Below, one piece after another: positions 1 to 64,000 of a stretch of 64,000 nt of DNA. The notes beneath the pieces are model-generated. The model was not told the origin of the DNA, did no database searches, and saw nothing but the letters and a program-made list of their open reading frames with translations. Position numbers and translations under genes: made by a program. Where the stretch lies: NCBI RefSeq assembly GCF_016065055.1, contig NZ_CP065856.1, positions 620,001 to 684,000 of the forward strand. Reading direction: 5' to 3'. This DNA comes from Halosimplex litoreum. GTDB taxonomy: Archaea > Halobacteriota > Halobacteria > Halobacteriales > Haloarculaceae. Numbering within the stretch: position 1 is the stretch's first letter; the number at the start of each line of letters is the position of its first letter.

Positions 1-1864
1 TCGGGACCGTCGGTAGCTGCTCGATGGTACCGTTACTGTTCAGGACTAGCCGGTAGCCGGCCGACCGGTTCGAGGGGCTGGTGATCCCGAGGTAGTAGTT
101 TCCGTCGGCCCGGACGGTGTAGCTGAACGAGACCGAGCCGTCGCCGAATCCGGTGTTGTCGTCCCGGGTCAGAACCGACCCGTTAGCGGCGTACAGCGTC
201 GCTTCGAGGTCGCCGCCGGTCTCCTCCAGACTGACGTCGACCTGCTGGCTCGCGTTCAGCGGGACGAAGTAGTAGTCCTGCTCCGCGCCCGCGACGTCGA
301 GGTCGCTGTACCGCCCCCGCGTCAGCAGCGGCGCGCTCGCGAACTCGTCGTTAGGCTCGAACTCGTCGGTTCGATCGACCTTTTGAGCCGACACGGAGTA
401 GGCAGTCGACCGGTCGGTTCGGCTGTCCAGTTCGAAGTAGAACGTTCCGTTCTGGTTGGCGGTGTAGGTGACGCTCACGTCCGGTTCATTGAACGAGCCC
501 GCTTCTCCCCTCGCGCTCCGCAACTCGGTCACCCGATCGGGGCCGAACATCCGAAGGCGGAGTCCCTGACTGGCGCCCTCCGTCGAGAACGTGATCTGTT
601 CGCTGTCGTTCAGCTCCACCGCGTAGTAGTCCAGCTCCGACCCAGCCAGGTCGAGGTCGTCGTACCGACCTTCCGCCAGAGTGGTCGCGTTGTCAAACCC
701 GTCGTTGGGTTCGAACCGGTCGGTCAAGTCCGGCGTCTGAACCGACACGGAGTAGTTCGTCGAGCGGTCGGTCCGGCTGTCCAGTTCGAAGTAGAACGTG
801 CCGTTCTGGTTGGCGGTGTAGGTGACGCTCACGTCCGGTTCATTGAACGAACCCGCTTCCCCCCTCGCGCTCCGCAACTCCGTCACCTGGTCGGGGGCGA
901 ACATCCGGAGTCCAAGCCCCTGACTGGCGCCCTCCGTCGAGAACGTGATCTGTTCGCTGTCGTTCAACTGTACCGCGTAGTAGTCCAACTCCGACCCCGC
1001 TAGCGACAGGCCGTCGGTCTGGCCCTCGGACAGTGTCGCCGCCGCCCCCAGCTCGTCGTTGGGTTCGAGGGAGTCGGTCAGGTCCGGCGTCTGGACGGAC
1101 AGCGAATAGTTCGTCGAGCGGTCGGTCCGGCTGTCCAGTTCGAAGTAGAACGTGCCGTTCTGGTTAGCGGTGTAAGTGACGCTCACGTCCGGTTCATTGA
1201 ACGAGCCCGCTTCTCCCCTCGCGCTCCGCAACTCCGTCACCCTGTCGGGCGCAAACATCCGAACGCGCATACCCTGAGTGGCCCCGTCCGTCGAGAAAGT
1301 GACCTGCTCGCTGTCGTTCAGCTCCACCGCGTAGTAGTCCAGCTCCGACCCCGCTAGGACCAGACCGTTAGTCTCTCCGTCGGACAGCTCTGTCGCCGAC
1401 TCGAACTGGTCGTTGCGCTCGAAGCGGTCGGTCAGGTCCGGCGTCTCGGTCGTCAGCGAAACCGTCGTCGGGGAGTCGCTCACCGTCGAGACTGCAAGAT
1501 AGAAGGTCCCGTTCTGGTTGGCGGTGTAAGTGACGCTCACGTCCGGTTCATTGAACGACCCCGCGCTCCCGCTCGCGCTCCGCAACTCCGTCGCCCCGTC
1601 GGGTGCGAGCAGTCGGAGTTGGACGCCTTGGTCGGCCCCCTCCGTCGAAACCGTCACCTGTTCTTTGTCCGCGAGGTCGATCTCGTAGTAGATCGACTCG
1701 TTACCGGGGATGTCGACCCCGTCGATCGTTCCGTCGTCCAGTGGCTGCGCCGACGAGACGTTGTTGTGGTCCGCGAGGGTGGCCGACCCGCTCGCACCAC
1801 CCACGGCCCCGGCCGCGAGTACTAGCATCCCGATCGTCCCGAGTAACAGAACCCTACCGTTCAT
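1..1864 (-). CDS. Secreted repeat protein with PPC-type beta-sandwich repeats (3' end beyond window)
   Basis: The reading frame starts at the ATG complementary to 1862-1864 and runs out of the window at base 1, so the C-terminus is missing. The N-terminus is a signal peptide (MNGRVLLLGTIGMLVLAAGA, ending near GGASG), so the product is exported. After about 25 residues come four consecutive units of about 118 residues, each with the motif SFNEPDVSVTYTANQNGTFY preceded by a (Y)YxxxLxDxEQVTxSTxGA segment; a fifth, diverged unit fills the last 400 bases. This layout fits pre-peptidase C-terminal (PPC)-like domains, which are small beta-sandwiches often found in secreted proteins. No catalytic domain is visible in the part present, so the function is unknown; a surface or adhesion role is inference. 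The PPC assignment is by pattern and is fairly likely. Confidence 0.8.
   Translation of the reverse strand, partial: MNGRVLLLGTIGMLVLAAGAVGGASGSATLADHNNVSSAQPLDDGTIDGVDIPGNESIYYEIDLADKEQVTVSTEGADQGVQLRLLAPDGATELRSASGSAGSFNEPDVSVTYTANQNGTFYLAVSTVSDSPTTVSLTTETPDLTDRFERNDQFESATELSDGETNGLVLAGSELDYYAVELNDSEQVTFSTDGATQGMRVRMFAPDRVTELRSARGEAGSFNEPDVSVTYTANQNGTFYFELDSRTDRSTNYSLSVQTPDLTDSLEPNDELGAAATLSEGQTDGLSLAGSELDYYAVQLNDSEQITFSTEGASQGLGLRMFAPDQVTELRSARGEAGSFNEPDVSVTYTANQNGTFYFELDSRTDRSTNYSVSVQTPDLTDRFEPNDGFDNATTLAEGRYDDLDLAGSELDYYAVELNDSEQITFSTEGASQGLRLRMFGPDRVTELRSARGEAGSFNEPDVSVTYTANQNGTFYFELDSRTDRSTAYSVSAQKVDRTDEFEPNDEFASAPLLTRGRYSDLDVAGAEQDYYFVPLNASQQVDVSLEETGGDLEATLYAANGSVLTRDDNTGFGDGSVSFSYTVRADGNYYLGITSPSNRSAGYRLVLNSNGTIEQLPTVP
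447..1597 (-). repeat. Four 354-bp tandem coding repeats (118 codons each)
   Basis: Near-identical blocks of about 85 bases begin at 447, 801, 1155 and 1509, exactly 354 bases apart. They differ at only a few positions within each block, while the sequence between blocks is more diverged. The spacing is a whole number of codons, so the frame is kept. The pattern suggests unit duplication followed by local gene conversion or strong constraint on this strand of the beta-sandwich. Confidence 0.9.
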
Positions 1865-2175
1865 GCAATCGATCCCTACGAATCTGTTCTGTTAATTTTT
1901 GTGGACCTGCCCAGTTCTTGCGCACACCCGTTGCGACGGGTACACGGAGTTCTTGTGAAAACTAGGTAGTATGACTCTATTGTTTACAATTCCCACAGTC
2001 ACGTCTCCATCGAGAGCGCCGAATCGTAGTTCGAATCCGCTATCGTCTACGACAGTTTGTGCCAAAGGAGACAGTATCGAACGAACGTGTGAGAAAGATG
2101 GGCCGAACGGTCAATGTCGTTTCCGGATCCGAGCGGGAGGGAACTACCACCCGTCGGGCCTACACCTGAATCCGA
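1865..2175. other. Gene-free interval with promoter of the PPC-repeat gene
   Basis: This 311-base interval is less GC-rich than its flanks. Read on the minus strand, an A/T run (AAAATTAA, complement of about 1893-1900) lies about 30 bases before the ATG at 1864 and fits a TATA box giving a nearly leaderless mRNA. The rest lies beyond the 3' end of the beta-helix gene. I see no convincing gene; the plus-strand frame starting at 1971 encodes a basic, low-complexity product unlike a haloarchaeal protein. Confidence 0.5.
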
Positions 2176-5100
2176 TCAGCTCGCCGCGTAGGCTTCGGCG
2201 ACGTCACCGAGCCCAGTGATGTCGAGGTCGCCACTCGCGTACGCTTCCGCGGCGGTCCCGAGTTCGCCGATCCCGATCCGCCCGTCGAGGTCCACGTCGA
2301 ATTCGGCGGCCACGCTCCCGGCCTCGTACACCGCGTCTGACGGAATCCCGCTCGTCTCGTTGGTCTCGACCGTCAGCGTCCCGTTGGTGAAGCTCCCGAC
2401 GGTCCGCGACCCGTCGTCGATCCGTGCCATGTAACTGTACTCGCCGGGCGAGAGCTCGACGTCCTCGTAGGTGAGATCGACAGCGCGGTACTCACCGGCG
2501 TCGAAGTCGGCGCTCCGACTGGCGATGACTTCGTCGGCCTCGATCCGCCCGTCGTCGTCGGTGTCGACCAGCAGCTCGACCGTCGTCCCGGTGACGGGGG
2601 CGCTATCGAGGTTCGACCCGTACGCGGTGACGTTCACGTCCCCGCCCTCGGAGACGTTCACCGCCTGCTCCAGTTCGACGTCGAACGGCTTCTGGCCTTC
2701 GAGGAACGCCCCGACGACCACCGAGTCGGCGGACGCGCCGACGTCGGTGACGTTGCCGTCGAGCGTCCGGGCACCGATGTCGTGGGCCGCGTCGGCGGTC
2801 CGCTCCCAGCCGCTGGCTCCGTGTCGCCAGAGCCCGAGCGTCGTCGCGTCGAGGCCCGCGACGTCGCCCGCCTCGTACCGCAGCGTGAGGTCGAGGAACG
2901 CGTTCGCGCCCCCGACCGAGGCCACGTCGACGGTTCGTCCGATGCCGGTCCCGTCGGGGTTGTCGGGTGGCGACGCCGCCGGCGCGACGCTGACGTTGTA
3001 CCCCTCGAACGAGAGGGTGACGTTCGACGCCGACGGGTCAGAGAGCGCGAGCGACTCCACCGAGGTCCCGACCGAACCGCTGAGAGTGACGCTCCGCGTC
3101 GCGCTCGCGGTGTTGTTCACCGCGGTGTTCGCTATCGTGTTGTCGTCGGAGGAGGCGTTGACGTCGATCCCGCGCCAGGCGTTGTCGATCTCCGTTCCGA
3201 CGATCCGGTTGTCGTCGGCGTCGCGTAGCTGGATGCCGGTCGGGAAGGCTGTGACCCCAGTCGGCGGCGCGTTCGAGATCGCGTTGTCCCGAAGCTCGTT
3301 GCTCGACGACCCGGCGAACAGCCGGACGCCGCCGTTCGTACCGCGTTCGATGGTGTTCTCCGCGACGACCGCGTCGTCGACGTCGTTCAGATTGACGCCG
3401 TATCGCTCGCTGTCGCGGACGACGTTGTCGGCTACCGTGTGGCCCGACGAGCGCTGGAGGTTGATCCCGTGCCCACCGCTGGCCGCGACGGTGTTGTCAC
3501 GGATGGTCGCGTTCGCGGCGCGGTTGAGACGGATCCCGTGGCCGTCGTTCCCGCTGACGGTGTTGTTCGCGAACAGGTAGTCGCTGCCGGCCTGGGAGAG
3601 GCCGAAGCCGTGGCCCGAGCTCCCGGTCACGGTGTTGTTCCGGAACTCCAGGCCCGACCCGCTCTGTCCGACGCTGATACTGGTGTCGCCCCAGGAGGTC
3701 CCGCTGACGACGTTGTCGACGAAGACGTTGTCGTTCGCAGCCCACGCCAGGCGGACGTTCTCCGCGCCGGAGGAGCGGATCTCACTGGCCCGGACGGTGT
3801 TGTTCGACGCCGAGGACAGCCGGACGCCCCGCTCCTCGGCGTCGACGACCGCGCTATCGACGACGGTGTTCCAGTCCGCACCGTTCTGGAGGTGTAGCCC
3901 GACGTTTTTGGTTCCCTCGATGGACACGTTATCGAGCCGGTTGTCCGCGGCGGTGCGGAGGTGGACCCCGATGTCCCCGCCGGTCACGCTCACGTCCGTG
4001 ATCGCGCTGTGGTTCACCCGCTCGAGATACAGGGCGTGCCCGGTGGTACCGAAGCCGTCGTGGCGCCACCCGGTCAGTTCGACGTCGGTCACGGTCACGT
4101 TGGTCAGCCCGTCGGCCGTCCCGTTGCCGTAGATCCCGATCTTGTCGACGTCGGGGTCGAGCCCCTCGAGCGTGTGGCCCTGCCCGTCCAGCGTGACGTC
4201 GCTCGCGGTGATCTCGATACAGGTCCCGTTGCTCGACAGGTCCGAAACGAGGTCGTAGGACCCCGGTCGGTCGATGACCCCACAGCTCGCGAGCTCCGTC
4301 GCGGTACCCGACCCGTCGCTCCCGGTCCCGACGACGAGGGTCCCGTTCGTGAAGCTCCGCGTGGTCTGGCCGTCCTTGCCGATCCGGGCCATGTAGCTGT
4401 AGTTGCCCGGCGAGAGCTCGACGTTCTCGTAGGTCAGATCGACGGTGCGGTACTCGCCGGCCGCGAAGTCGAGGCTCGCGTTCGTCGCGACGACCTCGCT
4501 TTCGGCGAACCGCCCGTCGTCGTCCGCGTCGACCAGCAGTTCGAGGGTCGTGTTCGCGACGGGGTCGTCGGCGTAGTTCTGCGGGTACGCGCTGACCGTC
4601 GCGTCGCCGCTCCGGTTGACCTCCTCGACCTGTTCGAGTTCGACCCCGAAGTCGAACGTCGTCGACCCGCCGCAGGGCGAGGCCGTCTCGTTGCTGAGCG
4701 TCGTCTGTGCCGCGTCCGTGTAGTACGGCTCCACGACGAGGTTCCCGGCGGCCGCGTCGCCGCTCCCGCCGAATTCCCCGCTCGGCCCGTCGCAGGAACC
4801 CCACCAGTTACGGGTCGCCTCGCCCGTCTGGGTCCCGTATTCGGCGTCGACGCCGACGCCGTTGTCGACGAACGCGCTCTCGCGGACCGTCCACGTGCCG
4901 CTCGAGAAGGCGGCGTCGATACCCGCGCCGGAACTGTTCCGGACGGTCGAGTCGCTGACCGTCCACGTGGCGCTCGAGCGGGAAACGTCGATGCCCACGT
5001 CAGAACTGTTCCGGAACGTCGAGTCGCTGACCGTCCACGCTCCGCTCGTATTGAACGCGCGGATGCCGTTGTCCGCGTTCGAGACCGTCACGTTGTCCGC

Positions 5101-5934
5101 CTCCCATCCGGAAACGGATTGGGAGGCGTCGATCCCGTCGGACGCCGGCCCCTGGAGAGTCGTGTCACGGACGGTCCACGCGCCGTCGGTGTACCTGGCG
5201 GCGATACCGGACGCGTACGCGTCGCGGACCGTCACGCCCTCGACCGTCCACTGACCGGACGCCGACACGGCGTAGATGCGGCTGGTAGCGGTGGTATCGC
5301 GAACCGTCCAGTCGCCCTCCGTGCCACGGGCGTCGATAGCATCGTTTTGGTCGTCCCGCAGGACGCTGTCCTCGATCGTCCAGTCGCCGGTCGAGTCATC
5401 GGCGTCGACCGCGCCGAACGACGAGTTCTCGATAGTCGTGTCCCGGAGCGTCCAGTCGCCGGTCGACCCGGCGGCGTGGAGCCCCTTGTAGTATCCCGTG
5501 ATCGTGAACCCCGCGACCTCGGGCGCGGCCTGGCCCGTGATGTCGAACGCGATCGGGTCGTTCGACAACGACGACCCGTCGAGCGTCGTTTCGTTCGGCG
5601 CTATTATTGTGACAGTCTTGTCGCCGGTGACCGCTTCGCTGTAGGTCCCAGGTCCTACCTCGATGGTATCGCCGGTGGCCGCGGCGTCGACCGCCGCCTG
5701 TATCGTCGTGTAATCGCCGCTACCACCGGCGTCGACGGTGATGGTTTGAGCCGCGGTACCGGCGTCGGCGCTCGCTCCCGCGACCGGCGCGCCGACCGCG
5801 ACCGCCGCCAGGGTCATCAGGAACGCCAGCGCGACCGCGCGGACCCGGCCCGAACCGTTCACGTTCGACACCGCGGTCACCGGCGCGAGCAACGCACCGA
5901 CACCCCGATTCTCGCCCGGCACCCGTCGTCTCAT
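2176..5934 (-). CDS. Secreted double beta-helix protein with dockerin-like C-terminus
   Basis: A predicted 1252-residue exported protein. Start chosen at the ATG at 5934 (MRRRVPGENR) because GGGGAGG lies just upstream; an in-frame GTG at 6015 is the alternative. A hydrophobic segment (LAFLMTLAAVAVG) ends in an AxA-like site near residue 55. Residues about 65-390 form a right-handed beta-helix of about 23-residue turns of the type WTVRDTTxxxxxxxGIDA. A domain at about 400-540 (ELEQVEEVNRSGD... LSPGNYSYMARI) is repeated at about 1050-1185 (ELEQAVNVSEGGD... LSPGEYSYMARI). Between them a second helix of NosD/PbH1 type (N-x-I/V... NxxxGIxL) runs to about 930. The tail holds one Ca-binding-loop-like segment (DVDLDGRIGIGEL) and ends AEAYAAS, like a dockerin. 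Beta-helix proteins of this kind bind or cleave polysaccharides; no catalytic residues can be assigned here. Confidence 0.85.
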   Translation of the reverse strand: MRRRVPGENRGVGALLAPVTAVSNVNGSGRVRAVALAFLMTLAAVAVGAPVAGASADAGTAAQTITVDAGGSGDYTTIQAAVDAAATGDTIEVGPGTYSEAVTGDKTVTIIAPNETTLDGSSLSNDPIAFDITGQAAPEVAGFTITGYYKGLHAAGSTGDWTLRDTTIENSSFGAVDADDSTGDWTIEDSVLRDDQNDAIDARGTEGDWTVRDTTATSRIYAVSASGQWTVEGVTVRDAYASGIAARYTDGAWTVRDTTLQGPASDGIDASQSVSGWEADNVTVSNADNGIRAFNTSGAWTVSDSTFRNSSDVGIDVSRSSATWTVSDSTVRNSSGAGIDAAFSSGTWTVRESAFVDNGVGVDAEYGTQTGEATRNWWGSCDGPSGEFGGSGDAAAGNLVVEPYYTDAAQTTLSNETASPCGGSTTFDFGVELEQVEEVNRSGDATVSAYPQNYADDPVANTTLELLVDADDDGRFAESEVVATNASLDFAAGEYRTVDLTYENVELSPGNYSYMARIGKDGQTTRSFTNGTLVVGTGSDGSGTATELASCGVIDRPGSYDLVSDLSSNGTCIEITASDVTLDGQGHTLEGLDPDVDKIGIYGNGTADGLTNVTVTDVELTGWRHDGFGTTGHALYLERVNHSAITDVSVTGGDIGVHLRTAADNRLDNVSIEGTKNVGLHLQNGADWNTVVDSAVVDAEERGVRLSSASNNTVRASEIRSSGAENVRLAWAANDNVFVDNVVSGTSWGDTSISVGQSGSGLEFRNNTVTGSSGHGFGLSQAGSDYLFANNTVSGNDGHGIRLNRAANATIRDNTVAASGGHGINLQRSSGHTVADNVVRDSERYGVNLNDVDDAVVAENTIERGTNGGVRLFAGSSSNELRDNAISNAPPTGVTAFPTGIQLRDADDNRIVGTEIDNAWRGIDVNASSDDNTIANTAVNNTASATRSVTLSGSVGTSVESLALSDPSASNVTLSFEGYNVSVAPAASPPDNPDGTGIGRTVDVASVGGANAFLDLTLRYEAGDVAGLDATTLGLWRHGASGWERTADAAHDIGARTLDGNVTDVGASADSVVVGAFLEGQKPFDVELEQAVNVSEGGDVNVTAYGSNLDSAPVTGTTVELLVDTDDDGRIEADEVIASRSADFDAGEYRAVDLTYEDVELSPGEYSYMARIDDGSRTVGSFTNGTLTVETNETSGIPSDAVYEAGSVAAEFDVDLDGRIGIGELGTAAEAYASGDLDITGLGDVAEAYAAS

Positions 5935-6221
5935 CGTTCCTCCCCGGGAACGGCTCCGTCCCAATTGTCCGGTGTCGTACCGGCCCCGGTGCCGGTTCGA
6001 CGATAGTCTCGACACCGTCGTCCGCGTCGTTGGTCGGCGAACGGTCGCGTAGTTGCCCGTGGTTCCATGGTCCCCCCATCAGAGGTGGCAGGTAAGTAAT
6101 CAGACGCTACGTACTTCGTGTCGGTAGGCTGTTCCTACGACCGGCGGCCCGACGGTAGCGTACAGCTACCTGTGGCAAACGATACGAGTCCCGACGGACG
6201 GTCGGGAGAAAGCGATCTCCG
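5935..6221. other. Leader and promoter region of the beta-helix gene
   Basis: No gene is supported in these 287 bases. On the minus strand a TATA-like GATTACTTACC (complement of about 6089-6099) could start transcription near 6070, which would leave a leader of roughly 130 bases before the ATG at 5934, unusually long for a haloarchaeon, with a Shine-Dalgarno-like GGGGAGG next to the start. Confidence 0.4.
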
Positions 6222-6266
6222 TCGCTTACGACGTGACCACTTCGATCTCGTGGCCGTCCGGGTCCT
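6222..6266 (-). repeat. 45-bp duplicated copy of the glyoxalase gene 3' end
   Basis: Bases 6222-6266 are identical to 6438-6482, which cover the last codons and stop of the glyoxalase gene (DPDGHEIEVVTS-stop). The copy still reads this peptide and stop but has no gene before it. The offset is exactly 216 bases and the space between the copies is filled by the hairpin element at 6267-6437. Confidence 0.95.
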
Positions 6267-6437
6267 CCCCGACCACCTTTTCCGCACTGGGTATCTTCGG
6301 GCCTCCGGCCCTGCGGGCACCGCGTGGCGGCTACGCCGCCACGTCGTGCGGTCGCGGGCCGGCGGCCCGCGACCCGCTCGCACGAAAAGATGGGGCAAAA
6401 AGCGGACGCTCGCTTCGCCCGCGTCCGAACACGAACT
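6267..6437. repeat. Multi-hairpin intergenic element, copy 1
   Basis: The interval contains several perfect inverted repeats: GGGCC-TCC-GGCCC at about 6300-6312; arms CGTGGCGGC/GCCGCCACG with a 3-base loop at 6323-6343; arms GGTCGCGGGCC/GGCCCGCGACC with loop GGC at 6350-6374; and CGGACGC/GCGTCCG at 6403-6427. Near one end is GATGGGGCAAAAAG. The same modules, in the same order on the opposite strand, occur at about 61210-61351. It is not coding. It could be a non-autonomous mobile element or an extragenic palindromic repeat. Confidence 0.75.
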
Positions 6438-6441
6438 TCGC

Positions 6442-7194
6442 TTACGACGTGACCACTTCGATCTCGTGGCCGTCCGGGTCCTTGGTGAACGCGTAGTTGT
6501 TGTCGCAGCTCTCGGGGTCGCGGTAGTCCTCGGCCTCGCGGGTCATCAACTGGTCCCACCCCTCCGACAGGTCGTCGACCCGCACCGCGAGGTGGCCCCA
6601 GGCGTCGCCCAGTTCGTAGCTGCGCCCGTCGTAGTTGTACGTCAGCTCGACGGCCATCGCTTCCTCGGCGGCGCCCTCGGGCTTCACGAAGTAGTTCGCG
6701 AAGCTGTCGGCCTCCCAGCGGCCGGTGTGCTCGTACTCGAACTTGCGGGTCCACCAGCCGAGGTGGTCGTCGGCGTCCTCGACCCGGACCATCGTGTGGT
6801 CGATGCTCCAGCGGGCGCCGTGGTCGCGCTCGACGATCTCGATCTCGTGGCCGTCCGGGTCCTTCACGAAGGCGTAGCCGGGGTTGTCTTCGGGCCGGCG
6901 GTAGTCCTCGACGCCCTCGTCCATCAGCTCGTAGTAGGCGTCCTCGACGTCCTCGACGCGGACGGCGATGTGGCCCCAGCCGTCGCCCATCGTGTACGAG
7001 CGGCCGTCGTGGTTGTAGGTGAGCTCCAGTAGCGCACCGTCGTCGTGGACGTCTTCCGGACCGAGGAAGACGTTCGTGAAGGTGTCGGCCTCCCAGCGCC
7101 CCTTCTCCTCGTAGTCGAGGTGTGTGGTGTACCACTCGAGCGATTCGTCGAGGTCTTCGACGCGCATCATCACGTGGTCGAGCGTTCCGTCCAT
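6442..7194 (-). CDS. Two-domain glyoxalase / VOC superfamily protein
   Basis: A 250-residue cytoplasmic protein made of two fused VOC domains (about 1-124 and 128-250). Each repeats the glyoxalase I pattern: DHxMxRVED at the start, (L/V)ELTYNxDGRSY, WGHxAVRV and KDPDGHEIExV at the end. These supply the metal ligands in each half: His in DH, Glu in ELTYN, His in WGH and Glu in GHEIE. Glyoxalase I isomerises the hemithioacetal of methylglyoxal and a thiol; haloarchaea usually use gamma-glutamylcysteine or another thiol rather than glutathione, so the co-substrate is uncertain. The last 15 codons are duplicated 216 bases downstream. Extradiol dioxygenase-like activity is a less likely alternative. 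Confidence 0.85.
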   Translation of the reverse strand: MDGTLDHVMMRVEDLDESLEWYTTHLDYEEKGRWEADTFTNVFLGPEDVHDDGALLELTYNHDGRSYTMGDGWGHIAVRVEDVEDAYYELMDEGVEDYRRPEDNPGYAFVKDPDGHEIEIVERDHGARWSIDHTMVRVEDADDHLGWWTRKFEYEHTGRWEADSFANYFVKPEGAAEEAMAVELTYNYDGRSYELGDAWGHLAVRVDDLSEGWDQLMTREAEDYRDPESCDNNYAFTKDPDGHEIEVVTS

Positions 7195-7243
7195 GCGCGA
7201 CCGGAGGGCTGCCAGCTAGAAGAGGATACCGAACGCGGAACCG

Positions 7244-7681
7244 TCAGGGCCGGCTCGTCCACGCCGCGAGCGCGAGGAAGACGGCCCCGAGCGGGTAGGC
7301 GATCGTCCCCGCGCGGAACGACGAGAACCCGAGGACGGCGTAGCACACGTCGAACGCCGCCAGCGCGAACAGCCCGGCGGTGACTCGGCGGTCCTCGCGG
7401 TCGACCCACGCGAGCGTGGCGCTCGCGACCCCCGCGCCGTACAGTAGCGTCGCCGTCGGCCACGCCAGCAGCTCGGTCGGCAGCCCGCGCGTGTACACGA
7501 AGACGTAGTGATAGACGGACGTGGTCGCGAGCGTCTCCGTGTTCGCGAGCGTCACCGAGAAGACCAGCCCGGTGGCGTCCTCGTAGGGGATGACGAGCCA
7601 CGGGACGAGTCCCGCCGCCAGGACAGCGAGGGCGCGCCGGTAGCGAGAGAGCGACGTGGCGACGGTCCGGCGGACGCTCAT
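7244..7681 (-). CDS. Small four-helix membrane protein, haloarchaeal conserved family
   Basis: A 145-residue integral membrane protein with about four hydrophobic segments (AVLAAGLVPWLVI; TELLAWPTATLLYGAGVASATLAWV; RVTAGLFALAAFDVCYAVLGF; AYPLGAVFLALAAW). Its start overlaps the stop of the upstream GTPase gene by four bases (ATGA), so the two are probably co-translated from one mRNA. It resembles the uncharacterised haloarchaeal family TIGR04206, an assignment from memory of the family pattern. No catalytic motif is visible and the function is unknown. Confidence 0.7.
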   Translation of the reverse strand: MSVRRTVATSLSRYRRALAVLAAGLVPWLVIPYEDATGLVFSVTLANTETLATTSVYHYVFVYTRGLPTELLAWPTATLLYGAGVASATLAWVDREDRRVTAGLFALAAFDVCYAVLGFSSFRAGTIAYPLGAVFLALAAWTSRP

Positions 7682-8787
7682 CGGGTCGTCAGGATGCGGA
7701 GGACGTCTTCGTCGGCGAGCTCGTGGTCCATCCCGACCTGCTGTTCGTCGTGTTTGGCGCTCGGGCCGGAGACGCGGGCGAAGCGGAACCGGTCCTCGAA
7801 CTCGCCGCCGAGCTTCTCGCAGGCGTCCTCGATGGTGTCGCCCTCCCGGAGCACGAGCGGCTCGTCGTAGTCGACGCCGCGACCGGGTTTGTCCATGTAG
7901 ATCCGGATGAGGCCCAGTTCCTCCCAGATGGCCTGCTTGAGCGCGTCGAGCCCTTTCTCCTCCTCTGCGCTGATGAAGATCGTCTCGTCGGGGTCGATGT
8001 CGTGGTCGCGCAGCTGCTCGTGGACGGTGTCGAGGTAGTCGGGCTCGATGAGGTCGGCCTTGTTGACCGAGACCAGCGAGGGGAGGTACTCGCGGTTGTC
8101 CAGCACGCCGTCGAGCAGGCGGTCGATGTCGACGTGTTCGCCGATATTGACGTTGGCGTTGACGTACCCGCGCTCGCGCAGGACGCTCTTGATCGTCTGC
8201 TCGTCGAGTTCCAGGTCGACGCTGGCGGTGACGCTGATCCCGTCTTTGTGTTTCTTCCGGATGGAGACGTTGGGGGGCTCGGTGTCCAGCCGGACCTTGT
8301 TGTTGTACAGTTCGTCGTAGAGGCGCCGGTACTGGTCGATCTCGAACACCGAGAGGACGAACACGACCAGGTCGGCGGTCCGGACGACCGAGAGGACGGC
8401 CTGGCCACCGCCGCGGCCGTCGGCGGCCCCCTCGATGAGCCCGGGCACGTCCAGGATCTGAATGTTGGCGTCGTTGTGTTTGAGCATGCCGGGGTTGACG
8501 TCGAGCGTGGTGAACTCGTAGGACCCGACCTCGCTCTCGGCGTTGGTGAGCGCGTTCAGCAGCGTGGACTTGCCGACGCTGGGAAAGCCCACCAGCGCGA
8601 CGGTGGCGTCGCCGGTCTTCTCGACGGCGTAGCCACCGCCGCCGCCGGCCGAAGACTGGTTCTCCAGCTTCTCTTTCTTGTCCGCGAGCTTGGCCTTCAG
8701 TCGGCCGATGTGCTCCTCGGTCGACTTGTTGTAGGGCGTCTCGGCGATCTCCTCTTCGATCTCGCGGATCTCCTCTTCGAGCCCCAT
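7678..8787 (-). CDS. DRG-family GTP-binding protein
   Basis: A 369-residue GTPase of the DRG branch of the Obg superfamily, thought to act in translation. Start set at the ATG at 8787 (MGLEEEIREIEEEI); the frame stays open upstream, but a promoter-like CCTTTTTCGG sits about 30 bases before this ATG, which fits a leaderless mRNA. Residues 1-50 form the charged helical N-terminus. The G domain has G1 GFPSVGKST, switch II DVPGLIEGA, NKAD and SAEEEKG motifs in order. An insert (about 150-250) is typical of DRG. The last 75 residues match the TGS domain (IRIYMDKPG... VLREGDTIEDACEKLG). Archaeal DRGs are normally about 370 residues, so it is complete. The downstream membrane gene overlaps by ATGA. 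Confidence 0.95.
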   Translation of the reverse strand: MGLEEEIREIEEEIAETPYNKSTEEHIGRLKAKLADKKEKLENQSSAGGGGGYAVEKTGDATVALVGFPSVGKSTLLNALTNAESEVGSYEFTTLDVNPGMLKHNDANIQILDVPGLIEGAADGRGGGQAVLSVVRTADLVVFVLSVFEIDQYRRLYDELYNNKVRLDTEPPNVSIRKKHKDGISVTASVDLELDEQTIKSVLRERGYVNANVNIGEHVDIDRLLDGVLDNREYLPSLVSVNKADLIEPDYLDTVHEQLRDHDIDPDETIFISAEEEKGLDALKQAIWEELGLIRIYMDKPGRGVDYDEPLVLREGDTIEDACEKLGGEFEDRFRFARVSGPSAKHDEQQVGMDHELADEDVLRILTTR

Positions 8788-8988
8788 TACGATGGAGTCG
8801 GCAACCGGTACCGAAAAAGGTGTTCCTCCGCCCCCGGTCGCGACCGCGGTAGTGGACCCTCGGTCGGCCACCGACGTCGGCCCCCCTCGGAGACGGTCAC
8901 GAGTGGAAATACAATGCGATAATGTCTAGAGAACGTAACGAATTGCGTTTCGACAAACTAATACGACGAGCGCCGATGAGGATCGATC

Positions 8989-9189
8989 ATGTCCGATCCG
9001 GCTCGCCTCCGTGACAGTACGGAGATCCTCCTGCCAGCGGACGCCATCGAGGGGCTGCGCGGGGAGCTCGAACGGCGGTTCACGCTCACGATCCGCCGGG
9101 AAGACCGTCGGGTCCGGATCATCGGGAGTCCGGTCGAGATAAAGAGCGCCAGCGACTTCCTCGCGCGCAACGGGATCTCCGTCGCTTGA
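8989..9189 (+). CDS. Small conserved haloarchaeal protein
   Basis: A 66-residue protein with a leaderless promoter: CTAATACG at about 8958-8965 lies 26 bases before the ATG. The sequence MSDPARLRDSTEILLPADAI is followed by RRFTLTI and RVRIIGSPVEIKSASDFLAR, which looks like a small alpha/beta fold with a KH-like turn (IIGSPVEIK). I recall similar short proteins in Halobacterium (the VNG_1110C family), none characterised. It is transcribed divergently from the DRG gene. Nucleic-acid binding is only a guess. Confidence 0.75.
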   Translation: MSDPARLRDSTEILLPADAIEGLRGELERRFTLTIRREDRRVRIIGSPVEIKSASDFLARNGISVA

Positions 9190-9226
9190 GGTGACGAAAG
9201 CGGTGGTCGCGATCGATTCTCCGGCG

Positions 9227-10063
9227 CTACGCCGACCCGTGAGCCGAGGGTCCAGAGCGGATGGCCTCGGCGAGCAACGGTTGCATCAGGCCGACCAGCG
9301 GGGCTCGTTCGTCGTCGGTCCAGACGGCGCTGTGGCGGTCGACCCCTGGTAGATCGGTCTCCAGGTCGGAGCTGACGATCAGCTCGCGGCCGTCGGCCAT
9401 GAGGATCGAGCTGATCTCGCCGGCGCGGATGGGGTGGGTCTCCCACCAGGTCCAGGTCTCGACGACCGACGCACCGGGGACGGCGTCGGTGACGGCCTCC
9501 CGAACCGCCGGGCTCGGCGAGCCGACGGTTATCTCGACGCCGCGGTCGGTAGCGGCCGCGAGCGCGTCGCGGACCTCGTCGGTCAGCAGGCTCTCGACGG
9601 CGACGACGACGAGCAGTTCGTCGTCGGCGTCGGCGGCCAGCGCGGCCAGTCGGTCGCTGACGGCCTCGTCGCCCTCGACGACCCAGACGCCGGCCCGCTC
9701 GTCGCGGGGTTCGGGCGACTGGAGCCGGGGGAGCAGTCCTTCGAGGCGGTCGAGGCGCTGGCCGTACTCGCGGCGGATGGTCTCGACGGCGTCCCGGGGA
9801 TCGGGGGCGCGAAAGCGGCGCGGCTGGGCGTCCTGCACGTCGGCGAGCCCGCGGTCGGCCAGCGACTCGACGCTGTCGTAGACGCGTGGGCGGGGGACGT
9901 CCGCGACTTCGGCGATCTCGCGGGCGGTGCCGTGGCCGATGCGAACCAGCGCGACGAAACACTTGGCTTCGTAGCTCGTCAGCCCGAACGTTTCCAGCAG
10001 CGACGCGGTCTCGGCTACCAGGTCGTCGCCGTCGGGGCCGACGGCCGACTCGTCGTTGGACAT
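9227..10063 (-). CDS. TrmB-family transcriptional regulator
   Basis: A 278-residue regulator. The N-terminal winged helix (LLETFGLTSYEAKCFVALVRIGHGTAREIAEVADVP then RVYDSVESLADRGLADV) is the TrmB DNA-binding domain. A coiled segment (about 95-125) leads to a C-terminal sensor domain of the kind that binds sugars in TrmB proteins. The start at 10063 (MSNDESAV) is preferred over the in-frame ATG at 10084, because a TATA box (GTTATACC, complement of about 10096-10103) would place the mRNA start between them. It sits downstream of tfb on the same strand, 140 bases away. Ligand and targets are unknown; the sugar-uptake genes 3-8 kb away are candidates by proximity only. Confidence 0.85.
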   Translation of the reverse strand: MSNDESAVGPDGDDLVAETASLLETFGLTSYEAKCFVALVRIGHGTAREIAEVADVPRPRVYDSVESLADRGLADVQDAQPRRFRAPDPRDAVETIRREYGQRLDRLEGLLPRLQSPEPRDERAGVWVVEGDEAVSDRLAALAADADDELLVVVAVESLLTDEVRDALAAATDRGVEITVGSPSPAVREAVTDAVPGASVVETWTWWETHPIRAGEISSILMADGRELIVSSDLETDLPGVDRHSAVWTDDERAPLVGLMQPLLAEAIRSGPSAHGSA

Positions 10064-10203
10064 GCGGGTTCTCTCAGATGACATTGCGCGGTCGGTGGTA
10101 TAACGGTGGTCGTTCGCGACGCCGGCCGCGACCGGCTCGGTTCCGGGGTCGGCGGCGGCGCTGGGCGGTGTCGGCTCGGTCGCCTGTCGGCACGGTCGGC
10201 ACC

Positions 10204-11199
10204 TCAGGCGACCCGGTCGGCGGCGTCGAGCAGTTCGGTGTAGCGGTCGCGGATGGTCACCGCGGACACGTCGGCGGCGTCGGCGACCTCGTGTTGGGTC
10301 ACCTCGACGTTGGTGAGCCGACCGGCCGCGTAGATGGCCGCAGCGGCGAGGCCAACCGGGTTCTTCCCCGAGTGGACCGCCTCGCGCTTGCCCGCCTCGA
10401 GCAGCTCGACGGCCCGCTGTTTGGTCTCCTCGGGCAGGTCGAGGTCCGAGACCAGCCGCGGGACGTACTGGGCGGGGTCCGTGGGCTCCATCGCGAGTTC
10501 GAGCTCGCGTGCGATGTATCTGTACGCGCGTGCGAACTCCTTGCGGTCGACGCGACTGACGGTCTCGAGTTCGTCGAGCGTGCGCGGGACACCGGCCTGG
10601 CGAGCGCCGGCGTACAGCGACCCGGTAGCCATCGCCTCGATGGACCGACCGGGGATGAGCTCCTCGTCGAGGGCGCGTCGGTAGATGACGCTGGCCGTCT
10701 CGCGGGCGTCTTTGGGGATACCCAGCGCGCTGGCCATGCGGTCGATCTCTCCCAGGGCCTGCTTGAGGTTCCTGTCCTGGGCGCTCTGGGAGCGGAAGCG
10801 CTCGTCCCACGTGCGCAGGCGGGACATCTGTTCGCGCTTTTTCGCCGAGAGCGCCTGGCCGTTGGCGTCCTTGTTCTGCCAGTCGATGACCGACGAGAGT
10901 CCCTTGTCGTGGAGCATCTCGGTCGTCGGCGACCCGACGCGGCTCTTCTGGGCCTTGTCGCGGGCGTCGAACGACCGCCACTCGGGCCCGCGGTCGACGA
11001 CGTCTTCTTCCAGCACGACGCCACACTCCTGGCAGACCGTCTCGCCGCGCTTCTCGTCGGTGACCCCCGGCGCGCCACACTCCGGGCACTCGTCGCGCTC
11101 GCGTTCGGACTGTCCCTCGGTTTCGGACTCGGACTGCTCGCCCGTGCGTTCGATGGGCTGGACGTGACGGCCCGTGACTCGCTGGTTCGTGCTTGTCAT
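10204..11199 (-). CDS. tfb: Transcription initiation factor TFB
   Basis: A 331-residue archaeal TFIIB homologue that binds TBP-DNA and recruits RNA polymerase. The N-terminal zinc ribbon is CPEC...CQEC (about 38-59), followed by the B-finger/linker (GPEWRSFDARDKAQKSRVGSP). Two cyclin-like repeats follow (about 140-225 and 235-325); the second ends with the helix-turn-helix that reads the BRE (EVTQHEVADAADVSAVTIRDRYTELL). Haloarchaea carry several TFBs with different promoter preferences, so this is one of a set. It ends 140 bases before the TrmB gene. Its upstream region holds three GTTAC repeats (see the promoter entry). Confidence 0.97.
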   Translation of the reverse strand: MTSTNQRVTGRHVQPIERTGEQSESETEGQSERERDECPECGAPGVTDEKRGETVCQECGVVLEEDVVDRGPEWRSFDARDKAQKSRVGSPTTEMLHDKGLSSVIDWQNKDANGQALSAKKREQMSRLRTWDERFRSQSAQDRNLKQALGEIDRMASALGIPKDARETASVIYRRALDEELIPGRSIEAMATGSLYAGARQAGVPRTLDELETVSRVDRKEFARAYRYIARELELAMEPTDPAQYVPRLVSDLDLPEETKQRAVELLEAGKREAVHSGKNPVGLAAAAIYAAGRLTNVEVTQHEVADAADVSAVTIRDRYTELLDAADRVA

Positions 11200-11267
11200 G
11201 ATGTGTCCGGACCGGCGACGTGTCGCCGCCGACCCGTTGTTCGCATCAGACTCTACGAGCTACTGAC

Positions 11268-11305
11268 GTAAATAGTTACTGTGTAGTTGTTACGAGAGTA
11301 GTTAC
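11268..11305 (-). promoter_or_regulatory. tfb promoter with three GTTAC repeats
   Basis: Read toward tfb, a TATA-like TATTTAC (complement of 11268-11274) is preceded by three direct copies of GTAAC (complements of 11275-11279, 11289-11293 and 11301-11305), spaced 14 and 12 bases. They cover the BRE and the region just upstream, where an activator or repressor would act. From the TATA box the leader would be about 45 bases. Confidence 0.5.
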
Positions 11306-11491
11306 AGCGTGACCAGCGTCGTCGACGGCCGATACCGACCGGCGCCGTCGACGGCCGTCGAGCCGCTCGGACCGGTGGTCGATTCGACGTTGCGGAGCGG
11401 TGGTATTGACTGTCGTACCCAACATGTGTCCTCCCCCACCTGTCGTCCGCGAAAAGCAATTCTTAAACCCGCCCCACCGGTTTCGTCGTGT

Positions 11492-11980
11492 ATGGCTGGA
11501 ACTATCGAAGTGCTCGTCCCGGGCGGGCAGGCCAATCCGGGCCCGCCGCTGGGGCCGGAACTCGGTCCGACGCCCGTGGACGTGCAGGCAGTCGTCCAGG
11601 ATATCAACGACCAGACCGAAGCGTTCGACGGCACCGAGGTCCCCGTCACCGTCGAGTACGACGACGACGGGAGCTTCGAGATCGAGGTCGGCGTCCCGCC
11701 GACGGCCGAACTCATCAAGGACGAGGCCGGCTTCGACACGGGCAGCGGCGAACCCCAGGAGACCTTCGTCGCCGACCTCTCGGTCGACCAGGTCACCCAG
11801 ATCGCCGAGCAGAAACAGACCGACCTGCTCGCCTACGACACGAAAAACGCCGCGAAGGAAGTCGTCGGCACCTGTACCTCGCTGGGCGTGACCATCGAGG
11901 GCAACGACCCCCGCGAGTTCAAACAGCGCATCGACGACGGCGAGTACGACGACCACTTCGCCGACGAAGCGTCCGCGTAG
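11492..11980 (+). CDS. rpl11: Large-subunit ribosomal protein uL11
   Basis: A 162-residue ribosomal protein of the GTPase-associated centre. MAGTIEVLVPGGQANPGPPL is the rRNA- and thiostrepton-binding N-terminal domain with the Gly/Pro-rich turn; KNAAKEVVGTCTSLGVTIEG is the C-terminal RNA-binding domain, and the tail is acidic. The ATG at 11492 is chosen over upstream in-frame starts because the homology begins there and a TATA-like TTCTTAAAC ends about 25 bases before it, giving a leaderless mRNA. In Halobacterium this gene is directly followed by rpl1-rpl10-rpl12; here those genes lie 7.5 kb downstream. Confidence 0.97.
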   Translation: MAGTIEVLVPGGQANPGPPLGPELGPTPVDVQAVVQDINDQTEAFDGTEVPVTVEYDDDGSFEIEVGVPPTAELIKDEAGFDTGSGEPQETFVADLSVDQVTQIAEQKQTDLLAYDTKNAAKEVVGTCTSLGVTIEGNDPREFKQRIDDGEYDDHFADEASA

Positions 11981-12142
11981 TCGGCTTCGACGGGCCGTCG
12001 ACCGGTTCGGCGAGTTTTCCGCTGTTCGCGCTCCCGTAGCTTCGCGTGTGTCAACCGGCATCGACCGGCGGGCCCGCCGACCGCACACTGCCGGCCACAG
12101 GGTTATACGCGTCACGCTCGACGTTTCGAGCAGTGCTAACTC

Positions 12143-12823
12143 ATGACACAGACACCCGAGCAGGTCGCGGGACGCATCCAGCACACGGAGGTGAGCCCCA
12201 CGGCCGATCAAGAACGCGTCGAGGAGCTGTGCGGGGAGTGCATCGAGTACGGCTTCGACGGGGCGATGGTACAGGCGTGCTGGGCACCGCTGGTGAGCGA
12301 CCGGCTCGCGGACACCGACGTGACGGTGTGTAGCGCCGTCGGCTTCCCGATGGGCGGCGACCGCCCGATATCCAAGGCCGCGGCCATCCGCGACGCCGTC
12401 GCCGCCGGCGCCGAAGAGGTCGACGTGATGCCCAATATCGGGTTCGTCAAATCCGGGCGATTCGACGAGGTCGGCCGCGAGATGGACCTGCTCGTCGAGG
12501 CCAGCGGCGACGCGACGGTCAAGGCGATGCTCGAACTCGGCGCGCTCGACGACGAGGAGGCGACACGGATCGTCGAGTTGGCCGTCGACGCCGGCTTCGA
12601 CTACGTGAAAAACTCCAGCGGCTGGGGTGAAGGCGGGAGAGCGACCGTCGAGCGGATCGAGTTCCTCCGCGAGCGCACGCCCGACGACGTGAAGGTCAAA
12701 GCCAGCGGCGGGATCAAGACCCTCGCGGACGCGAACGAGTTGCTCGACGCCGGCGCGGACCTGCTGGGCGCCTCCAGCGGCGTCGAGATCGTCACCGGGG
12801 CCGTCGGCGATGGCGAGTACTGA
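12143..12823 (+). CDS. deoC: Deoxyribose-phosphate aldolase (DERA)
   Basis: A 226-residue class I aldolase that cleaves 2-deoxyribose-5-phosphate to glyceraldehyde-3-phosphate and acetaldehyde. Family signatures are present: GAEEVDVMPNIG (the conserved Asp region), VKAMLELG, YVKNSSGW with the Schiff-base Lys position, and VKASGGIKT with the second Lys. Length is normal. A TATA box (GGTTATACG, 12101-12109) lies 35-40 bases before the ATG. The stop overlaps the start of the PfkB kinase gene by 14 bases, so the two form an operon. With the kinase it would degrade deoxyribose; nucleoside salvage is the alternative. Confidence 0.92.
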   Translation: MTQTPEQVAGRIQHTEVSPTADQERVEELCGECIEYGFDGAMVQACWAPLVSDRLADTDVTVCSAVGFPMGGDRPISKAAAIRDAVAAGAEEVDVMPNIGFVKSGRFDEVGREMDLLVEASGDATVKAMLELGALDDEEATRIVELAVDAGFDYVKNSSGWGEGGRATVERIEFLRERTPDDVKVKASGGIKTLADANELLDAGADLLGASSGVEIVTGAVGDGEY

Positions 12824-13766
12824 CCCGGTCGTCGCCGTCGTCGGCAGCTACAACGTCGGCCTGACGATGCAGGTGCCGGCGTTCCCGGGGCCCGGCGAGA
12901 CGGTCGTCGGCCACGAGTTCGCCGAGGGCCCCGGCGGCAAGGGGTCGAATCAGGCCATCGCCGCCGCCAGGCTCGACGCGGAGTCCCGGTTCGTCGGCCG
13001 CGTCGGGGCGGACCGCTACGGCGACGACGCGGTCGCGCTCTGGGAGGCGGAGGGCGTCGACGCCCACGCCGTGGGCAAGGACGACTCGACTCACACCGGC
13101 GTCGGCTTCGTGATCATCGACGAGGACGGCGAGAACGAGATCACCGTCGCCCCCGGGGCCAACGACCGTCTCTCGGCGGCCGACGTGCGAGCGGAGGCGT
13201 CGGCTATCGAGACCGCAGACTGCCTGCTCGTCCAGCTGGAGATCGGCGACGACCCCGTTCGAGCGGCGGTCGAGACGGCCGCCGAGGCCGGGACGACGGT
13301 CGTCTGCAACCCCGCGCCCGCCAGGGAACTCCCGGCCGACGTGCTGGAACGGGTCGACTATCTCACGCCGAACGAACACGAGGCCCGGACGCTGGCGGGC
13401 GTCGACGGTCGCGGGGGGGACGCGAGCGAAAGCGGTGACGAAGTCACTGGCGAGGCGGTCGCGCGCGAGTTGCTCGACCTCGGCGTCGGGACGGTCGTCC
13501 TGACGCGGGGCGGGGCGGGCGCGCTGCTCGTCTCCGACGACGGCGTCGAACGCGTGGACACGCCTTCGGTCGACGTCGTCGACACCACCGGCGCCGGCGA
13601 CGCGTTCAACGGGGCGCTGGCCGTCGCGCTCGCGGAAGGGCTGGACGACCGGGCGGCCGTGCGGTTCGGCTGTGCGGGCGGCGCGCTCGCGGTGACCGCC
13701 TCGGAAGTGATCCCCGGGCTCCCCGAGCGCGGCGCCGTCGACGATCTCGTCGCCGAGTCGTGGTGA
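12810..13766 (+). CDS. rbsK: PfkB-family sugar kinase, ribokinase or deoxyribokinase
   Basis: A 318-residue ribokinase-like kinase. The N-terminal substrate motif is GPGGKGSNQAIAAARL and the C-terminal ATP/catalytic motif is DTTGAGDAFNG with the catalytic Asp. GSYNVGLTMQVPAFPGPGET is the usual first beta-strand and lid. It phosphorylates ribose or a related sugar at O5 using ATP. The 14-base overlap with deoC implies coupled translation and suggests deoxyribose as a physiological substrate, since its product would be the DERA substrate; the sequence alone cannot separate ribose from deoxyribose. It converges on rbsD, 44 bases away. Confidence 0.88.
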   Translation: MASTDPVVAVVGSYNVGLTMQVPAFPGPGETVVGHEFAEGPGGKGSNQAIAAARLDAESRFVGRVGADRYGDDAVALWEAEGVDAHAVGKDDSTHTGVGFVIIDEDGENEITVAPGANDRLSAADVRAEASAIETADCLLVQLEIGDDPVRAAVETAAEAGTTVVCNPAPARELPADVLERVDYLTPNEHEARTLAGVDGRGGDASESGDEVTGEAVARELLDLGVGTVVLTRGGAGALLVSDDGVERVDTPSVDVVDTTGAGDAFNGALAVALAEGLDDRAAVRFGCAGGALAVTASEVIPGLPERGAVDDLVAESW

Positions 13767-13810
13767 CGAGGGAACGCGGGACCGAGCGGAGCGACGGGTC
13801 GCCGCCGACC

Positions 13811-14299
13811 TCACGGCGACTGGCCGTACATCTCCTCGTAGCGCTCGCGATACGCCTCGGGCATCGTGACGTGCTCGCCGTCGAACCATGGTTTCGGGTC
13901 GGTGCCGCACTGGATCACGACGTTCCCCCAGGGCAGGAACTCCCCCGTCCGGACGATCGCTTTGGCCCGCTTCCCGTACTCGAGGACCTCCTCGTGGGCG
14001 ACCGTGTCGAGGGCGGCACCGGACCCGTCGTACAGCTCCCGCAGGAACGAATCGAAGTCGGGGTTCATCTCCGGCACGTCCTCGGCGTAGACCACCCGTT
14101 CGGGGATCAGTTCCTCGTGGATCGCTTCGAGGACGGTCGACACTTCGGGGATGCCGCGGGTCAGCGCGAGGTCGATCCGCCAGGCGTCCGCCGGGATCGG
14201 GAACCCCGCGTCGACGACCAGCAGGTGGTCGGTGTGGCCCACGCTGGCGACGGCGTGGCTCAGCTCGGCGTTGAGGATGCTGTCTGGGTCGCGCTTCAT
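13811..14299 (-). CDS. rbsD: RbsD/FucU-type pyranase
   Basis: A 162-residue member of the RbsD/FucU family, which interconverts pyranose and furanose (or anomeric) forms of free sugars before phosphorylation. The diagnostic N-terminus LNAELSHAVASVGHTDHLLVVDAGFPIP contains the catalytic His (SHAVASVGH) and Asp. The ATG at 14299 (MKRDPDSI) is used because homology begins there. It is the last gene of the importer operon, 70 bases after the permease gene, on the strand opposite to deoC-rbsK. It is slightly longer than bacterial RbsD (about 139 residues) because of an insert in the middle. Confidence 0.88.
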   Translation of the reverse strand: MKRDPDSILNAELSHAVASVGHTDHLLVVDAGFPIPADAWRIDLALTRGIPEVSTVLEAIHEELIPERVVYAEDVPEMNPDFDSFLRELYDGSGAALDTVAHEEVLEYGKRAKAIVRTGEFLPWGNVVIQCGTDPKPWFDGEHVTMPEAYRERYEEMYGQSP

Positions 14300-14369
14300 G
14301 TCACCACGTAGCACGGCCGGGCGCAAAAAGGGCGGTCACGGTCGGGGAGAGGAACGGAGAGAGAGGCAG

Positions 14370-15455
14370 TCAGCGGCGGATGAGGATGTCCAGCAGCACG
14401 GCGACGATGATGACGACGCCGGTGAGGAACTCCTGGAGTTCGACGGGCATCCCGTTGAGCACGAGCAGGACGGGGATGACGCCGATGACCAGCGAGCCGA
14501 GGAACATCCCGAGCAGGGTGCCCTCGCCGCCGAAGAGGTTGGTCCCGCCGATGACGACCGCGGCGATGACGAGCAGTTCGAAGCCGATGCCGGCCGACCC
14601 GAACATCGACCCGAAATAGGAGATGGCGACGACGCCGGCGAACGACGCCAGCACCGCCGTCAGCACGAAGTTGACGATCTTGACGCGGTCGGTATCGATG
14701 CCGGCCATGTCGGCGGCCGCCTGGTCGTCGCCGGTGGCGTAGACGTGGTAGCCGAATCGGGTCTTCTGGAGCAGGAACCCGAAGACGACCGTCAGGCCGA
14801 TCGCCCAGAAGATCTGGTTCTGGATCTCCAGGCCGGCGACGGTGATGCTCCCGCCGAAGACGTCGATCAGCGCCAGATCCGGCGTCTGCCTGGACCCCGC
14901 GGGCGTGAAGTAGTAGGCGATGCCGCGGAGGACGCTCATCATCCCGATGGTCGTGATCAGCGACGGGACGCCGGCCTTCGTGACGATGACGCCGTTGGTC
15001 AGCCCGACCACGCCGCCGACCACCAGCACCGCGGCCAACGCGGCGAGGACGGTGAGGTTGAAGTCGTTCAGCAGCATCGCGAAGGTGATGCCGCCGACGG
15101 CGTACATCGACCCGACGGAGAGGTCGAACTCCCCGCCGATGATGAGGTAGGTCATGCCGATGCCGATGATGATGTAGGGCGCGACCGACCGGAACAGCCG
15201 GGAGGTGATACCGGACATCGAGCCCCAGTTGAAGAAGACGTCCGGTCGCGTGACCGCGATCAGTCCGAACAGGACCAGAAACCCGAAGAACACGCCGACC
15301 TCCCGCCTGGAGAACAGCCGTTCCAGCAGCGAGTCACCGGACCGGCTCACCGCCCGGGCGTCGCCGCTCTCGGCGGTCCCACCGTCGGTGGCGAACGTCG
15401 AACCGGCGGATTCGCGGTCACACCCGCCGGACGGCGATTCGTCCGCGTCGCTCAT
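14370..15455 (-). CDS. Ribose-type ABC importer permease
   Basis: A 361-residue inner-membrane permease of the RbsC/BPD_transp_2 family with 8-10 hydrophobic segments, from GVFFGFLVLFGLIAVT to LQEFLTGVVIIVAVLLDILI. Conserved features include GEFDLSVGSMYAVGG, NGVIVTKAGVPSLITTIGM and FAGVVAISYFGSMFGSAGIGFELLVIAAVVIGG. The first 60 residues are a hydrophilic extension. The start overlaps the ATPase stop by ATGA (15452-15455). With the binding protein and ATPase it forms a carbohydrate ABC importer of the CUT2 type; pentoses are likely given the neighbouring RbsD and kinase. Confidence 0.92.
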   Translation of the reverse strand: MSDADESPSGGCDRESAGSTFATDGGTAESGDARAVSRSGDSLLERLFSRREVGVFFGFLVLFGLIAVTRPDVFFNWGSMSGITSRLFRSVAPYIIIGIGMTYLIIGGEFDLSVGSMYAVGGITFAMLLNDFNLTVLAALAAVLVVGGVVGLTNGVIVTKAGVPSLITTIGMMSVLRGIAYYFTPAGSRQTPDLALIDVFGGSITVAGLEIQNQIFWAIGLTVVFGFLLQKTRFGYHVYATGDDQAAADMAGIDTDRVKIVNFVLTAVLASFAGVVAISYFGSMFGSAGIGFELLVIAAVVIGGTNLFGGEGTLLGMFLGSLVIGVIPVLLVLNGMPVELQEFLTGVVIIVAVLLDILIRR

Positions 15456-16267
15456 GCGGTGGTCCCCTCCGAGTCGGCGGTCCGCGAGAGGTCGAACTCC
15501 TCGAACTCGGACTCGTCTTCGGCGCCCATCATCAGCGCGATGACCTCGTTGCGGGAGACGTCGTCGGCCTCGCGGACGCCCATCAGCCGGCCCTGGGCCA
15601 GCACCGACACCCGGTCGGCGACGCCGAGGACGTGGCGGATGTTGTGGCTGATGAGGATTATCGTCAGCCCCTGGTCGCGCAGGTCGTCGATCACCCGGAG
15701 GACGTTGCGCGCGCCCTCGATCGACAGCGCGCTCGTCGGCTCGTCCATGATCAGGATGTCGGGGTTCGACTGGAGCGCGCGGGCGATCGCGACCGCCTGC
15801 TGCTGGCCGCCCGAGGTGTTCGCGACCTTCGCCTCGGGGTCGACGGGGATCTTCACGCGGTCGAGGTTCGTCTTCGCTTCCGCGACCATCTCCTCCTCGT
15901 CGACGAGGTGGAGCAGGCGACCGAGTGCTCCCATCCTGGTCGGCTCGTGGCCGAGGAAGACGTTCGCGGCGACGGTCTGGTTGGGCGCCAGCGCCAGTTC
16001 CTGGTAGACGGTCTCGATCCCCTGGGCACGGGCGTCGTTGTAGTCGTCGAACGACACCTGCTCGCCCCCGACGAAGATCTGTCCGCTGGTCGGCTCGTGG
16101 ACGCCACAGAGCATCTTGATGAGCGTCGACTTGCCGGCGCCGTTGTCGCCGACCAGCGCCATCACCTCGCCCTCCCGAACCTCGAAGTCCACGTCCTCGA
16201 CGGCGTGGATGTTCCCGAACCGTTTCGTGAGTCCGTCCGTGTAGAGTATCGGTTCCCGTTGGGACAT
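15452..16267 (-). CDS. ABC importer ATPase with a single ABC domain (FrcA-like)
   Basis: A 271-residue ATPase of a CUT2 sugar importer. Walker A is GDNGAGKST, the signature is NTSGGQQQ and Walker B is ILIMDEPTSALS followed by the switch region ILISHN. Start at the ATG at 16267 (MSQREPILYTDG); the frame is open further upstream but that part is a shadow of the binding-protein gene. RbsA proteins normally have two ABC domains (about 500 residues); this one has only one, as in FrcA-type systems, so it should work as a homodimer. The acidic tail ends ADSEGTTA. It overlaps the permease gene by four bases. Confidence 0.92.
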   Translation of the reverse strand: MSQREPILYTDGLTKRFGNIHAVEDVDFEVREGEVMALVGDNGAGKSTLIKMLCGVHEPTSGQIFVGGEQVSFDDYNDARAQGIETVYQELALAPNQTVAANVFLGHEPTRMGALGRLLHLVDEEEMVAEAKTNLDRVKIPVDPEAKVANTSGGQQQAVAIARALQSNPDILIMDEPTSALSIEGARNVLRVIDDLRDQGLTIILISHNIRHVLGVADRVSVLAQGRLMGVREADDVSRNEVIALMMGAEDESEFEEFDLSRTADSEGTTA

Positions 16268-16302
16268 TGCTGAAAATGCCGTGTTCGGCCGGCAGCCGGC
16301 GG

Positions 16303-17496
16303 TCAGGCGCCGTGGTACTCGCGGAGCTGGCCCCAACCGCCAGAGCGGGTCTGGGCGAACTCGATGTTCGACTCGTCGATGACCTCGGCGCCGGTCGGGT
16401 AGTCCTTCGGGGGCATCCCCCGGTCCATGTAGGCGAACATCTGCATCGTCGGGAAGTACCCCTGGCTGTAGGGGTCCTGGCCGATCGTGTACTTGAGGTT
16501 CCCGTTGTTGATGTGGTCGAGCGTCTCGCCGGTCAGGTCGAAGCCGCCGCCGACGACCGAGTCGGCCATCCCCTGGTTCGCGATGGCGTTGCCGATGAAC
16601 CAGGTGAACGCGTCGGCGCCCATGATGCCGTCCAGGTCCGGATTCGCGGTGAGGTGGTTCTCGATCCGGGAGACCCCCTCGTTGGAGTCGCCGGTGTAGT
16701 TGAGCCGGTCGGTCACCTCGATGTCGGAGTTCTGCTGGACGGCCATCTCCATCCCCTGCGCCCGGGCCGACAGCGCGCTGTGGCCGGGGTCCGAGAGGCC
16801 GGGCGTCACCGTCGACGCGTCGTCGGGGAGCTTGTCGAGCATCGATAGCCCGCAGACGTAGCCCGCGGCGACCTGGTCCTGACCGGTGTAGGCCAGCGCT
16901 CGGCCGTACTTGTTTCGCATCTGTTCGCGGTCGAGCGCGAGCGTGTTGTAGGTCACCACCGGGATCTCGTTCTCCAGCGCCCGGTTGATCACGTCGTCGT
17001 AGGCCGCCGGGTCGGCGATCGTCGTCGCGATGACGTCCGGCCCGGAGTCGACGACGGAGTTGAGGATGTTGACCTGCTCTTGCACGCTGAACCCGCTCGA
17101 CGGACCGGTGAACGTCGCCTCCCACCCGATCTGGCTGGCCGCGTCGTGCAGACCACCGATCGTCGGGTCGAAAAAGGAGGTGCTCGCGTCGTGGGTGACC
17201 ATCGTGATCTGGCGCGACCCGGGCTCCGACGAGAAATCGAGCGTCGTCGGCGGCGGGTTCAGCTGTACGAGTTGATACTCGGGGGCGCCGCCGGCCCCCT
17301 CACCGTCACCACCGCCAGCGGTCCCGGTACTACCGCCACCACCCGACGTGTCCGTGGAATCGTCTCCCTGGGTACACCCGGCGAGCCCGCCGAGTCCCCC
17401 GACCGCCGCGACCGCACCGAGCTGCTTCATGACCTGGCGACGCGATACACCCTGGCCCACTCGAACCTCGGTTCTGTCCGTGGTATCACGGGACAT
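16303..17496 (-). CDS. Sugar-binding lipoprotein of the CUT2 importer
   Basis: A 397-residue periplasmic-type sugar-binding protein (Peripla_BP_4 fold). The twin-arginine signal SRRQVMKQLGAVAAVGGLGG ends in the lipobox LAGC, so it is exported folded and lipid-anchored; a Gly/Ser/Thr-rich linker follows. The body has ITMVTHDASTSFFDPTIGG, DVIATTIADPAAYDDVI, IPVVTYN and GIMGADAFTWFIGNA strands of the family. The ATG at 17496 (MSRDTTD) is chosen over a TTG at 17511. A strong TATA box (CCTATAAATAGG, complement of 17527-17538) lies about 35 bases before it. It is the first gene of the operon binding protein-ATPase-permease-rbsD. Confidence 0.92.
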   Translation of the reverse strand: MSRDTTDRTEVRVGQGVSRRQVMKQLGAVAAVGGLGGLAGCTQGDDSTDTSGGGGSTGTAGGGDGEGAGGAPEYQLVQLNPPPTTLDFSSEPGSRQITMVTHDASTSFFDPTIGGLHDAASQIGWEATFTGPSSGFSVQEQVNILNSVVDSGPDVIATTIADPAAYDDVINRALENEIPVVTYNTLALDREQMRNKYGRALAYTGQDQVAAGYVCGLSMLDKLPDDASTVTPGLSDPGHSALSARAQGMEMAVQQNSDIEVTDRLNYTGDSNEGVSRIENHLTANPDLDGIMGADAFTWFIGNAIANQGMADSVVGGGFDLTGETLDHINNGNLKYTIGQDPYSQGYFPTMQMFAYMDRGMPPKDYPTGAEVIDESNIEFAQTRSGGWGQLREYHGA

Positions 17497-17526
17497 GAAA
17501 CACGGTACCAAGCTCCATCATTTAAT

Positions 17527-17538
17527 CCTATTTATAGG
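17527..17538 (-). promoter_or_regulatory. TATA box inside a palindrome before the importer operon
   Basis: The complement reads CCTATAAATAGG, a strong archaeal TATA box that is also an inverted repeat (arms CCTAT/ATAGG). It is followed by GATTAAATG. Transcription would start about 10 bases before the binding-protein ATG. Confidence 0.65.
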
Positions 17539-17777
17539 TATGTTTTCGGGAACCGACTACCAGGTTGCCACTTCGACCCGTTTCGGTCACTAGTTCGAGG
17601 TCACGTGATTCGCAGGTCGACGGTGACGGAGTCGGAGCGAGCCGGGTCGAACCGGCCGCCGTCCACCCACGTCGCGCCCCAGGTATCACAGACGATATTT
17701 GGCCTAACGAGTAAGGTATCACCGCGAATACCACGGCGAAGCGAGTCGACGTATCCCTCTCGGAGGGGAGATACTCA

Positions 17778-18662
17778 ATGTCAGGAATGCGCGTTCTCTG
17801 TGCGGACCCGGGCGAATCGGCCGGGCCGGCCACAGCGCTCGACGGAATCGGCATCCCGACGGTCGCGAGCGGGACGGTCGACGATGCGAAGGCACAGCTA
17901 ACGGAGACCGACGTGGACTGTCTCGTCACCGAGTACGAGTTCCCGGACGGGTCGGGGCTCGAACTGGTCGACCACGTCCGCGAGACGGCACCGGACACCC
18001 CGTGTATCGTCTTCACGGAGACGCCGCCCACGGAGATCGACACGAGTCGATTCGAAGGGCTCATCGTGGAGTACATGCGCAAAGGGATGCCCGACGCGGG
18101 CGACCGCCTCGGCGCGACGGTCCAGGACCTGATCCAGTACAGCGGTCAGGTCGGCTACCTGCTCCCGGACAACGAGCGGGAGCGACTGGAGGCGCTGGAC
18201 CGCTACGACCTCGACGCGATGGACGTGGGCGAGTGGGCCGACCGTATCTCGACGCTGGTCGCCAACCACTTCGACGTGCCCGTCGCGTTCGTCGGCCTCG
18301 TCGAGGAGAACGAGGAGAACTTCCTCGGCTGTCACGGCGGGGACTTCGACACGATCGACCGCCAAGACACCATCTGCACGCACACGGTCCTCGAGGAGGA
18401 GACGATGGTCGTCGAGGACATCACCGAGGACCACCGCTTCAAGAACAACGACACGTTGCTCTCGCTGGGCATCCGCAGCTACGCCGGCGCGAACATGGTC
18501 GACTCGACCGGGCACACGCTCGGGTCGCTCTGTCTCGTCGACTACGAACCCCGGGAGTACACCGACGAGCAGCTTGCCGACCTGCGGCGGTTCGCCGACG
18601 AGGCGGTCGAACAACTGGAACTTCGGCGGGAGATACTCGCGGCGCGTGAGGAGAGCCAATGA
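17778..18662 (+). CDS. Pseudo-receiver plus GAF domain signalling protein
   Basis: A 294-residue cytoplasmic signalling protein. Residues 1-120 follow the CheY fold (MRVLCADPGES... DCLVTEYEFPDGSGLELVDHVRE... CIVFTETPP... EYMRKGMPD), but the phospho-acceptor Asp is replaced by Glu52 and the first acidic pocket is reduced to one Asp, so it is probably not phosphorylated and may be locked active. Residues about 150-285 are a GAF domain (ISTLVANHFDVPVAFVGLVEE... ICTHTVLEEETMVVEDI... GANMVDSTGHTLGSLCLVD). No kinase or output domain is present. The start has GGAGGGGAG upstream. The stop overlaps the next gene by ATGA, so the two act together. Confidence 0.82.
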   Translation: MSGMRVLCADPGESAGPATALDGIGIPTVASGTVDDAKAQLTETDVDCLVTEYEFPDGSGLELVDHVRETAPDTPCIVFTETPPTEIDTSRFEGLIVEYMRKGMPDAGDRLGATVQDLIQYSGQVGYLLPDNERERLEALDRYDLDAMDVGEWADRISTLVANHFDVPVAFVGLVEENEENFLGCHGGDFDTIDRQDTICTHTVLEEETMVVEDITEDHRFKNNDTLLSLGIRSYAGANMVDSTGHTLGSLCLVDYEPREYTDEQLADLRRFADEAVEQLELRREILAAREESQ

Positions 18663-19333
18663 GCCTGAGAGCCACACAGCAGTACGACTTCGGTGACGTC
18701 CCGATCGACGCCGTCGACGGCGGCACGAGCATCCTCGTCTCCGGTCCGCGCGGCGACGGACTGGCGGATCTGTTCCACAGCCTCGTCGCCGCGACCGACG
18801 ACGAGGAGGGCGTGGTCGGCATCAGCGCCGACGACGGGAGCCGCTCGTTCGAACGCGCCCACCGGAGCGCCGCCGGACTCGGCCGCGGGACCGACGTCGG
18901 CGTCGTCGACTGCTCGGGCGACTCGGGGATCGGGACTGGCGACGACGCCGCCGTCGCCGACCCGGGCGATCTGACCGCCGTCAACATGCAGTTCTCCGCG
19001 CTCTGTGACGAGCGCCGCTACGACGGGACAGAGCGCCTTCGGACGGGTCTGTTCTCGGTGTCGCCGCTCTGTGCCGCTTGCGACGACATGCGCGACGTGT
19101 ACCGCTTCGTGCAGAACATCACCTCGCGCACGCGACGCAACGACGGGCTGTTCGTCTGCGCCATCGACCCGGAGGCAGACACGGGTCAGTTCGGTGACGG
19201 ACGCAACATCACGGCGGGCCTGGAGCGAGCCTTCGCCGGCCACGTCCGACTGCGCCGCGAAGGCGCGTCGACCGAGGTCAAAGTCGACGGCCTCGGCCCC
19301 GGTGCCGACGAGTGGCAACGAGTGACGCTCTAG
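18659..19333 (+). CDS. Degenerate RecA-like protein paired with the GAF protein
   Basis: A 224-residue protein whose start overlaps the pseudo-receiver gene by four bases. The N-terminus (VDGGTSILVSGPRGDGLADLFHSLVAA) has the position and shape of a RecA/KaiC P-loop, but the Lys-Ser/Thr of the Walker A motif is replaced by Leu-Ala, so nucleotide hydrolysis is doubtful. Later segments (VGVVDCSG; MQFSALCDE; GLFSVSPLC; VYRFVQNIT; GLFVCAIDP) match the strand order of haloarchaeal RecA-like signalling proteins (DUF7504-like, from memory). It ends 107 bases before rpl1. The likely role is as a scaffold or effector for its neighbour; the function is unproven. Confidence 0.65.
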   Translation: MSLRATQQYDFGDVPIDAVDGGTSILVSGPRGDGLADLFHSLVAATDDEEGVVGISADDGSRSFERAHRSAAGLGRGTDVGVVDCSGDSGIGTGDDAAVADPGDLTAVNMQFSALCDERRYDGTERLRTGLFSVSPLCAACDDMRDVYRFVQNITSRTRRNDGLFVCAIDPEADTGQFGDGRNITAGLERAFAGHVRLRREGASTEVKVDGLGPGADEWQRVTL

Positions 19334-19346
19334 AGCGCGTTCGACG

Positions 19347-19437
19347 GCTTTAAGTGTCGCATCGGCGTTCGCCGAAACGAGACAGGCTTCGCCTGTTTCA
19401 CTGACCCGTAGGAGCCGCTGGCGTACTACGGAGGTGA
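19347..19437 (+). promoter_or_regulatory. Promoter and structured leader of rpl1-rpl10-rpl12
   Basis: A TATA box (GCTTTAAGTG, 19347-19356) predicts a start near 19378 and a leader of about 63 bases, unlike the leaderless genes around it. The leader begins with a 9-bp hairpin (19379-19399; arms GAGACAGGC and GCCTGTTTC, one G-U pair, loop TTC) and ends with a strong Shine-Dalgarno GGAGGTGA (19430-19437). In Halobacterium this operon has a leader through which L1 represses its own translation; this leader is the matching place for that control. Confidence 0.65.
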
Positions 19438-19440
19438 ACA

Positions 19441-20079
19441 ATGGCAGATCAGGAAATAGAGAACGCAGTTTCTCGCGCACTCGAGGACAGTCCGGCCCGG
19501 AACTTCCGGGAGACGGTCGACCTCGCGATCAACTTGCGCGACATCGATCTAGACGATCCGTCGAACCGCGTCGACCAGGACGTGGTCCTCCCGTCCGGGA
19601 CCGGACAGGAGACCCAGATCGTCGTGTTCGCGGAGGGCGAGACCGCCCTGCGCGCCGAGGACGTTGCGGAGGAAGTCCTCAGTAGCGACGATCTCGCCGA
19701 CCTGGGAGACAACGACAACGAGGCCAAGGACCTGGCCGACGAGACCGACTTCTTCCTCGCCGAAGAGTCGCTCATGCAGGACATCGGTCGCTACCTCGGG
19801 ACCGTGCTCGGTCCCCGAGGGAAGATGCCCGACCCCATCGCGCCGGACGACGACGTGGTGGAGATGGTCGAGCGACTGAAAAACTCCGTCACCATCCGGA
19901 GCGGCGACCGACGCACCTTCCACACCCGCGTCGGTGCCGAGGACATGTCCGCCGAGGACATCGGCGACAACATCGACGTGATCCTCCGCCGCCTGCACGC
20001 AGACCTCGAGAAGGGTCCGCTCAACATCGACACCATCTACGTGAAGACGACGATGGGTCCGGCAGTGGAGGTCGCCTGA
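19441..20079 (+). CDS. rpl1: Large-subunit ribosomal protein uL1
   Basis: A 212-residue L1-stalk protein. [37 protein letters not shown], then [15 protein letters not shown] and [16 protein letters not shown] are conserved L1 blocks; the length is normal for archaea. In archaea and bacteria L1 also acts as a translational repressor by binding its own mRNA leader, and the gene has a structured leader. It is the first gene of the operon and is followed after one base by rpl10. Confidence 0.97.
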
Positions 20080-20080
20080 T

Positions 20081-21127
20081 ATGAGCGCCGAACGCAAGAC
20101 CGAGACCATCCCGCAGTGGAAGCAGGAAGAGGTCGCCGACGTCGTCGAGATGATCGAATCGTACGACAGCGTCGGCATCGTCGACATCACCGGCATTCCC
20201 TCCCGACAGCTCCAGGACATGCGCCGGGACCTGTACGGGACGGCCGAACTGCGCGTCTCGCGCAACACGCTCATCGAGCGTGCGCTCGCGGAGGTCGACG
20301 CCGGTCTCGAAGACCTGACCGACTACGTGTCGGGCCAGGTCGGCCTCATCGGCACCAACGACAACCCCTTCGGCCTCTACCAGCAACTGGAGGCCTCGAA
20401 GACGCCGGCGCCGATCAACGCCGGCGAGGTCGCCCCCAACGACATCGTCATCCCGGAGGGCGACACGGGTATCGACCCCGGGCCGTTCGTCGGCGACCTC
20501 CAGCAGGTCGGCGCCGACGCCCGCATCCAGGAAGGGTCGATCCAGGTCCTCTCGGACTCGACGGTTCTCGAGACGGGTGAAGAGGTCTCGAACGACCTCG
20601 CCAACGTCCTGAACGAACTGGGCATCGAACCCAAGGAAGTCGGGCTGGACCTGCGCGCCGTCTACGCGGACGGCGTGCTGTTCGAGCCCGAGGAACTCGA
20701 ACTGGACGTCGAGGAGTACCAGGCGGACATCGAGGCGGCGGCCGCACGGGGTCGCAACCTCTCTGTCAACGCCGTGTTCCCGACGGACCGGACCGCCGCG
20801 ACGCTGCTGCAGAAAGCACGTGGCGACGCCAAGAGCCTCGCCCTGCAGGGCGCCATCGAGAGTCCCGGGGTCATGGACGACCTCGTCTCGAAGGCCGACG
20901 GACAGGTGCGAGCGCTGGCGGCGCAGGTCGACGACCCCGAAGCCCTCCCCGAGGAGCTCCAGGACGTCGACGAGCCCGCCGCAGCCGAATCGACAGACGA
21001 CCAGACCGACACCGACGACGGCGCCGACGAGTCCGACGACGACGCCGAAGCCGAGGCCGACGAGGCCGCGGACGAGGACGACGATGACGACGAGGACGTC
21101 GGCGACGCCATGGGAGCCATGTTTTAA
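20081..21127 (+). CDS. rpl10: Large-subunit ribosomal protein uL10 (P0)
   Basis: A 348-residue stalk base protein. The N-terminal rRNA-binding domain starts [20 protein letters not shown] and contains [16 protein letters not shown]. The middle holds the archaeal P0 insertion domain ([20 protein letters not shown]...). Helices about 220-290 bind P1 dimers. The tail is extremely acidic (Asp/Glu/Ala) and ends GDAMGAMF, like the factor-recruiting tail of P1. It starts one base after the rpl1 stop and ends two bases before rpl12. Confidence 0.97.
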
Positions 21128-21129
21128 CA

Positions 21130-21477
21130 ATGGAATACGTTTACGCAGCACTCATCCTGAACGAGACGGACGCAGAGATCAACGAAGCCAACCTGACCGA
21201 CGTGCTCGAGGCCGCGGGCGTCGACGTGGAGGAGTCCCGCGTCAAGGCGCTCGTCGCGGCGCTCGAAGACGTCGACATCGACGACGCCGTCGAGCAGGCC
21301 GCCGCAGTCCCCGCCGCGACCGGTGGGGCCGCAGGCGGCGCCGCAGCCGACGAGTCCGCCGACGAGGGCGGCGACGACGACGAGGCCGAGGAAGCCGACG
21401 CCGACGAGGGCGGCGACGACGACGACGACGAGGACGACGAGGCCAGCGGCGAGGGCCTCGGCGAGCTGTTCGGCTAA
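21130..21477 (+). CDS. rpl12: Stalk ribosomal protein P1 (archaeal L12)
   Basis: A 115-residue stalk protein that recruits elongation factors. [30 protein letters not shown] is the dimerisation domain, followed by an Ala/Gly hinge ([11 protein letters not shown]) and a long Asp/Glu tail ending LGELFG, the factor-binding motif. It is the last gene of the rpl1-rpl10-rpl12 operon. Confidence 0.97.
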
Positions 21478-21687
21478 CGTCCGGCCACACCTTCCTTCGA
21501 TTTATTCCGCCGGCGAGCGTCGGCTATCGCGTGCTTCGGGGCCGAGACCGCTCGGGGTCGGCGTCGACCGACGATCGCGACGGGACAGTCGACCGCGAGC
21601 GACCACGCAACTCGTGGCGCGAACTGAGTGCCGTCGGTTGCTCTCACCCAAAGCGACTTTCTCCGGGGGCCCCTACCGTCGACCGTC

Positions 21688-22254
21688 ATGGTCGCACTCG
21701 ACTCCGAGGCGGACGCGTTAGACCGCGGCGACGCCGCACCGGCCTTCGAACTGCCCGGCGTCGACGGCGAGACCCACACGCTGGACGACTTCGCGGACAA
21801 CGACGCCTTGCTCGTCGTGTTCACGTGTAACCACTGCCCGTACGCCCAGGCGAAGTTCGACGAGTTGAACGCGCTGGCCGCGGAGTACGACGACGCCGCC
21901 GTCGTCGGTATCAACCCCAACGACGCCGAGGCGTATCCGGAGGACTCCTTCGAGACGATGGTCGAGTACGTCGAGCGCGGGGCGGTGCAGTACGACGCCT
22001 ACCTGCGCGACGAGAGCCAGGACGTCGCCGCGAAATACGGCGCCACCTGTACGCCGGACCCGTTCCTGTTCGCCCGCGAAGACGGCGCGTTCCGCCTGGC
22101 GTACCACGGACGCCTCGACGACGCGACGAACCCCGACGACGACCCGACCGAACGAGAGATGAAGCGGATCATCGACCGCGTGCTCGCCGGCGAGGACATC
22201 GACGACGAGTTCCTGCCCAGCCGGGGCTGCTCGATCAAGTGGCGCGAGGAGTGA
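21688..22254 (+). CDS. Thioredoxin-like peroxiredoxin-family protein
   Basis: A 188-residue protein of the AhpC/TSA-thioredoxin superfamily. AFELPGVDGETHTLDDFADNDALLVVF is the usual N-terminus, followed by the redox motif CNHCPYAQ (Cys-x-x-Cys). Later blocks VVGINPNDAEAYPEDSFETM and ATCTPDPFLFA (cis-Pro loop) match the thioredoxin family protein type that carries a C-terminal GCSIKW. The ATG at 21688 is used because homology begins there. It is probably cytoplasmic and reduces peroxides or disulfides; the partner is unknown. Confidence 0.88.
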   Translation: MVALDSEADALDRGDAAPAFELPGVDGETHTLDDFADNDALLVVFTCNHCPYAQAKFDELNALAAEYDDAAVVGINPNDAEAYPEDSFETMVEYVERGAVQYDAYLRDESQDVAAKYGATCTPDPFLFAREDGAFRLAYHGRLDDATNPDDDPTEREMKRIIDRVLAGEDIDDEFLPSRGCSIKWREE

Positions 22255-22340
22255 CGGGCAGCCGGCGGAGACGCGGCGGCCGCCGACGCGACCCGCCAGC
22301 GAGACGCAACTGCAAAGTACGGACCCGCGGATCCCCGGGT

Positions 22341-23318
22341 ATGAAGGCGACCGCGAAGGCCCACCCGATCCAGGGGCTGGTCAAGTACCACGGGATGCGC
22401 GACGAACAGCTGCGACACCCGTACCACGACTCCATCAGCCTCTGTACCGCCCCGAGCCACACGAAGACGACCGTCGAGTTCGACCCCGACCTCGAGGACG
22501 ACGAGTACGTCGTCGACGGTGAGCCCGTCGAGGGGAAAGGCGCCGACCGCATCCGCACCGTCGTCGACGAGGTCCGCGACCGCGCCGGCATCGACCACCG
22601 CGTCCGCTTTCGCTCGGAGAACTCGTTCCCGACGAACATCGGCTTCGGCTCCTCGGCCTCCGGGTTCGCCGCGGCGGCGATGGCCCTCTCGGAAGCCGCG
22701 GGGCTGGACCTCTCGCGACCGGAAGTCTCGGCGATCGCTCGCCGTGGCTCGGCCTCGGCCGCCCGCGCGGTCACGGGCGCCTACTCGCACCTGCGGACGG
22801 GTACCGACGACGAGGACTGCCGCTCCGAGCGCATCGACGTCGCCGACGAACTGGAGGACGACGTCCGGATCGTCGCCGGGATGGTCCCGAGCTACAAGGA
22901 GACCGACTCCGCCCACGCCGAGGCCGCAGAGAGCCACATGTTCGAGGGGCGGATGGCCCACATCCACGGCCAGATCGCGAAGATGCGCGGCGAACTCCGC
23001 GACGGCGACTTCGACGCCGCCTTCGAACGGGCCGAGCACGACTCGCTGTCGCTCGCGGCGACGACGATGACCGGCCCCTCCGGCTGGGTGTACTGGCAAC
23101 CGCGCACCATCGAGATCTTCAACGCCGTCCGCGAGTTGCGCGAGGAGGGCGTGCCCGTCTACTTCTCGGTCGACACCGGCGCCAGCACCTACGTCAACAC
23201 CACCGCCGAGCACGTCGACCGCGTCGAGGAGACCGTCTCCGACTGCGGCGTCGACACCCGCGTCTGGGAGGTCGGCGGTCCCGCCGAGATCCTGGGCGAA
23301 GACGAAGCGCTGTTCTGA
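22341..23318 (+). CDS. mvaD: Phosphomevalonate decarboxylase (mevalonate pathway)
   Basis: A 325-residue GHMP-superfamily enzyme. MKATAKAHPIQGLVKYHGMRD replaces the usual MVD N-terminus; the GHMP loop is ENSFPTNIGFGSSASGFAAAA, and FSVDTGASTYVNTT corresponds to the catalytic-Asp region. Haloferax homologues act on mevalonate-5-phosphate (phosphomevalonate decarboxylase), giving isopentenyl phosphate, which IPK then phosphorylates; the same is expected here. The product feeds archaeol and carotenoid synthesis. The ATG at 22341 is chosen because homology begins there; the open frame upstream overlaps the previous gene. Confidence 0.9.
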   Translation: MKATAKAHPIQGLVKYHGMRDEQLRHPYHDSISLCTAPSHTKTTVEFDPDLEDDEYVVDGEPVEGKGADRIRTVVDEVRDRAGIDHRVRFRSENSFPTNIGFGSSASGFAAAAMALSEAAGLDLSRPEVSAIARRGSASAARAVTGAYSHLRTGTDDEDCRSERIDVADELEDDVRIVAGMVPSYKETDSAHAEAAESHMFEGRMAHIHGQIAKMRGELRDGDFDAAFERAEHDSLSLAATTMTGPSGWVYWQPRTIEIFNAVRELREEGVPVYFSVDTGASTYVNTTAEHVDRVEETVSDCGVDTRVWEVGGPAEILGEDEALF

Positions 23319-23333
23319 ACGGCGGGGCCGGGC

Positions 23334-24260
23334 TCACTCCGCCTCCTCGCCCTCGGGCCGTACGGACAGCATGGGCACGGAGACGTTACGCATCAGCCGT
23401 TCGGTGGTACTCCCCAGCAGCACCCGGTCGAGGCCGGTGTGGCCGTGGGTACCCATCGCCACGAAGTCGATGCCCGCCTCGTCGACGTACTCGACCAGCA
23501 TCGACCCGGGCGACCCCTCCCCGACCTCGGTGACCGCGTCGAGCCCCTCGGCGCGGGCGCGCTCGGCGACGCGTTCGGTCGCTTGTTCGCCGCTCTCGAC
23601 CATGGGTTCGAGCAGCCCACCGGTATCGGCGCCCGCCGCCCCGCCGGCGCCCCCGAGAGTGGCGTTCGCCCCAGGGGCGAGCGCGCTCACGTCGACGATG
23701 TAAACGGCGTGGACCGTCGCGTCGAAGGCACCGGCGACGGCGAGCCCGTGCTCGATCGCGACCTCGGCCGCGTCGCTCCCGTCGGTGGGTACCAGCACGT
23801 CGTCGTAGGCGGTGGGCGCCTCGCGGTCGGCCCGGTCGTCTTCGCCCCTGACCGTGACGACCGGAACCGGCGACCCGCGGACGACCCGTGCGCTCGTGCT
23901 GCCCGTGAGCACGCGGTCGACGACCGACCGTCCGGGGGTGCCGAGCACGACCAGGTCGTGGTCGCCGGCTCGGTCGAGGATCGCCTCGCCGGGGTCACCC
24001 TCGACGACGAGGGTGTCGACGGCGACGCCGCTGGCGCGGTCGGCGACCGACTCGACCGCTCGCTCGGTCTCGGTCTCCAGACTGGCGAGCGATCCCTCGT
24101 CGACGCCGCCGGCGTCGAACGGTCCCGCCGCTTCCTCCGCGTCGACGACGCCGAGGGCCGTCACTGACGCGTCGAACGCCGCGGCCAGCGCGAGCGCGTG
24201 GTCGGCGGCGAGGGCGGCCGTCGGACTCCCGTCGGTAGGCACGAGGATGGACTCGTACAT
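23334..24260 (-). CDS. Tandem universal stress protein (two UspA domains)
   Basis: A 308-residue cytoplasmic protein of two UspA domains (about 1-140 and 150-300). Both begin with the strand (ILVPTDGS / VLVPTDGS) and end with the ATP-binding signature: GTPGRSVVDRVLTGSTSARVV and GTHGHTGLDRVLLGST. Usp proteins are ATP- or AMP-binding stress modulators. The organisation is the same as in the paralogue at 24841-25728, and both are read from the same strand with a Cys-rich gene between them. The central loop carries a Gly/Ala-rich insert in the second domain. Specific role unknown. Confidence 0.92.
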   Translation of the reverse strand: MYESILVPTDGSPTAALAADHALALAAAFDASVTALGVVDAEEAAGPFDAGGVDEGSLASLETETERAVESVADRASGVAVDTLVVEGDPGEAILDRAGDHDLVVLGTPGRSVVDRVLTGSTSARVVRGSPVPVVTVRGEDDRADREAPTAYDDVLVPTDGSDAAEVAIEHGLAVAGAFDATVHAVYIVDVSALAPGANATLGGAGGAAGADTGGLLEPMVESGEQATERVAERARAEGLDAVTEVGEGSPGSMLVEYVDEAGIDFVAMGTHGHTGLDRVLLGSTTERLMRNVSVPMLSVRPEGEEAE

Positions 24261-24339
24261 ACGCAGGGTTGGACCGCCGAGGGTTTCAACGACATGTCGG
24301 CGATCGCGTGTACCGGGCGGGGGCGGGAGCGCGGCGCGC

Positions 24340-24768
24340 TCAGAGCGTATCGTGGCCCCCGAGACTTGCCGTCAGCTGCTGGTGGGTCTCGAGGCCGCTG
24401 TCGAACCGCTGGAGGATCTGTGACTGATGGTCGGGACAGGCGGTGATGACGACCATCCCGCCGTCGACGGAGACCATGGGGCGGCTCGTGTCGTAGCGGG
24501 CGTTCCGACAGGCGGGGCAGGCGACCCCGCCGGCCGGGTAGTGGTCGAGCACGCGTGCGGCGCCCTCGGTGGTCAGCCCGCAGATCGTCGAGAACCGCTC
24601 GAGGTGCCGTTCGCAGCTCCGGACCGGGATCGTGAGGTGATCGAGCAACAGGAACGAGACGGTCCGGTCGCTCTCGTCGTCGATCACCGACTGGCAGGCC
24701 TCGCAGTCGACGACGGACCGGTCGCCGTCTCCCTCGGGCTCCGACCACGGGAACTCCTCGTCCGGCAT
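24340..24768 (-). CDS. Cys-rich hypothetical protein between two Usp genes
   Basis: A 142-residue acidic protein with two Cys-x2-Cys pairs (CEAC at 22-25 and CPAC near 84-87), further Cys and His residues (SCERHLERF, ICGL, ACPDHQ), and no membrane segment. The pattern suggests one or two zinc-binding sites. It lies 80 and 72 bases from the flanking Usp genes on the same strand, so it may share an mRNA with them. I do not recognise the family; a redox or zinc sensor partner is only a guess. Confidence 0.7.
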   Translation of the reverse strand: MPDEEFPWSEPEGDGDRSVVDCEACQSVIDDESDRTVSFLLLDHLTIPVRSCERHLERFSTICGLTTEGAARVLDHYPAGGVACPACRNARYDTSRPMVSVDGGMVVITACPDHQSQILQRFDSGLETHQQLTASLGGHDTL

Positions 24769-24840
24769 CTACCCGGTCTGTGGGCTCCGGACGGGTAAGT
24801 GGTCGGTTGGCGGCAGCGCGCGGGCGGGGCGCCCGCGACC

Positions 24841-25728
24841 TCACCCGGCGTCGTCGGGGTGGACGGCCAGCACTGGGACCGGCGACCTGGTGAGGACCCG
24901 CTCGGTCGTGCTCCCGAGGAGGACCCGGTCGAGCCCGGTCCGGCCGTGGGTGCCCATCGCCACGATGTCGACCCCTTCCTCGTCGACGTAGTCGAGCAGG
25001 TCCGCGGAGGGGAATCCGTGCACCACGGTGGCCGTCGCGTCGAGGCCCTCGTCACGAGCGCGCTCGGCGACGGCTTCGACGGTCTCCTCACCCGCCTCCG
25101 TCTGCCGTTCGAGTCGCTGGGTCGGCGGCTCGACGCCGGACCCGGTCGTCATCCCACCCAGGTCGACGACGGTGACCGCGTGGACGGTCGCGTCGAACGC
25201 GTCGGCGACGGCGATCCCGTGGGCGACCGCGGCCTCGGCGGCGTCGCTGCCGTCGGTCGGTACCAGCACGTCGTCGTAGTCGGTGACGAGACCGGCGTCG
25301 GTCTCGCGGGCGGTCAGGACCGGCCGCGTCGTGTGCCTGACGACGTAGCGCGCGACGCTCCCGAAGACGAGCCGCGAGAGCCCGCGCCGCCCGTGGGTGC
25401 CCATCGCGACCGCGTCGAACTCCCCCTCGTCCGCGTACTCGACGATCGCCTTCGCGGGGTCGCCGTCGACGACGGCCGTCTTCACCGGCACGCGGTCGTC
25501 GGCCAGCGCAACCGTCTCTTCGACCACCGATTCGGACTCGCTCCGGACGCGCTCGCGGAACTCCCGGGAGACGCCGCCGGCGTCGAACGGCCCGGCGGCG
25601 GCTGCGATGTCGGCGACGCCGAGGACCGTCACGGACGCGCCGAACGCTTCGGCCAGCGAGACGGCGTGGCGGGCCGCTCGTTCGGCGTGTGCGCTCCCGT
25701 CGGTGGGCACCAGGATCGTCTCGTACAT
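24841..25728 (-). CDS. Tandem universal stress protein (two UspA domains)
   Basis: A 295-residue paralogue of the protein at 23334-24260. Domain 1 begins MYETILVPTDGSAHAERAA and has GTHGRRGLSRLVFGSVARYVV; domain 2 has VLVPTDGSDAAEAAV and GTHGRTGLDRVLLGST. The start is set at 25728 (MYETILV) because the ten codons upstream in the open frame lie before the family start. The similar order and strand suggest a duplication that now brackets the Cys-rich gene. Confidence 0.92.
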   Translation of the reverse strand: MYETILVPTDGSAHAERAARHAVSLAEAFGASVTVLGVADIAAAAGPFDAGGVSREFRERVRSESESVVEETVALADDRVPVKTAVVDGDPAKAIVEYADEGEFDAVAMGTHGRRGLSRLVFGSVARYVVRHTTRPVLTARETDAGLVTDYDDVLVPTDGSDAAEAAVAHGIAVADAFDATVHAVTVVDLGGMTTGSGVEPPTQRLERQTEAGEETVEAVAERARDEGLDATATVVHGFPSADLLDYVDEEGVDIVAMGTHGRTGLDRVLLGSTTERVLTRSPVPVLAVHPDDAG

Positions 25729-25843
25729 GGTCGGACGTTCGCCCGCTCGGTATTTCAAACCGGACGACCGTGCTCGGTCGGCGGAGACGGACCGAACGCC
25801 CGTCCGTCAGTGGGCTTTTTTCGGTTCGGCTCGCAGTTCCGCC

Positions 25844-27049
25844 ATGCGCGTCGCCGTCTTCGGCGCCGGATACGCCGGCCTGACACTCGCCCGCGAGCTC
25901 GAATCGTCGCTCCCCGAGAGCGTGGACCTCGTCGTCGTCGACGAGGACGCCAGCCACCTCGTCCAGCACGAACTCCACCGCGTCGTCCGCCACCCCGGAC
26001 TGGCCGAGGAGATCGTCGTCGATCTGGACGACGTGCTCGACCGGGCGACCGTCCGCGAGGCGACGGTCATCGACCTCGACACCGCGGCCGGCGTCGCCAC
26101 GCTCGAGGAGGACGGCACTACCGAGGCACTGTCCTACGACGCCGGCGCCGTCTGCCTCGGCGCCGAGACGAACTACTACGACCTCGACGGCGTCGCCGAG
26201 CGCGCCACGCCGCTCAAGCGCCTGACCGACGCCGAGGCCGTCCGTGCGGAGTTCCTCGACGCCGTCGACGCGGGGACCGTCGACGACCCGGCCCGCGTCG
26301 TCGTCGGCGGTGCGGGGCTGTCGGGCGTCCAGGTCGCGGGCGAACTCGCCGCGCTCGCCCGCGAGGAGGGGGCGCGCGACGCCGTCGAGGTCGTCCTGCT
26401 CGAACAGGAGGACAGCGTCGCGCCGAACTTCCCCGAGAACTTCCAGCGCGCCGTCCGCGAGGAACTCGACGCCCGCGACGTCCGCGTCGAGACCGGCCGC
26501 GCCGTCGCGAACGCGGACGACGAGACCATCGCGTTCGCCGACGAGTCGACCCAGGACTACGACCAGTTCGTCTGGACGGGCGGCATCCGCGGCCCGGACG
26601 CCCTCCGCGGCGAGCGCCCGGTCGTCCGCGGAAACCTGCGCTACGAGGACGGCACCTTCGTCGTCGGCGACGCCGGGCGGATCGTCGACACCGACGGCCA
26701 GGCCGTCCCCGCCAGCGCCCAGGCGGCCATCCGCGAGGCCGGCGTCGCCGCCGACAACATCGTCCGGCTCGTCGACCACGAGCGCTCGGGCGAGGGCGGC
26801 TTCGAACCGCGGCTCGACGGCTACCGCTTCGACTCGCTGGGCTGGCTCGTCAGCGTCGGCGACGGCGCCGTCGCGCAGGTCGGCCCGAAAGTGTTGCGCG
26901 GTCGGTCGGCGAAGGCGCTGAAGACCACCGTCGGCGCCGGCTACCTCTCCAGCGTCGGCGCCGTCGAGAACGCGGCCGACCTCGTCCGTGAGGAAGTCGG
27001 GTGGCCGGATGAAGACGTAGAAGAACTGGCGATGGACGACGACCGCTGA
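25844..27049 (+). CDS. Type II NADH dehydrogenase-like FAD oxidoreductase
   Basis: A 401-residue flavoprotein. The FAD Rossmann motif is VFGAGYAGLTLAREL at the N-terminus; the NAD(P)H Rossmann motif is VVVGGAGLSGVQVAGEL in the middle; FVWTGG and GTFVVGDAGRI are the usual flavin-contact segments. This is the NDH-2 layout: a membrane-peripheral, non-proton-pumping NADH:quinone oxidoreductase. The C-terminal part (LKTTVGAGYLSSVGAVENAADLV) would attach to the membrane. A promoter-like GGGCTTTTTTCGG (25811-25823) lies about 25 bases before the ATG. A sulfide:quinone reductase is possible but the Cys pattern for it is missing. Confidence 0.85.
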   Translation: MRVAVFGAGYAGLTLARELESSLPESVDLVVVDEDASHLVQHELHRVVRHPGLAEEIVVDLDDVLDRATVREATVIDLDTAAGVATLEEDGTTEALSYDAGAVCLGAETNYYDLDGVAERATPLKRLTDAEAVRAEFLDAVDAGTVDDPARVVVGGAGLSGVQVAGELAALAREEGARDAVEVVLLEQEDSVAPNFPENFQRAVREELDARDVRVETGRAVANADDETIAFADESTQDYDQFVWTGGIRGPDALRGERPVVRGNLRYEDGTFVVGDAGRIVDTDGQAVPASAQAAIREAGVAADNIVRLVDHERSGEGGFEPRLDGYRFDSLGWLVSVGDGAVAQVGPKVLRGRSAKALKTTVGAGYLSSVGAVENAADLVREEVGWPDEDVEELAMDDDR

Positions 27050-28045
27050 CTACCCGGCCACTTCGTCCAGGTCGAGTTCGGGCGTCGTCCAGATGACGAA
27101 CTCGCCGTCGCGGTCGACGACGCCGTTGATGTGGTCCTGGTCGACGGGCGAGTCGTTGACTTCCTCCTCGGTGATGGGCGTCACCTGGTTCACGTCGTCG
27201 ACGACCCAGCCGACGGCGCCCTGGTCGTCGAACGCGTCGGGGTCGAAGACGACGATGAGGTCCTTGCTTCCCGCCTCGGAGATATCGAGCAGGACCTTCG
27301 GGTCGAGGATGGTCGTGATCTGCCCGCGCAGATCGACGACACCCTCGACGCAATCGGGCGTGTTCGGCACGCGCGTGACGGTCTCGCGCTTGACGATCTC
27401 CTCGACGTACTCGATGTCGAGGCAGTACTGCTCGTCACCGAGGGTGAACTCCAGCACGCGAGTCTCCTCGCCGGTCTCCTGCTCCGCAGCCCTGCCGGCC
27501 GCACCGATACCCATCTCGGAACTCCCGGCGCCGTCCGCCGGTTCGCCGTCGCCAGCGGTCGACTCGGTGGAACTCAGTCCCGCCTGGCGAGCCATCTCTT
27601 CGACGTCGACGTCCACGTCCCCCACGTCGGCACCGGGGATGTGGATAGTGCCGTCGCCGTCGTCGGTGTCGGCACCACCGCCACCGCCGACCGCGTCCTC
27701 GTCGACGTCCAGGTCCGCCACTGCCTCCGCTGCCGCCTCGGAGACGGCGTCGTCGACGCTCTCGGCCGTCTCGGTCGGCTCGGCGGACTGGTCGTCCGAG
27801 TCGCCCGCCGCCACGGCTTCGGCGGATCCGTCGTCGGCTGCGGGGCCGCCGTCGTCGTCCGTCCCGGCCGTCTCCGTCGTCTCGACCGAGCCGGCAGACT
27901 CGTCGACGGTCGGCTCATCGACCGAATCGGGGGAGTCGTCGTCCGCGTCGACCCGGTCGTCGTCCTGTACCTCGTCGTCCGGCCGGGATCCCTCGCGCAT
28001 CTCGCGGATGCGCCGCGCCCGGTCCATGCGTTCGTCGTCTGTCAT
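27050..28045 (-). CDS. cheW: CheW-type chemotaxis coupling protein with long acidic N-terminus
   Basis: A 331-residue protein. The C-terminal 135 residues are a CheW domain (RVLEFTLGDEQYCLDIEYVEEIVKR, RVPNTPDCVEGVVDLRG, ITTILDPKVLL, GWVVDDVNQV). CheW links transducers to the kinase CheA. The first 190 residues are Asp/Glu/Ala/Thr-rich and low in complexity, probably disordered; normal CheW proteins are about 150 residues. The start at 28045 overlaps the ParA-like gene stop by ATGA, so the two are co-translated. The pairing suggests that array assembly and positioning are linked. Confidence 0.88.
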   Translation of the reverse strand: MTDDERMDRARRIREMREGSRPDDEVQDDDRVDADDDSPDSVDEPTVDESAGSVETTETAGTDDDGGPAADDGSAEAVAAGDSDDQSAEPTETAESVDDAVSEAAAEAVADLDVDEDAVGGGGGADTDDGDGTIHIPGADVGDVDVDVEEMARQAGLSSTESTAGDGEPADGAGSSEMGIGAAGRAAEQETGEETRVLEFTLGDEQYCLDIEYVEEIVKRETVTRVPNTPDCVEGVVDLRGQITTILDPKVLLDISEAGSKDLIVVFDPDAFDDQGAVGWVVDDVNQVTPITEEEVNDSPVDQDHINGVVDRDGEFVIWTTPELDLDEVAG

Positions 28046-28938
28046 GCTGGTACCTCCGCGTAGTCGAACTGCCGGTCGAGATCCGCCGCGATCGAGAGGA
28101 ACACGTCGGCCATGTCGACCGACGGGTCGTAGGCGAAGATGGACTGTCCAGCCGAGAACGCTCGCTGGAGCGCCACTCGCTTGCGGACCTCCCAGACCGG
28201 GTCGTCGGCGAACACCGCCTCGAACCACTCCAGCATCGTCTCGTCCTCGCCGGTGGTCTCGACGCGGTTCGCCACGACACCGAGCGTCTCGACGGTGATT
28301 CCCGTCTGGGCCTCCAGCGCGCTCATCTGGTCGATGAGTAGCTCGATGGCCCGTTCGGAGGTCGCCTCGGTCAGCGCCGGGACGAGGATGTTCCGGGTCG
28401 CGTAGATGCCGGTGTCGGTGAGCTTGCCGTAGAACGGCGGGGAGTCGACGACGACGTAGTCGTAGTCGTCTTCGACGGCCCCGAGCGCGTCGTCGAGCGT
28501 GTCCAGGGCGTGCCCACCGGCGACGGTGTCGGGGGCGACGTTGACCGCCAGCGCCGACAGCGCCGCGGGATCGACGTCGACCTCGCCCTCGGTCGCGCGG
28601 GCCACGAGATCGGCGATGGTCAGCTCGCGCTCGGCCTGGAGCATGTCGATGTTGCTCGGGACCACGTCCATCTCGGGGTGCTCGATCACCAGGTCGGCCA
28701 TCCGGTCGCGCTGGTCGCCGTCGGTCAGCACGTCGAACAGCGTCGGCGGTGCCGCGTCGTACTCCTCGAGCAGCCCCAGGCCCTCGGTCGCGTTACCCTG
28801 CGGGTCCAGGTCGACGAACAGCACGTCGCGACCGCGCTCGGAGAGCGCCCCCGCGACGTTGATCGCGACCGTCGTCTTGCCGGTCCCGCCCTTCGCGTTG
28901 GTCACGCAGATGCGCGCCGGTCCGGTACGTCTCGCCAC
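28042..28938 (-). CDS. ParA-family ATPase co-transcribed with CheW
   Basis: A 298-residue ParA/MinD-type ATPase. The deviant Walker A KGGTGKTT (about 16-23), DLDPQGNATEGLG (switch I) and DYVVVDSPPFYGKLTD (switch II) are all intact, so it should dimerise on ATP. It starts with GTG at 28938; CCTTTTTGAGG (complement of about 28967-28977) lies 30 bases before it and would give a leaderless mRNA. In bacteria, ParA homologues next to che genes (ParC, PpfA) place chemoreceptor arrays; in haloarchaea MinD4 does a related job. Its pairing with CheW and the nearby ArlD/E protein suggests a similar role. No ParB partner is seen. Confidence 0.88.
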   Translation of the reverse strand: MARRTGPARICVTNAKGGTGKTTVAINVAGALSERGRDVLFVDLDPQGNATEGLGLLEEYDAAPPTLFDVLTDGDQRDRMADLVIEHPEMDVVPSNIDMLQAERELTIADLVARATEGEVDVDPAALSALAVNVAPDTVAGGHALDTLDDALGAVEDDYDYVVVDSPPFYGKLTDTGIYATRNILVPALTEATSERAIELLIDQMSALEAQTGITVETLGVVANRVETTGEDETMLEWFEAVFADDPVWEVRKRVALQRAFSAGQSIFAYDPSVDMADVFLSIAADLDRQFDYAEVPA

Positions 28939-29103
28939 GTTGTTCCCGAGTCGACGCTACCACCTCAAAAAGGTACGCGCCGGGCTATCAAACGTTGAAA
29001 TCGGCGGACGGGAGCCGACCGTACGCGGGTCGGCGACCGACGACGGTTCGCGGTTCGACCGCCCGTGACGGCGTGTGAGCGACCGGAACCTCACCGAGAC
29101 GCC

Positions 29104-29140
29104 GTCAGACGGGCGTCTGACCGTGTGCAAGATTTATCAC
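29104..29140 (+). promoter_or_regulatory. Palindrome and TATA box of the ArlD/E-domain gene
   Basis: The perfect palindrome GTCAGACGGGCGTCTGAC (29104-29121) lies just upstream of a TATA box GATTTATCAC (29131-29140), itself about 30 bases before the ATG, giving a leaderless mRNA. The core CAGACG-GG-CGTCTG recurs at 35994-36007. Confidence 0.65.
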
Positions 29141-29165
29141 GACGGGGCGGAATAACACGGTATCT

Positions 29166-29687
29166 ATGACGATCAACCCCCGGGACTACGACCTGAACGA
29201 GTTGCGCGAGATGGCGCGCAAACGCGACGACCTCGACGACCCGCGGTCGAGCGACGGCCGGTCCGAGGACCCGCGGCCGGACGACCCGAGCGAGGCGGAG
29301 TGGGGCCCCCTCGACGACGTGGGCGAGGCGAGCATGTCCGCCGGTGACTCGTTCCGTGCGGGGCTCTACCGGGAACTTCTGCCACTGGTCGGCGGTTCCG
29401 ACGACCTGGAGAAGCCGTATCTGCGCTCCGTCCCCGACACCTACGCCGCGGAGTTCGTCGTCTTCGAGTGGCTGGAGTTCCTGCTGATGCACGCCGGGTA
29501 CAAGGGCGCCGCCGACGCCCTGCAGTACTACGAGTCGATCGACTGGATCACCGAGGACGTGGCCGGCCAGCTCAACGACTACCTGCTCGGGATCGACGAG
29601 ACCGGCTCGAACGAGGGCAACGACCTCGACGTGGACGACCACATGCTCAGCCTCGTCTACGTCGCGAAACTCACCGGGATGCAGTGA
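29166..29687 (+). CDS. Stand-alone archaellum ArlD/E-domain protein
   Basis: A 173-residue soluble protein. Residues about 80-173 are the FlaD/E (ArlD/E) domain: KPYLRSVPDTYAAEFVVFEW, LEFLLMHAGYKGAADALQYY, SIDWITEDV and DDHMLSLVYVAKLTG. The first 75 residues are acidic and probably disordered. ArlD/E proteins form the cytosolic part that couples CheF and response regulators to the archaellum motor. Here it stands alone beside CheW and ParA rather than in an arl operon, so it may link chemosensing, polarity and the motor. It is divergent from parA, with its own leaderless promoter and a palindromic operator. Confidence 0.88.
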   Translation: MTINPRDYDLNELREMARKRDDLDDPRSSDGRSEDPRPDDPSEAEWGPLDDVGEASMSAGDSFRAGLYRELLPLVGGSDDLEKPYLRSVPDTYAAEFVVFEWLEFLLMHAGYKGAADALQYYESIDWITEDVAGQLNDYLLGIDETGSNEGNDLDVDDHMLSLVYVAKLTGMQ

Positions 29688-29747
29688 CGAGTCGCGAGAA
29701 GCGAACCGCACGGGTCGAAACGGAGCCGGTCGCGGGGGTGACCGGCG

Positions 29748-30530
29748 CTACAGTTCGGCGTCGATGTCGTCGACGACGTGACTGCGCAACAGCTCCAGCA
29801 GCACCGTCGCGATACCGGTGTCCGAGCTCCAGATGGCGGTCTCCTTGCGGACACCGGGCAGTTCCTCGCCGCCGAGAACGCTGAGCAGGATCGTGTGTCC
29901 GTCGACGGCGAGCAGCCGTCCGGCGGCGTCGTCCGTCGGATCGTCGGGGAACGGCGCGAGCGCCACCGCCGAATCGGCGAACGCGTCGGTGAGTGCGGGG
30001 TCGTCGGCGGCCGCGCTACAGACCCACACGTCGACCGACTCGGCCCGCTCGCGCAGGGCCGCCGCGACTTCCTCGTCGAGCAGGTCCGGCCCCCCGGCGT
30101 AGAGGACGCTCTCCTCGGCGTCGGCGACGATCTGACGGACCCGCGAGGAGACGTTGTTCCGGCCGTGAACCGTCCAGACGCCCTCCTGGTGTTCGTCTTT
30201 GTGGTCGGCACCCTCCCGGGCGCGTTCGAGGTACTCGAAGGCGCGGTCCTGCTCGCGTTCGAAGCGCTCGGCGAGCGTCTCGCGGGCCTCCTCCAGCGGG
30301 ACCGCGCGGTACTGGATCGGGTTCGACTGCTGGACCTCGACGAGGCCGCGCTCTTCGAGGTTCTCGGCGGCGCCGTACACCTGCGAGCGGGGCACGTCGG
30401 TCATCCGGTCGACGTCGCGGGCGGTGCCGGTCCCCAGCCGTTCGAGGGCGACGAACACCCCCGCCTCGTACTTCGAGAGCCCGAGGCGCTGGAGGGCCTC
30501 GACCGCCTCGGCCTCGCCGTCGTCAGTCAT
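29748..30530 (-). CDS. TrmB-family regulator coupled to an RND exporter
   Basis: A 260-residue regulator. The N-terminal winged helix (EALQRLGLSKYEAGVFVALERLGTGTARDVDRMTDVPRS...) is the TrmB domain; a helical linker and a C-terminal PLD-like sensor domain (SVLYAGGPDLLDEEVAAALRERAESVDVWV...) follow. The start overlaps the end of the RND gene by eight bases, so it is the second gene of that operon and probably regulates it. A palindrome at the operon promoter (34398-34414) is a candidate binding site. The ligand is unknown; lipid-like or drug-like RND substrates are possible. Confidence 0.85.
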   Translation of the reverse strand: MTDDGEAEAVEALQRLGLSKYEAGVFVALERLGTGTARDVDRMTDVPRSQVYGAAENLEERGLVEVQQSNPIQYRAVPLEEARETLAERFEREQDRAFEYLERAREGADHKDEHQEGVWTVHGRNNVSSRVRQIVADAEESVLYAGGPDLLDEEVAAALRERAESVDVWVCSAAADDPALTDAFADSAVALAPFPDDPTDDAAGRLLAVDGHTILLSVLGGEELPGVRKETAIWSSDTGIATVLLELLRSHVVDDIDAEL

Positions 30531-33500
30531 CGTCCCCCTCCGTCCGCCGCTCGTCCGCGCGGGAGTCGCCCCGCGAGTCGCTCGCGTCCGCGCCGTTCGC
30601 GGCCGAGCCGTCCGTCGGCCCGTCGCTGGCGTGTTCGTCGAGCCACGCGTGCGTGACGCGCTCGAACGCCTCGGGCGAGAGCCGGCCGACCGCGAGGTGG
30701 CGGCCCGCGTCCGCGACGTCGCGGGCGTCGACGGGGCCGTCGGCGAGGATAGCCCCCGCCACGTCCGTCGTGACCGGTGCGGCGTCCGGACCGGCGACGG
30801 GGACGACGTGGTCGGGCAGGAGCAACTCGCCGTCGAACGCCACGGTCTCGCCGTCGACCAGTCCTTCCGGAACCGCGAGCGTGTACTCGAGTTCCGCGGG
30901 CTGGCTCCCCTCGTCGTCGAGTTCCCAGACGGCGTACACCCGCCCGTCGGCGGCGACCCGCTCGATGGGGTCGGGCGAGACGCGATCGATCGTGACCGAC
31001 CCGACCGACGGCGCCTCGCGGAGGACGACCCGGCCCGTGGCCGACTGGAGCGTGACCGTCACGCGCGCCGTCCCGCCGGGATAGACGCGGGTCGGCTCGA
31101 CGGACCGAGTGGCGTACGGTACCGCGTCGCCGTTGGTCCGGGCGCTGGCCGTCGGCGTCGCGGCGGTCGTCGCCGCACCCGACGGTCGGGCCGAATCGAC
31201 GCCTGCAGCGACACCGTCGCCGGTGTCGGTCGGTCCGTCCGTCGCCGTCGGAGACTGGCCGTTGGCGCCGCCGGGGATCGGGTCGGCGGCCGACGCGTCG
31301 CCGTCGGGGCCTTCGTCGGTGTCCCCGGCCTCGAAGGCGCCGGCGGGCCCGAGGTGGCGGCTCCACACCGCCAGCAGGCTCGGGAGGACGAACACGCTCG
31401 CGAGGAACGCGTAGACGATCGTGAGTCCGGTGATGAAGCCGAACTGCTGGAGCGGCGGCAGGATGGCAAAGACGAGGACGCCGAAGCCGCCGACGGTCGT
31501 CGCCGCCGACCCGAGCAGCGCACCGCCGGTCCCCGTCACCGCGGTGTGCATCGCCTCGCTGCCCGACCCCTGTCGGTCCAGTTCGAGGCTGAACCGCTCG
31601 CTGAGGTGGATGCTGTAGGCCACCCCGAGCCCGATGGTCAGGCTCGTGATCATCCCCGTCAACACGTTGAACGGGATATCGAGCAGGTACATCGTCCCGA
31701 GGATCCACGAGACGTTGAAGACGACGGGAAGCAAGGTGACGAGACCGAGCGTCGCCGACCCCTCCGCTACCCGATAGACCACCATCAGGAAGACGAACGA
31801 GACCACGAGCGTGATGATCAGGCTCTCGACGACCGTGGTGAGCAGGTCCGACTGGACGATCTCGTTGACGATCGGCCGGCCCGTGGCGACGACGGTCACG
31901 TCGCCGCCGGAGACGGCCGACTCGACGTCGTCCATCTGGGTGGTGACCGCCGACCCCGAGGCGCCGCCCCGCAGCGACGCGGTGAGCAGCAGGGCCTCGT
32001 AGTCGCCGTCTTCGCGCTGGATATACTGGCGGGCCTGGTCGGGCGCCGTCTCGTAGAGCGCGTCGAAGACGCCCGTCACGTCGCGGTCGGGCAGGCCGTC
32101 GCCGTCGGTGTCGCTCGCTGCGAGCGTCGCGTTGAACGTCTCGTTGGTCGCCGCGACCGACCGCATGACGGTGAGCGGACTCCGAACGTCCGCCTCGCCG
32201 TTCGAGAGCGTGACCGTCACGTCCTTCTCGGCGGCGAGTTCGCCGGTCCTGTTCACCCGTTCGAGCGCGTCCCCGGTCGCCACGTCGCCCTCGAAGAGGA
32301 ACTCCGCCGTGGCGTCCTCCCGGAGGAAGTTGTCGTTGACGTACTCGAAGGTCGCCCGCATCGAGTACTCGCCGGGCTGCATCTCCTCGGGCAGGTTGTC
32401 CATCCAGTCGGGCGGTTCCTCGGCGATGAAGTCCGTCTGCGCGAAGGAGGTGTCGACGCTGGTCGCGCCGTAGGCCCCGCCGGCGCTGATCAGCAGCGTG
32501 AGGACGATGACCGCCCACGGCGCCCGGTCGGCGGCGGTCGCGCCCACTTCGAGCAGGCGCCCGAACGCGCCGCCGCCGGTACCGAACGCCCGCTTGCGGC
32601 GGTCGAAGCCCCGGCTTTCGAGGAACGCGTCGGCCTCGACCTTGATCGCCGGGATCAGCGCGCCGAAGACGACCAGCGCGCCGACGATACCGATAGCGCT
32701 GACGACCCCGAACTCGCGGATCGGACCGACGGGGCTGGTGAGGTTCGAGAGGAAGCCGATGACCGTGGTCGCGGTCACCAGCACCAGCGCCGTCCCGACC
32801 CCGGCCAGCGCAGTCCGCATCGAGCCGGCGACCGCCGCGGGACCCTCGCTGTCTCCGCCCTCACCGTGCGACTCGCGCGCCTCACGGTGGCGCATGAACA
32901 CGTGTATCGCGTAGTCGATCGAGAGCCCGATGAGCAGGACGGGGATGGCGACGAACAGCTGGTTGAACGCCACGCCCATCCAGCCCATGTAGCCGAAGGT
33001 CAGGAGGAGCGTGAGCGCCAACCCGAAGACGCCGAGCAGGATGTCTAGCAGGTCCCGATAGGCGATGGTCAGCACCACGAGGACGAACAGGACCGCGAAC
33101 GGCCCGACGACGGTGAGGCTGTCCTGCATCGACCGGTTGGTCTCGTCGGCGATGATGCCCGCGCCGAAGACCATCGCGTCGCCGCTCAGCCGGTCGTGGG
33201 CGATCGACTGGATCTCCGTCTGGGAGTCCTGGATGCGTGCGCTCGCCGACCCCTGGGCGACCGCCGATTCGGTCGTCTGCGTGACGACGACCATCGTCGC
33301 GTTGGCGCTCGTCGAACCCGGCTCGTAGCTCGTCGGCATCAGCGCGAACGCACCCGCGCCGCTGCCCTCGCTCAGCACCCCTTCGACGCTCGCCTCGACC
33401 GCCGAGGCGTTCATCGACTCGATCCGCTCGATCTGCTCGGAAAGCGGCGGCGTCGAGCCGTTCTCGACGGCGGTTCGGAGCGCGGTCCGGTCGGCCTGTA

Positions 33501-34341
33501 GCGCCGTGGCTCGCTCGCCCAGCGCGCGTGCGTCCGGCGCGAGGACGCCCTCGATCCCGGCGTACACCTCGCCGAACTGCGCCTGGATCTCGCCGGACCG
33601 CTGACGGTAGGTCGACTCGTCGATCTCCCCCTGTCCGTAGGAGGCGTTGAGCGAGGCCAGCTGTGACTGGAGCGTCCGCGCCTGTGCGGTCAGGTTCGCG
33701 AACGTCTCGGTCTGGTTGGCCGACAGTCCCGCCGTGGCGTCGGTCCGGACGGCGGTCAGGTTGCGCTCGATAGCGGCCGACCGCTGCTCGTAGGTCGCGT
33801 CGTCGACCTCGCCGCGCTCGTAGGTGCGGTTGAGCGCGACGTAGTCCTGTTGCAGTCCTCGCGTCCGGTTCAGGGCGTCGCTCAGCCGATCGCCCGTCGC
33901 GTTGAGCCGCTGGCGGTCGGCCTGCAACGCCCGACCGCGCTCGGTGAGGGTCGCCGCCTGTTCCTCCCGGATCGCAGCGGTCGCGACGACGTTGGCGACC
34001 CCGGCGGGCGCCTGCGACGCCGAGAGCGTCCGGTTTATCGAGTCGTCCTCCACGAGCGCCCGCTCGAAGCGCAACTGTTCGAGCAGGGACTCCCTGGTCA
34101 GGACGTTGTCCTCGCGGACGATCACCTGAACGGTCGTCGTGTTCGCGCCCGACCCGAAGTTCGAGTCGACGTACTCGAGCTTCTCGGCCTCGTCGGAACT
34201 CGTCTCGAACTGCGACAGCGACGCCGAGTCCTCGACCTGCGCCGCACCGGCGCCGACCGCGCCGATCACCACGAGCAGGGCCACAATAACCAGCCGTCGG
34301 TGTTCGACGACCGCGTCGGCCACGTCGTCCATCCCGACCAT
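30523..34341 (-). CDS. RND-superfamily (MMPL-type) exporter
   Basis: A 1272-residue membrane protein with the two-fold RND layout. After TM1 (LVIVALLVVIGAVGAGAAQ) comes a large outer domain of about 330 residues with coiled-coil stretches and many Asn-x-Ser/Thr sites, then a bundle of five helices (VGPFAVLFVLVVLTIAYRD through IVGALVVFGALIPAI). The second half repeats this: TM7, an outer domain of about 190 residues, and five helices (SLIITLVVSFVFLMVV to FITGLTIVYAFLASVFVLPSLL). The last 250 residues are a soluble extension with Ser/Thr-rich linkers and a beta-rich domain. RND exporters use the proton gradient to move lipids, drugs or peptides. The start may be 34341 or 34332. It overlaps the TrmB gene. 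Confidence 0.9.
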   Translation of the reverse strand: MVGMDDVADAVVEHRRLVIVALLVVIGAVGAGAAQVEDSASLSQFETSSDEAEKLEYVDSNFGSGANTTTVQVIVREDNVLTRESLLEQLRFERALVEDDSINRTLSASQAPAGVANVVATAAIREEQAATLTERGRALQADRQRLNATGDRLSDALNRTRGLQQDYVALNRTYERGEVDDATYEQRSAAIERNLTAVRTDATAGLSANQTETFANLTAQARTLQSQLASLNASYGQGEIDESTYRQRSGEIQAQFGEVYAGIEGVLAPDARALGERATALQADRTALRTAVENGSTPPLSEQIERIESMNASAVEASVEGVLSEGSGAGAFALMPTSYEPGSTSANATMVVVTQTTESAVAQGSASARIQDSQTEIQSIAHDRLSGDAMVFGAGIIADETNRSMQDSLTVVGPFAVLFVLVVLTIAYRDLLDILLGVFGLALTLLLTFGYMGWMGVAFNQLFVAIPVLLIGLSIDYAIHVFMRHREARESHGEGGDSEGPAAVAGSMRTALAGVGTALVLVTATTVIGFLSNLTSPVGPIREFGVVSAIGIVGALVVFGALIPAIKVEADAFLESRGFDRRKRAFGTGGGAFGRLLEVGATAADRAPWAVIVLTLLISAGGAYGATSVDTSFAQTDFIAEEPPDWMDNLPEEMQPGEYSMRATFEYVNDNFLREDATAEFLFEGDVATGDALERVNRTGELAAEKDVTVTLSNGEADVRSPLTVMRSVAATNETFNATLAASDTDGDGLPDRDVTGVFDALYETAPDQARQYIQREDGDYEALLLTASLRGGASGSAVTTQMDDVESAVSGGDVTVVATGRPIVNEIVQSDLLTTVVESLIITLVVSFVFLMVVYRVAEGSATLGLVTLLPVVFNVSWILGTMYLLDIPFNVLTGMITSLTIGLGVAYSIHLSERFSLELDRQGSGSEAMHTAVTGTGGALLGSAATTVGGFGVLVFAILPPLQQFGFITGLTIVYAFLASVFVLPSLLAVWSRHLGPAGAFEAGDTDEGPDGDASAADPIPGGANGQSPTATDGPTDTGDGVAAGVDSARPSGAATTAATPTASARTNGDAVPYATRSVEPTRVYPGGTARVTVTLQSATGRVVLREAPSVGSVTIDRVSPDPIERVAADGRVYAVWELDDEGSQPAELEYTLAVPEGLVDGETVAFDGELLLPDHVVPVAGPDAAPVTTDVAGAILADGPVDARDVADAGRHLAVGRLSPEAFERVTHAWLDEHASDGPTDGSAANGADASDSRGDSRADERRTEGDDD

Positions 34342-34382
34342 CAGCGGTGCCTCCGCCGGTCTCCAGATCTGTGTGCGCTCAT
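34341..34382 (-). CDS. 13-residue leader ORF overlapping the RND start
   Basis: From the ATG at 34382 the complement reads MSAHRSGDRRRHR and stops with a TGA whose A is the first base of the RND ATG (TGATG). The Shine-Dalgarno-like GGAGG of the RND gene is inside it. The predicted mRNA start lies about 17 bases before it. It may be a translated leader that passes ribosomes on to the RND gene. Coding status is inferred. Confidence 0.4.
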   Translation of the reverse strand: MSAHRSGDRRRHR

Positions 34383-34397
34383 GACGACAACTCTGTT

Positions 34398-34427
34398 GTT
34401 AGAATCCTACTAACGATTCGGCTTAAG
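34398..34427 (-). promoter_or_regulatory. RND-TrmB operon promoter with operator-like palindrome
   Basis: GTTAGAATCCTACTAAC (34398-34414) is an inverted repeat with arms GTTAG/CTAAC. On the minus strand a TATA-like CTTAAG (34422-34427) lies just before it, so the palindrome covers the region between the TATA box and the expected start. A bound repressor would block initiation; the co-transcribed TrmB protein is the obvious candidate. Confidence 0.55.
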
Positions 34428-34631
34428 ACTACCGAAGCGACCACGAGCGAGTGGGCCGGTAGGCGGACGGCCCTCGCCCCGGTGGCCCGGACCGACCGGC
34501 GGGCAGACGGCCCGAGGACTCCTGGCACCTAATTTCCGGACCGGCCGTCCCTAATTTCCGAGGGGAGCCACGTTCACAGAAACGATAATGTACGGGGTAG
34601 CTTTATCCGGGGTGACGGTAAAGCCGGGGAT

Positions 34632-35666
34632 ATGAGCGACGACGAGCCGGTGCCCATCGGCGTGAAGCTCGGCAGCACTCGCACGGTGATCGCCTACCCC
34701 GACGACGACGGCGAGATCGAGACGATCCGGACGTTGACCTGTCTCGCCACGTACGAGGACGCTCTGACGGGCGAAGAGCGCGTCCTCTACGGCGAGGAGG
34801 CGGCCACCGAGTACCCAGACGAGGTCCAGTTCATGCTTCGGTCGGGCCTGCCGGAGGACGAGGACCGGGCGGAACTGACGAAGACCTTCTTCGAGGAGGT
34901 CATCGACGCCAACGGCGTGCCCGAAAACTCCGGCGTCGTCTACGCCATCCCGACCATCGACAACCCCGAGGGCCTGGCGAATCTCGAAGGCGTGATCGAG
35001 GACTCCTCGATCGGCTCGGCTCTGGTCGAAAGTTACCCCGAGTCGCTGTGTGGCGCGATCCCCGCTCGCGGCGACGACCTCGAAGCGATCGAGGAGATCT
35101 TCGTCGCCGTCAACATGGGGTCGACGAACCTCGAAGCCTCCGGCTATCGCCGCGGCGAGCAACTGGCGCCGTTCACGACCGGCGCCGTCACCGGCAACGA
35201 GGTCGACCGGACGATCGCCAACTACGTCGAGGAAGAGACCCAGGGCCGGGTCAACATCGACACCCAGACCGCCCGGGAGTACAAGGAGGAACACGCCGAC
35301 TTCGAGGAGTTCGAGCCCTTCACCGACATCATCCAGCAGCCCGGCGGCGGCTCTCACGAGTTCACCATCGAGCGGTCGGTCATGGACGCCTGCAACGAGT
35401 ACCTCGACGACGCCGTCGAGGAGTTCTGTAACACCTTCCTGCCGGAACTGGCCAACGACTACATGAAGGTCTACCAGCTGGCGCTGGACAACCGCATCGT
35501 CCTGACCGGCGGCATGGCTTGCATCCCCGGCATCGTCGAGGAGTTCGAGAAGCGGGTCGGCGAGGAGCTCGACCGCGAGGTCGAGGCCGTCGCCGCCGAC
35601 CACCCGGACATCTCGCCCTCGCTGGGCGCCCAGCGCATCGCCGGGCGACTCGTCGACAACGTCTGA
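34632..35666 (+). CDS. Actin-fold cytoskeletal protein (volactin/salactin-like)
   Basis: A 344-residue protein of the actin/MreB/Hsp70 ATPase fold. Phosphate-1 is IGVKLGSTRTVIA (9-21), phosphate-2 is VAVNMGSTNLEASG (158-171) and the adenosine motif is RIVLTGGMACIPGI (288-301). Haloarchaea have filament-forming actins (salactin in Halobacterium, volactin in Haloferax) of this size, and this is likely a member. The Asp of phosphate-1 (DLGT in MreB) is Lys12 here and the Asp of phosphate-2 (VDIGGG) is Asn161, so Mg-ATP handling may differ. A TATA box (GCTTTATCC, 34598-34606) gives a leaderless mRNA. Confidence 0.78.
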   Translation: MSDDEPVPIGVKLGSTRTVIAYPDDDGEIETIRTLTCLATYEDALTGEERVLYGEEAATEYPDEVQFMLRSGLPEDEDRAELTKTFFEEVIDANGVPENSGVVYAIPTIDNPEGLANLEGVIEDSSIGSALVESYPESLCGAIPARGDDLEAIEEIFVAVNMGSTNLEASGYRRGEQLAPFTTGAVTGNEVDRTIANYVEEETQGRVNIDTQTAREYKEEHADFEEFEPFTDIIQQPGGGSHEFTIERSVMDACNEYLDDAVEEFCNTFLPELANDYMKVYQLALDNRIVLTGGMACIPGIVEEFEKRVGEELDREVEAVAADHPDISPSLGAQRIAGRLVDNV

Positions 35667-35747
35667 TACGGATTACTACGAGACAGTCCGGGATCGACCG
35701 CACGACGGCGTGCGCTCGACCCGGTACTCGCTTGCAGTAATCCGTAT
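35666..35747. repeat. 82-bp interval bounded by a 12-bp perfect inverted repeat
   Basis: ATACGGATTACT at 35666-35677 pairs perfectly with AGTAATCCGTAT at 35736-35747. The left arm begins in the stop codon of the actin-fold gene. The 58 bases between carry further short complementarity (CACGACGGCG... ). It could be a terminator for the actin gene or a MITE-like miniature element with terminal inverted repeats. Confidence 0.7.
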
Positions 35748-35762
35748 GCGGAAGCGGCGGGC

Positions 35763-35954
35763 CTACGCGCCGGCCCAGCATTCGACCCAGGAGACGAACC
35801 CGCGGGTCGCCGCGTCGAGCTCGCCCTCGCCCGTCCGCCGGTCGCAGTGGGTCGCGCCGTCCGCGCCCGTCCCGTCGTCCGCGGCCGTCCGCTCGCCCGT
35901 ACCCGTTCCGTCGCCCGCGAGCTCCGCGGGCAACCGTATCGTGAATCGTGCCAT
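35763..35954 (-). CDS. Possible small protein (63 residues)
   Basis: The frame encodes MARFTIRLPAELAGDG followed by a Thr/Asp/Gly-rich stretch and FVSWVECWAGA. The acidic, low-complexity composition is plausible for a haloarchaeal micro-protein. A TATA-like GTTTTACG (complement of 35981-35988) lies about 31 bases before the ATG, and a perfect palindrome is just upstream. The opening TIRLPAEL resembles the strand of ribbon-helix-helix proteins, but the helices are not recognisable. It is a modest prediction. Confidence 0.45.
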   Translation of the reverse strand: MARFTIRLPAELAGDGTGTGERTAADDGTGADGATHCDRRTGEGELDAATRGFVSWVECWAGA

Positions 35955-35980
35955 CCACGGCTCTCTTTCGAAAGATCACA

Positions 35981-36007
35981 CGTAAAACTCAGTCAGACGC
36001 GCGTCTG
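35981..36007 (-). promoter_or_regulatory. Promoter with CAGACG-type palindrome
   Basis: A TATA-like GTTTTACG (complement of 35981-35988) is preceded by CAGACGCGCGTCTG (35994-36007), a perfect 14-base palindrome. On the plus strand it is preceded by GT, like the copy at 29104-29121, giving GTCAGACG-SG-CGTCTG for both. Confidence 0.55.
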
Positions 36008-36157
36008 CCGACAGCCGGACTCCCGGTCGTTCGGCCGACTACCCCCGCGGTGGCCGGGTCGGACGAGTGACCGAGTGGCGACGGCCCGACACGTATCCGC
36101 TGACCTATCAACGACCGAACCTAGCCACTCATTAGCTCCCGGTCTGTATCCGATACT

Positions 36158-37519
36158 ATGGCCCCAATTATCAGTGAAGATAACATCGAGGGCGTCGACG
36201 AGGCGACCCTCGGGGGGACGGGGCGAGGGGGGATCCTGTCGGACGGCTACCTGCGCGAGGCGCCGTTAGCGTCGTACCTGGACGAGGGGGAACGGCCCGT
36301 GATGGTGCGATCGAACGGGAAGAAGGGGGTTCTCCGCAGCGAGGTCGGCGTCGACGAGACCGAGCGGATCGCGCCGGGCGAGGGGTACCGGGCGTTCGCG
36401 CTGGCGACGGACGCGCGGCTGCGCTTCGTCGTCGGTGCTACCGACGACGGTGACCGGGCGGTCGACGTGTCGCTGGCGGACGTGGAGGTCGTCGAGCACA
36501 GCGACGGCCTCCTCGCCGGCGAGTTCGTCGTCACGACGGCGGCGGACGTGGAGTGGTACTTCCCGAGCCGGTCGGGACTGGAACCGATGGTCGAGTACCT
36601 CGACGCGGCGTCGCTGTCGTGGATCGCGATCGAGGAGCGGCTTGACGACGCGCGGGCCGCTATCGCGGAGGCCCATCGGCTGACCCGGGCGCGGTGGTAC
36701 GACGACGCGCTGTCGGCCGTGCGGGACGCCATGGCCGAGACCGACGCCGCGCGCCGGAGCGAGCGTGAACTCTGCGCCGGCGGGGTCTCCGTAGCGACCG
36801 AGCGGATCGAACGCGCGGAAGCACGGATCGACGAAGTGCAGCGCTCCGTGCTGGAGGGGCGAGCGGCCCGCGCGATCGACCGCGCCGAAACGCGGTGGCG
36901 CGAGGGCGAGTACGCGAACGCCCACGACGCCTACGGGCGAGCACACGACGACTACGAGGAAGCACTGACGACGGTCTCCGTGAGCGGGTCGACCGACGGG
37001 GGGGTCGCCGAGCGACTCCGGAGGAAACTCGATAGAGTGGAACGCAACGTCGCGGCGCTCGAACGGGCGCCGGTGGACTCGGCCGAAGAGGCCCGCGAGC
37101 GGGCCCGGGAGACCGACGACCTCCGCGAGCGGGGCGACCGCCTCGACTTCGCGCTGGACCGCTACCGGACCGCCCTCGAACTCGACTGGGGTCGGTCGAC
37201 CCGCCGGTTCGAGGGGGATCGGGCGGCGATCCGCGACGCGGTCGACGCGGTCGCGCGGGACCTCGTCGAGACGCGCCGCCGATACGCCACCTGGCGCGTC
37301 CGCACGGGCGACGATCACCGCGAGGAGGGCCGGACAGCGCGGGCGGAGTCCTGTTACCGCGACGCCTACGACGCCCTCGGCGAAACCGTCGCGCCGGCCC
37401 GAGAGCTGGTCCCCGACGCCCTCGACGCGCTGACCGCACACCGCGACGCCGTCGCGGACCGGCTGCGTCGGCTCGACACGACCGACGACCAGACGCCGAT
37501 CCCCAGCGGATCACACTGA
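36158..37519 (+). CDS. PH-like domain plus helical repeat protein
   Basis: A 453-residue acidic soluble protein. Residues about 35-150 (YLDEGERPVMVRSNGKKGVL... TDARLRFVVGATDDGDRAVDVSLADVEVVEHSDGLLAGEFVVTTAADVEWYFPSR) match the bacterial PH (bPH_2/YokE-like) pattern in which a signal is read by a seven-strand barrel. Residues 150-440 are long amphipathic helices with repeated ALS/RWYxDALSAV, RWREGEYANAHDAYGRA and AESCYRDAYDALG segments, like tetratricopeptide-style repeats or a coiled coil. No signal peptide or TM. Similar haloarchaeal proteins exist but none is characterised to my knowledge; a scaffold role is inference. Confidence 0.75.
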   Translation: MAPIISEDNIEGVDEATLGGTGRGGILSDGYLREAPLASYLDEGERPVMVRSNGKKGVLRSEVGVDETERIAPGEGYRAFALATDARLRFVVGATDDGDRAVDVSLADVEVVEHSDGLLAGEFVVTTAADVEWYFPSRSGLEPMVEYLDAASLSWIAIEERLDDARAAIAEAHRLTRARWYDDALSAVRDAMAETDAARRSERELCAGGVSVATERIERAEARIDEVQRSVLEGRAARAIDRAETRWREGEYANAHDAYGRAHDDYEEALTTVSVSGSTDGGVAERLRRKLDRVERNVAALERAPVDSAEEARERARETDDLRERGDRLDFALDRYRTALELDWGRSTRRFEGDRAAIRDAVDAVARDLVETRRRYATWRVRTGDDHREEGRTARAESCYRDAYDALGETVAPARELVPDALDALTAHRDAVADRLRRLDTTDDQTPIPSGSH

Positions 37520-37631
37520 AGACCGCGTTTTCTGCCCGTCTAGGGGCGATTCCGCCCGAAAGCTACCACGATCGCCGTCGAGCCGCGGGAACGTAACTAT
37601 TTATAGTGTGCCCCACCATATTAGGAATATA

Positions 37632-37802
37632 ATGCCCGAGTGCCCGAACTGCGGCGAGCGCATGAGCCACAACGACGAGACGACGAAGCTGACAGAGTAC
37701 GTCTGCGCTCGCTGTCACCGGACGGAGATCGTGCGAAAGGACGCGTATCGCGTGACGGCCGAGGGGCCGGCTGCGGCCGCTGCGGTCGCCGACGACGACT
37801 GA
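37632..37802 (+). CDS. Zinc-binding micro-protein (56 residues)
   Basis: MPECPNCGERMSHNDET starts with a CPNCG knuckle, followed by YVCARCHRTEIV with a second Cys-x2-Cys. Four Cys can bind one zinc ion in a rubredoxin-like ribbon; the tail is Ala/Asp-rich. A TATA box (TATTTATAG, about 37597-37605) lies 28 bases before the ATG, and the mRNA is leaderless. Haloarchaea have many such zinc micro-proteins; several affect motility or biofilms in Haloferax, most are of unknown function. Confidence 0.85.
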   Translation: MPECPNCGERMSHNDETTKLTEYVCARCHRTEIVRKDAYRVTAEGPAAAAAVADDD

Positions 37803-37907
37803 TCGGGACGCGCCTCGTTTTGGCCGTTGGCGACGCTCGCGAGCGGTGCGTGGCGGCTCGAAACCGCGCCGTTGGGCGACCGTCGGTGGTGAGAACTCGC
37901 GCGGCGT

Positions 37908-38999
37908 TCAGCGGTGGAGGACCGCGTGGCGTTCCATCTCGGGGCCGTCGCCGACGGGTTCGACAGTCTCGGTCGGCCAGTCGCCAGTGGCGGTCAGCAG
38001 TTCGATCCCCTCGTCGGTGACGAGGTGGGTGTCCTCGCTTTTGGCGCCCTGGACCGTCGGGTTGTAGGCGTAGGTCATCGGGAGGTGGACCGAAGCCTCG
38101 GAGTCGGGCGTCCCGAACCACTCGCGGCCGGCGTAGGCGGCGGCGCCGCCCTGGTGGTGGTTGCGCCACTCGCCCTCGTAGCCGACCTCGGCGTAGGCCT
38201 CGGCGATGCCGTCGAACATCTCGCCCGCGGTACCGTCCTCGCGACCGACTCGCTGGGTGGCGGCGAGCGCGCTCGCTTCGACGCGCATAGCGGCCTCGGT
38301 GCGCTCGTCGAGCCACTCGGGCGCGTCGAAGGCGATCGAGCGGGTGATGCTCGCGTGGAGCCCGTCGCGGACGGCCGTGACCGAAACGAGCGCGTAGTCG
38401 CCGAGTTCGGCGTCGCGGGTCGTGTAGTGGCGGTACTTCCGGGTTCGCTCGCCGCTCCCGACGAGGACGACCGGGGAGTCGATACCGCGGGCGAACAGCC
38501 GGTCGCGCAGGCGGCCGCCGACCGCGCGCTCCTCGTCGTCGGCGCTGGCCTCCCGGACGACGCGCTCGACGACCTCGGCGGTGTCCGCACCGAGCGACCG
38601 GAACCGCTCGATATCGGCGTCGGTCAGCGGCTGGCGCAGATCCGTCGGGTCGACGGCCTCGAACCCGGCCACGTCGAAGTCGGCGGCCGCCGGCGTCGGG
38701 CTGTACCGTTCGACGGCGTCGGCGAGACCCGCCTCGTACCACTGGACGGTCTCGACGGTCGCGTCTTCGGGAAGCTCCTCGTCGACGAGCCGCTCGGCTT
38801 CGATGTTGTCGGTGACGACGGTGAGGCCGTCGCCGTCGTAGCCGGCGGCGGCGACCCCCACGTCCGCGGCGCGGTCGACGACGTTGTTGCCGCCGGTCAG
38901 CCACGCGAACGAGGGCGGACGGGCGAACCAGACCGCTGCCAGGTCTTCGTCGGCGAGATAGGCGTCGAGTCGCTCGCGGACCGCGTCGGTGTGGGACAT
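37908..38999 (-). CDS. M24 (pita-bread) fold protein with degenerate metal site
   Basis: A 363-residue protein with the two-domain layout of Xaa-Pro peptidases: an N-terminal creatinase-type domain (about 1-130) and an M24 domain (about 135-363). The M24 strand that should carry two metal-binding Asp residues reads YALVSVTAVRDGLHASITRSIAF; both Asp positions are not conserved (Ser or Val instead), although the Thr-Arg and the later NHHQGG and DTHLVTDEGIELLT segments remain. It is probably not a metallopeptidase; creatinase-like hydrolases and binding proteins share this fold. A leaderless promoter (CCTTTAAC, complement of about 39024-39031) precedes the ATG at 38999. Confidence 0.8.
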   Translation of the reverse strand: MSHTDAVRERLDAYLADEDLAAVWFARPPSFAWLTGGNNVVDRAADVGVAAAGYDGDGLTVVTDNIEAERLVDEELPEDATVETVQWYEAGLADAVERYSPTPAAADFDVAGFEAVDPTDLRQPLTDADIERFRSLGADTAEVVERVVREASADDEERAVGGRLRDRLFARGIDSPVVLVGSGERTRKYRHYTTRDAELGDYALVSVTAVRDGLHASITRSIAFDAPEWLDERTEAAMRVEASALAATQRVGREDGTAGEMFDGIAEAYAEVGYEGEWRNHHQGGAAAYAGREWFGTPDSEASVHLPMTYAYNPTVQGAKSEDTHLVTDEGIELLTATGDWPTETVEPVGDGPEMERHAVLHR

Positions 39000-39123
39000 G
39001 GTCGGTACTGCTCGACAGTGGGAGTTAAAGGCGTCGCGACCGGAGCGATCGCGCGCGACTGCGGCGAAAAGCCGTGCGACGGCGGCGACCGAGACCGACC
39101 CTGGTCGATCGGGGAGATCGCCT

Positions 39124-40590
39124 CTACTCGGTCTCGTAGCGCTCGAACAGCGCCGAGAGCTGCTCGGCGCGCATCGTGAGCATCTTGGCGTTGACGTACA
39201 TCTCCGAGAGCGCGAGGTTCTGTTCCTCGGCGATGGCGGCGACCTGTTCGGCCTCCTCGACGTTCTCTTTGCTGGTCTCGGCGGCCTCGTCGGCGATGGC
39301 GGCGACCTCCTCCGAAGAGGCGGCCTGGTCGTCGGTGGCGTTGGATATCTCGGTGACGCCCGAAGCGGTCTGCTGGACGTGTTCGAGGATCGATTCGAGG
39401 GCGTCCAGCCCCTCGCCGACCGTGCTCTTGCCCTCGTCGATGGTCGACTGCATGTCGGTGATCTCGTCGACGGTCTCGTCGGTCTGGTCCTGAATCTCCC
39501 CGATGAGGCCCTCGATCTCGTTGGTGGCTTCCTTGGTCTCCTCGGCGAGGCTCTTGACCTCGTCGGCGACGACGCCGAAGCCGTTGTTGTTCGCCCCCGC
39601 CGAGGCGTGGGCCGCTTCGATCGAGGCGTTCAGCGCGAGGATATTGGTCTGCTCGGCGATGTCGTCGATGAGGTCGACGATCTGGCCCACCTCGTTCATC
39701 CGCTCGTCGAGTTCGGTGACCGTCTCGACCACGTCCTCGATCTGGTCTTGCGCCTCGTCCATAGTGTCCCGCGCCGAGCGACCGGCCTCGATCCCTTCGA
39801 CCGTCGATCGCTCGGTCTGGTCGGCCATCTCCTTGACCTCGTCGGAGGAGGCGGCGATCTCCTCGATGGTCGCGGACATGTCGGACATCTCGTCGGAGAT
39901 CCCGCTGATCTGCTGGTGTTGCTCGTAGAACACGTCGGCGATCTCCTGGACGCGCTGGGCGACCGTCTCGCTGGAGTCGGTCACCGCCTGGGTCGCCGTG
40001 GTCACCTGCTCGGAGGAGCCGACGACCTCGTCGCTGAAGCCGGCAGCGGCGTCGAAGGTCTGCTCGAAGGCCCCGGCCATCTCGTTGAACTCCGCCGCGA
40101 GTTCCGCGAGCGCCTCCGAGTCGTCGTCGGCGTCGAGGCGCTGAGTCAGGTCGCCGTCACCGAAGGCGTCCAGCGCCGTCCCGACGGTCCGGACGCTGCC
40201 CTCGTAGTCGGCGAGTGCGGCGTCGTCGGCGGCCTGGACGCCACCGTCCGGCGCCGCCACGACCGGCGCGGCGGACCGGGAGTCCGGTCCGGCCCGAAGG
40301 TCCGCGAGGTCGGATCTCGCGTCGTCCAACCGCGAACGGAGGTCGTCACGCTCGCGTTCGGTCTCCGCCAGCGCGGTCCGCAGCTCCTGGCGTTCGCCCA
40401 CCCGGTCGTCGAGCGTCTCACCGATGTCGCGATAGGCGTACACGAGTCCCGCTGCCGCCGCGAGAAATCCCAGTCCGCCGAGCACCGGCCACAGGCCCGG
40501 CACGGCCAGGAGAACCACCACCTGATAGCACGCGTGGGCGAACTGTCCGCCCAGCGTGAACCCGATCCGTCGCTTGAGGGTCGGTCGCAT
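39124..40590 (-). CDS. Methyl-accepting chemotaxis-type transducer with short membrane anchor
   Basis: A 488-residue transducer. Two hydrophobic segments lie close together at the N-terminus (FAHACYQVVVLLAVPGLWPVL and GGLGFLAAAAGLVYAY), so there is almost no outer sensor domain. A coiled coil and a HAMP-like region (GDGDLTQRLDADDDSEALAELAAEFNEMAG) lead to the signalling domain, whose hairpin tip reads NILALNASIEAAHASA...GFGVVADEVKSLAEET. This tip binds CheA/CheW, so the protein can work with the CheW coded 12 kb away. It probably senses something internal or membrane-borne. The ATG at 40590 is preferred; TATA (ACTATATGAG, about 40611-40620) lies 25-30 bases upstream. Confidence 0.9.
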   Translation of the reverse strand: MRPTLKRRIGFTLGGQFAHACYQVVVLLAVPGLWPVLGGLGFLAAAAGLVYAYRDIGETLDDRVGERQELRTALAETERERDDLRSRLDDARSDLADLRAGPDSRSAAPVVAAPDGGVQAADDAALADYEGSVRTVGTALDAFGDGDLTQRLDADDDSEALAELAAEFNEMAGAFEQTFDAAAGFSDEVVGSSEQVTTATQAVTDSSETVAQRVQEIADVFYEQHQQISGISDEMSDMSATIEEIAASSDEVKEMADQTERSTVEGIEAGRSARDTMDEAQDQIEDVVETVTELDERMNEVGQIVDLIDDIAEQTNILALNASIEAAHASAGANNNGFGVVADEVKSLAEETKEATNEIEGLIGEIQDQTDETVDEITDMQSTIDEGKSTVGEGLDALESILEHVQQTASGVTEISNATDDQAASSEEVAAIADEAAETSKENVEEAEQVAAIAEEQNLALSEMYVNAKMLTMRAEQLSALFERYETE

Positions 40591-40705
40591 ATCCCTACGG
40601 TATATCGAACACTCATATAGTCCCTTCTCCCGCGATACAATATTTGAGAACGAGGTCGCGCGCGGGACGACCCGTCGACCGGTCGTCCCGCCGCCACCCG
40701 ACATG

Positions 40706-40732
40706 CTTAAGTTGATGTACGGATTCGTACAT
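40706..40732 (+). promoter_or_regulatory. trp promoter with ATGTACG palindrome
   Basis: TATA-like CTTAAG (40706-40711) is followed by the perfect inverted repeat ATGTACGGATTCGTACAT (40715-40732), which ends near the expected start of transcription. The mRNA leader would be about 30 bases. The half-sites TGTAC/GTACA resemble the TGTACA box bound by the archaeal tryptophan repressor TrpY; the resemblance is an observation, the regulator here is unknown. Confidence 0.65.
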
Positions 40733-40763
40733 CGTAGAACGAAACAGTCCATCGGTGACACAC

Positions 40764-41789
40764 ATGGAAGGATACATCGAATCCGTCACGGACGGGGAAG
40801 ACCTGACGCTCGCGGAGGCCCGAGAGGCGGCGACGGCCGTCTTCGAGGGCGCGACAGAGGCACAGATCGGAGCGCTGCTGGCGGGGCTGCGCGCGAAGGG
40901 CGAGACCGAGGCGGAGATCGCCGGCTTCGCCCAGGGGATGCGCGAGGCCGCCCGAACCATCGACCCCGACCGGGCACCGTTGGTCGACACCTGCGGTACG
41001 GGGGGCGACGACTACGACACGATCAACGTCTCGACGACGAGCGCCATCGTCGCCGCGGGCGCCGGCGTCCCGATCGCCAAGCACGGCAACTACTCCGTCT
41101 CCTCGTCGTCGGGGAGCTCGGACGTGCTGGAGGAGGTCGGCCTCGACATGGACACCGCGCCCGAGGCCGTCGAGGCGACCATCGAGGAAGCCGGCATCGG
41201 CTACATGCACGCCCCCGCGTTCCACCCGGCGATGAAGGCCGTCATCGGTCCGCGCCGCGAGGTGGGCATGCGGACCATCTTCAACGTGCTCGGCCCGCTC
41301 ACGAATCCCGCCGGCGCCGACGCCCAGGTCATGGGCGTCTACGACTCCGATCTCGTCGGTCTGATCGGTCGCGCTGTCGCCGAGATGCCCGTCGACCACG
41401 CCCTTATCGTCCACGGGTCGGGCATGGACGAGATCACGGTCCACGACGAGACCGCCGTCGCCGAGGTCGAGGGCGGTGCAGTCACCGAGTACACGATCAC
41501 GCCCGAGGAGATCGGGCTGGCGACCCACGACATCGACGCCGTCGCCGGCGGCACGCCCGCCGAGAACGCCGAGGACCTGCTGGGGATCGTCGAGGGCGAC
41601 GTGCGCGGCGCCAAACGCGACATCATCCTCGCGAACGCCGGTGCGGCCGTCTACGTCGCCGGCATGGCAGACTCGCTCGAAGCGGGCGTCGAGGCGGCCG
41701 CCGACGGTATCGATTCCGGCGACGCCGCGGCGAAACTGGACGACCTGCGGGAAGTCAGCACGCGCGTCGCCGCCGACGGGGGCCGATGA
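40764..41789 (+). CDS. trpD: Anthranilate phosphoribosyltransferase
   Basis: A 341-residue enzyme that joins anthranilate and PRPP. The signature DTCGTGGDDYDTINVSTTSA binds PRPP; KHGNYSVSSSSGSSDVLEEVG and HPAMKAVIGPRREVGMRTIFNVLGPLTNP are the other TrpD blocks. The ATG at 40764 is used; a GTG nine bases upstream is less likely. It is the first gene of the operon and overlaps trpF by four bases (ATGA). Confidence 0.97.
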   Translation: MEGYIESVTDGEDLTLAEAREAATAVFEGATEAQIGALLAGLRAKGETEAEIAGFAQGMREAARTIDPDRAPLVDTCGTGGDDYDTINVSTTSAIVAAGAGVPIAKHGNYSVSSSSGSSDVLEEVGLDMDTAPEAVEATIEEAGIGYMHAPAFHPAMKAVIGPRREVGMRTIFNVLGPLTNPAGADAQVMGVYDSDLVGLIGRAVAEMPVDHALIVHGSGMDEITVHDETAVAEVEGGAVTEYTITPEEIGLATHDIDAVAGGTPAENAEDLLGIVEGDVRGAKRDIILANAGAAVYVAGMADSLEAGVEAAADGIDSGDAAAKLDDLREVSTRVAADGGR

Positions 41790-42481
41790 GCGACGCGACC
41801 GGACCCGACACGAGGCGGTCGGCGACTCGCGTCAAGGTCTGTGGCGTCACTCGCGAGGCGGACCGCGAGGCCGTCGTCGCCGCGGGTGCCGACGCCGTCG
41901 GTGTCATCAGCGGCGTGCCCGTCGACACGCCCCGCGAAGTCGACGCCGGTACCGCCGGGGACCTCCTGGCAGGGGTCCCGCCGCTCGTGACCGGCGTGCT
42001 CGTGACGATGCCCGACACCGTAGAGCAAGCGGTCGACCTCGCGACGGCCGCCGAGCCCGACGCAGTCCAGGTTCACGGTGGCCTCTCGCCGGGCGAGCTG
42101 GGCGCGCTCGGCCGCCGGCTGCACGGGGACCTCGTCGTCGCCGTCGACGCCGACGCCGACGACCTGCGCGCGTACGCCGGGCCCGCCGACGCCCTGCTGG
42201 TCGACTCGGTCGACGCCGACGGCGGCGGCGGTACCGGTCAGACCCACGACTGGGAGCGCACCCGCGAGGTCGTCGCGGATCTCGACGTGCCCGTGATCCT
42301 GGCCGGTGGACTCACCCCGGACAACGTCGCCGCGGCGGTCGAGACCGTTCGGCCGTTCGGCGTCGACGTGGCGACCGGCGTCGAGCGCGTCGAGGATGGG
42401 GAACGCGTCGGCGGCGAGAAGGACTCGGAGACGGTCCGCTCGTTCGTCGCCGCGGCGACCCGGAGGGAGGTGGTCGCGTGA
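41786..42481 (+). CDS. trpF: Phosphoribosylanthranilate isomerase
   Basis: A 231-residue TIM-barrel enzyme of tryptophan synthesis. KVCGVTREADREAVVAAGADAVGVI is the start with the catalytic Cys region; PDAVQVHG, LLVDSVDADGGGGTGQTHDW and VILAGGLTPDNVAAAV are the other family blocks with the catalytic Asp. It overlaps trpD (ATGA) and trpE (GTGA). Confidence 0.95.
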   Translation: MSDATGPDTRRSATRVKVCGVTREADREAVVAAGADAVGVISGVPVDTPREVDAGTAGDLLAGVPPLVTGVLVTMPDTVEQAVDLATAAEPDAVQVHGGLSPGELGALGRRLHGDLVVAVDADADDLRAYAGPADALLVDSVDADGGGGTGQTHDWERTREVVADLDVPVILAGGLTPDNVAAAVETVRPFGVDVATGVERVEDGERVGGEKDSETVRSFVAAATRREVVA

Positions 42482-44172
42482 GCGACTCCGCTCCCGACCC
42501 CGCCACCGGTCTCGATCTCGAACCGACGAAGGACGAATTCGTGGAGCTGGCCGACGCCGACGAGCCCGTCGTCGTCCGCGCCGCGGCCGAACTGGACACC
42601 GACCTGGGGCCGCTGGACGCCTACGCCGCGCTGTCCGGTCGGACGACCGACATCGAGGGCGCCGACTACACCTTCCTGCTAGAGAGCGCCGAGAAGGTCG
42701 CCTCCAGCGACCCCGACGGCGCGTTCGCGCCGACGACCGAGGATCGCCACGCCCGCTACTCCTTCGTCGGCTACGACCCGAAGGGCGTCGTCACCGTCGA
42801 CGCCGACGGGGCGACCGTCGAGACGTTCGACGACCGCTACGACACCTTCTTCGACGCCGACGGCGGTGACACCCTCGACAGCGTCCGCGGCGCGATGCCC
42901 GACGTCGAACGCCGGGGGTTCCCCGACATGGACCGGGAGCACTTCGAGGGCGGCCTCGTCGGCTTCCTCGGCTACGACGCCGTCTACGACTGCTGGCTCG
43001 ACGAGGTCGGCCTGGAGCATCCCGACTCCCGGTACCCCGACGCCCAGTTCGTCCTCACCACGGCCACGCTCGTCTTCGACGAGGTCGAGGACACCGTCTC
43101 GCTCGTCTGCACGCCGCTGCTCGAACCCGGCGACGACGCCGCGGCCCGCTACGAGGAACTGGAGCGAGACGTCGAGCGGGTCGCCGACCTGCTGGCGGGC
43201 GCCGCCGACCTGGAGACGGGCGGGTTCGTCCGCGAGAGCGAGACCGCGGGCCCCCAAGACGAGTACGAGGAGGCCGTCGAAGAGGCGAAAGAACACGTCC
43301 TGGCAGGGGACATCTACCAGGGCGTCATCTCCCGAACGCGGGAGCTGTACGGCGACGTGGACCCGCTGGGGCTGTACGAGTCGCTACGGTCGGTCAACCC
43401 CTCGCCGTACATGTACGTCCTCGACTACGACGGGCTCTCTATCGTGGGCGCCAGCCCGGAGACGCTCGTCGCGGTACGGGGCGACCGCGTCCTCTCGAAT
43501 CCCATCGCCGGCACCTGTTCCCGGGGGACCAGCCCCGTCGAGGACCGACGGCTCGCGGGCGAGATGCTCGCCGACGGGAAAGAACGAGCCGAACACACGA
43601 TGCTCGTCGACCTCGCCCGCAACGACGTGCGCCGCGTCGCCGACCCCGGTTCGGTGCGAGTCGAGGAGTTCATGAGCGTCCTCAAGTACAGCCACGTCCA
43701 GCACATCGAGTCGACGGTGACGGGCACCCTGGCCGACGACGCCGACGCCTTCGACGCGGCCCGCGCTTCCTTCCCCGCCGGGACGCTCTCGGGCGCGCCG
43801 AAGATCCGCGCGATGGAGATCATCGACGAGCTGGAACGCACCCCCAGAGGCCCCTACGGCGGCGGCGTCGGCTACTTCACCTGGACCGGCGACGCCGAGT
43901 TGGCCATCGTGATCCGAACCGCGACCGTCGAGGATCTGGACAGCCCCTACGGCGTCGACGTTCCCGAGAGTGCGGCCGACAGCGCCGACCGGGTCACCGT
44001 CCAGGCCGGCGCCGGCATCGTCGCCGACAGCGACCCGGCCAGCGAGTACGAGGAGACCGAGCAGAAGATGCGGGGCGTCCTCGACGCGCTAGAGGCCATC
44101 GAGGACTCGGAGGCCGAGCCGACGGGTAGCACCGACGGAGAAGCCGTCGAGCCCGAGGAGGTGTCCCGATGA
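42478..44172 (+). CDS. trpE: Anthranilate synthase component I
   Basis: A 564-residue chorismate-binding enzyme that with TrpG makes anthranilate. It starts with GTG at 42478 overlapping the trpF stop, with GGAGGGAGG (42461-42469) upstream as a ribosome site. Signatures include RYSFVGYDPKG, HVLAGDIYQGVISR, NPSPYMYVLDYDG, SNPIAGTCSRGTSPVEDRRLAGEMLADGKERAEHTMLVDLARND, SFPAGTLSGAPKIRAMEIIDELE and YGGGVGYF. The Gln-feedback residues are not assigned. Overlap with trpG is ATGA. Confidence 0.97.
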   Translation: MSDSAPDPATGLDLEPTKDEFVELADADEPVVVRAAAELDTDLGPLDAYAALSGRTTDIEGADYTFLLESAEKVASSDPDGAFAPTTEDRHARYSFVGYDPKGVVTVDADGATVETFDDRYDTFFDADGGDTLDSVRGAMPDVERRGFPDMDREHFEGGLVGFLGYDAVYDCWLDEVGLEHPDSRYPDAQFVLTTATLVFDEVEDTVSLVCTPLLEPGDDAAARYEELERDVERVADLLAGAADLETGGFVRESETAGPQDEYEEAVEEAKEHVLAGDIYQGVISRTRELYGDVDPLGLYESLRSVNPSPYMYVLDYDGLSIVGASPETLVAVRGDRVLSNPIAGTCSRGTSPVEDRRLAGEMLADGKERAEHTMLVDLARNDVRRVADPGSVRVEEFMSVLKYSHVQHIESTVTGTLADDADAFDAARASFPAGTLSGAPKIRAMEIIDELERTPRGPYGGGVGYFTWTGDAELAIVIRTATVEDLDSPYGVDVPESAADSADRVTVQAGAGIVADSDPASEYEETEQKMRGVLDALEAIEDSEAEPTGSTDGEAVEPEEVSR

Positions 44173-44792
44173 GCGCCGGACAGCGCGAACGGGCCGACAA
44201 GCGGCGGGTGCTGTTCGTCGACAACTTCGATTCGTTCACCTACAACCTCGTCGAGTACGTCAGCGAGCACGCCGACACCGAAGTCGTCCGCAACACCGCT
44301 TCGCTGGACGACGTGCGCGCGGCCGACCCCGACGCCATCGTGATCAGCCCCGGGCCCGGCCACCCGGAGAACGAGCGCGACATCGGGGTCACGAACGACG
44401 TGCTGACCGAGATCAGCCCGGACGTGCCGACGCTGGGCGTCTGTCTCGGGCTCGAAGCCGCGGTCTACGCCTACGGCGGGACGGTCGGTCGCGCGCCCGA
44501 ACCGATCCACGGCAAGGCGTTCCCCATCAGCCACGACGGCGAGGGCGTCTTCGCCGACCTCGACCAGGGGATCCGCGGCGGCCGCTACCACTCGCTGGTC
44601 GCCACCGAGGTCCCCGACTGCTTCGAGGTGACCGCGACCACCGAGGCCGAGACCGGCGACGGCGACACCGTCGACCTGGTGATGGGAGTTCGCCACCGCG
44701 AACACCCTATCGAGGCCGTCCAGTTCCACCCCGAGTCGGTGCTGACCGCGGTCGGACACGACGTAATCGCTAACTTCCTCGACGGCGTCTAA
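44169..44792 (+). CDS. trpG: Anthranilate synthase component II (glutamine amidotransferase)
   Basis: A 207-residue class I amidotransferase that supplies ammonia to TrpE. VLFVDNFDSFTYNLVEYV, VISPGPGHPENE, the nucleophile block LGVCLGLEAAVYAYGG and the His/Glu block AVQFHPESVL are present. After the nucleophile Cys the usual His-Gln is Leu-Glu. It ends the trpDFEG operon, the order also found in Haloferax. Feedback by tryptophan is expected on the TrpE side. Confidence 0.95.
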   Translation: MSAGQRERADKRRVLFVDNFDSFTYNLVEYVSEHADTEVVRNTASLDDVRAADPDAIVISPGPGHPENERDIGVTNDVLTEISPDVPTLGVCLGLEAAVYAYGGTVGRAPEPIHGKAFPISHDGEGVFADLDQGIRGGRYHSLVATEVPDCFEVTATTEAETGDGDTVDLVMGVRHREHPIEAVQFHPESVLTAVGHDVIANFLDGV

Positions 44793-44848
44793 CCGGTCTG
44801 ACGCGCGGGTCGGCGCTGGCGCGCACCCAGACACTCAGGACCCGTCGC

Positions 44849-45214
44849 TCACGCAGCGAGGACGGCGACCGCGTTGTTCACCACGACCAGCGACGTGACG
44901 GTAGCGAACAGTCCGAGGAAGACCGAGGCGTTGCGGTCAGAGAGCAGCGACCACCCGGCGACGAGCCAGCACATCGCGGCGAACTTCACCGCCCAGAGTC
45001 CCGCAGGACCGAACGACGCGACCATCGTTCGGACGACGGGGTTACCCTCCGGCAGACCGCCGGCCAGTCCGACCATCGTCAAGACGATATCGGCCGTCGT
45101 GGTCGCGAGGATCACGACCCACAGCGCGGCGTGGGTTCGGGTCAGCCGTCGCTCGCGGCGGCGGACGAACAGCCGCTCCTGCTCGCGGCCGTCGGGGACG
45201 GACGACTGCGTCAC
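44849..45214 (-). CDS. DUF5658-type small membrane protein
   Basis: A 121-residue membrane protein with about three helices (AALWVVILATTTADIVLTMVGLAG, GLWAVKFAAMCWLVAGWSLL, LGLFATVTSLVVVNNAVAVLAA) and the marker GLPEGNPVVRTMV, typical of DUF5658 proteins. It starts with GTG at 45214. Function unknown; it lies after trpG on the opposite strand. Confidence 0.75.
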   Translation of the reverse strand: MTQSSVPDGREQERLFVRRRERRLTRTHAALWVVILATTTADIVLTMVGLAGGLPEGNPVVRTMVASFGPAGLWAVKFAAMCWLVAGWSLLSDRNASVFLGLFATVTSLVVVNNAVAVLAA

Positions 45215-45286
45215 GACCGGAGCTTGGAGCGAGCGGGCAAAAATCCACGGACGAGACCCGGCCTCGTCCGGTTCGAGCGAGCGCAG

Positions 45287-45481
45287 CTACAGGACGGAGA
45301 AGCCGAGGATACTGAGGATGTACAGCGTCCCGACGACGATGATGCCGATGATCACCAGGCGCCAGGCCATCGACAGCAGGAACCGCCCGATCAGGATGAT
45401 CGCCGCGAGCAGGATGAGGACGCCGAGGATCCCGACGGGTTGCGTGAGAACGTCCAACTGGAGTGCCACTGCGCTGAGCAT
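45287..45481 (-). CDS. Small two-helix membrane protein (64 residues)
   Basis: The ATG at 45481 (MLSAVALQLDVLTQPVG) is chosen because a TATA-like GCTTATGG (complement of about 45506-45513) lies 25-30 bases upstream. Two hydrophobic helices follow (ILGVLILLAAIILIGRFLLSMAW and RLVIIGIIVVGTLYILSILGF). It resembles small phage-holin-like or YeeE-independent haloarchaeal membrane proteins; function unknown. Confidence 0.7.
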   Translation of the reverse strand: MLSAVALQLDVLTQPVGILGVLILLAAIILIGRFLLSMAWRLVIIGIIVVGTLYILSILGFSVL

Positions 45482-45629
45482 ACCGGATACAGGCCGGCCC
45501 GTGACCATAAGCTTCCGGGCATCCGACACGGATCCGACCGACGAGTCCCGCTCGACGGTCGATCTCGGCCGACGGTTCGACGACGACTGGTCGTCGGGGT
45601 CAGCCGTCGCCGACGCCCCGGGCCCGCGG

Positions 45630-46697
45630 TCAGTCCTCGCCGGCGGGTTCGGGCGACAGTTCGCCCGAGTCGACCATCGCTTCGAGTGGGTTGTCCTCGA
45701 CCCGGAGCGGCAGATCCACCCGGCCGCGCCGTCGCGAGGACTCCCAGGCCCCGAAGATCACTTCGGTCACCGATAGCGCTCGTCGGGCGGAAAACTCCGG
45801 TTCGACGCCGTCGCGCAGGCACTCGACGACGTGGTCGATGGCCGGCGAGACCGCCGCCGCGTCCTCGACACCCGAGACCAGCGTCTCCCACCCCTCGCCG
45901 TCCCGGCGGACCCGCGCCTGTGCCTCGCTCCAGGGCGTCACCTCGATGACGCCGTCGGTGCCGCGCAGGCGGTGGTGGACCCCGACGCCGTCCTCGCCGA
46001 AGCCCGTCGTCGCGATGCCCTGGACGCCGCTCTCGTAGGCCCACTGGACCAGCCCCTGGTTCTCGTTGTGGGCACCGTACTTGACGTACTCCTCGCGGTA
46101 GTCGACCTGGCCGATGACCCACTCGACCGGTGCTTCGCCGGCGTACATGTGCGCCAGGTCGATGTGGTGGGTGCCGTTGTCCAGCAGCGTGCTCGTCCCG
46201 ACCTCGACTCGCCGGAGGTCGCCGATAGCACCCTCGTCGAGCGCGCGCTTGGGTTCACGCCACACCGGCGAGAAGCGGCGCTGGTGGTTGAAGGTGAGTT
46301 GCACGTCACGACGACTCGCCTCCTGAGCCAGCAGGCGCGCGTCGCCCCACATCGTCGCCATCGGCTTCTCACAGTGGACCGCCTCGGGGACGCCGCTTTC
46401 GATGCAGTCGAGGACGATCTCGGCGTGGGTCGGGACGGGTGTCGAGACCGAGACGATGTCGGGCGTGGCCGATTCGAGCATCGCTTCGTACTCCTCGAAG
46501 ATCCCGTCCTCGCCGATGTCGAACTCGTCGGCGAAGGCGGCGACGTTCTCGCGGACGATGTCGGCGGCGGCGACGATCCGGCAGTCGTCGCGGTCGCGAT
46601 ACCCCTCGGCGTGGCGGTAGGCCATCGCCGCGCTCTCGCCCCACACCGGGTTGTCCGGCTCCGGCCCGGTCCCGACGAACGCGATGTCGTAGGTCAT
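45630..46697 (-). CDS. Gfo/Idh/MocA-family oxidoreductase
   Basis: A 355-residue NAD(P)-dependent dehydrogenase. The N-terminal Rossmann domain (IAFVGTGPEP... RIVAAADIVRENVAAFADEF... IVSVSTPVPTHAEIVLDCIESG) is followed by the catalytic EKPMAT motif. The C-terminal domain has GTSTLLDNGTHHIDLAHMYAG, in which His-His-x-x-Asp-x-x-His is the typical active-site cluster. The substrate is a sugar or inositol derivative, not identifiable from sequence. The start at 46697 (MTYDIAFVG) is preferred over an upstream GTG at 46703. Confidence 0.88.
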   Translation of the reverse strand: MTYDIAFVGTGPEPDNPVWGESAAMAYRHAEGYRDRDDCRIVAAADIVRENVAAFADEFDIGEDGIFEEYEAMLESATPDIVSVSTPVPTHAEIVLDCIESGVPEAVHCEKPMATMWGDARLLAQEASRRDVQLTFNHQRRFSPVWREPKRALDEGAIGDLRRVEVGTSTLLDNGTHHIDLAHMYAGEAPVEWVIGQVDYREEYVKYGAHNENQGLVQWAYESGVQGIATTGFGEDGVGVHHRLRGTDGVIEVTPWSEAQARVRRDGEGWETLVSGVEDAAAVSPAIDHVVECLRDGVEPEFSARRALSVTEVIFGAWESSRRRGRVDLPLRVEDNPLEAMVDSGELSPEPAGED

Positions 46698-46772
46698 ACC
46701 CACGCCTCAGAGCGACGAGGCAAAAGTCCACGCCTCCCGGAAGCTCGGACCGGCTCGGCGCGTTCGGAGCGC

Positions 46773-47453
46773 CTACGACCGGTACCGCGCGTCGGCCGAG
46801 AACAGTACCGCGCCGGTCGGTCGGACGAGTCCGACGCCGAGCCCGATCGCCACGCCCGCCACGTGGCCGACGACGCCGACCTCCGCGGTCCCGGCCGCGA
46901 GCGCCAGGAGGCCGAAGACCGCCTGTCCGGCGATCACGCTCCCGAAGAAGACCCACAGCCAGGTCACCTCGCCGTGCCAGCCGCCGGTCGCGAGTCGGTA
47001 CCGGACGCTGTCGACGACGACCAGCGCCGTCATCGCGAGGACGACCCCGCTGGCGCCGAGCGTCCCCGCGACCCGACCCGAGACACCGAGCGACACGTAC
47101 CAGGCCACTTGCGCGCCGGTCGTCGCCAGCCCGGACACCGCCGCGAGCGCGAGAAACTGCCGTCGACCCAGCCGACGCTCGACCACGCCGCCGAACAGCA
47201 ACAGTTGCACGACGCTGGAGACGAGGTGGCGGGGATCGGTCGGCAGGTGCGCGAGCGGCGCGAGCAGCCAGCCCGGAGATGGTTCGGTGGTCGCGATGAA
47301 CAGCGCGACGAACGTCCGGTAGCCCAGGCGGTCCCAGACGTACCACTCCGCGGCGAACACGAGAACGAAGAGACCGCAGAGAAAGAGCGTTGCCGGCACG
47401 CTCCGGAGCCAGTCGAGCCCCCGCGACAGCGGTGACGCGGAGGCCTCGTCCAT
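46773..47453 (-). CDS. Rhomboid-family intramembrane serine protease
   Basis: A 226-residue membrane protein with about six helices. The catalytic Ser is in TLGASGVV (Ser135) and the catalytic His in VGHVAGVAIGLGVG (His197). HLPTDPRHLVSSVVQLLLFGG (positions 69-89) matches the loop and TM2 His of rhomboids, with Ser where many have Asn. It cleaves membrane proteins within or near their membrane segments; the substrate is unknown. It starts five bases after the end of nrdJ. Confidence 0.85.
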   Translation of the reverse strand: MDEASASPLSRGLDWLRSVPATLFLCGLFVLVFAAEWYVWDRLGYRTFVALFIATTEPSPGWLLAPLAHLPTDPRHLVSSVVQLLLFGGVVERRLGRRQFLALAAVSGLATTGAQVAWYVSLGVSGRVAGTLGASGVVLAMTALVVVDSVRYRLATGGWHGEVTWLWVFFGSVIAGQAVFGLLALAAGTAEVGVVGHVAGVAIGLGVGLVRPTGAVLFSADARYRS

Positions 47454-47458
47454 CTACC

Positions 47459-50400
47459 TCAGCACTCCGACCAGCCGCAGGACTCGCAGGTCTTGCAGCC
47501 TTCGGAGTAGTACAGCGACAGCGACGAGCACTCCGGACACTCCGGACTCTCGCCGGCGTCGATCAGTTCCTGCTGGTCGCCCTCGGCGGCCTGTCCCGCC
47601 TCGGGACCGGGCTCGCCCGCGTCACTGCCGGGCGCGGCGCCCATCGACACGGAGGCCCCACCGTCCGTCTCCGGTTCGGCGGTCCCGACGTCTTGGTTCG
47701 GATTGCTACCTTCCCGTTCCTCTTCGGCGGTCTCCTCCAGCGTCGCCTGCTGGGGGTAACCCTTGTCGATCTCGTCGTCGAGGTAGCGACGCAGGGCCGT
47801 GCCGATGGCGTCCGGGATGGACTGGATCTGCTCGCCCTTGTCCCAGGCGACCTTCGGCGACCGGATACCCTGCAGCTCGTCGGCGATCTCGTGGGGGTCG
47901 ACGCCCGCGCGCAGCGCCGTCGAGATGGTCTTGGCCAGCGCCTCGGTGAACGAAGCGGTGAACCCGCCGGAGTTGCCGATGTTGGCGAACAGCTCGAAGG
48001 GGCGCTCGGCCTCGGGGTCCTCGTTGATGTTGACGTACAGCTTCCCGTAGCCGGTGTCGATGCGCTGGGTGACGCCGTGGAGCACGTCCGGCCGCGAGCG
48101 CTTCTGTGCGTAGTCCGGGCGCTCGCCGTCGGCCGCGGAGAGGATGCCCGAGACTTCCTGGTCGATGGACGCCTGGACGGCGTCCTCCTCGAGGAAGGCG
48201 TCGAAGCCGCCGAAGACCTCCTCGATCTGGGCGACGACCTCCTCGGCGTCCATGTCGGCGAACTCCGCGTTCTGGGCGCGCGTCGTGAGCACCTGCTTGC
48301 TTCGGGTGCCGTCGCGGTAGTAGGTGACGCCCTTGCCGCCGTGGTCGTAGATGTACTCGAAGACCTCCGCGGCGTCCTCGACGGTGGAGTCGTTCGGGGC
48401 GTTGACCGTCTTCGAGATGGCCGAGTCGACGCCCTCCTGGCAGGCGACCTGGATGCCCGCGTGCTGCTTGGCCGAAAGGTCGCCGGTAGTGACGAACAGC
48501 TCGCCGACCGCGTCGGGGACCGTCGAGAGGCCGGTCACGCCGTCGAACTCGTTTTCGGCCATCTGGGCCTGGGCCTCCTCCTTGACGGCGTCGACGTCGA
48601 TGTCGTTCTCCTCGAGGACGCGCAGGAAGTAGTCGTCGAACTCGACGAGCATCTCGTCGCCCTGCACGTCGTCGGAGACGTTCTTGTAGTAGGCGACGTT
48701 GTAGATGGGCTCGCAGCCGCCGGTGGTGTTACCGACCATCGAGGTCGTGCCCGTCGGCGCGATGGTCGTCGTGTTGTGGTTGCGCAGTGCGAAGCCGTCG
48801 GCCCACTCGTCGGCGTCGAGGCCGGTCTGCTTCTCGAACCACTCGCGGTACTCCGTCGGCTCGGCGTACTTGGAGTTGTCCCACTCCTCGAAGGTACCCC
48901 GCTCGGTCGCGAGTTCGTGGCTGGCCGCCTTCGAGCCGTGGTTGATGTGGCGCATCAGCTGGCGGGCGACCTCGTTGGACACGTCGTCGCCGTAGCGCAT
49001 TCCCAGCTGGATGTACAGCTGCGCCAGGCCCATGACGCCGAGGCCGATCTTGCGCATCTCCCGGACGGTCTCCTCGATCTTCGGGACCGGGAAGTCGGAC
49101 ATCGTGACCACGTTCTCGAGGAATCGGGTCCCCATCTCGATGCGGTGGTCGAACGCCTCGAAGTCGATGGCCTCCTCGAGGAACGCGTCGACCGCCTCCT
49201 CCAGCGAGTCGTACTCGTCGGCGTGTGCCTCCGACCAGACGCGCCAGTCCGGCGCGTCCGTCGCCGCGAGCGTCGAGAGGTTGATGTGCCCGAGGTTACA
49301 GGCCTCGTACTCTTCGAGGGGCTGCTCGCCACAGTTGTGAACCACGAGGCCGTTCGCGACGAACGAGTGCGTGTCCGGTTCGGTCAGGTCGTAGACCGCC
49401 TCGTGCCCGTCGGCCTCGACGGACTCCACCGTGGCCTCGAACTTCGGGCTGTAGGGGCCGCGACTGTACTCGTCGAGGCGGTCGGCGAGTTCCTCGTTCT
49501 TGCGTTCCAGGAGGAAGCCGATCTCCTCTTCGAACGCGACCGCATGGGAGCTGGAGACGACGAGCTCGTGGAATCCCCGTGTCTCGTACTCCGCCGTGTC
49601 ACCCGTACCGTCGGGCAGTTCGGTCACGCCGGACTCTTTCCGGTCCTCGTAGATCCTGCTTCCGATGCCGAAATTGAGGAGGAGCTGCTGGACTTCTCGG
49701 AGGAAGTCGCCGTCCACACTTGCGAGCCGAACCGAGATCCCCTTCTCGACGTTCCCCTGAACGCATCCGTCCGCGGTAAAGAGCGCTCGAAGGAAGCCAC
49801 GAGCCATCTCCTCGCTGCCTCGCATGACTGCGTCCGGTACCTGGAGTTTCTCGTCGGCGAGCCCGGTCTCCTCGGCGAGTTCGTAGAGCCGAGTCGAACG
49901 GATCCGCTGTTCGACCGCCTGTGTGCCGCGATAGTCGTCGCTGCGTGCGATATCGTTGACGCCGACCTCGTAGTCGGCGTTCCCGTGGGGTTCCCTGACG
50001 ACTTCGTTCACGTCGTCCGCGAACTGTTCGGAGACTTCGGCGTCGTCGTCGTAGAAGTTCAAAACAGCACGCCCTTCGCCGTCCTTGAGGTGTCCGTCGC
50101 CCGCGAGCCACCCGAGCACTCGGCCCTCGGCACCGGTGCCGTGCTGCCCGAACTGGCCTTTCCGGTTCTGGATGTGGACCGTATCACCGGCGTCGAGGTT
50201 CCGTGCTTCCACCCAACCGTCGTCGGTCATCACGCGGTGATCAGCCGTCAGGCGAAGCTCGTATCCTTCCTCCGTCGTCAGCTCGAAAACGTCTTTTTCG
50301 CCGGTTTTGTAGACGCTGCTGGCTTCTTTGACGCGGTCGTCACTCAGCCGACCGTCGACGACCACATCTCGAGCGACACCCTGTTCGTACAGCTCTTCGG

Positions 50401-51748
50401 CCTCGACGAGGCCGTTCTCCGTGCTAATGAGTGTCTCTCCGGTGACACAGGGGTTGGTCGCGAGGATGCGGTGGTCGGGGTGTTCCTCGACGTCGAAGGA
50501 GTGTTCCTTGTTGATCCGTTCGAGGTAGACGACGCCCGGCTCGCCGTTCTCGTGGGCGCCGTCGACGATGCGCTCCCAGACCTTCCGGGCGGGTACCGAG
50601 AGCACTTCGCCGACCTCGACGTGGTCGCCGAGGTCGAACATCTCGTACAGCTCCTCCGTCTCCGCGGTCGCGACGTGCGGTTCGTCGGTCCGCGGGTTGG
50701 TGAAGGTGAACTCCTCGTCGGCCTTGACCGCGTCCATGAAGTCGTCGGTGATCCCGACGGAGATGTTGAAGTTAGAGAGATGGCCCTCGACGGCGTTGCG
50801 GAGGTGTTTGGGCACCTTGCCGTCGTCGTCGATGAGCTCTCGGGCCTCCTCCAGCGCGTCGGCGAAGGAGTTGTGCGTGAAGTCGTCCGGGTCGTTCAAG
50901 CGCAGCGTGTGCGCCAGCGAGACGTCCTTGTTCTTGGCGTGGATGAACTGGATGACGTCCGGATGGGAGACGCGCATGACACCCATCTGCGCGCCCCGGC
51001 GGGCACCGCCCTGGGCGATGGTCTCGCACATCTGGTCGAACGTGCGCATGAATGTGATCGGACCGGAGGCGATACCGCCGGTCGAGCCGACCGCGTCCCC
51101 GTACGGTCGCAGGCGCCAGAAAGCGTAGCCCATACCGCCGCCGGACTGGAAGACTTCGGCGGCCTCCTTGGCGGTCTGGTGGATGTTCGTGATGTCGTCG
51201 TCGGGGGAGTCGACGAAACAGGCAGACAGCTGCTGAAGCTCGTCGCCGGCGTTCATCAGCGTCGGCGAGTTCGGCATAAAAGACAGATCCTCCATCAGCG
51301 TCTGGAACTCCTCGGCGGTCTCCTCGACGTGGCTCCGAACCTCCTCGGGCAGTTCCGGGACGACCGTCTCGTAGGCGAACTTGTTGACGTTGTGCTGGTT
51401 CAGGGTCGTCTCGGCATCGTCGTCGGCCGCGGTCCCCGTCCCGAAGACCTCCTCGGCGAGCTCGTCGCGGCGCGGGTGGTCGGGCTTGAGCTGGTCAGGC
51501 GTGACCGTGACCTCGACGTCCTGCTCGTCGGCCTCGTAGACGGCCTCTGCGAGCGCGATGTTCCGCGCGACGCGGACGAACAGGTCCTCCTGCTGTTCGA
51601 CGAGTTCGCCGTCGGCGTCCTTGCGCAGATAGCGCGCGGGCAGAATGTTGTGATACGCGTTCCCCGTGAGACGCTCCTCCAGCGTCTCCCCCTCGGTGCG
51701 CTTGATCGGCAGGTCGATATCGTCGACCGCGAGATCGCCGCTACTCAT
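47459..51748 (-). CDS. nrdJ: Adenosylcobalamin-dependent ribonucleotide reductase (class II) with an intein
   Basis: The precursor is 1429 residues; without the 372-residue intein the enzyme is 1057 residues. Blocks of the family are [52 protein letters not shown]-like [31 protein letters not shown] (active site), and [28 protein letters not shown]. The C-terminus is a Cys-rich region ([26 protein letters not shown]) with zinc-ribbon form. Class II enzymes reduce ribonucleotides with B12 and do not need oxygen. The ATG at 51748 is chosen over a GTG at 51766; GGAGGAC lies upstream. The B12-dependent NrdJ is common in haloarchaea. Confidence 0.95.
   Translation of the reverse strand: [1429 protein letters not shown]
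49334..50449 (-). mobile_element. Self-splicing intein with LAGLIDADG homing endonuclease in nrdJ
   Basis: 372 codons inserted between Pro and Cys of the active-site motif NP/CGEQPL. It begins with Cys ([13 protein letters not shown], 50449 on the minus strand) and ends with the splice block [17 protein letters not shown] followed by the extein Cys. The N-terminal splicing block B is [14 protein letters not shown]. Two LAGLIDADG-like motifs (GWLAGDGHL and [11 protein letters not shown]) mark the homing endonuclease. All key residues for splicing (Cys1, TxxH, terminal Asn, Cys+1) are present, so it should splice; both active-site halves join as NPCGEQ. Confidence 0.95.
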
Positions 51749-52317
51749 GTGTCCTAGTCCTCCCACGACCGATACCGAAACCGGATCGAGAGCGTGTCCG
51801 CTGTGGCCTCGTACCTATCATCTGTGACGGAATTTCTGTTTGTTTGGGTCCCAAATAACGCTTTGGTTTGCGGGTATTCGTCGCTCCACTCGAGTGTTCG
51901 AATTCTGAGTATTCGCACTGCTACTGACGTCGCTGAGTCCGTTCCCGTGCGTTCCGTGTCATACGGTGATTCCTACTTAAACGTAGGTGAACCGTGGTGA
52001 AAGTAGTTCCGAATTTCGCAAAATCGATAGATAGCGGCCGAATCTGCAGTAGAACCGATCGGGGGTTCCGACTGGTGACCCGTACTGTCTGTCCCCAGTG
52101 AACCGACTGTACGAAGGCGTTACCGTGTGTATAATCGTTCTTATATAATCGGGTCGATGGGGTAGATCGCCTGGGGCCCACGACCGACGGAGAACGGGCC
52201 GATACTTTATATAAGAATGCTTACTATCGGGGGAACGTCGGTATCGAGAGCGTGTCGGGGGTAGTTCCGGTCGTCGGGGTCCGAAGGAATTAGCCGCGGG
52301 GCGGCCAACGGACGAGT
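51749..52317. other. Large AT-richer gene-free region between nrdJ and the DUF2237 gene
   Basis: No convincing gene in 569 bases. Features seen: a palindrome TTTGGGTCCCAAA (51843-51855); CCTACTTAAACGTAGG (51972-51987), an inverted repeat around a TATA-like core; two facing TTCTTATATAA / TTATATAAGAA blocks (about 52138-52148 and 52206-52216); and a 14-base direct repeat ATCGAGAGCGTGTC at 51785-51798 and 52243-52256 that brackets most of it. Several are TATA-like in either direction, so nrdJ may have more than one promoter and a long leader, or a non-coding RNA may be made here. Confidence 0.5.
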
Positions 52318-52686
52318 GTGACACGGGACCAGAACGTACTCGGAACCGAACTAGCGACGTGTAGCGAGGACCCGATGACCGGCTACGGCCGCGACGGCTG
52401 CTGTCGGCACTTCCCGAACGACGCTGGCCGCCACGAGATCTGTGCCGTGATGACCGACGAGTTCCTCCAGTACAGCAAATCCCGGGGCAACGACCTGATC
52501 ACCCCGCGGCCGGAACTGGAGTTCCCCGGCCTGGAAGCCGGCGACCGCTGGTGTCTCTGCATCGACCGCTGGCTCGAAGCCGAGGCCGCCGACGCCGCCC
52601 CGCCCGTCGTCCTCGAAGCTACCGCCGAGGAGGCTCTAGAGCGAGTGCGCCTAGAGACGCTCGAAGCGTACGCCTACGGAGAGTAA
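52318..52686 (+). CDS. DUF2237 family protein
   Basis: A 122-residue soluble protein that starts with GTG at 52318. The whole length matches DUF2237: NVLGTELATCSEDPMTGYGRDGCC, AGRHEICAVMTDEFLQYSKSRGNDL, TPRPELEFPGLEAGDRWCLC and DRWLEAEAADAAPPVVLEAT. The conserved Cys residues are present. Function unknown in the family. A TATA-like GGAATTAGCC (about 52286-52295) lies about 28 bases before the start. Confidence 0.9.
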   Translation: MTRDQNVLGTELATCSEDPMTGYGRDGCCRHFPNDAGRHEICAVMTDEFLQYSKSRGNDLITPRPELEFPGLEAGDRWCLCIDRWLEAEAADAAPPVVLEATAEEALERVRLETLEAYAYGE

Positions 52687-52798
52687 CAGTACGCGCGGAT
52701 CTGACGGGAGCCGCCGACGCTTCTCGCCAACACTCTGGTACGACCGACTGCCAGCGAGCCAGAGGCTCGCGAGGAAACGCCGTCCGGAAAACGGTGGT

Positions 52799-52813
52799 AG
52801 TGGACTCGCGGGG
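52799..52813 (-). repeat. Copy of the tRNA-Ala 3' end (att-like repeat)
   Basis: The 15 bases AGTGGACTCGCGGGG at 52799-52813 repeat 52862-52876, the 3' part of the tRNA gene (T arm, acceptor and discriminator) plus two bases. The offset is 63 bases. Between them lies GGTCTC...GAGACC. This is the shape of an attachment site left by an element that used the tRNA 3' end. Confidence 0.75.
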
Positions 52814-52863
52814 GTCTCGCGAGCGGAGCGAGTGAGACCACGCGAGGGAACGAACGAAGTGAG

Positions 52864-52935
52864 TGGACTCGCGGGGATTTGAACCCCGGGCCTCTTCCTT
52901 GCGAAGGAAGCGATCTGCCACTGATCTACGAGCCC
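52864..52935 (-). tRNA. tRNA-Ala (anticodon CGC)
   Basis: 72 nucleotides that fold as acceptor GGGCTCG/CGAGTCC, D arm GATC/GATC, anticodon stem CTTCC/GGAAG with loop TTCGCAA (anticodon CGC), T arm CGGGG/CCCCG with loop TTCAAAT, and discriminator A. The acceptor has the G3-U70 pair that marks tRNA-Ala. CCA is not encoded. It reads the Ala codon GCG, frequent in this GC-rich genome. Confidence 0.97.
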
Positions 52936-53057
52936 GCGTATATCGCTCGCAGCGCGGAGGGGATAAGTCCTGCGCGTGAGAGCGGCTTCGGCAATCGGTC
53001 ACACGGTCGCGCCGTCGGGCGACCGGGCGACGGCGGTGGCCGCTGCCACCGTCCCCT

Positions 53058-53366
53058 CTAGTCCTCGAGGACGATCTCGATGGAGACGTCGTTCGGGACC
53101 TGGATCCGCATCAGCTGGCGCAGCGCGCGTTCGTCGGCGTCGATGTCGATGAGCCGCTTGTGGACGCGCATCTCCCAGTGCTCCCACGTCGCCGTCCCCT
53201 CACCGTCGGGGGACTTGCGCGTGGGAACCTCGAGCGTCTTGGTCGGTAGCGGGATGGGCCCCGACAGCTCGACGCCGGTCTTGTTGGCGATGTCGCGGAC
53301 CTCGCCGCAGATCGAATCGAGGTCTTCGGGACTGGTACCGGCCAGCCTGACGCGTGCTTGCTGCAT
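53058..53366 (-). CDS. rps10: Small-subunit ribosomal protein uS10
   Basis: A 102-residue ribosomal protein. [69 protein letters not shown] and [16 protein letters not shown] are the uS10 blocks. It begins three bases after the aEF1A stop, the usual archaeal tuf-rps10 pair. Confidence 0.97.
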
Positions 53367-53369
53367 GGA

Positions 53370-54638
53370 TCAGTCGCGCTCGTTGACGGACATGACCTGC
53401 CCGGCCGCGATGGTCTGACCCATGTCGCGGATGGCGAAGCTCCCCAGTTCGGGGATCTCGTTGGCCGACTCGATGCTGAGCGGCTTCTGCGGACGGATGG
53501 TGACGACTGCGGCGTCGCCGTTCTGGATGAAGTCCGGGTTCTCCTCCTCGGCCTCGCCCGTCGCGGGGTCGATCTTCTGGTCGATGGACTCGATGGTACA
53601 CGCGACCTGCGACGTGTGGGCGTGGAAGACCGGGGTGTACCCCGCCGTGATCACGGACGGGTGCTGCATCACGACGATACGAGCCTGGAAGGTCTCGGCG
53701 ACCGACGGCGGGTCCTCGGCGGGACCGCAGACGTCACCGCGGCGGATGTCGTCCTGACCGATGCCGCGGACGTTGAACCCGACGTTGTCACCGGGGCCGG
53801 CCTGGGGCACCTCTTCGTGGTGCATCTCGATGGTCTTGACCTCGCCACCGACGTCCGAGGGCTGGAAGCTCACGTTGTCGCCCGTGTTGAGCATGCCCGT
53901 CTCGACGCGTCCGACCGGCACCGTACCGATGCCGGAGATGGTGTAGACGTCCTGAATCGGGAGGCGCAGCGGCGCGTCCGTCGGCGGCTCCGGCTCGGGC
54001 AGCGCGTTGAGCGCCTCGAGCAGGATCTCGCCGTCGTACCAGCCAGTGTTCTCGGACTCCTCGGCGATGTTGTCGCCCTCGAAGGCCGAGACCGGGATGA
54101 ACTTCGCGTTCTCGGTGTCGAAGCGGACCTGATTGAGCAGGTCGGTGACTTCCTCGACGGCCTCCTGGTAGCGACCTTCCTCGTAGTCGACGAGGTCCAT
54201 CTTGTTGATGGCGACGATCATCTCGCCGATGCCCAGCGTGCGGGCCAGGAAGACGTGCTCCTGGGTCTGGGGCTGGACACCGTCGTCCGCGGCGACCACG
54301 AGCACGGCGTTGTCCGCCTGGGACGCGCCCGTGATCATGTTCTTGACGAAGTCGCGGTGGCCCGGACAGTCGACGATGGTGAAGAAGTACTCGTCGGTGT
54401 CGAACTCCTGGTGGGCGATGTCGATGGTGACACCGCGCTCGCGCTCCTCGGCGAGGTTGTCCATGACGTAGGCGAACTCGAAGCCGCCCTTGCCCTTCTC
54501 CTCGGCCTCTTCCTTGTGCTGCTCGATGACGTGCTCGGGGACGCTGCCTGTCTCGTACAGCAGTCGCCCGACGAGCGTGCTCTTCCCGTGGTCGACGTGG
54601 CCGATGATGGCCAGGTTCTGGTGCGGTTTGTCGCTCAT
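53370..54638 (-). CDS. tef1a: Elongation factor aEF1A
   Basis: A 422-residue GTPase that carries aminoacyl-tRNA to the ribosome. G1 is GHVDHGKST, the effector region [25 protein letters not shown] and SAFEGDN follow. Domains 2 and 3 contain [18 protein letters not shown] and [16 protein letters not shown]. Length is normal. It is followed by rps10. Confidence 0.98.
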
Positions 54639-54804
54639 TGATTATCTCACGCGCAGAGGCGCTATGTGGGATTCTTTTGGCGGTTAGTGTTAAAACCATT
54701 TCGATAGCGATTCCACGCGATCCCCGCGCCGTCTTGCGATTTGGCAACCGGTCTCACGGACCACGGGCCGACAGTCGAAAAGCTGGGACGGCTGGTGTCG
54801 GGGG

Positions 54805-56091
54805 TCATCCCAGCTCTTCGACCAGTTCGCGGGCACGACTCTCCCGGACTGCCTCTTCGGCGACCATCCGCGCCGCGACCGCCTCGACGAGTTCGGCCGG
54901 AGCGCCGGCCTGCCGGGCGACGTTCTCGGCGTGAAGTTTCATGTGCCCGGCCTGGATACCCTCGTCGACGAGCGCACGCAGGCTCGCCAGGTTCTCCGCA
55001 AGGCCGAGCGCCGCGACGACGCCCGCGAACTCGTCGGCCCCCTCGACGTCGAGCACGTCCATCGCCGCGCGGCCGGCAGGGTGGACCGCGGTCGCACCGC
55101 CGACCGTCCCGACCTGGACCGGGAGTTCGATGCTGCAGACCAGATCGCCGTCCGCGCCGACCTCGTAGGTCGTGAGCGGCCCGTACCCGTCTCTCGCGGC
55201 GTACGCGTGCGCACCCGCTTCGAGCGCGCGCCAGTCGTTGCACGTCGCGACCGCCAGCGCGTCGACGGCGTTCATGATCCCCTTGTTGTGGGTCGCGGCC
55301 CGGTAGGGGTCGCCCGCGGCGAACGCCCACGCCTCGACGATCCGGTCCCGGACGGTCTCGCCGTCGAGGCTCGTCTCTCCATCGAGGCCGTCTCCGCGGT
55401 CGACGAGCGCGTCGTGCTCGACGCGACACCGCGCGCGCGCCAGCCGGCAGTCGGCCAGGTTCGACAGGACCCGTAGCGAGACGCGGCCACCGGTCGCGTC
55501 CGCGACGACGGGCGCGACGGCCTCGCACATCGTGTTCACCGCGTTGGCCCCCATCGCGTCGCACACGTCCACGAGCAGGTGGACGACGACCATCTCGCCG
55601 GCGGGCGTGTCGACCACGCGCGCGGTCACGTCCTCGCAGCCGCCCCCGTGGCTCACGAGGACGCCCTGGTCGTCGGCGACGGCCGCGATCTCGTCGGCGC
55701 GGTCGAGGACGCGCTGGCGCGCCGCGGTGGGGTCGGCCACGTTCGCGACCTGGACCTGCCCGATCATGTACGGTCCGTCGGTGTCCGTGGTGAAACCGCC
55801 GGTCGAGCGAGCCAGCAGCGCGCCCTTCGAGGCGGCGGCGACCACGCTCGACTCCTCGACGGCCATCGGAACGAGGACGTCTTCGCCGTCGACGACGAAG
55901 TTCGTCGCGACGCTCAGCGGATAGGAGACGCTCCCGACGACGTTCTCGCTCAGTCCGTCGACCGTCTCGGCCACCTCGTCGTCGGCATCGAGCGCATCGA
56001 CCGCGTCGTCGTCGAGCCCACAGCGGTCCGCGACGGTCGCGAGGCGATCGGAGCGATCGCGCACGTAGAATTCGGGGATTCGCGAGTTCAT
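54805..56091 (-). CDS. mvaA: Class II (bacterial-type) HMG-CoA reductase
   Basis: A 428-residue enzyme whose sequence follows the class II HMG-CoA reductases typified by Pseudomonas mevalonii: ENVVGSVSYPLSVATNFVV, VPMAVEESSVVAAAS, SHGGGC, VDVCDAMGANAVNTMCEAVAP, AATHNKGIMNAVDALAVAT and AGHMKLHAENVARQAGA. The catalytic Glu (79 or 80), Lys270, Asp286 and His383 are present. Class I enzymes of haloarchaea look different, so this is likely a bacterial-origin gene. It converts HMG-CoA and mevalonate into one another and can feed the mevalonate route together with the decarboxylase at 22 kb. Start at 56091 (MNSRIPEFYV). Whether a class I copy exists elsewhere is not known here. Confidence 0.93.
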   Translation of the reverse strand: MNSRIPEFYVRDRSDRLATVADRCGLDDDAVDALDADDEVAETVDGLSENVVGSVSYPLSVATNFVVDGEDVLVPMAVEESSVVAAASKGALLARSTGGFTTDTDGPYMIGQVQVANVADPTAARQRVLDRADEIAAVADDQGVLVSHGGGCEDVTARVVDTPAGEMVVVHLLVDVCDAMGANAVNTMCEAVAPVVADATGGRVSLRVLSNLADCRLARARCRVEHDALVDRGDGLDGETSLDGETVRDRIVEAWAFAAGDPYRAATHNKGIMNAVDALAVATCNDWRALEAGAHAYAARDGYGPLTTYEVGADGDLVCSIELPVQVGTVGGATAVHPAGRAAMDVLDVEGADEFAGVVAALGLAENLASLRALVDEGIQAGHMKLHAENVARQAGAPAELVEAVAARMVAEEAVRESRARELVEELG

Positions 56092-56167
56092 GGCCGCCAG
56101 AACAGACGGGTCCGCATAGGGCGTTTCGGTCGACTGACAGCCTGCGACGGAGCCGGCGAGTCGTCGG

Positions 56168-57124
56168 CTATCGCCCCGGCAGCCGACCCACGTCGGCCAG
56201 CACCGCACTCGCGGTTTCGGGACCGCCCGCGCCGCGCCCGGAGATGTTGAGCTGGCCGGCGTGCTCGGTCTCCAGCTGGACGATGTTCTCGGTGCCCGTC
56301 ACGGCGAGGGTGCCGTTTTCGGGGACGAGGCGCGGGCCGACGCGCACCTCGCCGGCGGGGGTGACTTCGCCGATGAGCCGGACGGTGCGGCCGTCCTCGG
56401 TCGCCAGGTCGAGGGCGCTCCCGGGGATGTCCTCGATGCCCTGGACCTCGGCGTCGTCGAGCGTGTACTCGCGGCCGTTGCCCGCGAGGACGTTCGCGAC
56501 GATGACGCACTTCAGCGCGGCGTCGGTTCCCTCCACGTCGAAGGCCGGGTCGGCCTCGGCGACGCCCAGGTCCTGGGCCTCCGCGAGGACGTGCTCGTAG
56601 TCGAGCCCCTCGGCGGCCATCCGGGTGAGGATGAAGTTCGCCGTCCCGTTGAGGACCCCGCGGGCGGCCGTGATGTGGTCGGAGTCGAAGTCGGCGATCG
56701 TCGAGAGGACCGGCATCGCGCCGCCGACTGTCGCCTCAAACAGCACCTGCCCGTCGCTCTGGTCCTCCAGTTCGCGCACCTCGGCGTAGCGCTCGGCGAC
56801 CGGTCCCTTGTTGGCGAGGACGACGTGGCGGTCGCGTTCGAGCGCGGTCCGGACGTGACCGAAGCCTGGCTGGGCGTCGCCGAGCGTCGTCGGCGTCGCC
56901 TCGACGAGGACGTCGTACGCGCCGTCCAGTGCGGCGTCGGGATCGTCGCCGCCAACGGCGCCGTCGGTCCGTTTCGAGTCGAGGGCTGCGGTCACGTCGA
57001 TCCCCTCGGGGTCGACCGCGGCCGACGAGGAGTCGGCGAGCGCGGTGACGGTGTGGCCGTAGTCGGCGGCCAGCTCCGCGACGGAAGCGCCGACGGCGCC
57101 GGCGCCCAGTACCGCGAGTCTCAC
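56168..57124 (-). CDS. hom: Homoserine dehydrogenase
   Basis: A 318-residue enzyme of threonine, methionine and isoleucine synthesis. The N-terminal NAD(P) motif is LAVLGAGAVGASVAELA; VLVEATPTTLGDA, HVVLANKGPVA, EATVGGAMPVLSTI, GVLNGTANFILTRM and EADPAFDVEGTDAALK are the catalytic and substrate blocks, with the catalytic Lys in KCVIVANVL. It lacks its own ACT domain. Its start overlaps the upstream ACT gene by four bases, so the ACT protein could give feedback control. Confidence 0.93.
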   Translation of the reverse strand: MRLAVLGAGAVGASVAELAADYGHTVTALADSSSAAVDPEGIDVTAALDSKRTDGAVGGDDPDAALDGAYDVLVEATPTTLGDAQPGFGHVRTALERDRHVVLANKGPVAERYAEVRELEDQSDGQVLFEATVGGAMPVLSTIADFDSDHITAARGVLNGTANFILTRMAAEGLDYEHVLAEAQDLGVAEADPAFDVEGTDAALKCVIVANVLAGNGREYTLDDAEVQGIEDIPGSALDLATEDGRTVRLIGEVTPAGEVRVGPRLVPENGTLAVTGTENIVQLETEHAGQLNISGRGAGGPETASAVLADVGRLPGR

Positions 57125-57654
57125 GCCCCATCACCTACCGTGAGCGGCTCGACCAGACGCAGGTCCTTTTCCGCGGCGATGTCGCGCACGGCGGTGAGCG
57201 TCGAGTCGGTCTTTCCCTCCTCGGTGGCCAGTCGCAGGCGCGCGCTCGAGACGTCCTCGGTCCCCTCCGGCGCCGACAGCGAGAGGTCCGTCACCGTCGC
57301 CTCGGTCGTCTCGCGGATGCGCGAGAGGGTGTTCGAGAGGTCGCTGTCGACGATGTGGCCCGAGAGGACGATCGTCAGCGACTCGCTGTAGTGTTGGGCC
57401 CCGGCCTGGATGACGTTGATACCGGCGTCGCGGAGCGCGTCGACGATCTCCTCGAAGCGCTCGGGGGTGGCCTCCAGGTCGACCTCGACGGGGATGTGCC
57501 CGCGCGGCGTGAGGTTGCCCCGCTCGTGGAAGATCGAGAGGAGGTTCCCGCCGTTGTCGGCGATCGGGTGCAGCGCCCGCAGGAGCTCGCCCGGCTCGTC
57601 GACGAGTTCGAGTCGAACTGTGTACGCGCGTACCTCGTCGGTCGAGTCGCTCAT
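57121..57654 (-). CDS. ACT-domain regulatory protein paired with homoserine dehydrogenase
   Basis: A 177-residue protein with two tandem ACT domains: VRLELVDEPGELLRALHPIADNGGNLLSIFHERG and a second one (LTIVLSGHIVDSDLSNTLSRIRETTEATVTDLSLS). ACT domains bind amino acids; beside hom it probably senses threonine or methionine. The stop overlaps hom (ATGA). The start lies inside a leader ORF stop (ATGA), with GGAGGTGA as ribosome site. Confidence 0.88.
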   Translation of the reverse strand: MSDSTDEVRAYTVRLELVDEPGELLRALHPIADNGGNLLSIFHERGNLTPRGHIPVEVDLEATPERFEEIVDALRDAGINVIQAGAQHYSESLTIVLSGHIVDSDLSNTLSRIRETTEATVTDLSLSAPEGTEDVSSARLRLATEEGKTDSTLTAVRDIAAEKDLRLVEPLTVGDGA

Positions 57655-57692
57655 CGCCCGATCACCTCCTCGGTGCGCTCGCGTGCGCTCAT
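57651..57692 (-). CDS. 13-residue leader ORF overlapping the ACT gene start
   Basis: The complement from 57692 reads MSARERTEEVIGR and stops with a TGA that overlaps the ATG of the ACT gene (ATGA). A TATA box (ATTGATATAG, complement of 57716-57725) lies 28 bases before its ATG, so the mRNA would start at or next to this ATG (leaderless). The ribosome site GGAGGTGA of the ACT gene is inside it. It may be a translated leader that hands ribosomes on. Coding status is inferred. Confidence 0.45.
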   Translation of the reverse strand: MSARERTEEVIGR

Positions 57693-57837
57693 TAGGGGAG
57701 ACTCACAGCGGGCGGCTATATCAATCCGGCCATTCCGGTCGTCGGACTCCGGCCGCTCGGCCGCGACTTCGGTCCCGGCGACGGCCGATCCCCAGACCGA
57801 TACTTATTACTGACATGTTTGCGTACGACCGAACGGA

Positions 57838-59076
57838 ATGCCCTCCATACCAACAGGCACACTCAGTAGTACAGCGGCCAGGGTGGCCGTCGTCGCCGCG
57901 TTCGTCGCGGTCGTCGCGGTCGGCGGTGTCGCCGCGGCACAGATGGGCGCCCTCGACGGCGTCACTGGCTCGCAGGACTCGGCCCTGCTCGAGCCGGTGC
58001 CCGACGACGTCGACAGCGTCGCCGTCTTCGACGGCAGCGTCATCGAGTCCGACACGGCCGAGCGCCTCTACGCGACGGGGTACAACGCTACGGTCGACTC
58101 GGCCGACGAGACGGAGTCGAGCGAGGCCAACGAGACCGACGACGGGACAGACGACGAGACGTTCGAGACGACCTCACCGGTCGAGATGGTCCCGGCGAAC
58201 CTGACGGGCGCGTTCGACGAGGTCGAGAACCGGAGCGGTCTCGACCCGCGCGCGGTCGAGCAGGTCATCGTCTACAGCCAGCGCCAGGCGAACTTCACGT
58301 CGCCGCCCTACCAGGGCGCCATCGTCGAGGCCGACTGGGACAAGTCCGACGTGGTCGACGCGGTCTCCGAGAGCGCCAACCGGACGTACCGTAACACGAC
58401 CGTCGACGGCGTGACCGTCTACAAGCCCGAAGCCCAGGAGGAGGAAGACAACGTGACGACCTTCGGGCCGCCCGAGCCCGACCAGTGGGTCGCAGTCTTC
58501 GACGAGGACGAGTACGTCTTCGGCACCGAGCAGGCCGTCGCCGACGCCGTCGACGTCGAAGCCGACGAGGCCGAACCGGTCGACGGCGACCTCCGCCGCG
58601 CGTTCGACGACACTCGTGACGGCTATCTCAGGTACGCCCAGAGCTCCCAGAGCGTCAACGTCACGCGGATCAACGAGACGATGGGCCAGTCGACCGGCCT
58701 GAACGTCACCGCGTACGCCGAGGCGTACAACGACCTCCACATCACCTCGGGGACCTACTACATCACCGAGGACGGCGAGACCCTGGGCACCGAGTCGCGC
58801 GTCCTGACGAACTCGACCGACACGGCCCGGGACGTCAAGGACCTCGCCCAGGGGTTCATCTCCATCCAGGCCGGCGCCATCCAGAACGAGACCCTGGAGA
58901 CCGAACTCCGCGAGACCGACGTCACCCGTGACGGGACGACGGTGACCGTCTCGCGGGAGACGGACATCGAGACCGCGGAGATGCTCGTCCGCTGGTACGG
59001 CTCGATCCTGTCCGGCGGCGCGAGCAACCCGACGACTGGCGTCCCGACCGGTGCGGCCGCGGCAGGGATCGCGTAA
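57838..59076 (+). CDS. Secreted or membrane-anchored surface protein
   Basis: A 412-residue exported protein. A hydrophobic N-terminal segment (ARVAVVAAFVAVVAVGGVAAAQ) is a signal peptide or anchor; the mature part is acidic and has many Asn-x-Ser/Thr sites (NATV, NETD, NLTG, NRTY, NTTV, NVTR). No known domain is recognised. A TATA box (GATACTTATTACTG, about 57798-57811) lies 30 bases before the ATG. The ABC exporter genes follow 26 bases later on the same strand, so an association is possible. Function unknown. Confidence 0.78.
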   Translation: MPSIPTGTLSSTAARVAVVAAFVAVVAVGGVAAAQMGALDGVTGSQDSALLEPVPDDVDSVAVFDGSVIESDTAERLYATGYNATVDSADETESSEANETDDGTDDETFETTSPVEMVPANLTGAFDEVENRSGLDPRAVEQVIVYSQRQANFTSPPYQGAIVEADWDKSDVVDAVSESANRTYRNTTVDGVTVYKPEAQEEEDNVTTFGPPEPDQWVAVFDEDEYVFGTEQAVADAVDVEADEAEPVDGDLRRAFDDTRDGYLRYAQSSQSVNVTRINETMGQSTGLNVTAYAEAYNDLHITSGTYYITEDGETLGTESRVLTNSTDTARDVKDLAQGFISIQAGAIQNETLETELRETDVTRDGTTVTVSRETDIETAEMLVRWYGSILSGGASNPTTGVPTGAAAAGIA

Positions 59077-59102
59077 GGCGGTCCCCGCCACACTGTTTTC
59101 GA

Positions 59103-60173
59103 ATGGACGCACCGCTCCTCCGGAAGGAACTGTTCTGGCTCCGCCGCAACTGGCGAGCCGTCGCCGTCGTCTTCCTGCTCGCGCCCGCGCTGTTCGGCGT
59201 CGCCACGACCTCCTTCGACCGAACCGTTCCCCAGGACGTACCGGTCGCGGTCGTGCCGACCGACGACGCCGTGACCGAAGACGAACTGCAGGCCGTCGCC
59301 GGCCTCGCGCGGACGGTCTCGGACCCGCGGGCGTACGACTCGGCCGAGGCCGCGCGGACCGCACTCGACCGCGAGCGCGTGTACGGCGTCGTCACCGTCG
59401 GTCACGGCCTCTACGAGTCGGGTGCGAACGTCACCCTCTCGCTGGCCGTCGACGGCGGGATGGTGACCTACGTCGACCCGTCGCTGGCGGTGACGGGGAC
59501 GCTCCGCGACCGCGCGGGCGTGTTTCCCTCGACCGTCACCGTCCAACGAGAGATCGTCGGCGCCCAGCGGACCCTCCCGGAGTTCCTCTTCGCGACCGGA
59601 CTCGTCTACCTGCTCGCCATCTACGCATTCACCTACGTCCCCTACCACCTGGCCCGCGAGCGGCGGGTGTTCGACCGCGTGCGCGTCGAGTCGTCGCTGT
59701 GGGCGCTGCTCGCCGCGAAGGCCGCGTTGTTCGCCGCGCTCGGCGCCGCCGCGGTCGCGAGTATGACCCTCGCCGGCGTCGCGCTCGGCTATCGCGTCTC
59801 GGTCGTCGACCCCGCAACGCTCGGCGTCGTCGGACTGACGGGCGCGGCGCTCGTCGCGGTGAGCCTCGGCGTCACCTTCGCGACCCGCTTCTCCGTCGCC
59901 GGCCGGTTCGTCAACGTCGCGCTTCTGGCCGGGGTCGTCGCCTTCTCGAACCCCGTCTACCCGACCGGCTTCTTCTCGGCGGTCCGCCGGACCATCGCCG
60001 GCTGGAGCCCGGTGTACCACGCGACGGTCGTCGTCCGTGCGGTCGCGCTGAAGGACCTCTCGGTCGCCCTGTTCGCCGACCGACTGCTCCTGCTCGGCGG
60101 CGTCGCCGTCGCGGCGGGTTGTTGGCTCGCGGCGAGCGTCGTCGCCTACGAACGGAGGGGTCGCGATGGCTGA
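59103..60173 (+). CDS. ABC exporter permease
   Basis: A 356-residue ABC-2-type permease. After an amphipathic start (MDAPLLRKELFWLRRNWRAV) and TM1 (AVVFLLAPALFGVATTSF) comes an outer domain (about 45-155) and five more helices (FLFATGLVYLLAIYAFTYV, WALLAAKAALFAALGAAAVAS, LGVVGLTGAALVAVSLGVTFA, NVALLAGVVAFSNPVY, LLLLGGVAVAAGCWLAASVVA). The layout matches ABC-2 (NatB/YhaP-like) export systems. It overlaps the ATPase gene by eight bases. Confidence 0.82.
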   Translation: MDAPLLRKELFWLRRNWRAVAVVFLLAPALFGVATTSFDRTVPQDVPVAVVPTDDAVTEDELQAVAGLARTVSDPRAYDSAEAARTALDRERVYGVVTVGHGLYESGANVTLSLAVDGGMVTYVDPSLAVTGTLRDRAGVFPSTVTVQREIVGAQRTLPEFLFATGLVYLLAIYAFTYVPYHLARERRVFDRVRVESSLWALLAAKAALFAALGAAAVASMTLAGVALGYRVSVVDPATLGVVGLTGAALVAVSLGVTFATRFSVAGRFVNVALLAGVVAFSNPVYPTGFFSAVRRTIAGWSPVYHATVVVRAVALKDLSVALFADRLLLLGGVAVAAGCWLAASVVAYERRGRDG

Positions 60174-60882
60174 CCGCGCCGCGAGCGGGGAGCGGGACCG
60201 CGCTGGAGACGGGACGCGAGACCCCGACCGCGAGATACGACTCGACGGCGTGGTCAGGCGCTACGACGGCGTCACCGCGCTCGCGGGCGTCGACCTGCGG
60301 ATCGACTCGGGCGACCTGCACGCGCTGGTCGGCCCCAACGGTTCCGGAAAGTCGACACTACTCGCACTCGTGCTCGGTCTCGACCGGCCGACGGCGGGGA
60401 CGATCACTCGTCCGGACGGTCGGATCGGTTGTGGCTTCCAGACGCCGAGCGTCTACCCCGACCTGACCGTCGACGAGAACCTGCACGTCTTCGCCGCGAT
60501 GGGTGACACCGACGACGATTGGCTCGCCGAGGTCCGGTCGGGCCTCGAACTGGACGAGGTCCGCTCACGCGTCGCCGCGGACCTCTCGGGCGGCTACCAG
60601 CGCCTGCTCGACGTGGCGCTGGCGTTCGTCCGCCGACCTGGATTCGTCCTGCTCGACGAACCGCTGGACGAACTCGACGACGCCGCCCGCGAACGCGTCG
60701 TGGGGTTCGTCGCCGACTACTGCGAGGGTGACCGAACCGTGGTGGTCTCGACCCACCACCTCGACGCCTTCGGTCCCTCGCTTGACCGGCTGACCGTCCT
60801 CGCCGACGGCGTCGTGCGCTACGACGAGCGCGTCGACGGGAGCGACGACTACCGCGCGATCTATCGCGACCTGGTCGAGTGA
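60166..60882 (+). CDS. ABC exporter ATPase
   Basis: A 238-residue ATPase. Walker A is GPNGSGKST, the signature DLSGGYQRLLDVA, Walker B FVLLDEPLDELD and the switch His in VVSTHHLD. It partners the permease (eight-base overlap) to form an ABC-2 exporter. The substrate is not known. Confidence 0.9.
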   Translation: MADRAASGERDRAGDGTRDPDREIRLDGVVRRYDGVTALAGVDLRIDSGDLHALVGPNGSGKSTLLALVLGLDRPTAGTITRPDGRIGCGFQTPSVYPDLTVDENLHVFAAMGDTDDDWLAEVRSGLELDEVRSRVAADLSGGYQRLLDVALAFVRRPGFVLLDEPLDELDDAARERVVGFVADYCEGDRTVVVSTHHLDAFGPSLDRLTVLADGVVRYDERVDGSDDYRAIYRDLVE

Positions 60883-60943
60883 ACCGGGACCGCTCGCGGA
60901 CGCCGACGCAATTCTCTTTCGTCGCGAGCCGCGATCCGAGGAC

Positions 60944-61105
60944 ATGGGGACGCTCTCGAAACTCAAGAAGCTCCTCGGTCTGGCCGAGAAACACGACGAC
61001 AGAGTGGCGAAGGAGGTCAGCGAGCGCACCGACAGGGTCGACGAGAGCCAGGTGAAAGACGCGGTCAACACCGCGGCCTCGAAGGCCCGCGAGAGAGACG
61101 AGTAG
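60944..61105 (+). CDS. Small charged helical protein (53 residues)
   Basis: MGTLSKLKKLLGLAEKHDDR continues as a charged helix with KEVSERTDRVDESQVKDAVNTAASKARERDE. The form (short hydrophobic start, then Lys/Glu/Asp helix) recalls CsbD-like stress proteins and the MT0933-type antitoxin-like family, though the match is by pattern only. It starts 61 bases after the ABC ATPase gene on the same strand. It is too short for many gene finders. Confidence 0.55.
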   Translation: MGTLSKLKKLLGLAEKHDDRVAKEVSERTDRVDESQVKDAVNTAASKARERDE

Positions 61106-61209
61106 GTCGACGACGGCGGAGTGTTCCTGCCGAGAGCCGCCGAGCCGGCGAGGAGACGAAGGCAACGTCCGCGCGAGCGGAGCGAGCGCGGTTCACCGGA
61201 ATCGAGTGA

Positions 61210-61351
61210 AACGGGATTCCGGCTTTTTCACCCATGTTTTTGCCGTTCGGCGGGTCGCGGGCACGCCCGCGACCGAATGACGTGGCGGCGGCGCCGCCAC
61301 GCTGTCCCCGCAGCGAGCCTCCGGCTCGCGAGGAAACTCGGACGGCAAAAA
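61210..61351. repeat. Multi-hairpin intergenic element, copy 2
   Basis: The order CTTTTTCACCCATGTTTTTG, hairpin GGTCGCGGG/CCCGCGACC (61253-61274), hairpin CGTGGCGGC/GCCGCCACG (61281-61301) and hairpin GCGAGCC-TCC-GGCTCGC (61314-61330) matches the reverse complement of the element at 6267-6437. The part 61237-61351 is also flanked by a 10-base inverted repeat TTTTTGCCGT / ACGGCAAAAA. It lies between the small-protein gene and the end of the aEF2 gene. Confidence 0.75.
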
Positions 61352-61368
61352 GATAGAAACTAGATGAT

Positions 61369-63558
61369 TTAGAAGTAGGTGATCGCTTCGTGGAGCTCCT
61401 GCTTCATGCCCTTGCGCTCGCGGATCTCCATGATGGTCTCGCGCTGGAGGTTGTCGGCCATGACCTGGAAGCCGGCGTTCTCGGTGTTCCAAGAGGCGCG
61501 ACCTTCCGTGGCGCTGCGGATGTCGCTGGAGAAGCCGATCATCTCGTCGACGGGCGCGACGCCCTCGACGACCATCAGATCGCCTTCCTGATACATGTCG
61601 TCGACGCGGCCACGACGACCCTGGATCTCGCCGGAGGCGGCACCCATGTGGTCGTTGGGCACGTCGATGCGGACCTCCTGGATCGGCTCCAGCAGGCGGA
61701 CTTCGGCGTCGATGAGGGCGTTGTGGATGGCCTGGCGGGTCGCCGGGATGACCTGGGCCGGGCCGCGGTGGATGGCGTCCTCGTGGAGGCGCGCGTCGTG
61801 GAGGCGGATGAGCGAGCCCTGGACCGGCTCGGCGGCCAGCGGCCCGTCGTTGAGCGCCTCTTCCATCCCTTCGAGGACCAGCTCCATCGTCTCGTTGAGG
61901 TGCTGAATCCCCTTCGTGTCGTCGATGATGACGTTGGTGTTGTGGATGTGCTCGACGTTCTGGGAGGTGTCCTTGTCCATGCCGGCCTCCTGGAGCGCCT
62001 CGCGGCGTTCCAGCTCGGGCATGTCCATGGAGGCCTCGCCGTGCTGGATGGCCTCGACGATGTCCTCGCCGAGCGGCGTCACGGTGATGTAGAAGCGGTT
62101 GTGGCGGTTCGGGGAGATGCCCTCGACCTCGCGCGAGTCGCCCTGGGGCGCTTCACGGAAGACGACGATCGGTTCGCCGGTGTTGATCGGGATGCCCTGG
62201 TTGCGCTCGATACGCTGACCGATGACTTCGAGGTGGAGCTCACCCTGGCCGGAGATGAGGTGTTCGCCGGTGTCCTCGTTGATCTCGATCTGGATGGTCG
62301 GGTCCTCCTTGGCGACCTGCTGGAGCGTCTCGATCAGCTTCGGCAGGTCGTCCATGTTCTGTGCCTCGACGGACTTCGTGATGACCGGCTCCGAGATGTG
62401 TTCGATGGACTCGAAGGGCGTCATCTCGATGGACGAGACGGTCGAACCTGCGATTGCGTCGCGCAGGCCGGTGACGGCGGCGATGTTACCGGCGGGGACG
62501 CGGTCGACTTCCTGGCGCTCGCCGCCCATGTAGATGCCGACCGACTGGATGCGGTTCCTGCCGGCGGTCCCGGAGACGTACAGCTCCTGGCCTTTCTCGA
62601 TGGTACCCGAGAAGACGCGGCCGGCGGCGATCTCGCCGGCGTGGGGGTCGATCCCGATGTCGGTGACCATCAGGACGACCTCGCCGTCCTCGTCGACCAG
62701 CTGCATCGTCTCGGCCACGTCGGACTCGGCGTCGCCGCGCCAGATACGCGGGATACGACGGGGCTGGGCGTCGATGGGGTTCGGGAAGTGCTCACAGACC
62801 ATGTCGAGCACGACGTCCGAGAGCGGCGTCCGGTCGTGGAGCTCCTGGCGCTTGTCCGCGCGTTCGAGCTCCATGATCTCGCCGAAGTCCATGCCCGTCC
62901 GCTGCATGGAGGGCATCGAGACGCCCCACTTGTACAGCGCCGAGCCGAAGCCGACGGTCCCCTCCTCGACGGAGACCGTCCAGTCCTCGTCGATGTCGTC
63001 CATCTCCTCGGTCATGCCGCGGATGAGCTCGTTCACGTCGCGGATGACGTCGAGCAGACGCTCTTGCATCTCCTCGGGGCCCTCCTGAAGCTCGGAGATC
63101 AGGCGGTCGACCTTGTTGATGAACAGGGTCGGCTTGACGCCCTCACGGAGCGCCTGTCGCAGGACGGTCTCGGTCTGGGGCATCGCGCCCTCGACCGCGT
63201 CGACGACCACGAGCGCGCCGTCGACGGCGCGCATCGCGCGGGTCACGTCACCGCCGAAGTCGACGTGGCCCGGCGTGTCGATGAGGTTGATGAGGTGGTT
63301 CGTGTCCTCGTACTCGTGGGTCATCGAGACGTTCGCCGCGTCGATGGTGATACCGCGTTCCTGCTCGTCCTCCTCGGTGTCCATCGCGAGCTGCTCGCCC
63401 GCGGTCTCGTCGGAGATCATGCCCGCACCGGCGAGCAGGTTGTCCGTCAGCGTCGTCTTCCCGTGGTCGACGTGCGCCGCGATGGCGATATTCCGGATCT
63501 GCTCCGGCTTGTCCATCAGTGTCTCGCATTCCTGTACGATTTTCTTACGTCGGCCCAT
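61369..63558 (-). CDS. fusA: Elongation factor aEF2
   Basis: A 729-residue translocation GTPase. Start at the ATG at 63558 ([20 protein letters not shown]). G1 is AHVDHGKTT, followed by [20 protein letters not shown] and NKVDR. The diphthamide loop is [12 protein letters not shown], whose His in AIHRG is the modified residue in archaea. Length is normal for archaea. A promoter-like CCCTTTTGACG (complement of about 63584-63594) lies about 30 bases before the start. Confidence 0.98.
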
Positions 63559-63776
63559 TATACGGCCTTCTATCAATGGGGGCGTCAAAAGGGTGCTGTT
63601 TCCGTGTGACCGTGTCATCGACACGCGAACACGGAGGCTCGTCAGACGGTGACCGGCAGGGAGCCGTCTGGCGGTGTTTCCGTGTGCGGGGACAGCTGTC
63701 TCGATGGCGTCGGCAGCCGTGAATAATTCGACGCTTGTCGTAGTAAAATATATCCATTGTCGAATGAAACGGGCTG

Positions 63777-63893
63777 ATGATGAGCGAAGCCCGCTACAAA
63801 TGTCCCGAATGTGGGACAGAACTGAGCTACCAGACGACCAAGCACAACGGCTGTACCGGGTGCGGTTTCGTTCCGGCCCACGGCGCGGAGTAA
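63777..63893 (+). CDS. Zinc-ribbon micro-protein (37-38 residues)
   Basis: The frame reads [20 protein letters not shown] then [19 protein letters not shown] and stops. It has two CxxCG knuckles (CPECG and CTGCG), the form of a one-zinc ribbon. A strong TATA box (AAAATATATCC, about 63745-63755) lies about 25 bases before the ATG, so the mRNA is leaderless. It is too short for most gene finders and is divergent from the aEF2 gene. Function unknown; zinc micro-proteins of haloarchaea are often regulators. Confidence 0.82.
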
Positions 63894-64000
63894 TCCGACC
63901 TGAGGCCGGAACCGACGCGTTCGACCAGCGACGAACGAGGTCGGTGGACGGTCTCGTCTCCACCTATTAGACCGATCCCGGCCACCGGCCCCGGAGAGTC

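Follow-up and report, generated by a model that had tools for sequence, protein, structure and literature searches.

How archaea place their archaella and chemosensory arrays is an open question beyond the MinD proteins. In Haloferax, MinD4 and MinD2 take part in polar positioning and affect arrays and ArlD foci (PMC11588486). At a locus of Halosimplex litoreum, a gene for a ParA ATPase lies between the genes for a CheW and for an ArlD/E-domain protein, and the question is whether these genes belong to a parallel system that links sensing, polarity and motor, as a first-pass annotation had proposed. We analysed the locus within its window, which covers 64 kb of a 4.16-Mb genome assembled as one contig. 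The CheW and ParA genes and their parts are as follows.

27050..28045, minus strand: cheW2, a 331-aa CheW-domain adaptor with its ATG start at 28045
27089..27457, minus strand: CheW domain of CheW2 (residues 197-319; PF01584, 80.6 bits)
27467..27982, minus strand: variable acidic linker of CheW2 (about residues 22-193)
27983..28045, minus strand: codons of the basic N-terminal helix of CheW2 (residues 1-21, MTDDERMDRARRIREMREGSR)
28042..28938, minus strand: parA, a ParA-type P-loop ATPase of 298 aa (AAA_31, 116.8 bits; also CbiA)
28501..28614, minus strand: insertion of about 37 residues in ParA, lacking in plasmid ParAs

CheW2 is the second CheW of this genome and is encoded apart from the main che cluster. 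The main CheW1, a CheA match, CheY/CheC/CheD and the ArlCE-ArlF-ArlG genes lie at 3.19-3.21 Mb and cheW2-parA at 0.65 Mb, which puts the module about 1.6 Mb from the main che/arl cluster round the circle (2.5 Mb in contig coordinates). The C-terminal domain of CheW2 matched PDB chains of CheW and retains the conserved CheW core. At the N-terminus, the 24 orthologues compared follow the pattern R-M-D-R-A-x-R-I-R-x-M-R-E-G-x-R, with the R, M, R, A, R, I, R and G positions invariant, and structure prediction gave a helix at residues 3-17 (pLDDT 82-84). The linker varies from 129 to 281 aa among orthologues, contains 19-40% D+E and 1-5% K+R, and is predicted to be disordered, here over about residues 23-186 (pLDDT 34-50). 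ParA carries the Walker A' motif KGGTGKTT, and its nearest solved structures are those of Soj/ParA. The insertion was evident from plasmid-ParA alignments that break at residues 109/147 and from a gap against the Soj structures. Of 42 orthologous loci, nearly all have the stop codon of parA and the start codon of cheW2 overlapping in the bases ATGA (spacing -4); the exceptions are two with a spacing of +10 and one with an unresolved start. This overlap and the disordered arm bear out the annotation of a ParA co-translated with a long-armed CheW. cheW2 is directly next to parA wherever both genes could be read, including genomes where the pair has left arlD-salactin.

Full-length ParA orthologues (66-94% identity) were found in 57 of the 106 genomes of Haloarculaceae, with a partial copy in a 58th, and within the class sample they were confined to this family. 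Matches beyond it were plasmid-type ParAs, with alignments that were split or weaker. A three-gene order across all Halobacteria was rejected, since the ParA orthologues stop at the Haloarculaceae border; the order is kept within that family, and arlD-salactin is the wider-kept pair across the class. Many motile Haloarchaea have no ParA, which is therefore accessory. With the archaeal MinD model TIGR01969, ParA scored about 43 bits, below the cut-off of 202. Judged by its sequence, ParA is not a homologue of MinD4, in line with the annotated distinction between the two systems; it shares the ParA/MinD superfamily with Haloferax MinD4/MinD2 and differs from them in having a CheW as its operon partner.

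The arrangement of this pair resembles the Vibrio ParC/ParP system, in which ParP consists of an N-terminal ParC-binding domain, a long proline-rich linker and a CheW-like AIF domain that promotes array formation (PMC5706961). In both cases, the gene of a ParA-family ATPase stands beside that of an adaptor with an N-terminal segment, a long disordered linker and a C-terminal CheW-like domain. In contrast to ParP, the linker of CheW2 is acidic rather than proline-rich and its N-terminal segment is a short basic helix, and unlike the Vibrio genes, cheW2-parA is archaeal, lies outside a che operon and adjoins arlD and salactin. The likeness is one of layout, with homology not shown; a further feature of ParC/ParP-type systems is a CheA with a ParP-binding LID domain. 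A short conserved basic N-terminal peptide is the way in which ParB-type partners activate ParA. In Rhodobacter, the ParA-like ATPase of the PpfA/TlpT system partitions a cytoplasmic chemosensory cluster, with a receptor as cargo adaptor. A ParA-like ATPase acting on chemosensory cargo would be common to both, the adaptor being a CheW here and a receptor there.

We propose that cheW2-parA acts in the manner of Vibrio ParC/ParP or Rhodobacter PpfA/TlpT, which makes it a candidate ParC/ParP-like pair for array positioning in archaea. ParA would run an ATP cycle on the nucleoid or the pole, and the basic N-terminal helix of CheW2 would bind ParA and trigger ATP hydrolysis. The long acidic linker would allow the CheW domain to dock into chemosensory arrays, the putative cargo, which would thereby be placed and inherited. 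CheW2-ParA could instead tune signalling, with CheW2 as an alternative coupling protein whose array occupancy is controlled by ParA, thereby setting array stability or gain. The conserved CheW core of CheW2 and the promotion of array formation by the CheW-like domain of ParP (PMC5706961) are consistent with such a role, but a partner from the ParA family normally serves a spatial purpose, an invariant N-terminal helix with a long linker suits tethering, and we consider tuning unlikely.

The gene that diverges from the proposed positioning pair, and the palindrome before it, are as follows.

29104..29121, no strand: candidate palindromic operator GTCAGACGGGCGTCTGAC, a perfect 18-bp palindrome upstream of arlD
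29166..29687, plus strand: arlD, 173 aa, with an N-terminal NPRDYDLNELR helix and a helical ArlD/E domain

The first-pass annotation had described a stand-alone ArlD/E-domain protein with its own palindrome, and this description held. The ArlD/E domain (PF04659, 102 bits, residues 82-171) is single and C-terminal. There are only two PF04659 genes in the genome, this one and the ArlCE gene of the arl cluster, which lies directly behind cheD; the arl cluster itself has no arlD. Two PF04659 genes are likewise present in Haloarcula, another Halosimplex and Halobaculum, and the arl cluster of Halobacterium holds both ArlD and ArlCE. Halobacterium ArlD starts with MTLNPREYDPEELR and ends with DHVLSLVYIARLSSMQ, and the window protein starts with MTINPRDYDLNELR and ends with DHMLSLVYVAKLTGMQ; the N-terminal motif NPR-YD--ELR and the C-terminus are common to both. 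In a tree of 64 domains, the salactin-adjacent proteins grouped with Halobacterium ArlD and away from ArlCE, with a weak deepest split (48/83). Since the gene at 29166 is one of only two PF04659 genes, the arl cluster is without arlD and the termini are like those of Halobacterium ArlD, sequence comparison suggests that it is very probably arlD itself. It agrees with ArlD (FlaD) of the archaellum in domain, N-terminal motif, C-terminus and, subject to the weak deepest split, tree position, and differs in that the gene lies outside the arl cluster in Haloarculaceae. The structure model of ArlD is helical, and neither sequence nor structure search returned a solved relative. Its N-terminal helix (29166-29230), which reads ELRKMARxRG across the family, bears a loose resemblance to the basic CheW2 helix.

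Further along the window lie an actin-fold gene and a transducer, correctly placed by the annotation within 13 kb.

29748..34341, minus strand: Halosimplex-specific insertion between arlD and salactin, a TrmB-family regulator and an MMPL transporter
34632..35666, plus strand: salactin, an actin-like filament protein (NF053533, 595 bits, cut-off 400; PF25229, 606 bits)
39124-40761: transducer (MCPsignal), by domain match

The window salactin is 94-97% identical to salactin of named Halosimplex species, and no Volactin match to the gene was found at E<=0.1. The insertion before it was present in four other Halosimplex loci, and none of the nine loci compared from other genera showed it; in relatives, salactin follows arlD immediately. 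An uninterrupted cheW-parA / arlD-salactin order was seen in five of the seven orthologous regions first compared. Across the class, sampled evenly, arlD lay within 900 bp upstream of salactin and co-oriented with it in 55 of 73 salactin loci. Named salactin copies agreed, with arlD upstream in 64 of 82, from Haloarculaceae, Haloferacaceae, Natronomonadaceae and Natrialbaceae; the two samples overlap in genomes and are not additive. Salactin, which the annotation had left as a bystander, is a core member of the locus. The transducer was rejected as a conserved member: of 13 loci tested with 7-kb flanks, only those of Halosimplex had it. Directly behind salactin, a 453-aa protein without a Pfam family (36158-37519) has relatives (about 34%) in the corresponding position of Haloarcula, Halorhabdus and Halorientalis loci, one of them with a match to a bacterial PH domain.

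The arlD-salactin pair is kept in at least three distinct gene contexts. Haloferax shows the order archaellins...cheY-cheC-cheD-arlD-salactin, which places the pair inside the archaellum/chemotaxis cluster. Halovenus carboxidivorans has the order cheD-arlCE-arlF-arlG-salactin-arlCE-arlH-salactin-arlCE-arlH, in which ArlF, ArlG, the first ArlH and both salactins exceeded their NCBIfam cut-offs. In some genera, ParA-CheW2 and arlD-salactin are apart within one genome (e.g. G058). Shared ancestry accounts for part of the arlD-salactin synteny. As side observations, Halovenus-type archaellum operons (L158:3666-15008, L150) carry two salactin genes and additional copies of arlCE, with a second arlH in L158. 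Among loci L107-L110, L153 and L154, Haloferax has a second, long-branched ArlD-like gene a few kb past salactin, and several species have a strongly diverged salactin.

Salactin and the ArlD/E domain also co-occur without exception. Among 391 class genomes, salactin was present in 186 and PF04659 in 305; all 186 salactin genomes had PF04659, and none of the 86 genomes without PF04659 had salactin. The association was strong (Fisher p 2e-29, ignoring kinship) and persisted when counted by genus (1.5e-4), and 119 genomes had ArlD/E without salactin. Some joint absences fall within genera that otherwise have both, e.g. G294 and G014, both 99% complete; several other joint-absence genomes are incomplete bins. 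An actin gene that travels with an archaellum motor gene across Haloarchaea, and never without an ArlD/E gene in the genomes sampled, is new. The linkage and the co-occurrence together make a connection between actin and archaellum directly testable in genetically tractable species.

Halobacterium is the exception, with arlD and salactin apart. Its salactin filaments emerge from the poles, deletion of salactin produced no difference in motility and disturbed the distribution of DNA when phosphate was low, and poor salactin synteny has been remarked for Halobacterium and its closest relatives (PMC10746226). The salactin of Halobacterium salinarum is of the same family, but its gene stands alone there, whereas here and in most genera it lies behind arlD. 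The deletion without a motility effect is the strongest counter-evidence to a motility role, softened because arlD and salactin are separated in that organism. In our model, arlD-salactin would supply the cytosolic motor protein ArlD and, with it, a filament growing out from the poles as in Halobacterium; acting on ArlD or the polar cap, this filament would most likely assist in placing, holding or partitioning the motor or the cap.

Collectively, these results suggest that the positions of sensors, actin filaments and swimming motor in the cell are set from a single gene neighbourhood. With somewhat better than even confidence, we read the locus as a motility/polarity module composed of a ParC/ParP-like array-positioning pair, cheW2-parA, and an archaellum-linked pair, arlD-salactin. 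The parallel system proposed initially is retained in the cheW2-parA operon, its ParP-like layout, the identity of arlD and the arlD-salactin linkage, and is narrowed in that the gene order is limited to one family and the pairs are separate in some genera. A stronger version is possible but rather doubtful: dynamically unstable salactin, ArlD, ParA and the ParP-like CheW might cooperate physically, with filaments and a ParA gradient jointly placing and partitioning motors and arrays, and salactin might serve primarily motility inheritance rather than chromosome segregation. In the literature searched, with subscription papers mostly outside it, we found no report of a parA-cheW2-arlD-salactin module.

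The palindrome bears on how the neighbourhood may be regulated. Relative to arlD it lies at about -62, as it does in several other genera, and the pattern GTCAGACGNNCGTCTGAC gave 21 genomic sites with <=2 mismatches in the window genome versus one for the reversed control pattern. Sites on the contig (G000:C1) include 649104 (window 29104), 655992 (window 35992), 3207733, 2358211 and 3381194, and they precede arlD, arlCE, ftsZ, a bactofilin-like gene, RNase HII and endonuclease IV, the last two named by eye and without family search. A motility-only regulon is unsupported, as sites also precede the ftsZ, bactofilin-like, RNase HII and endonuclease IV genes. Since it lies before arlCE, ftsZ and the bactofilin-like gene, the palindrome is a general candidate operator connecting arlD with genes of cell division and the cytoskeleton. 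CdrS was considered as its regulator because it binds upstream of ftsZ1 (PMC8406309). With the operator at about 20 places, including the ftsZ and bactofilin promoters, co-location may serve joint regulation only, and the neighbourhood might reflect synteny by descent and promoter control in common, with no physical cooperation among the gene products. We think this improbable, given that arlD-salactin persists across its different surroundings, that its co-occurrence has no exception and that cheW2-parA is translationally coupled.

A module for motility and polarity has also to be weighed against the published idea for salactin, by which ParA and salactin would form a DNA-segregation system and CheW2 and ArlD would be unrelated or borrowed adaptors. 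ParA is closest to chromosome/plasmid Soj/ParA, and deletion of salactin disturbs DNA distribution at low ploidy (PMC10746226). However, no ParB-like gene or domain was found among the scanned window neighbours of parA, CheW2 is the invariable partner of ParA, and salactin is confined to ArlD/E genomes and lies within the arl/che clusters of Haloferax and Halovenus. DNA segregation therefore has, in our estimate, a low probability.

Beyond Halobacteria, salactin was found in Archaeoglobaceae-like and Methanocellaceae-like genomes. There, no link of salactin to arl genes was seen except one arlI-like (secretion ATPase) match. Thirteen Archaeoglobaceae-like salactin genes (L265-L275, L277, L278) are followed by a short coiled-coil gene, read in three of the 13, and then by a ParA/MinD ATPase gene, and the three are apparently one operon. 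Because these loci also carry a ParA/MinD neighbour, salactin appears to have been tied to the ParA/MinD superfamily at least twice, in different forms.
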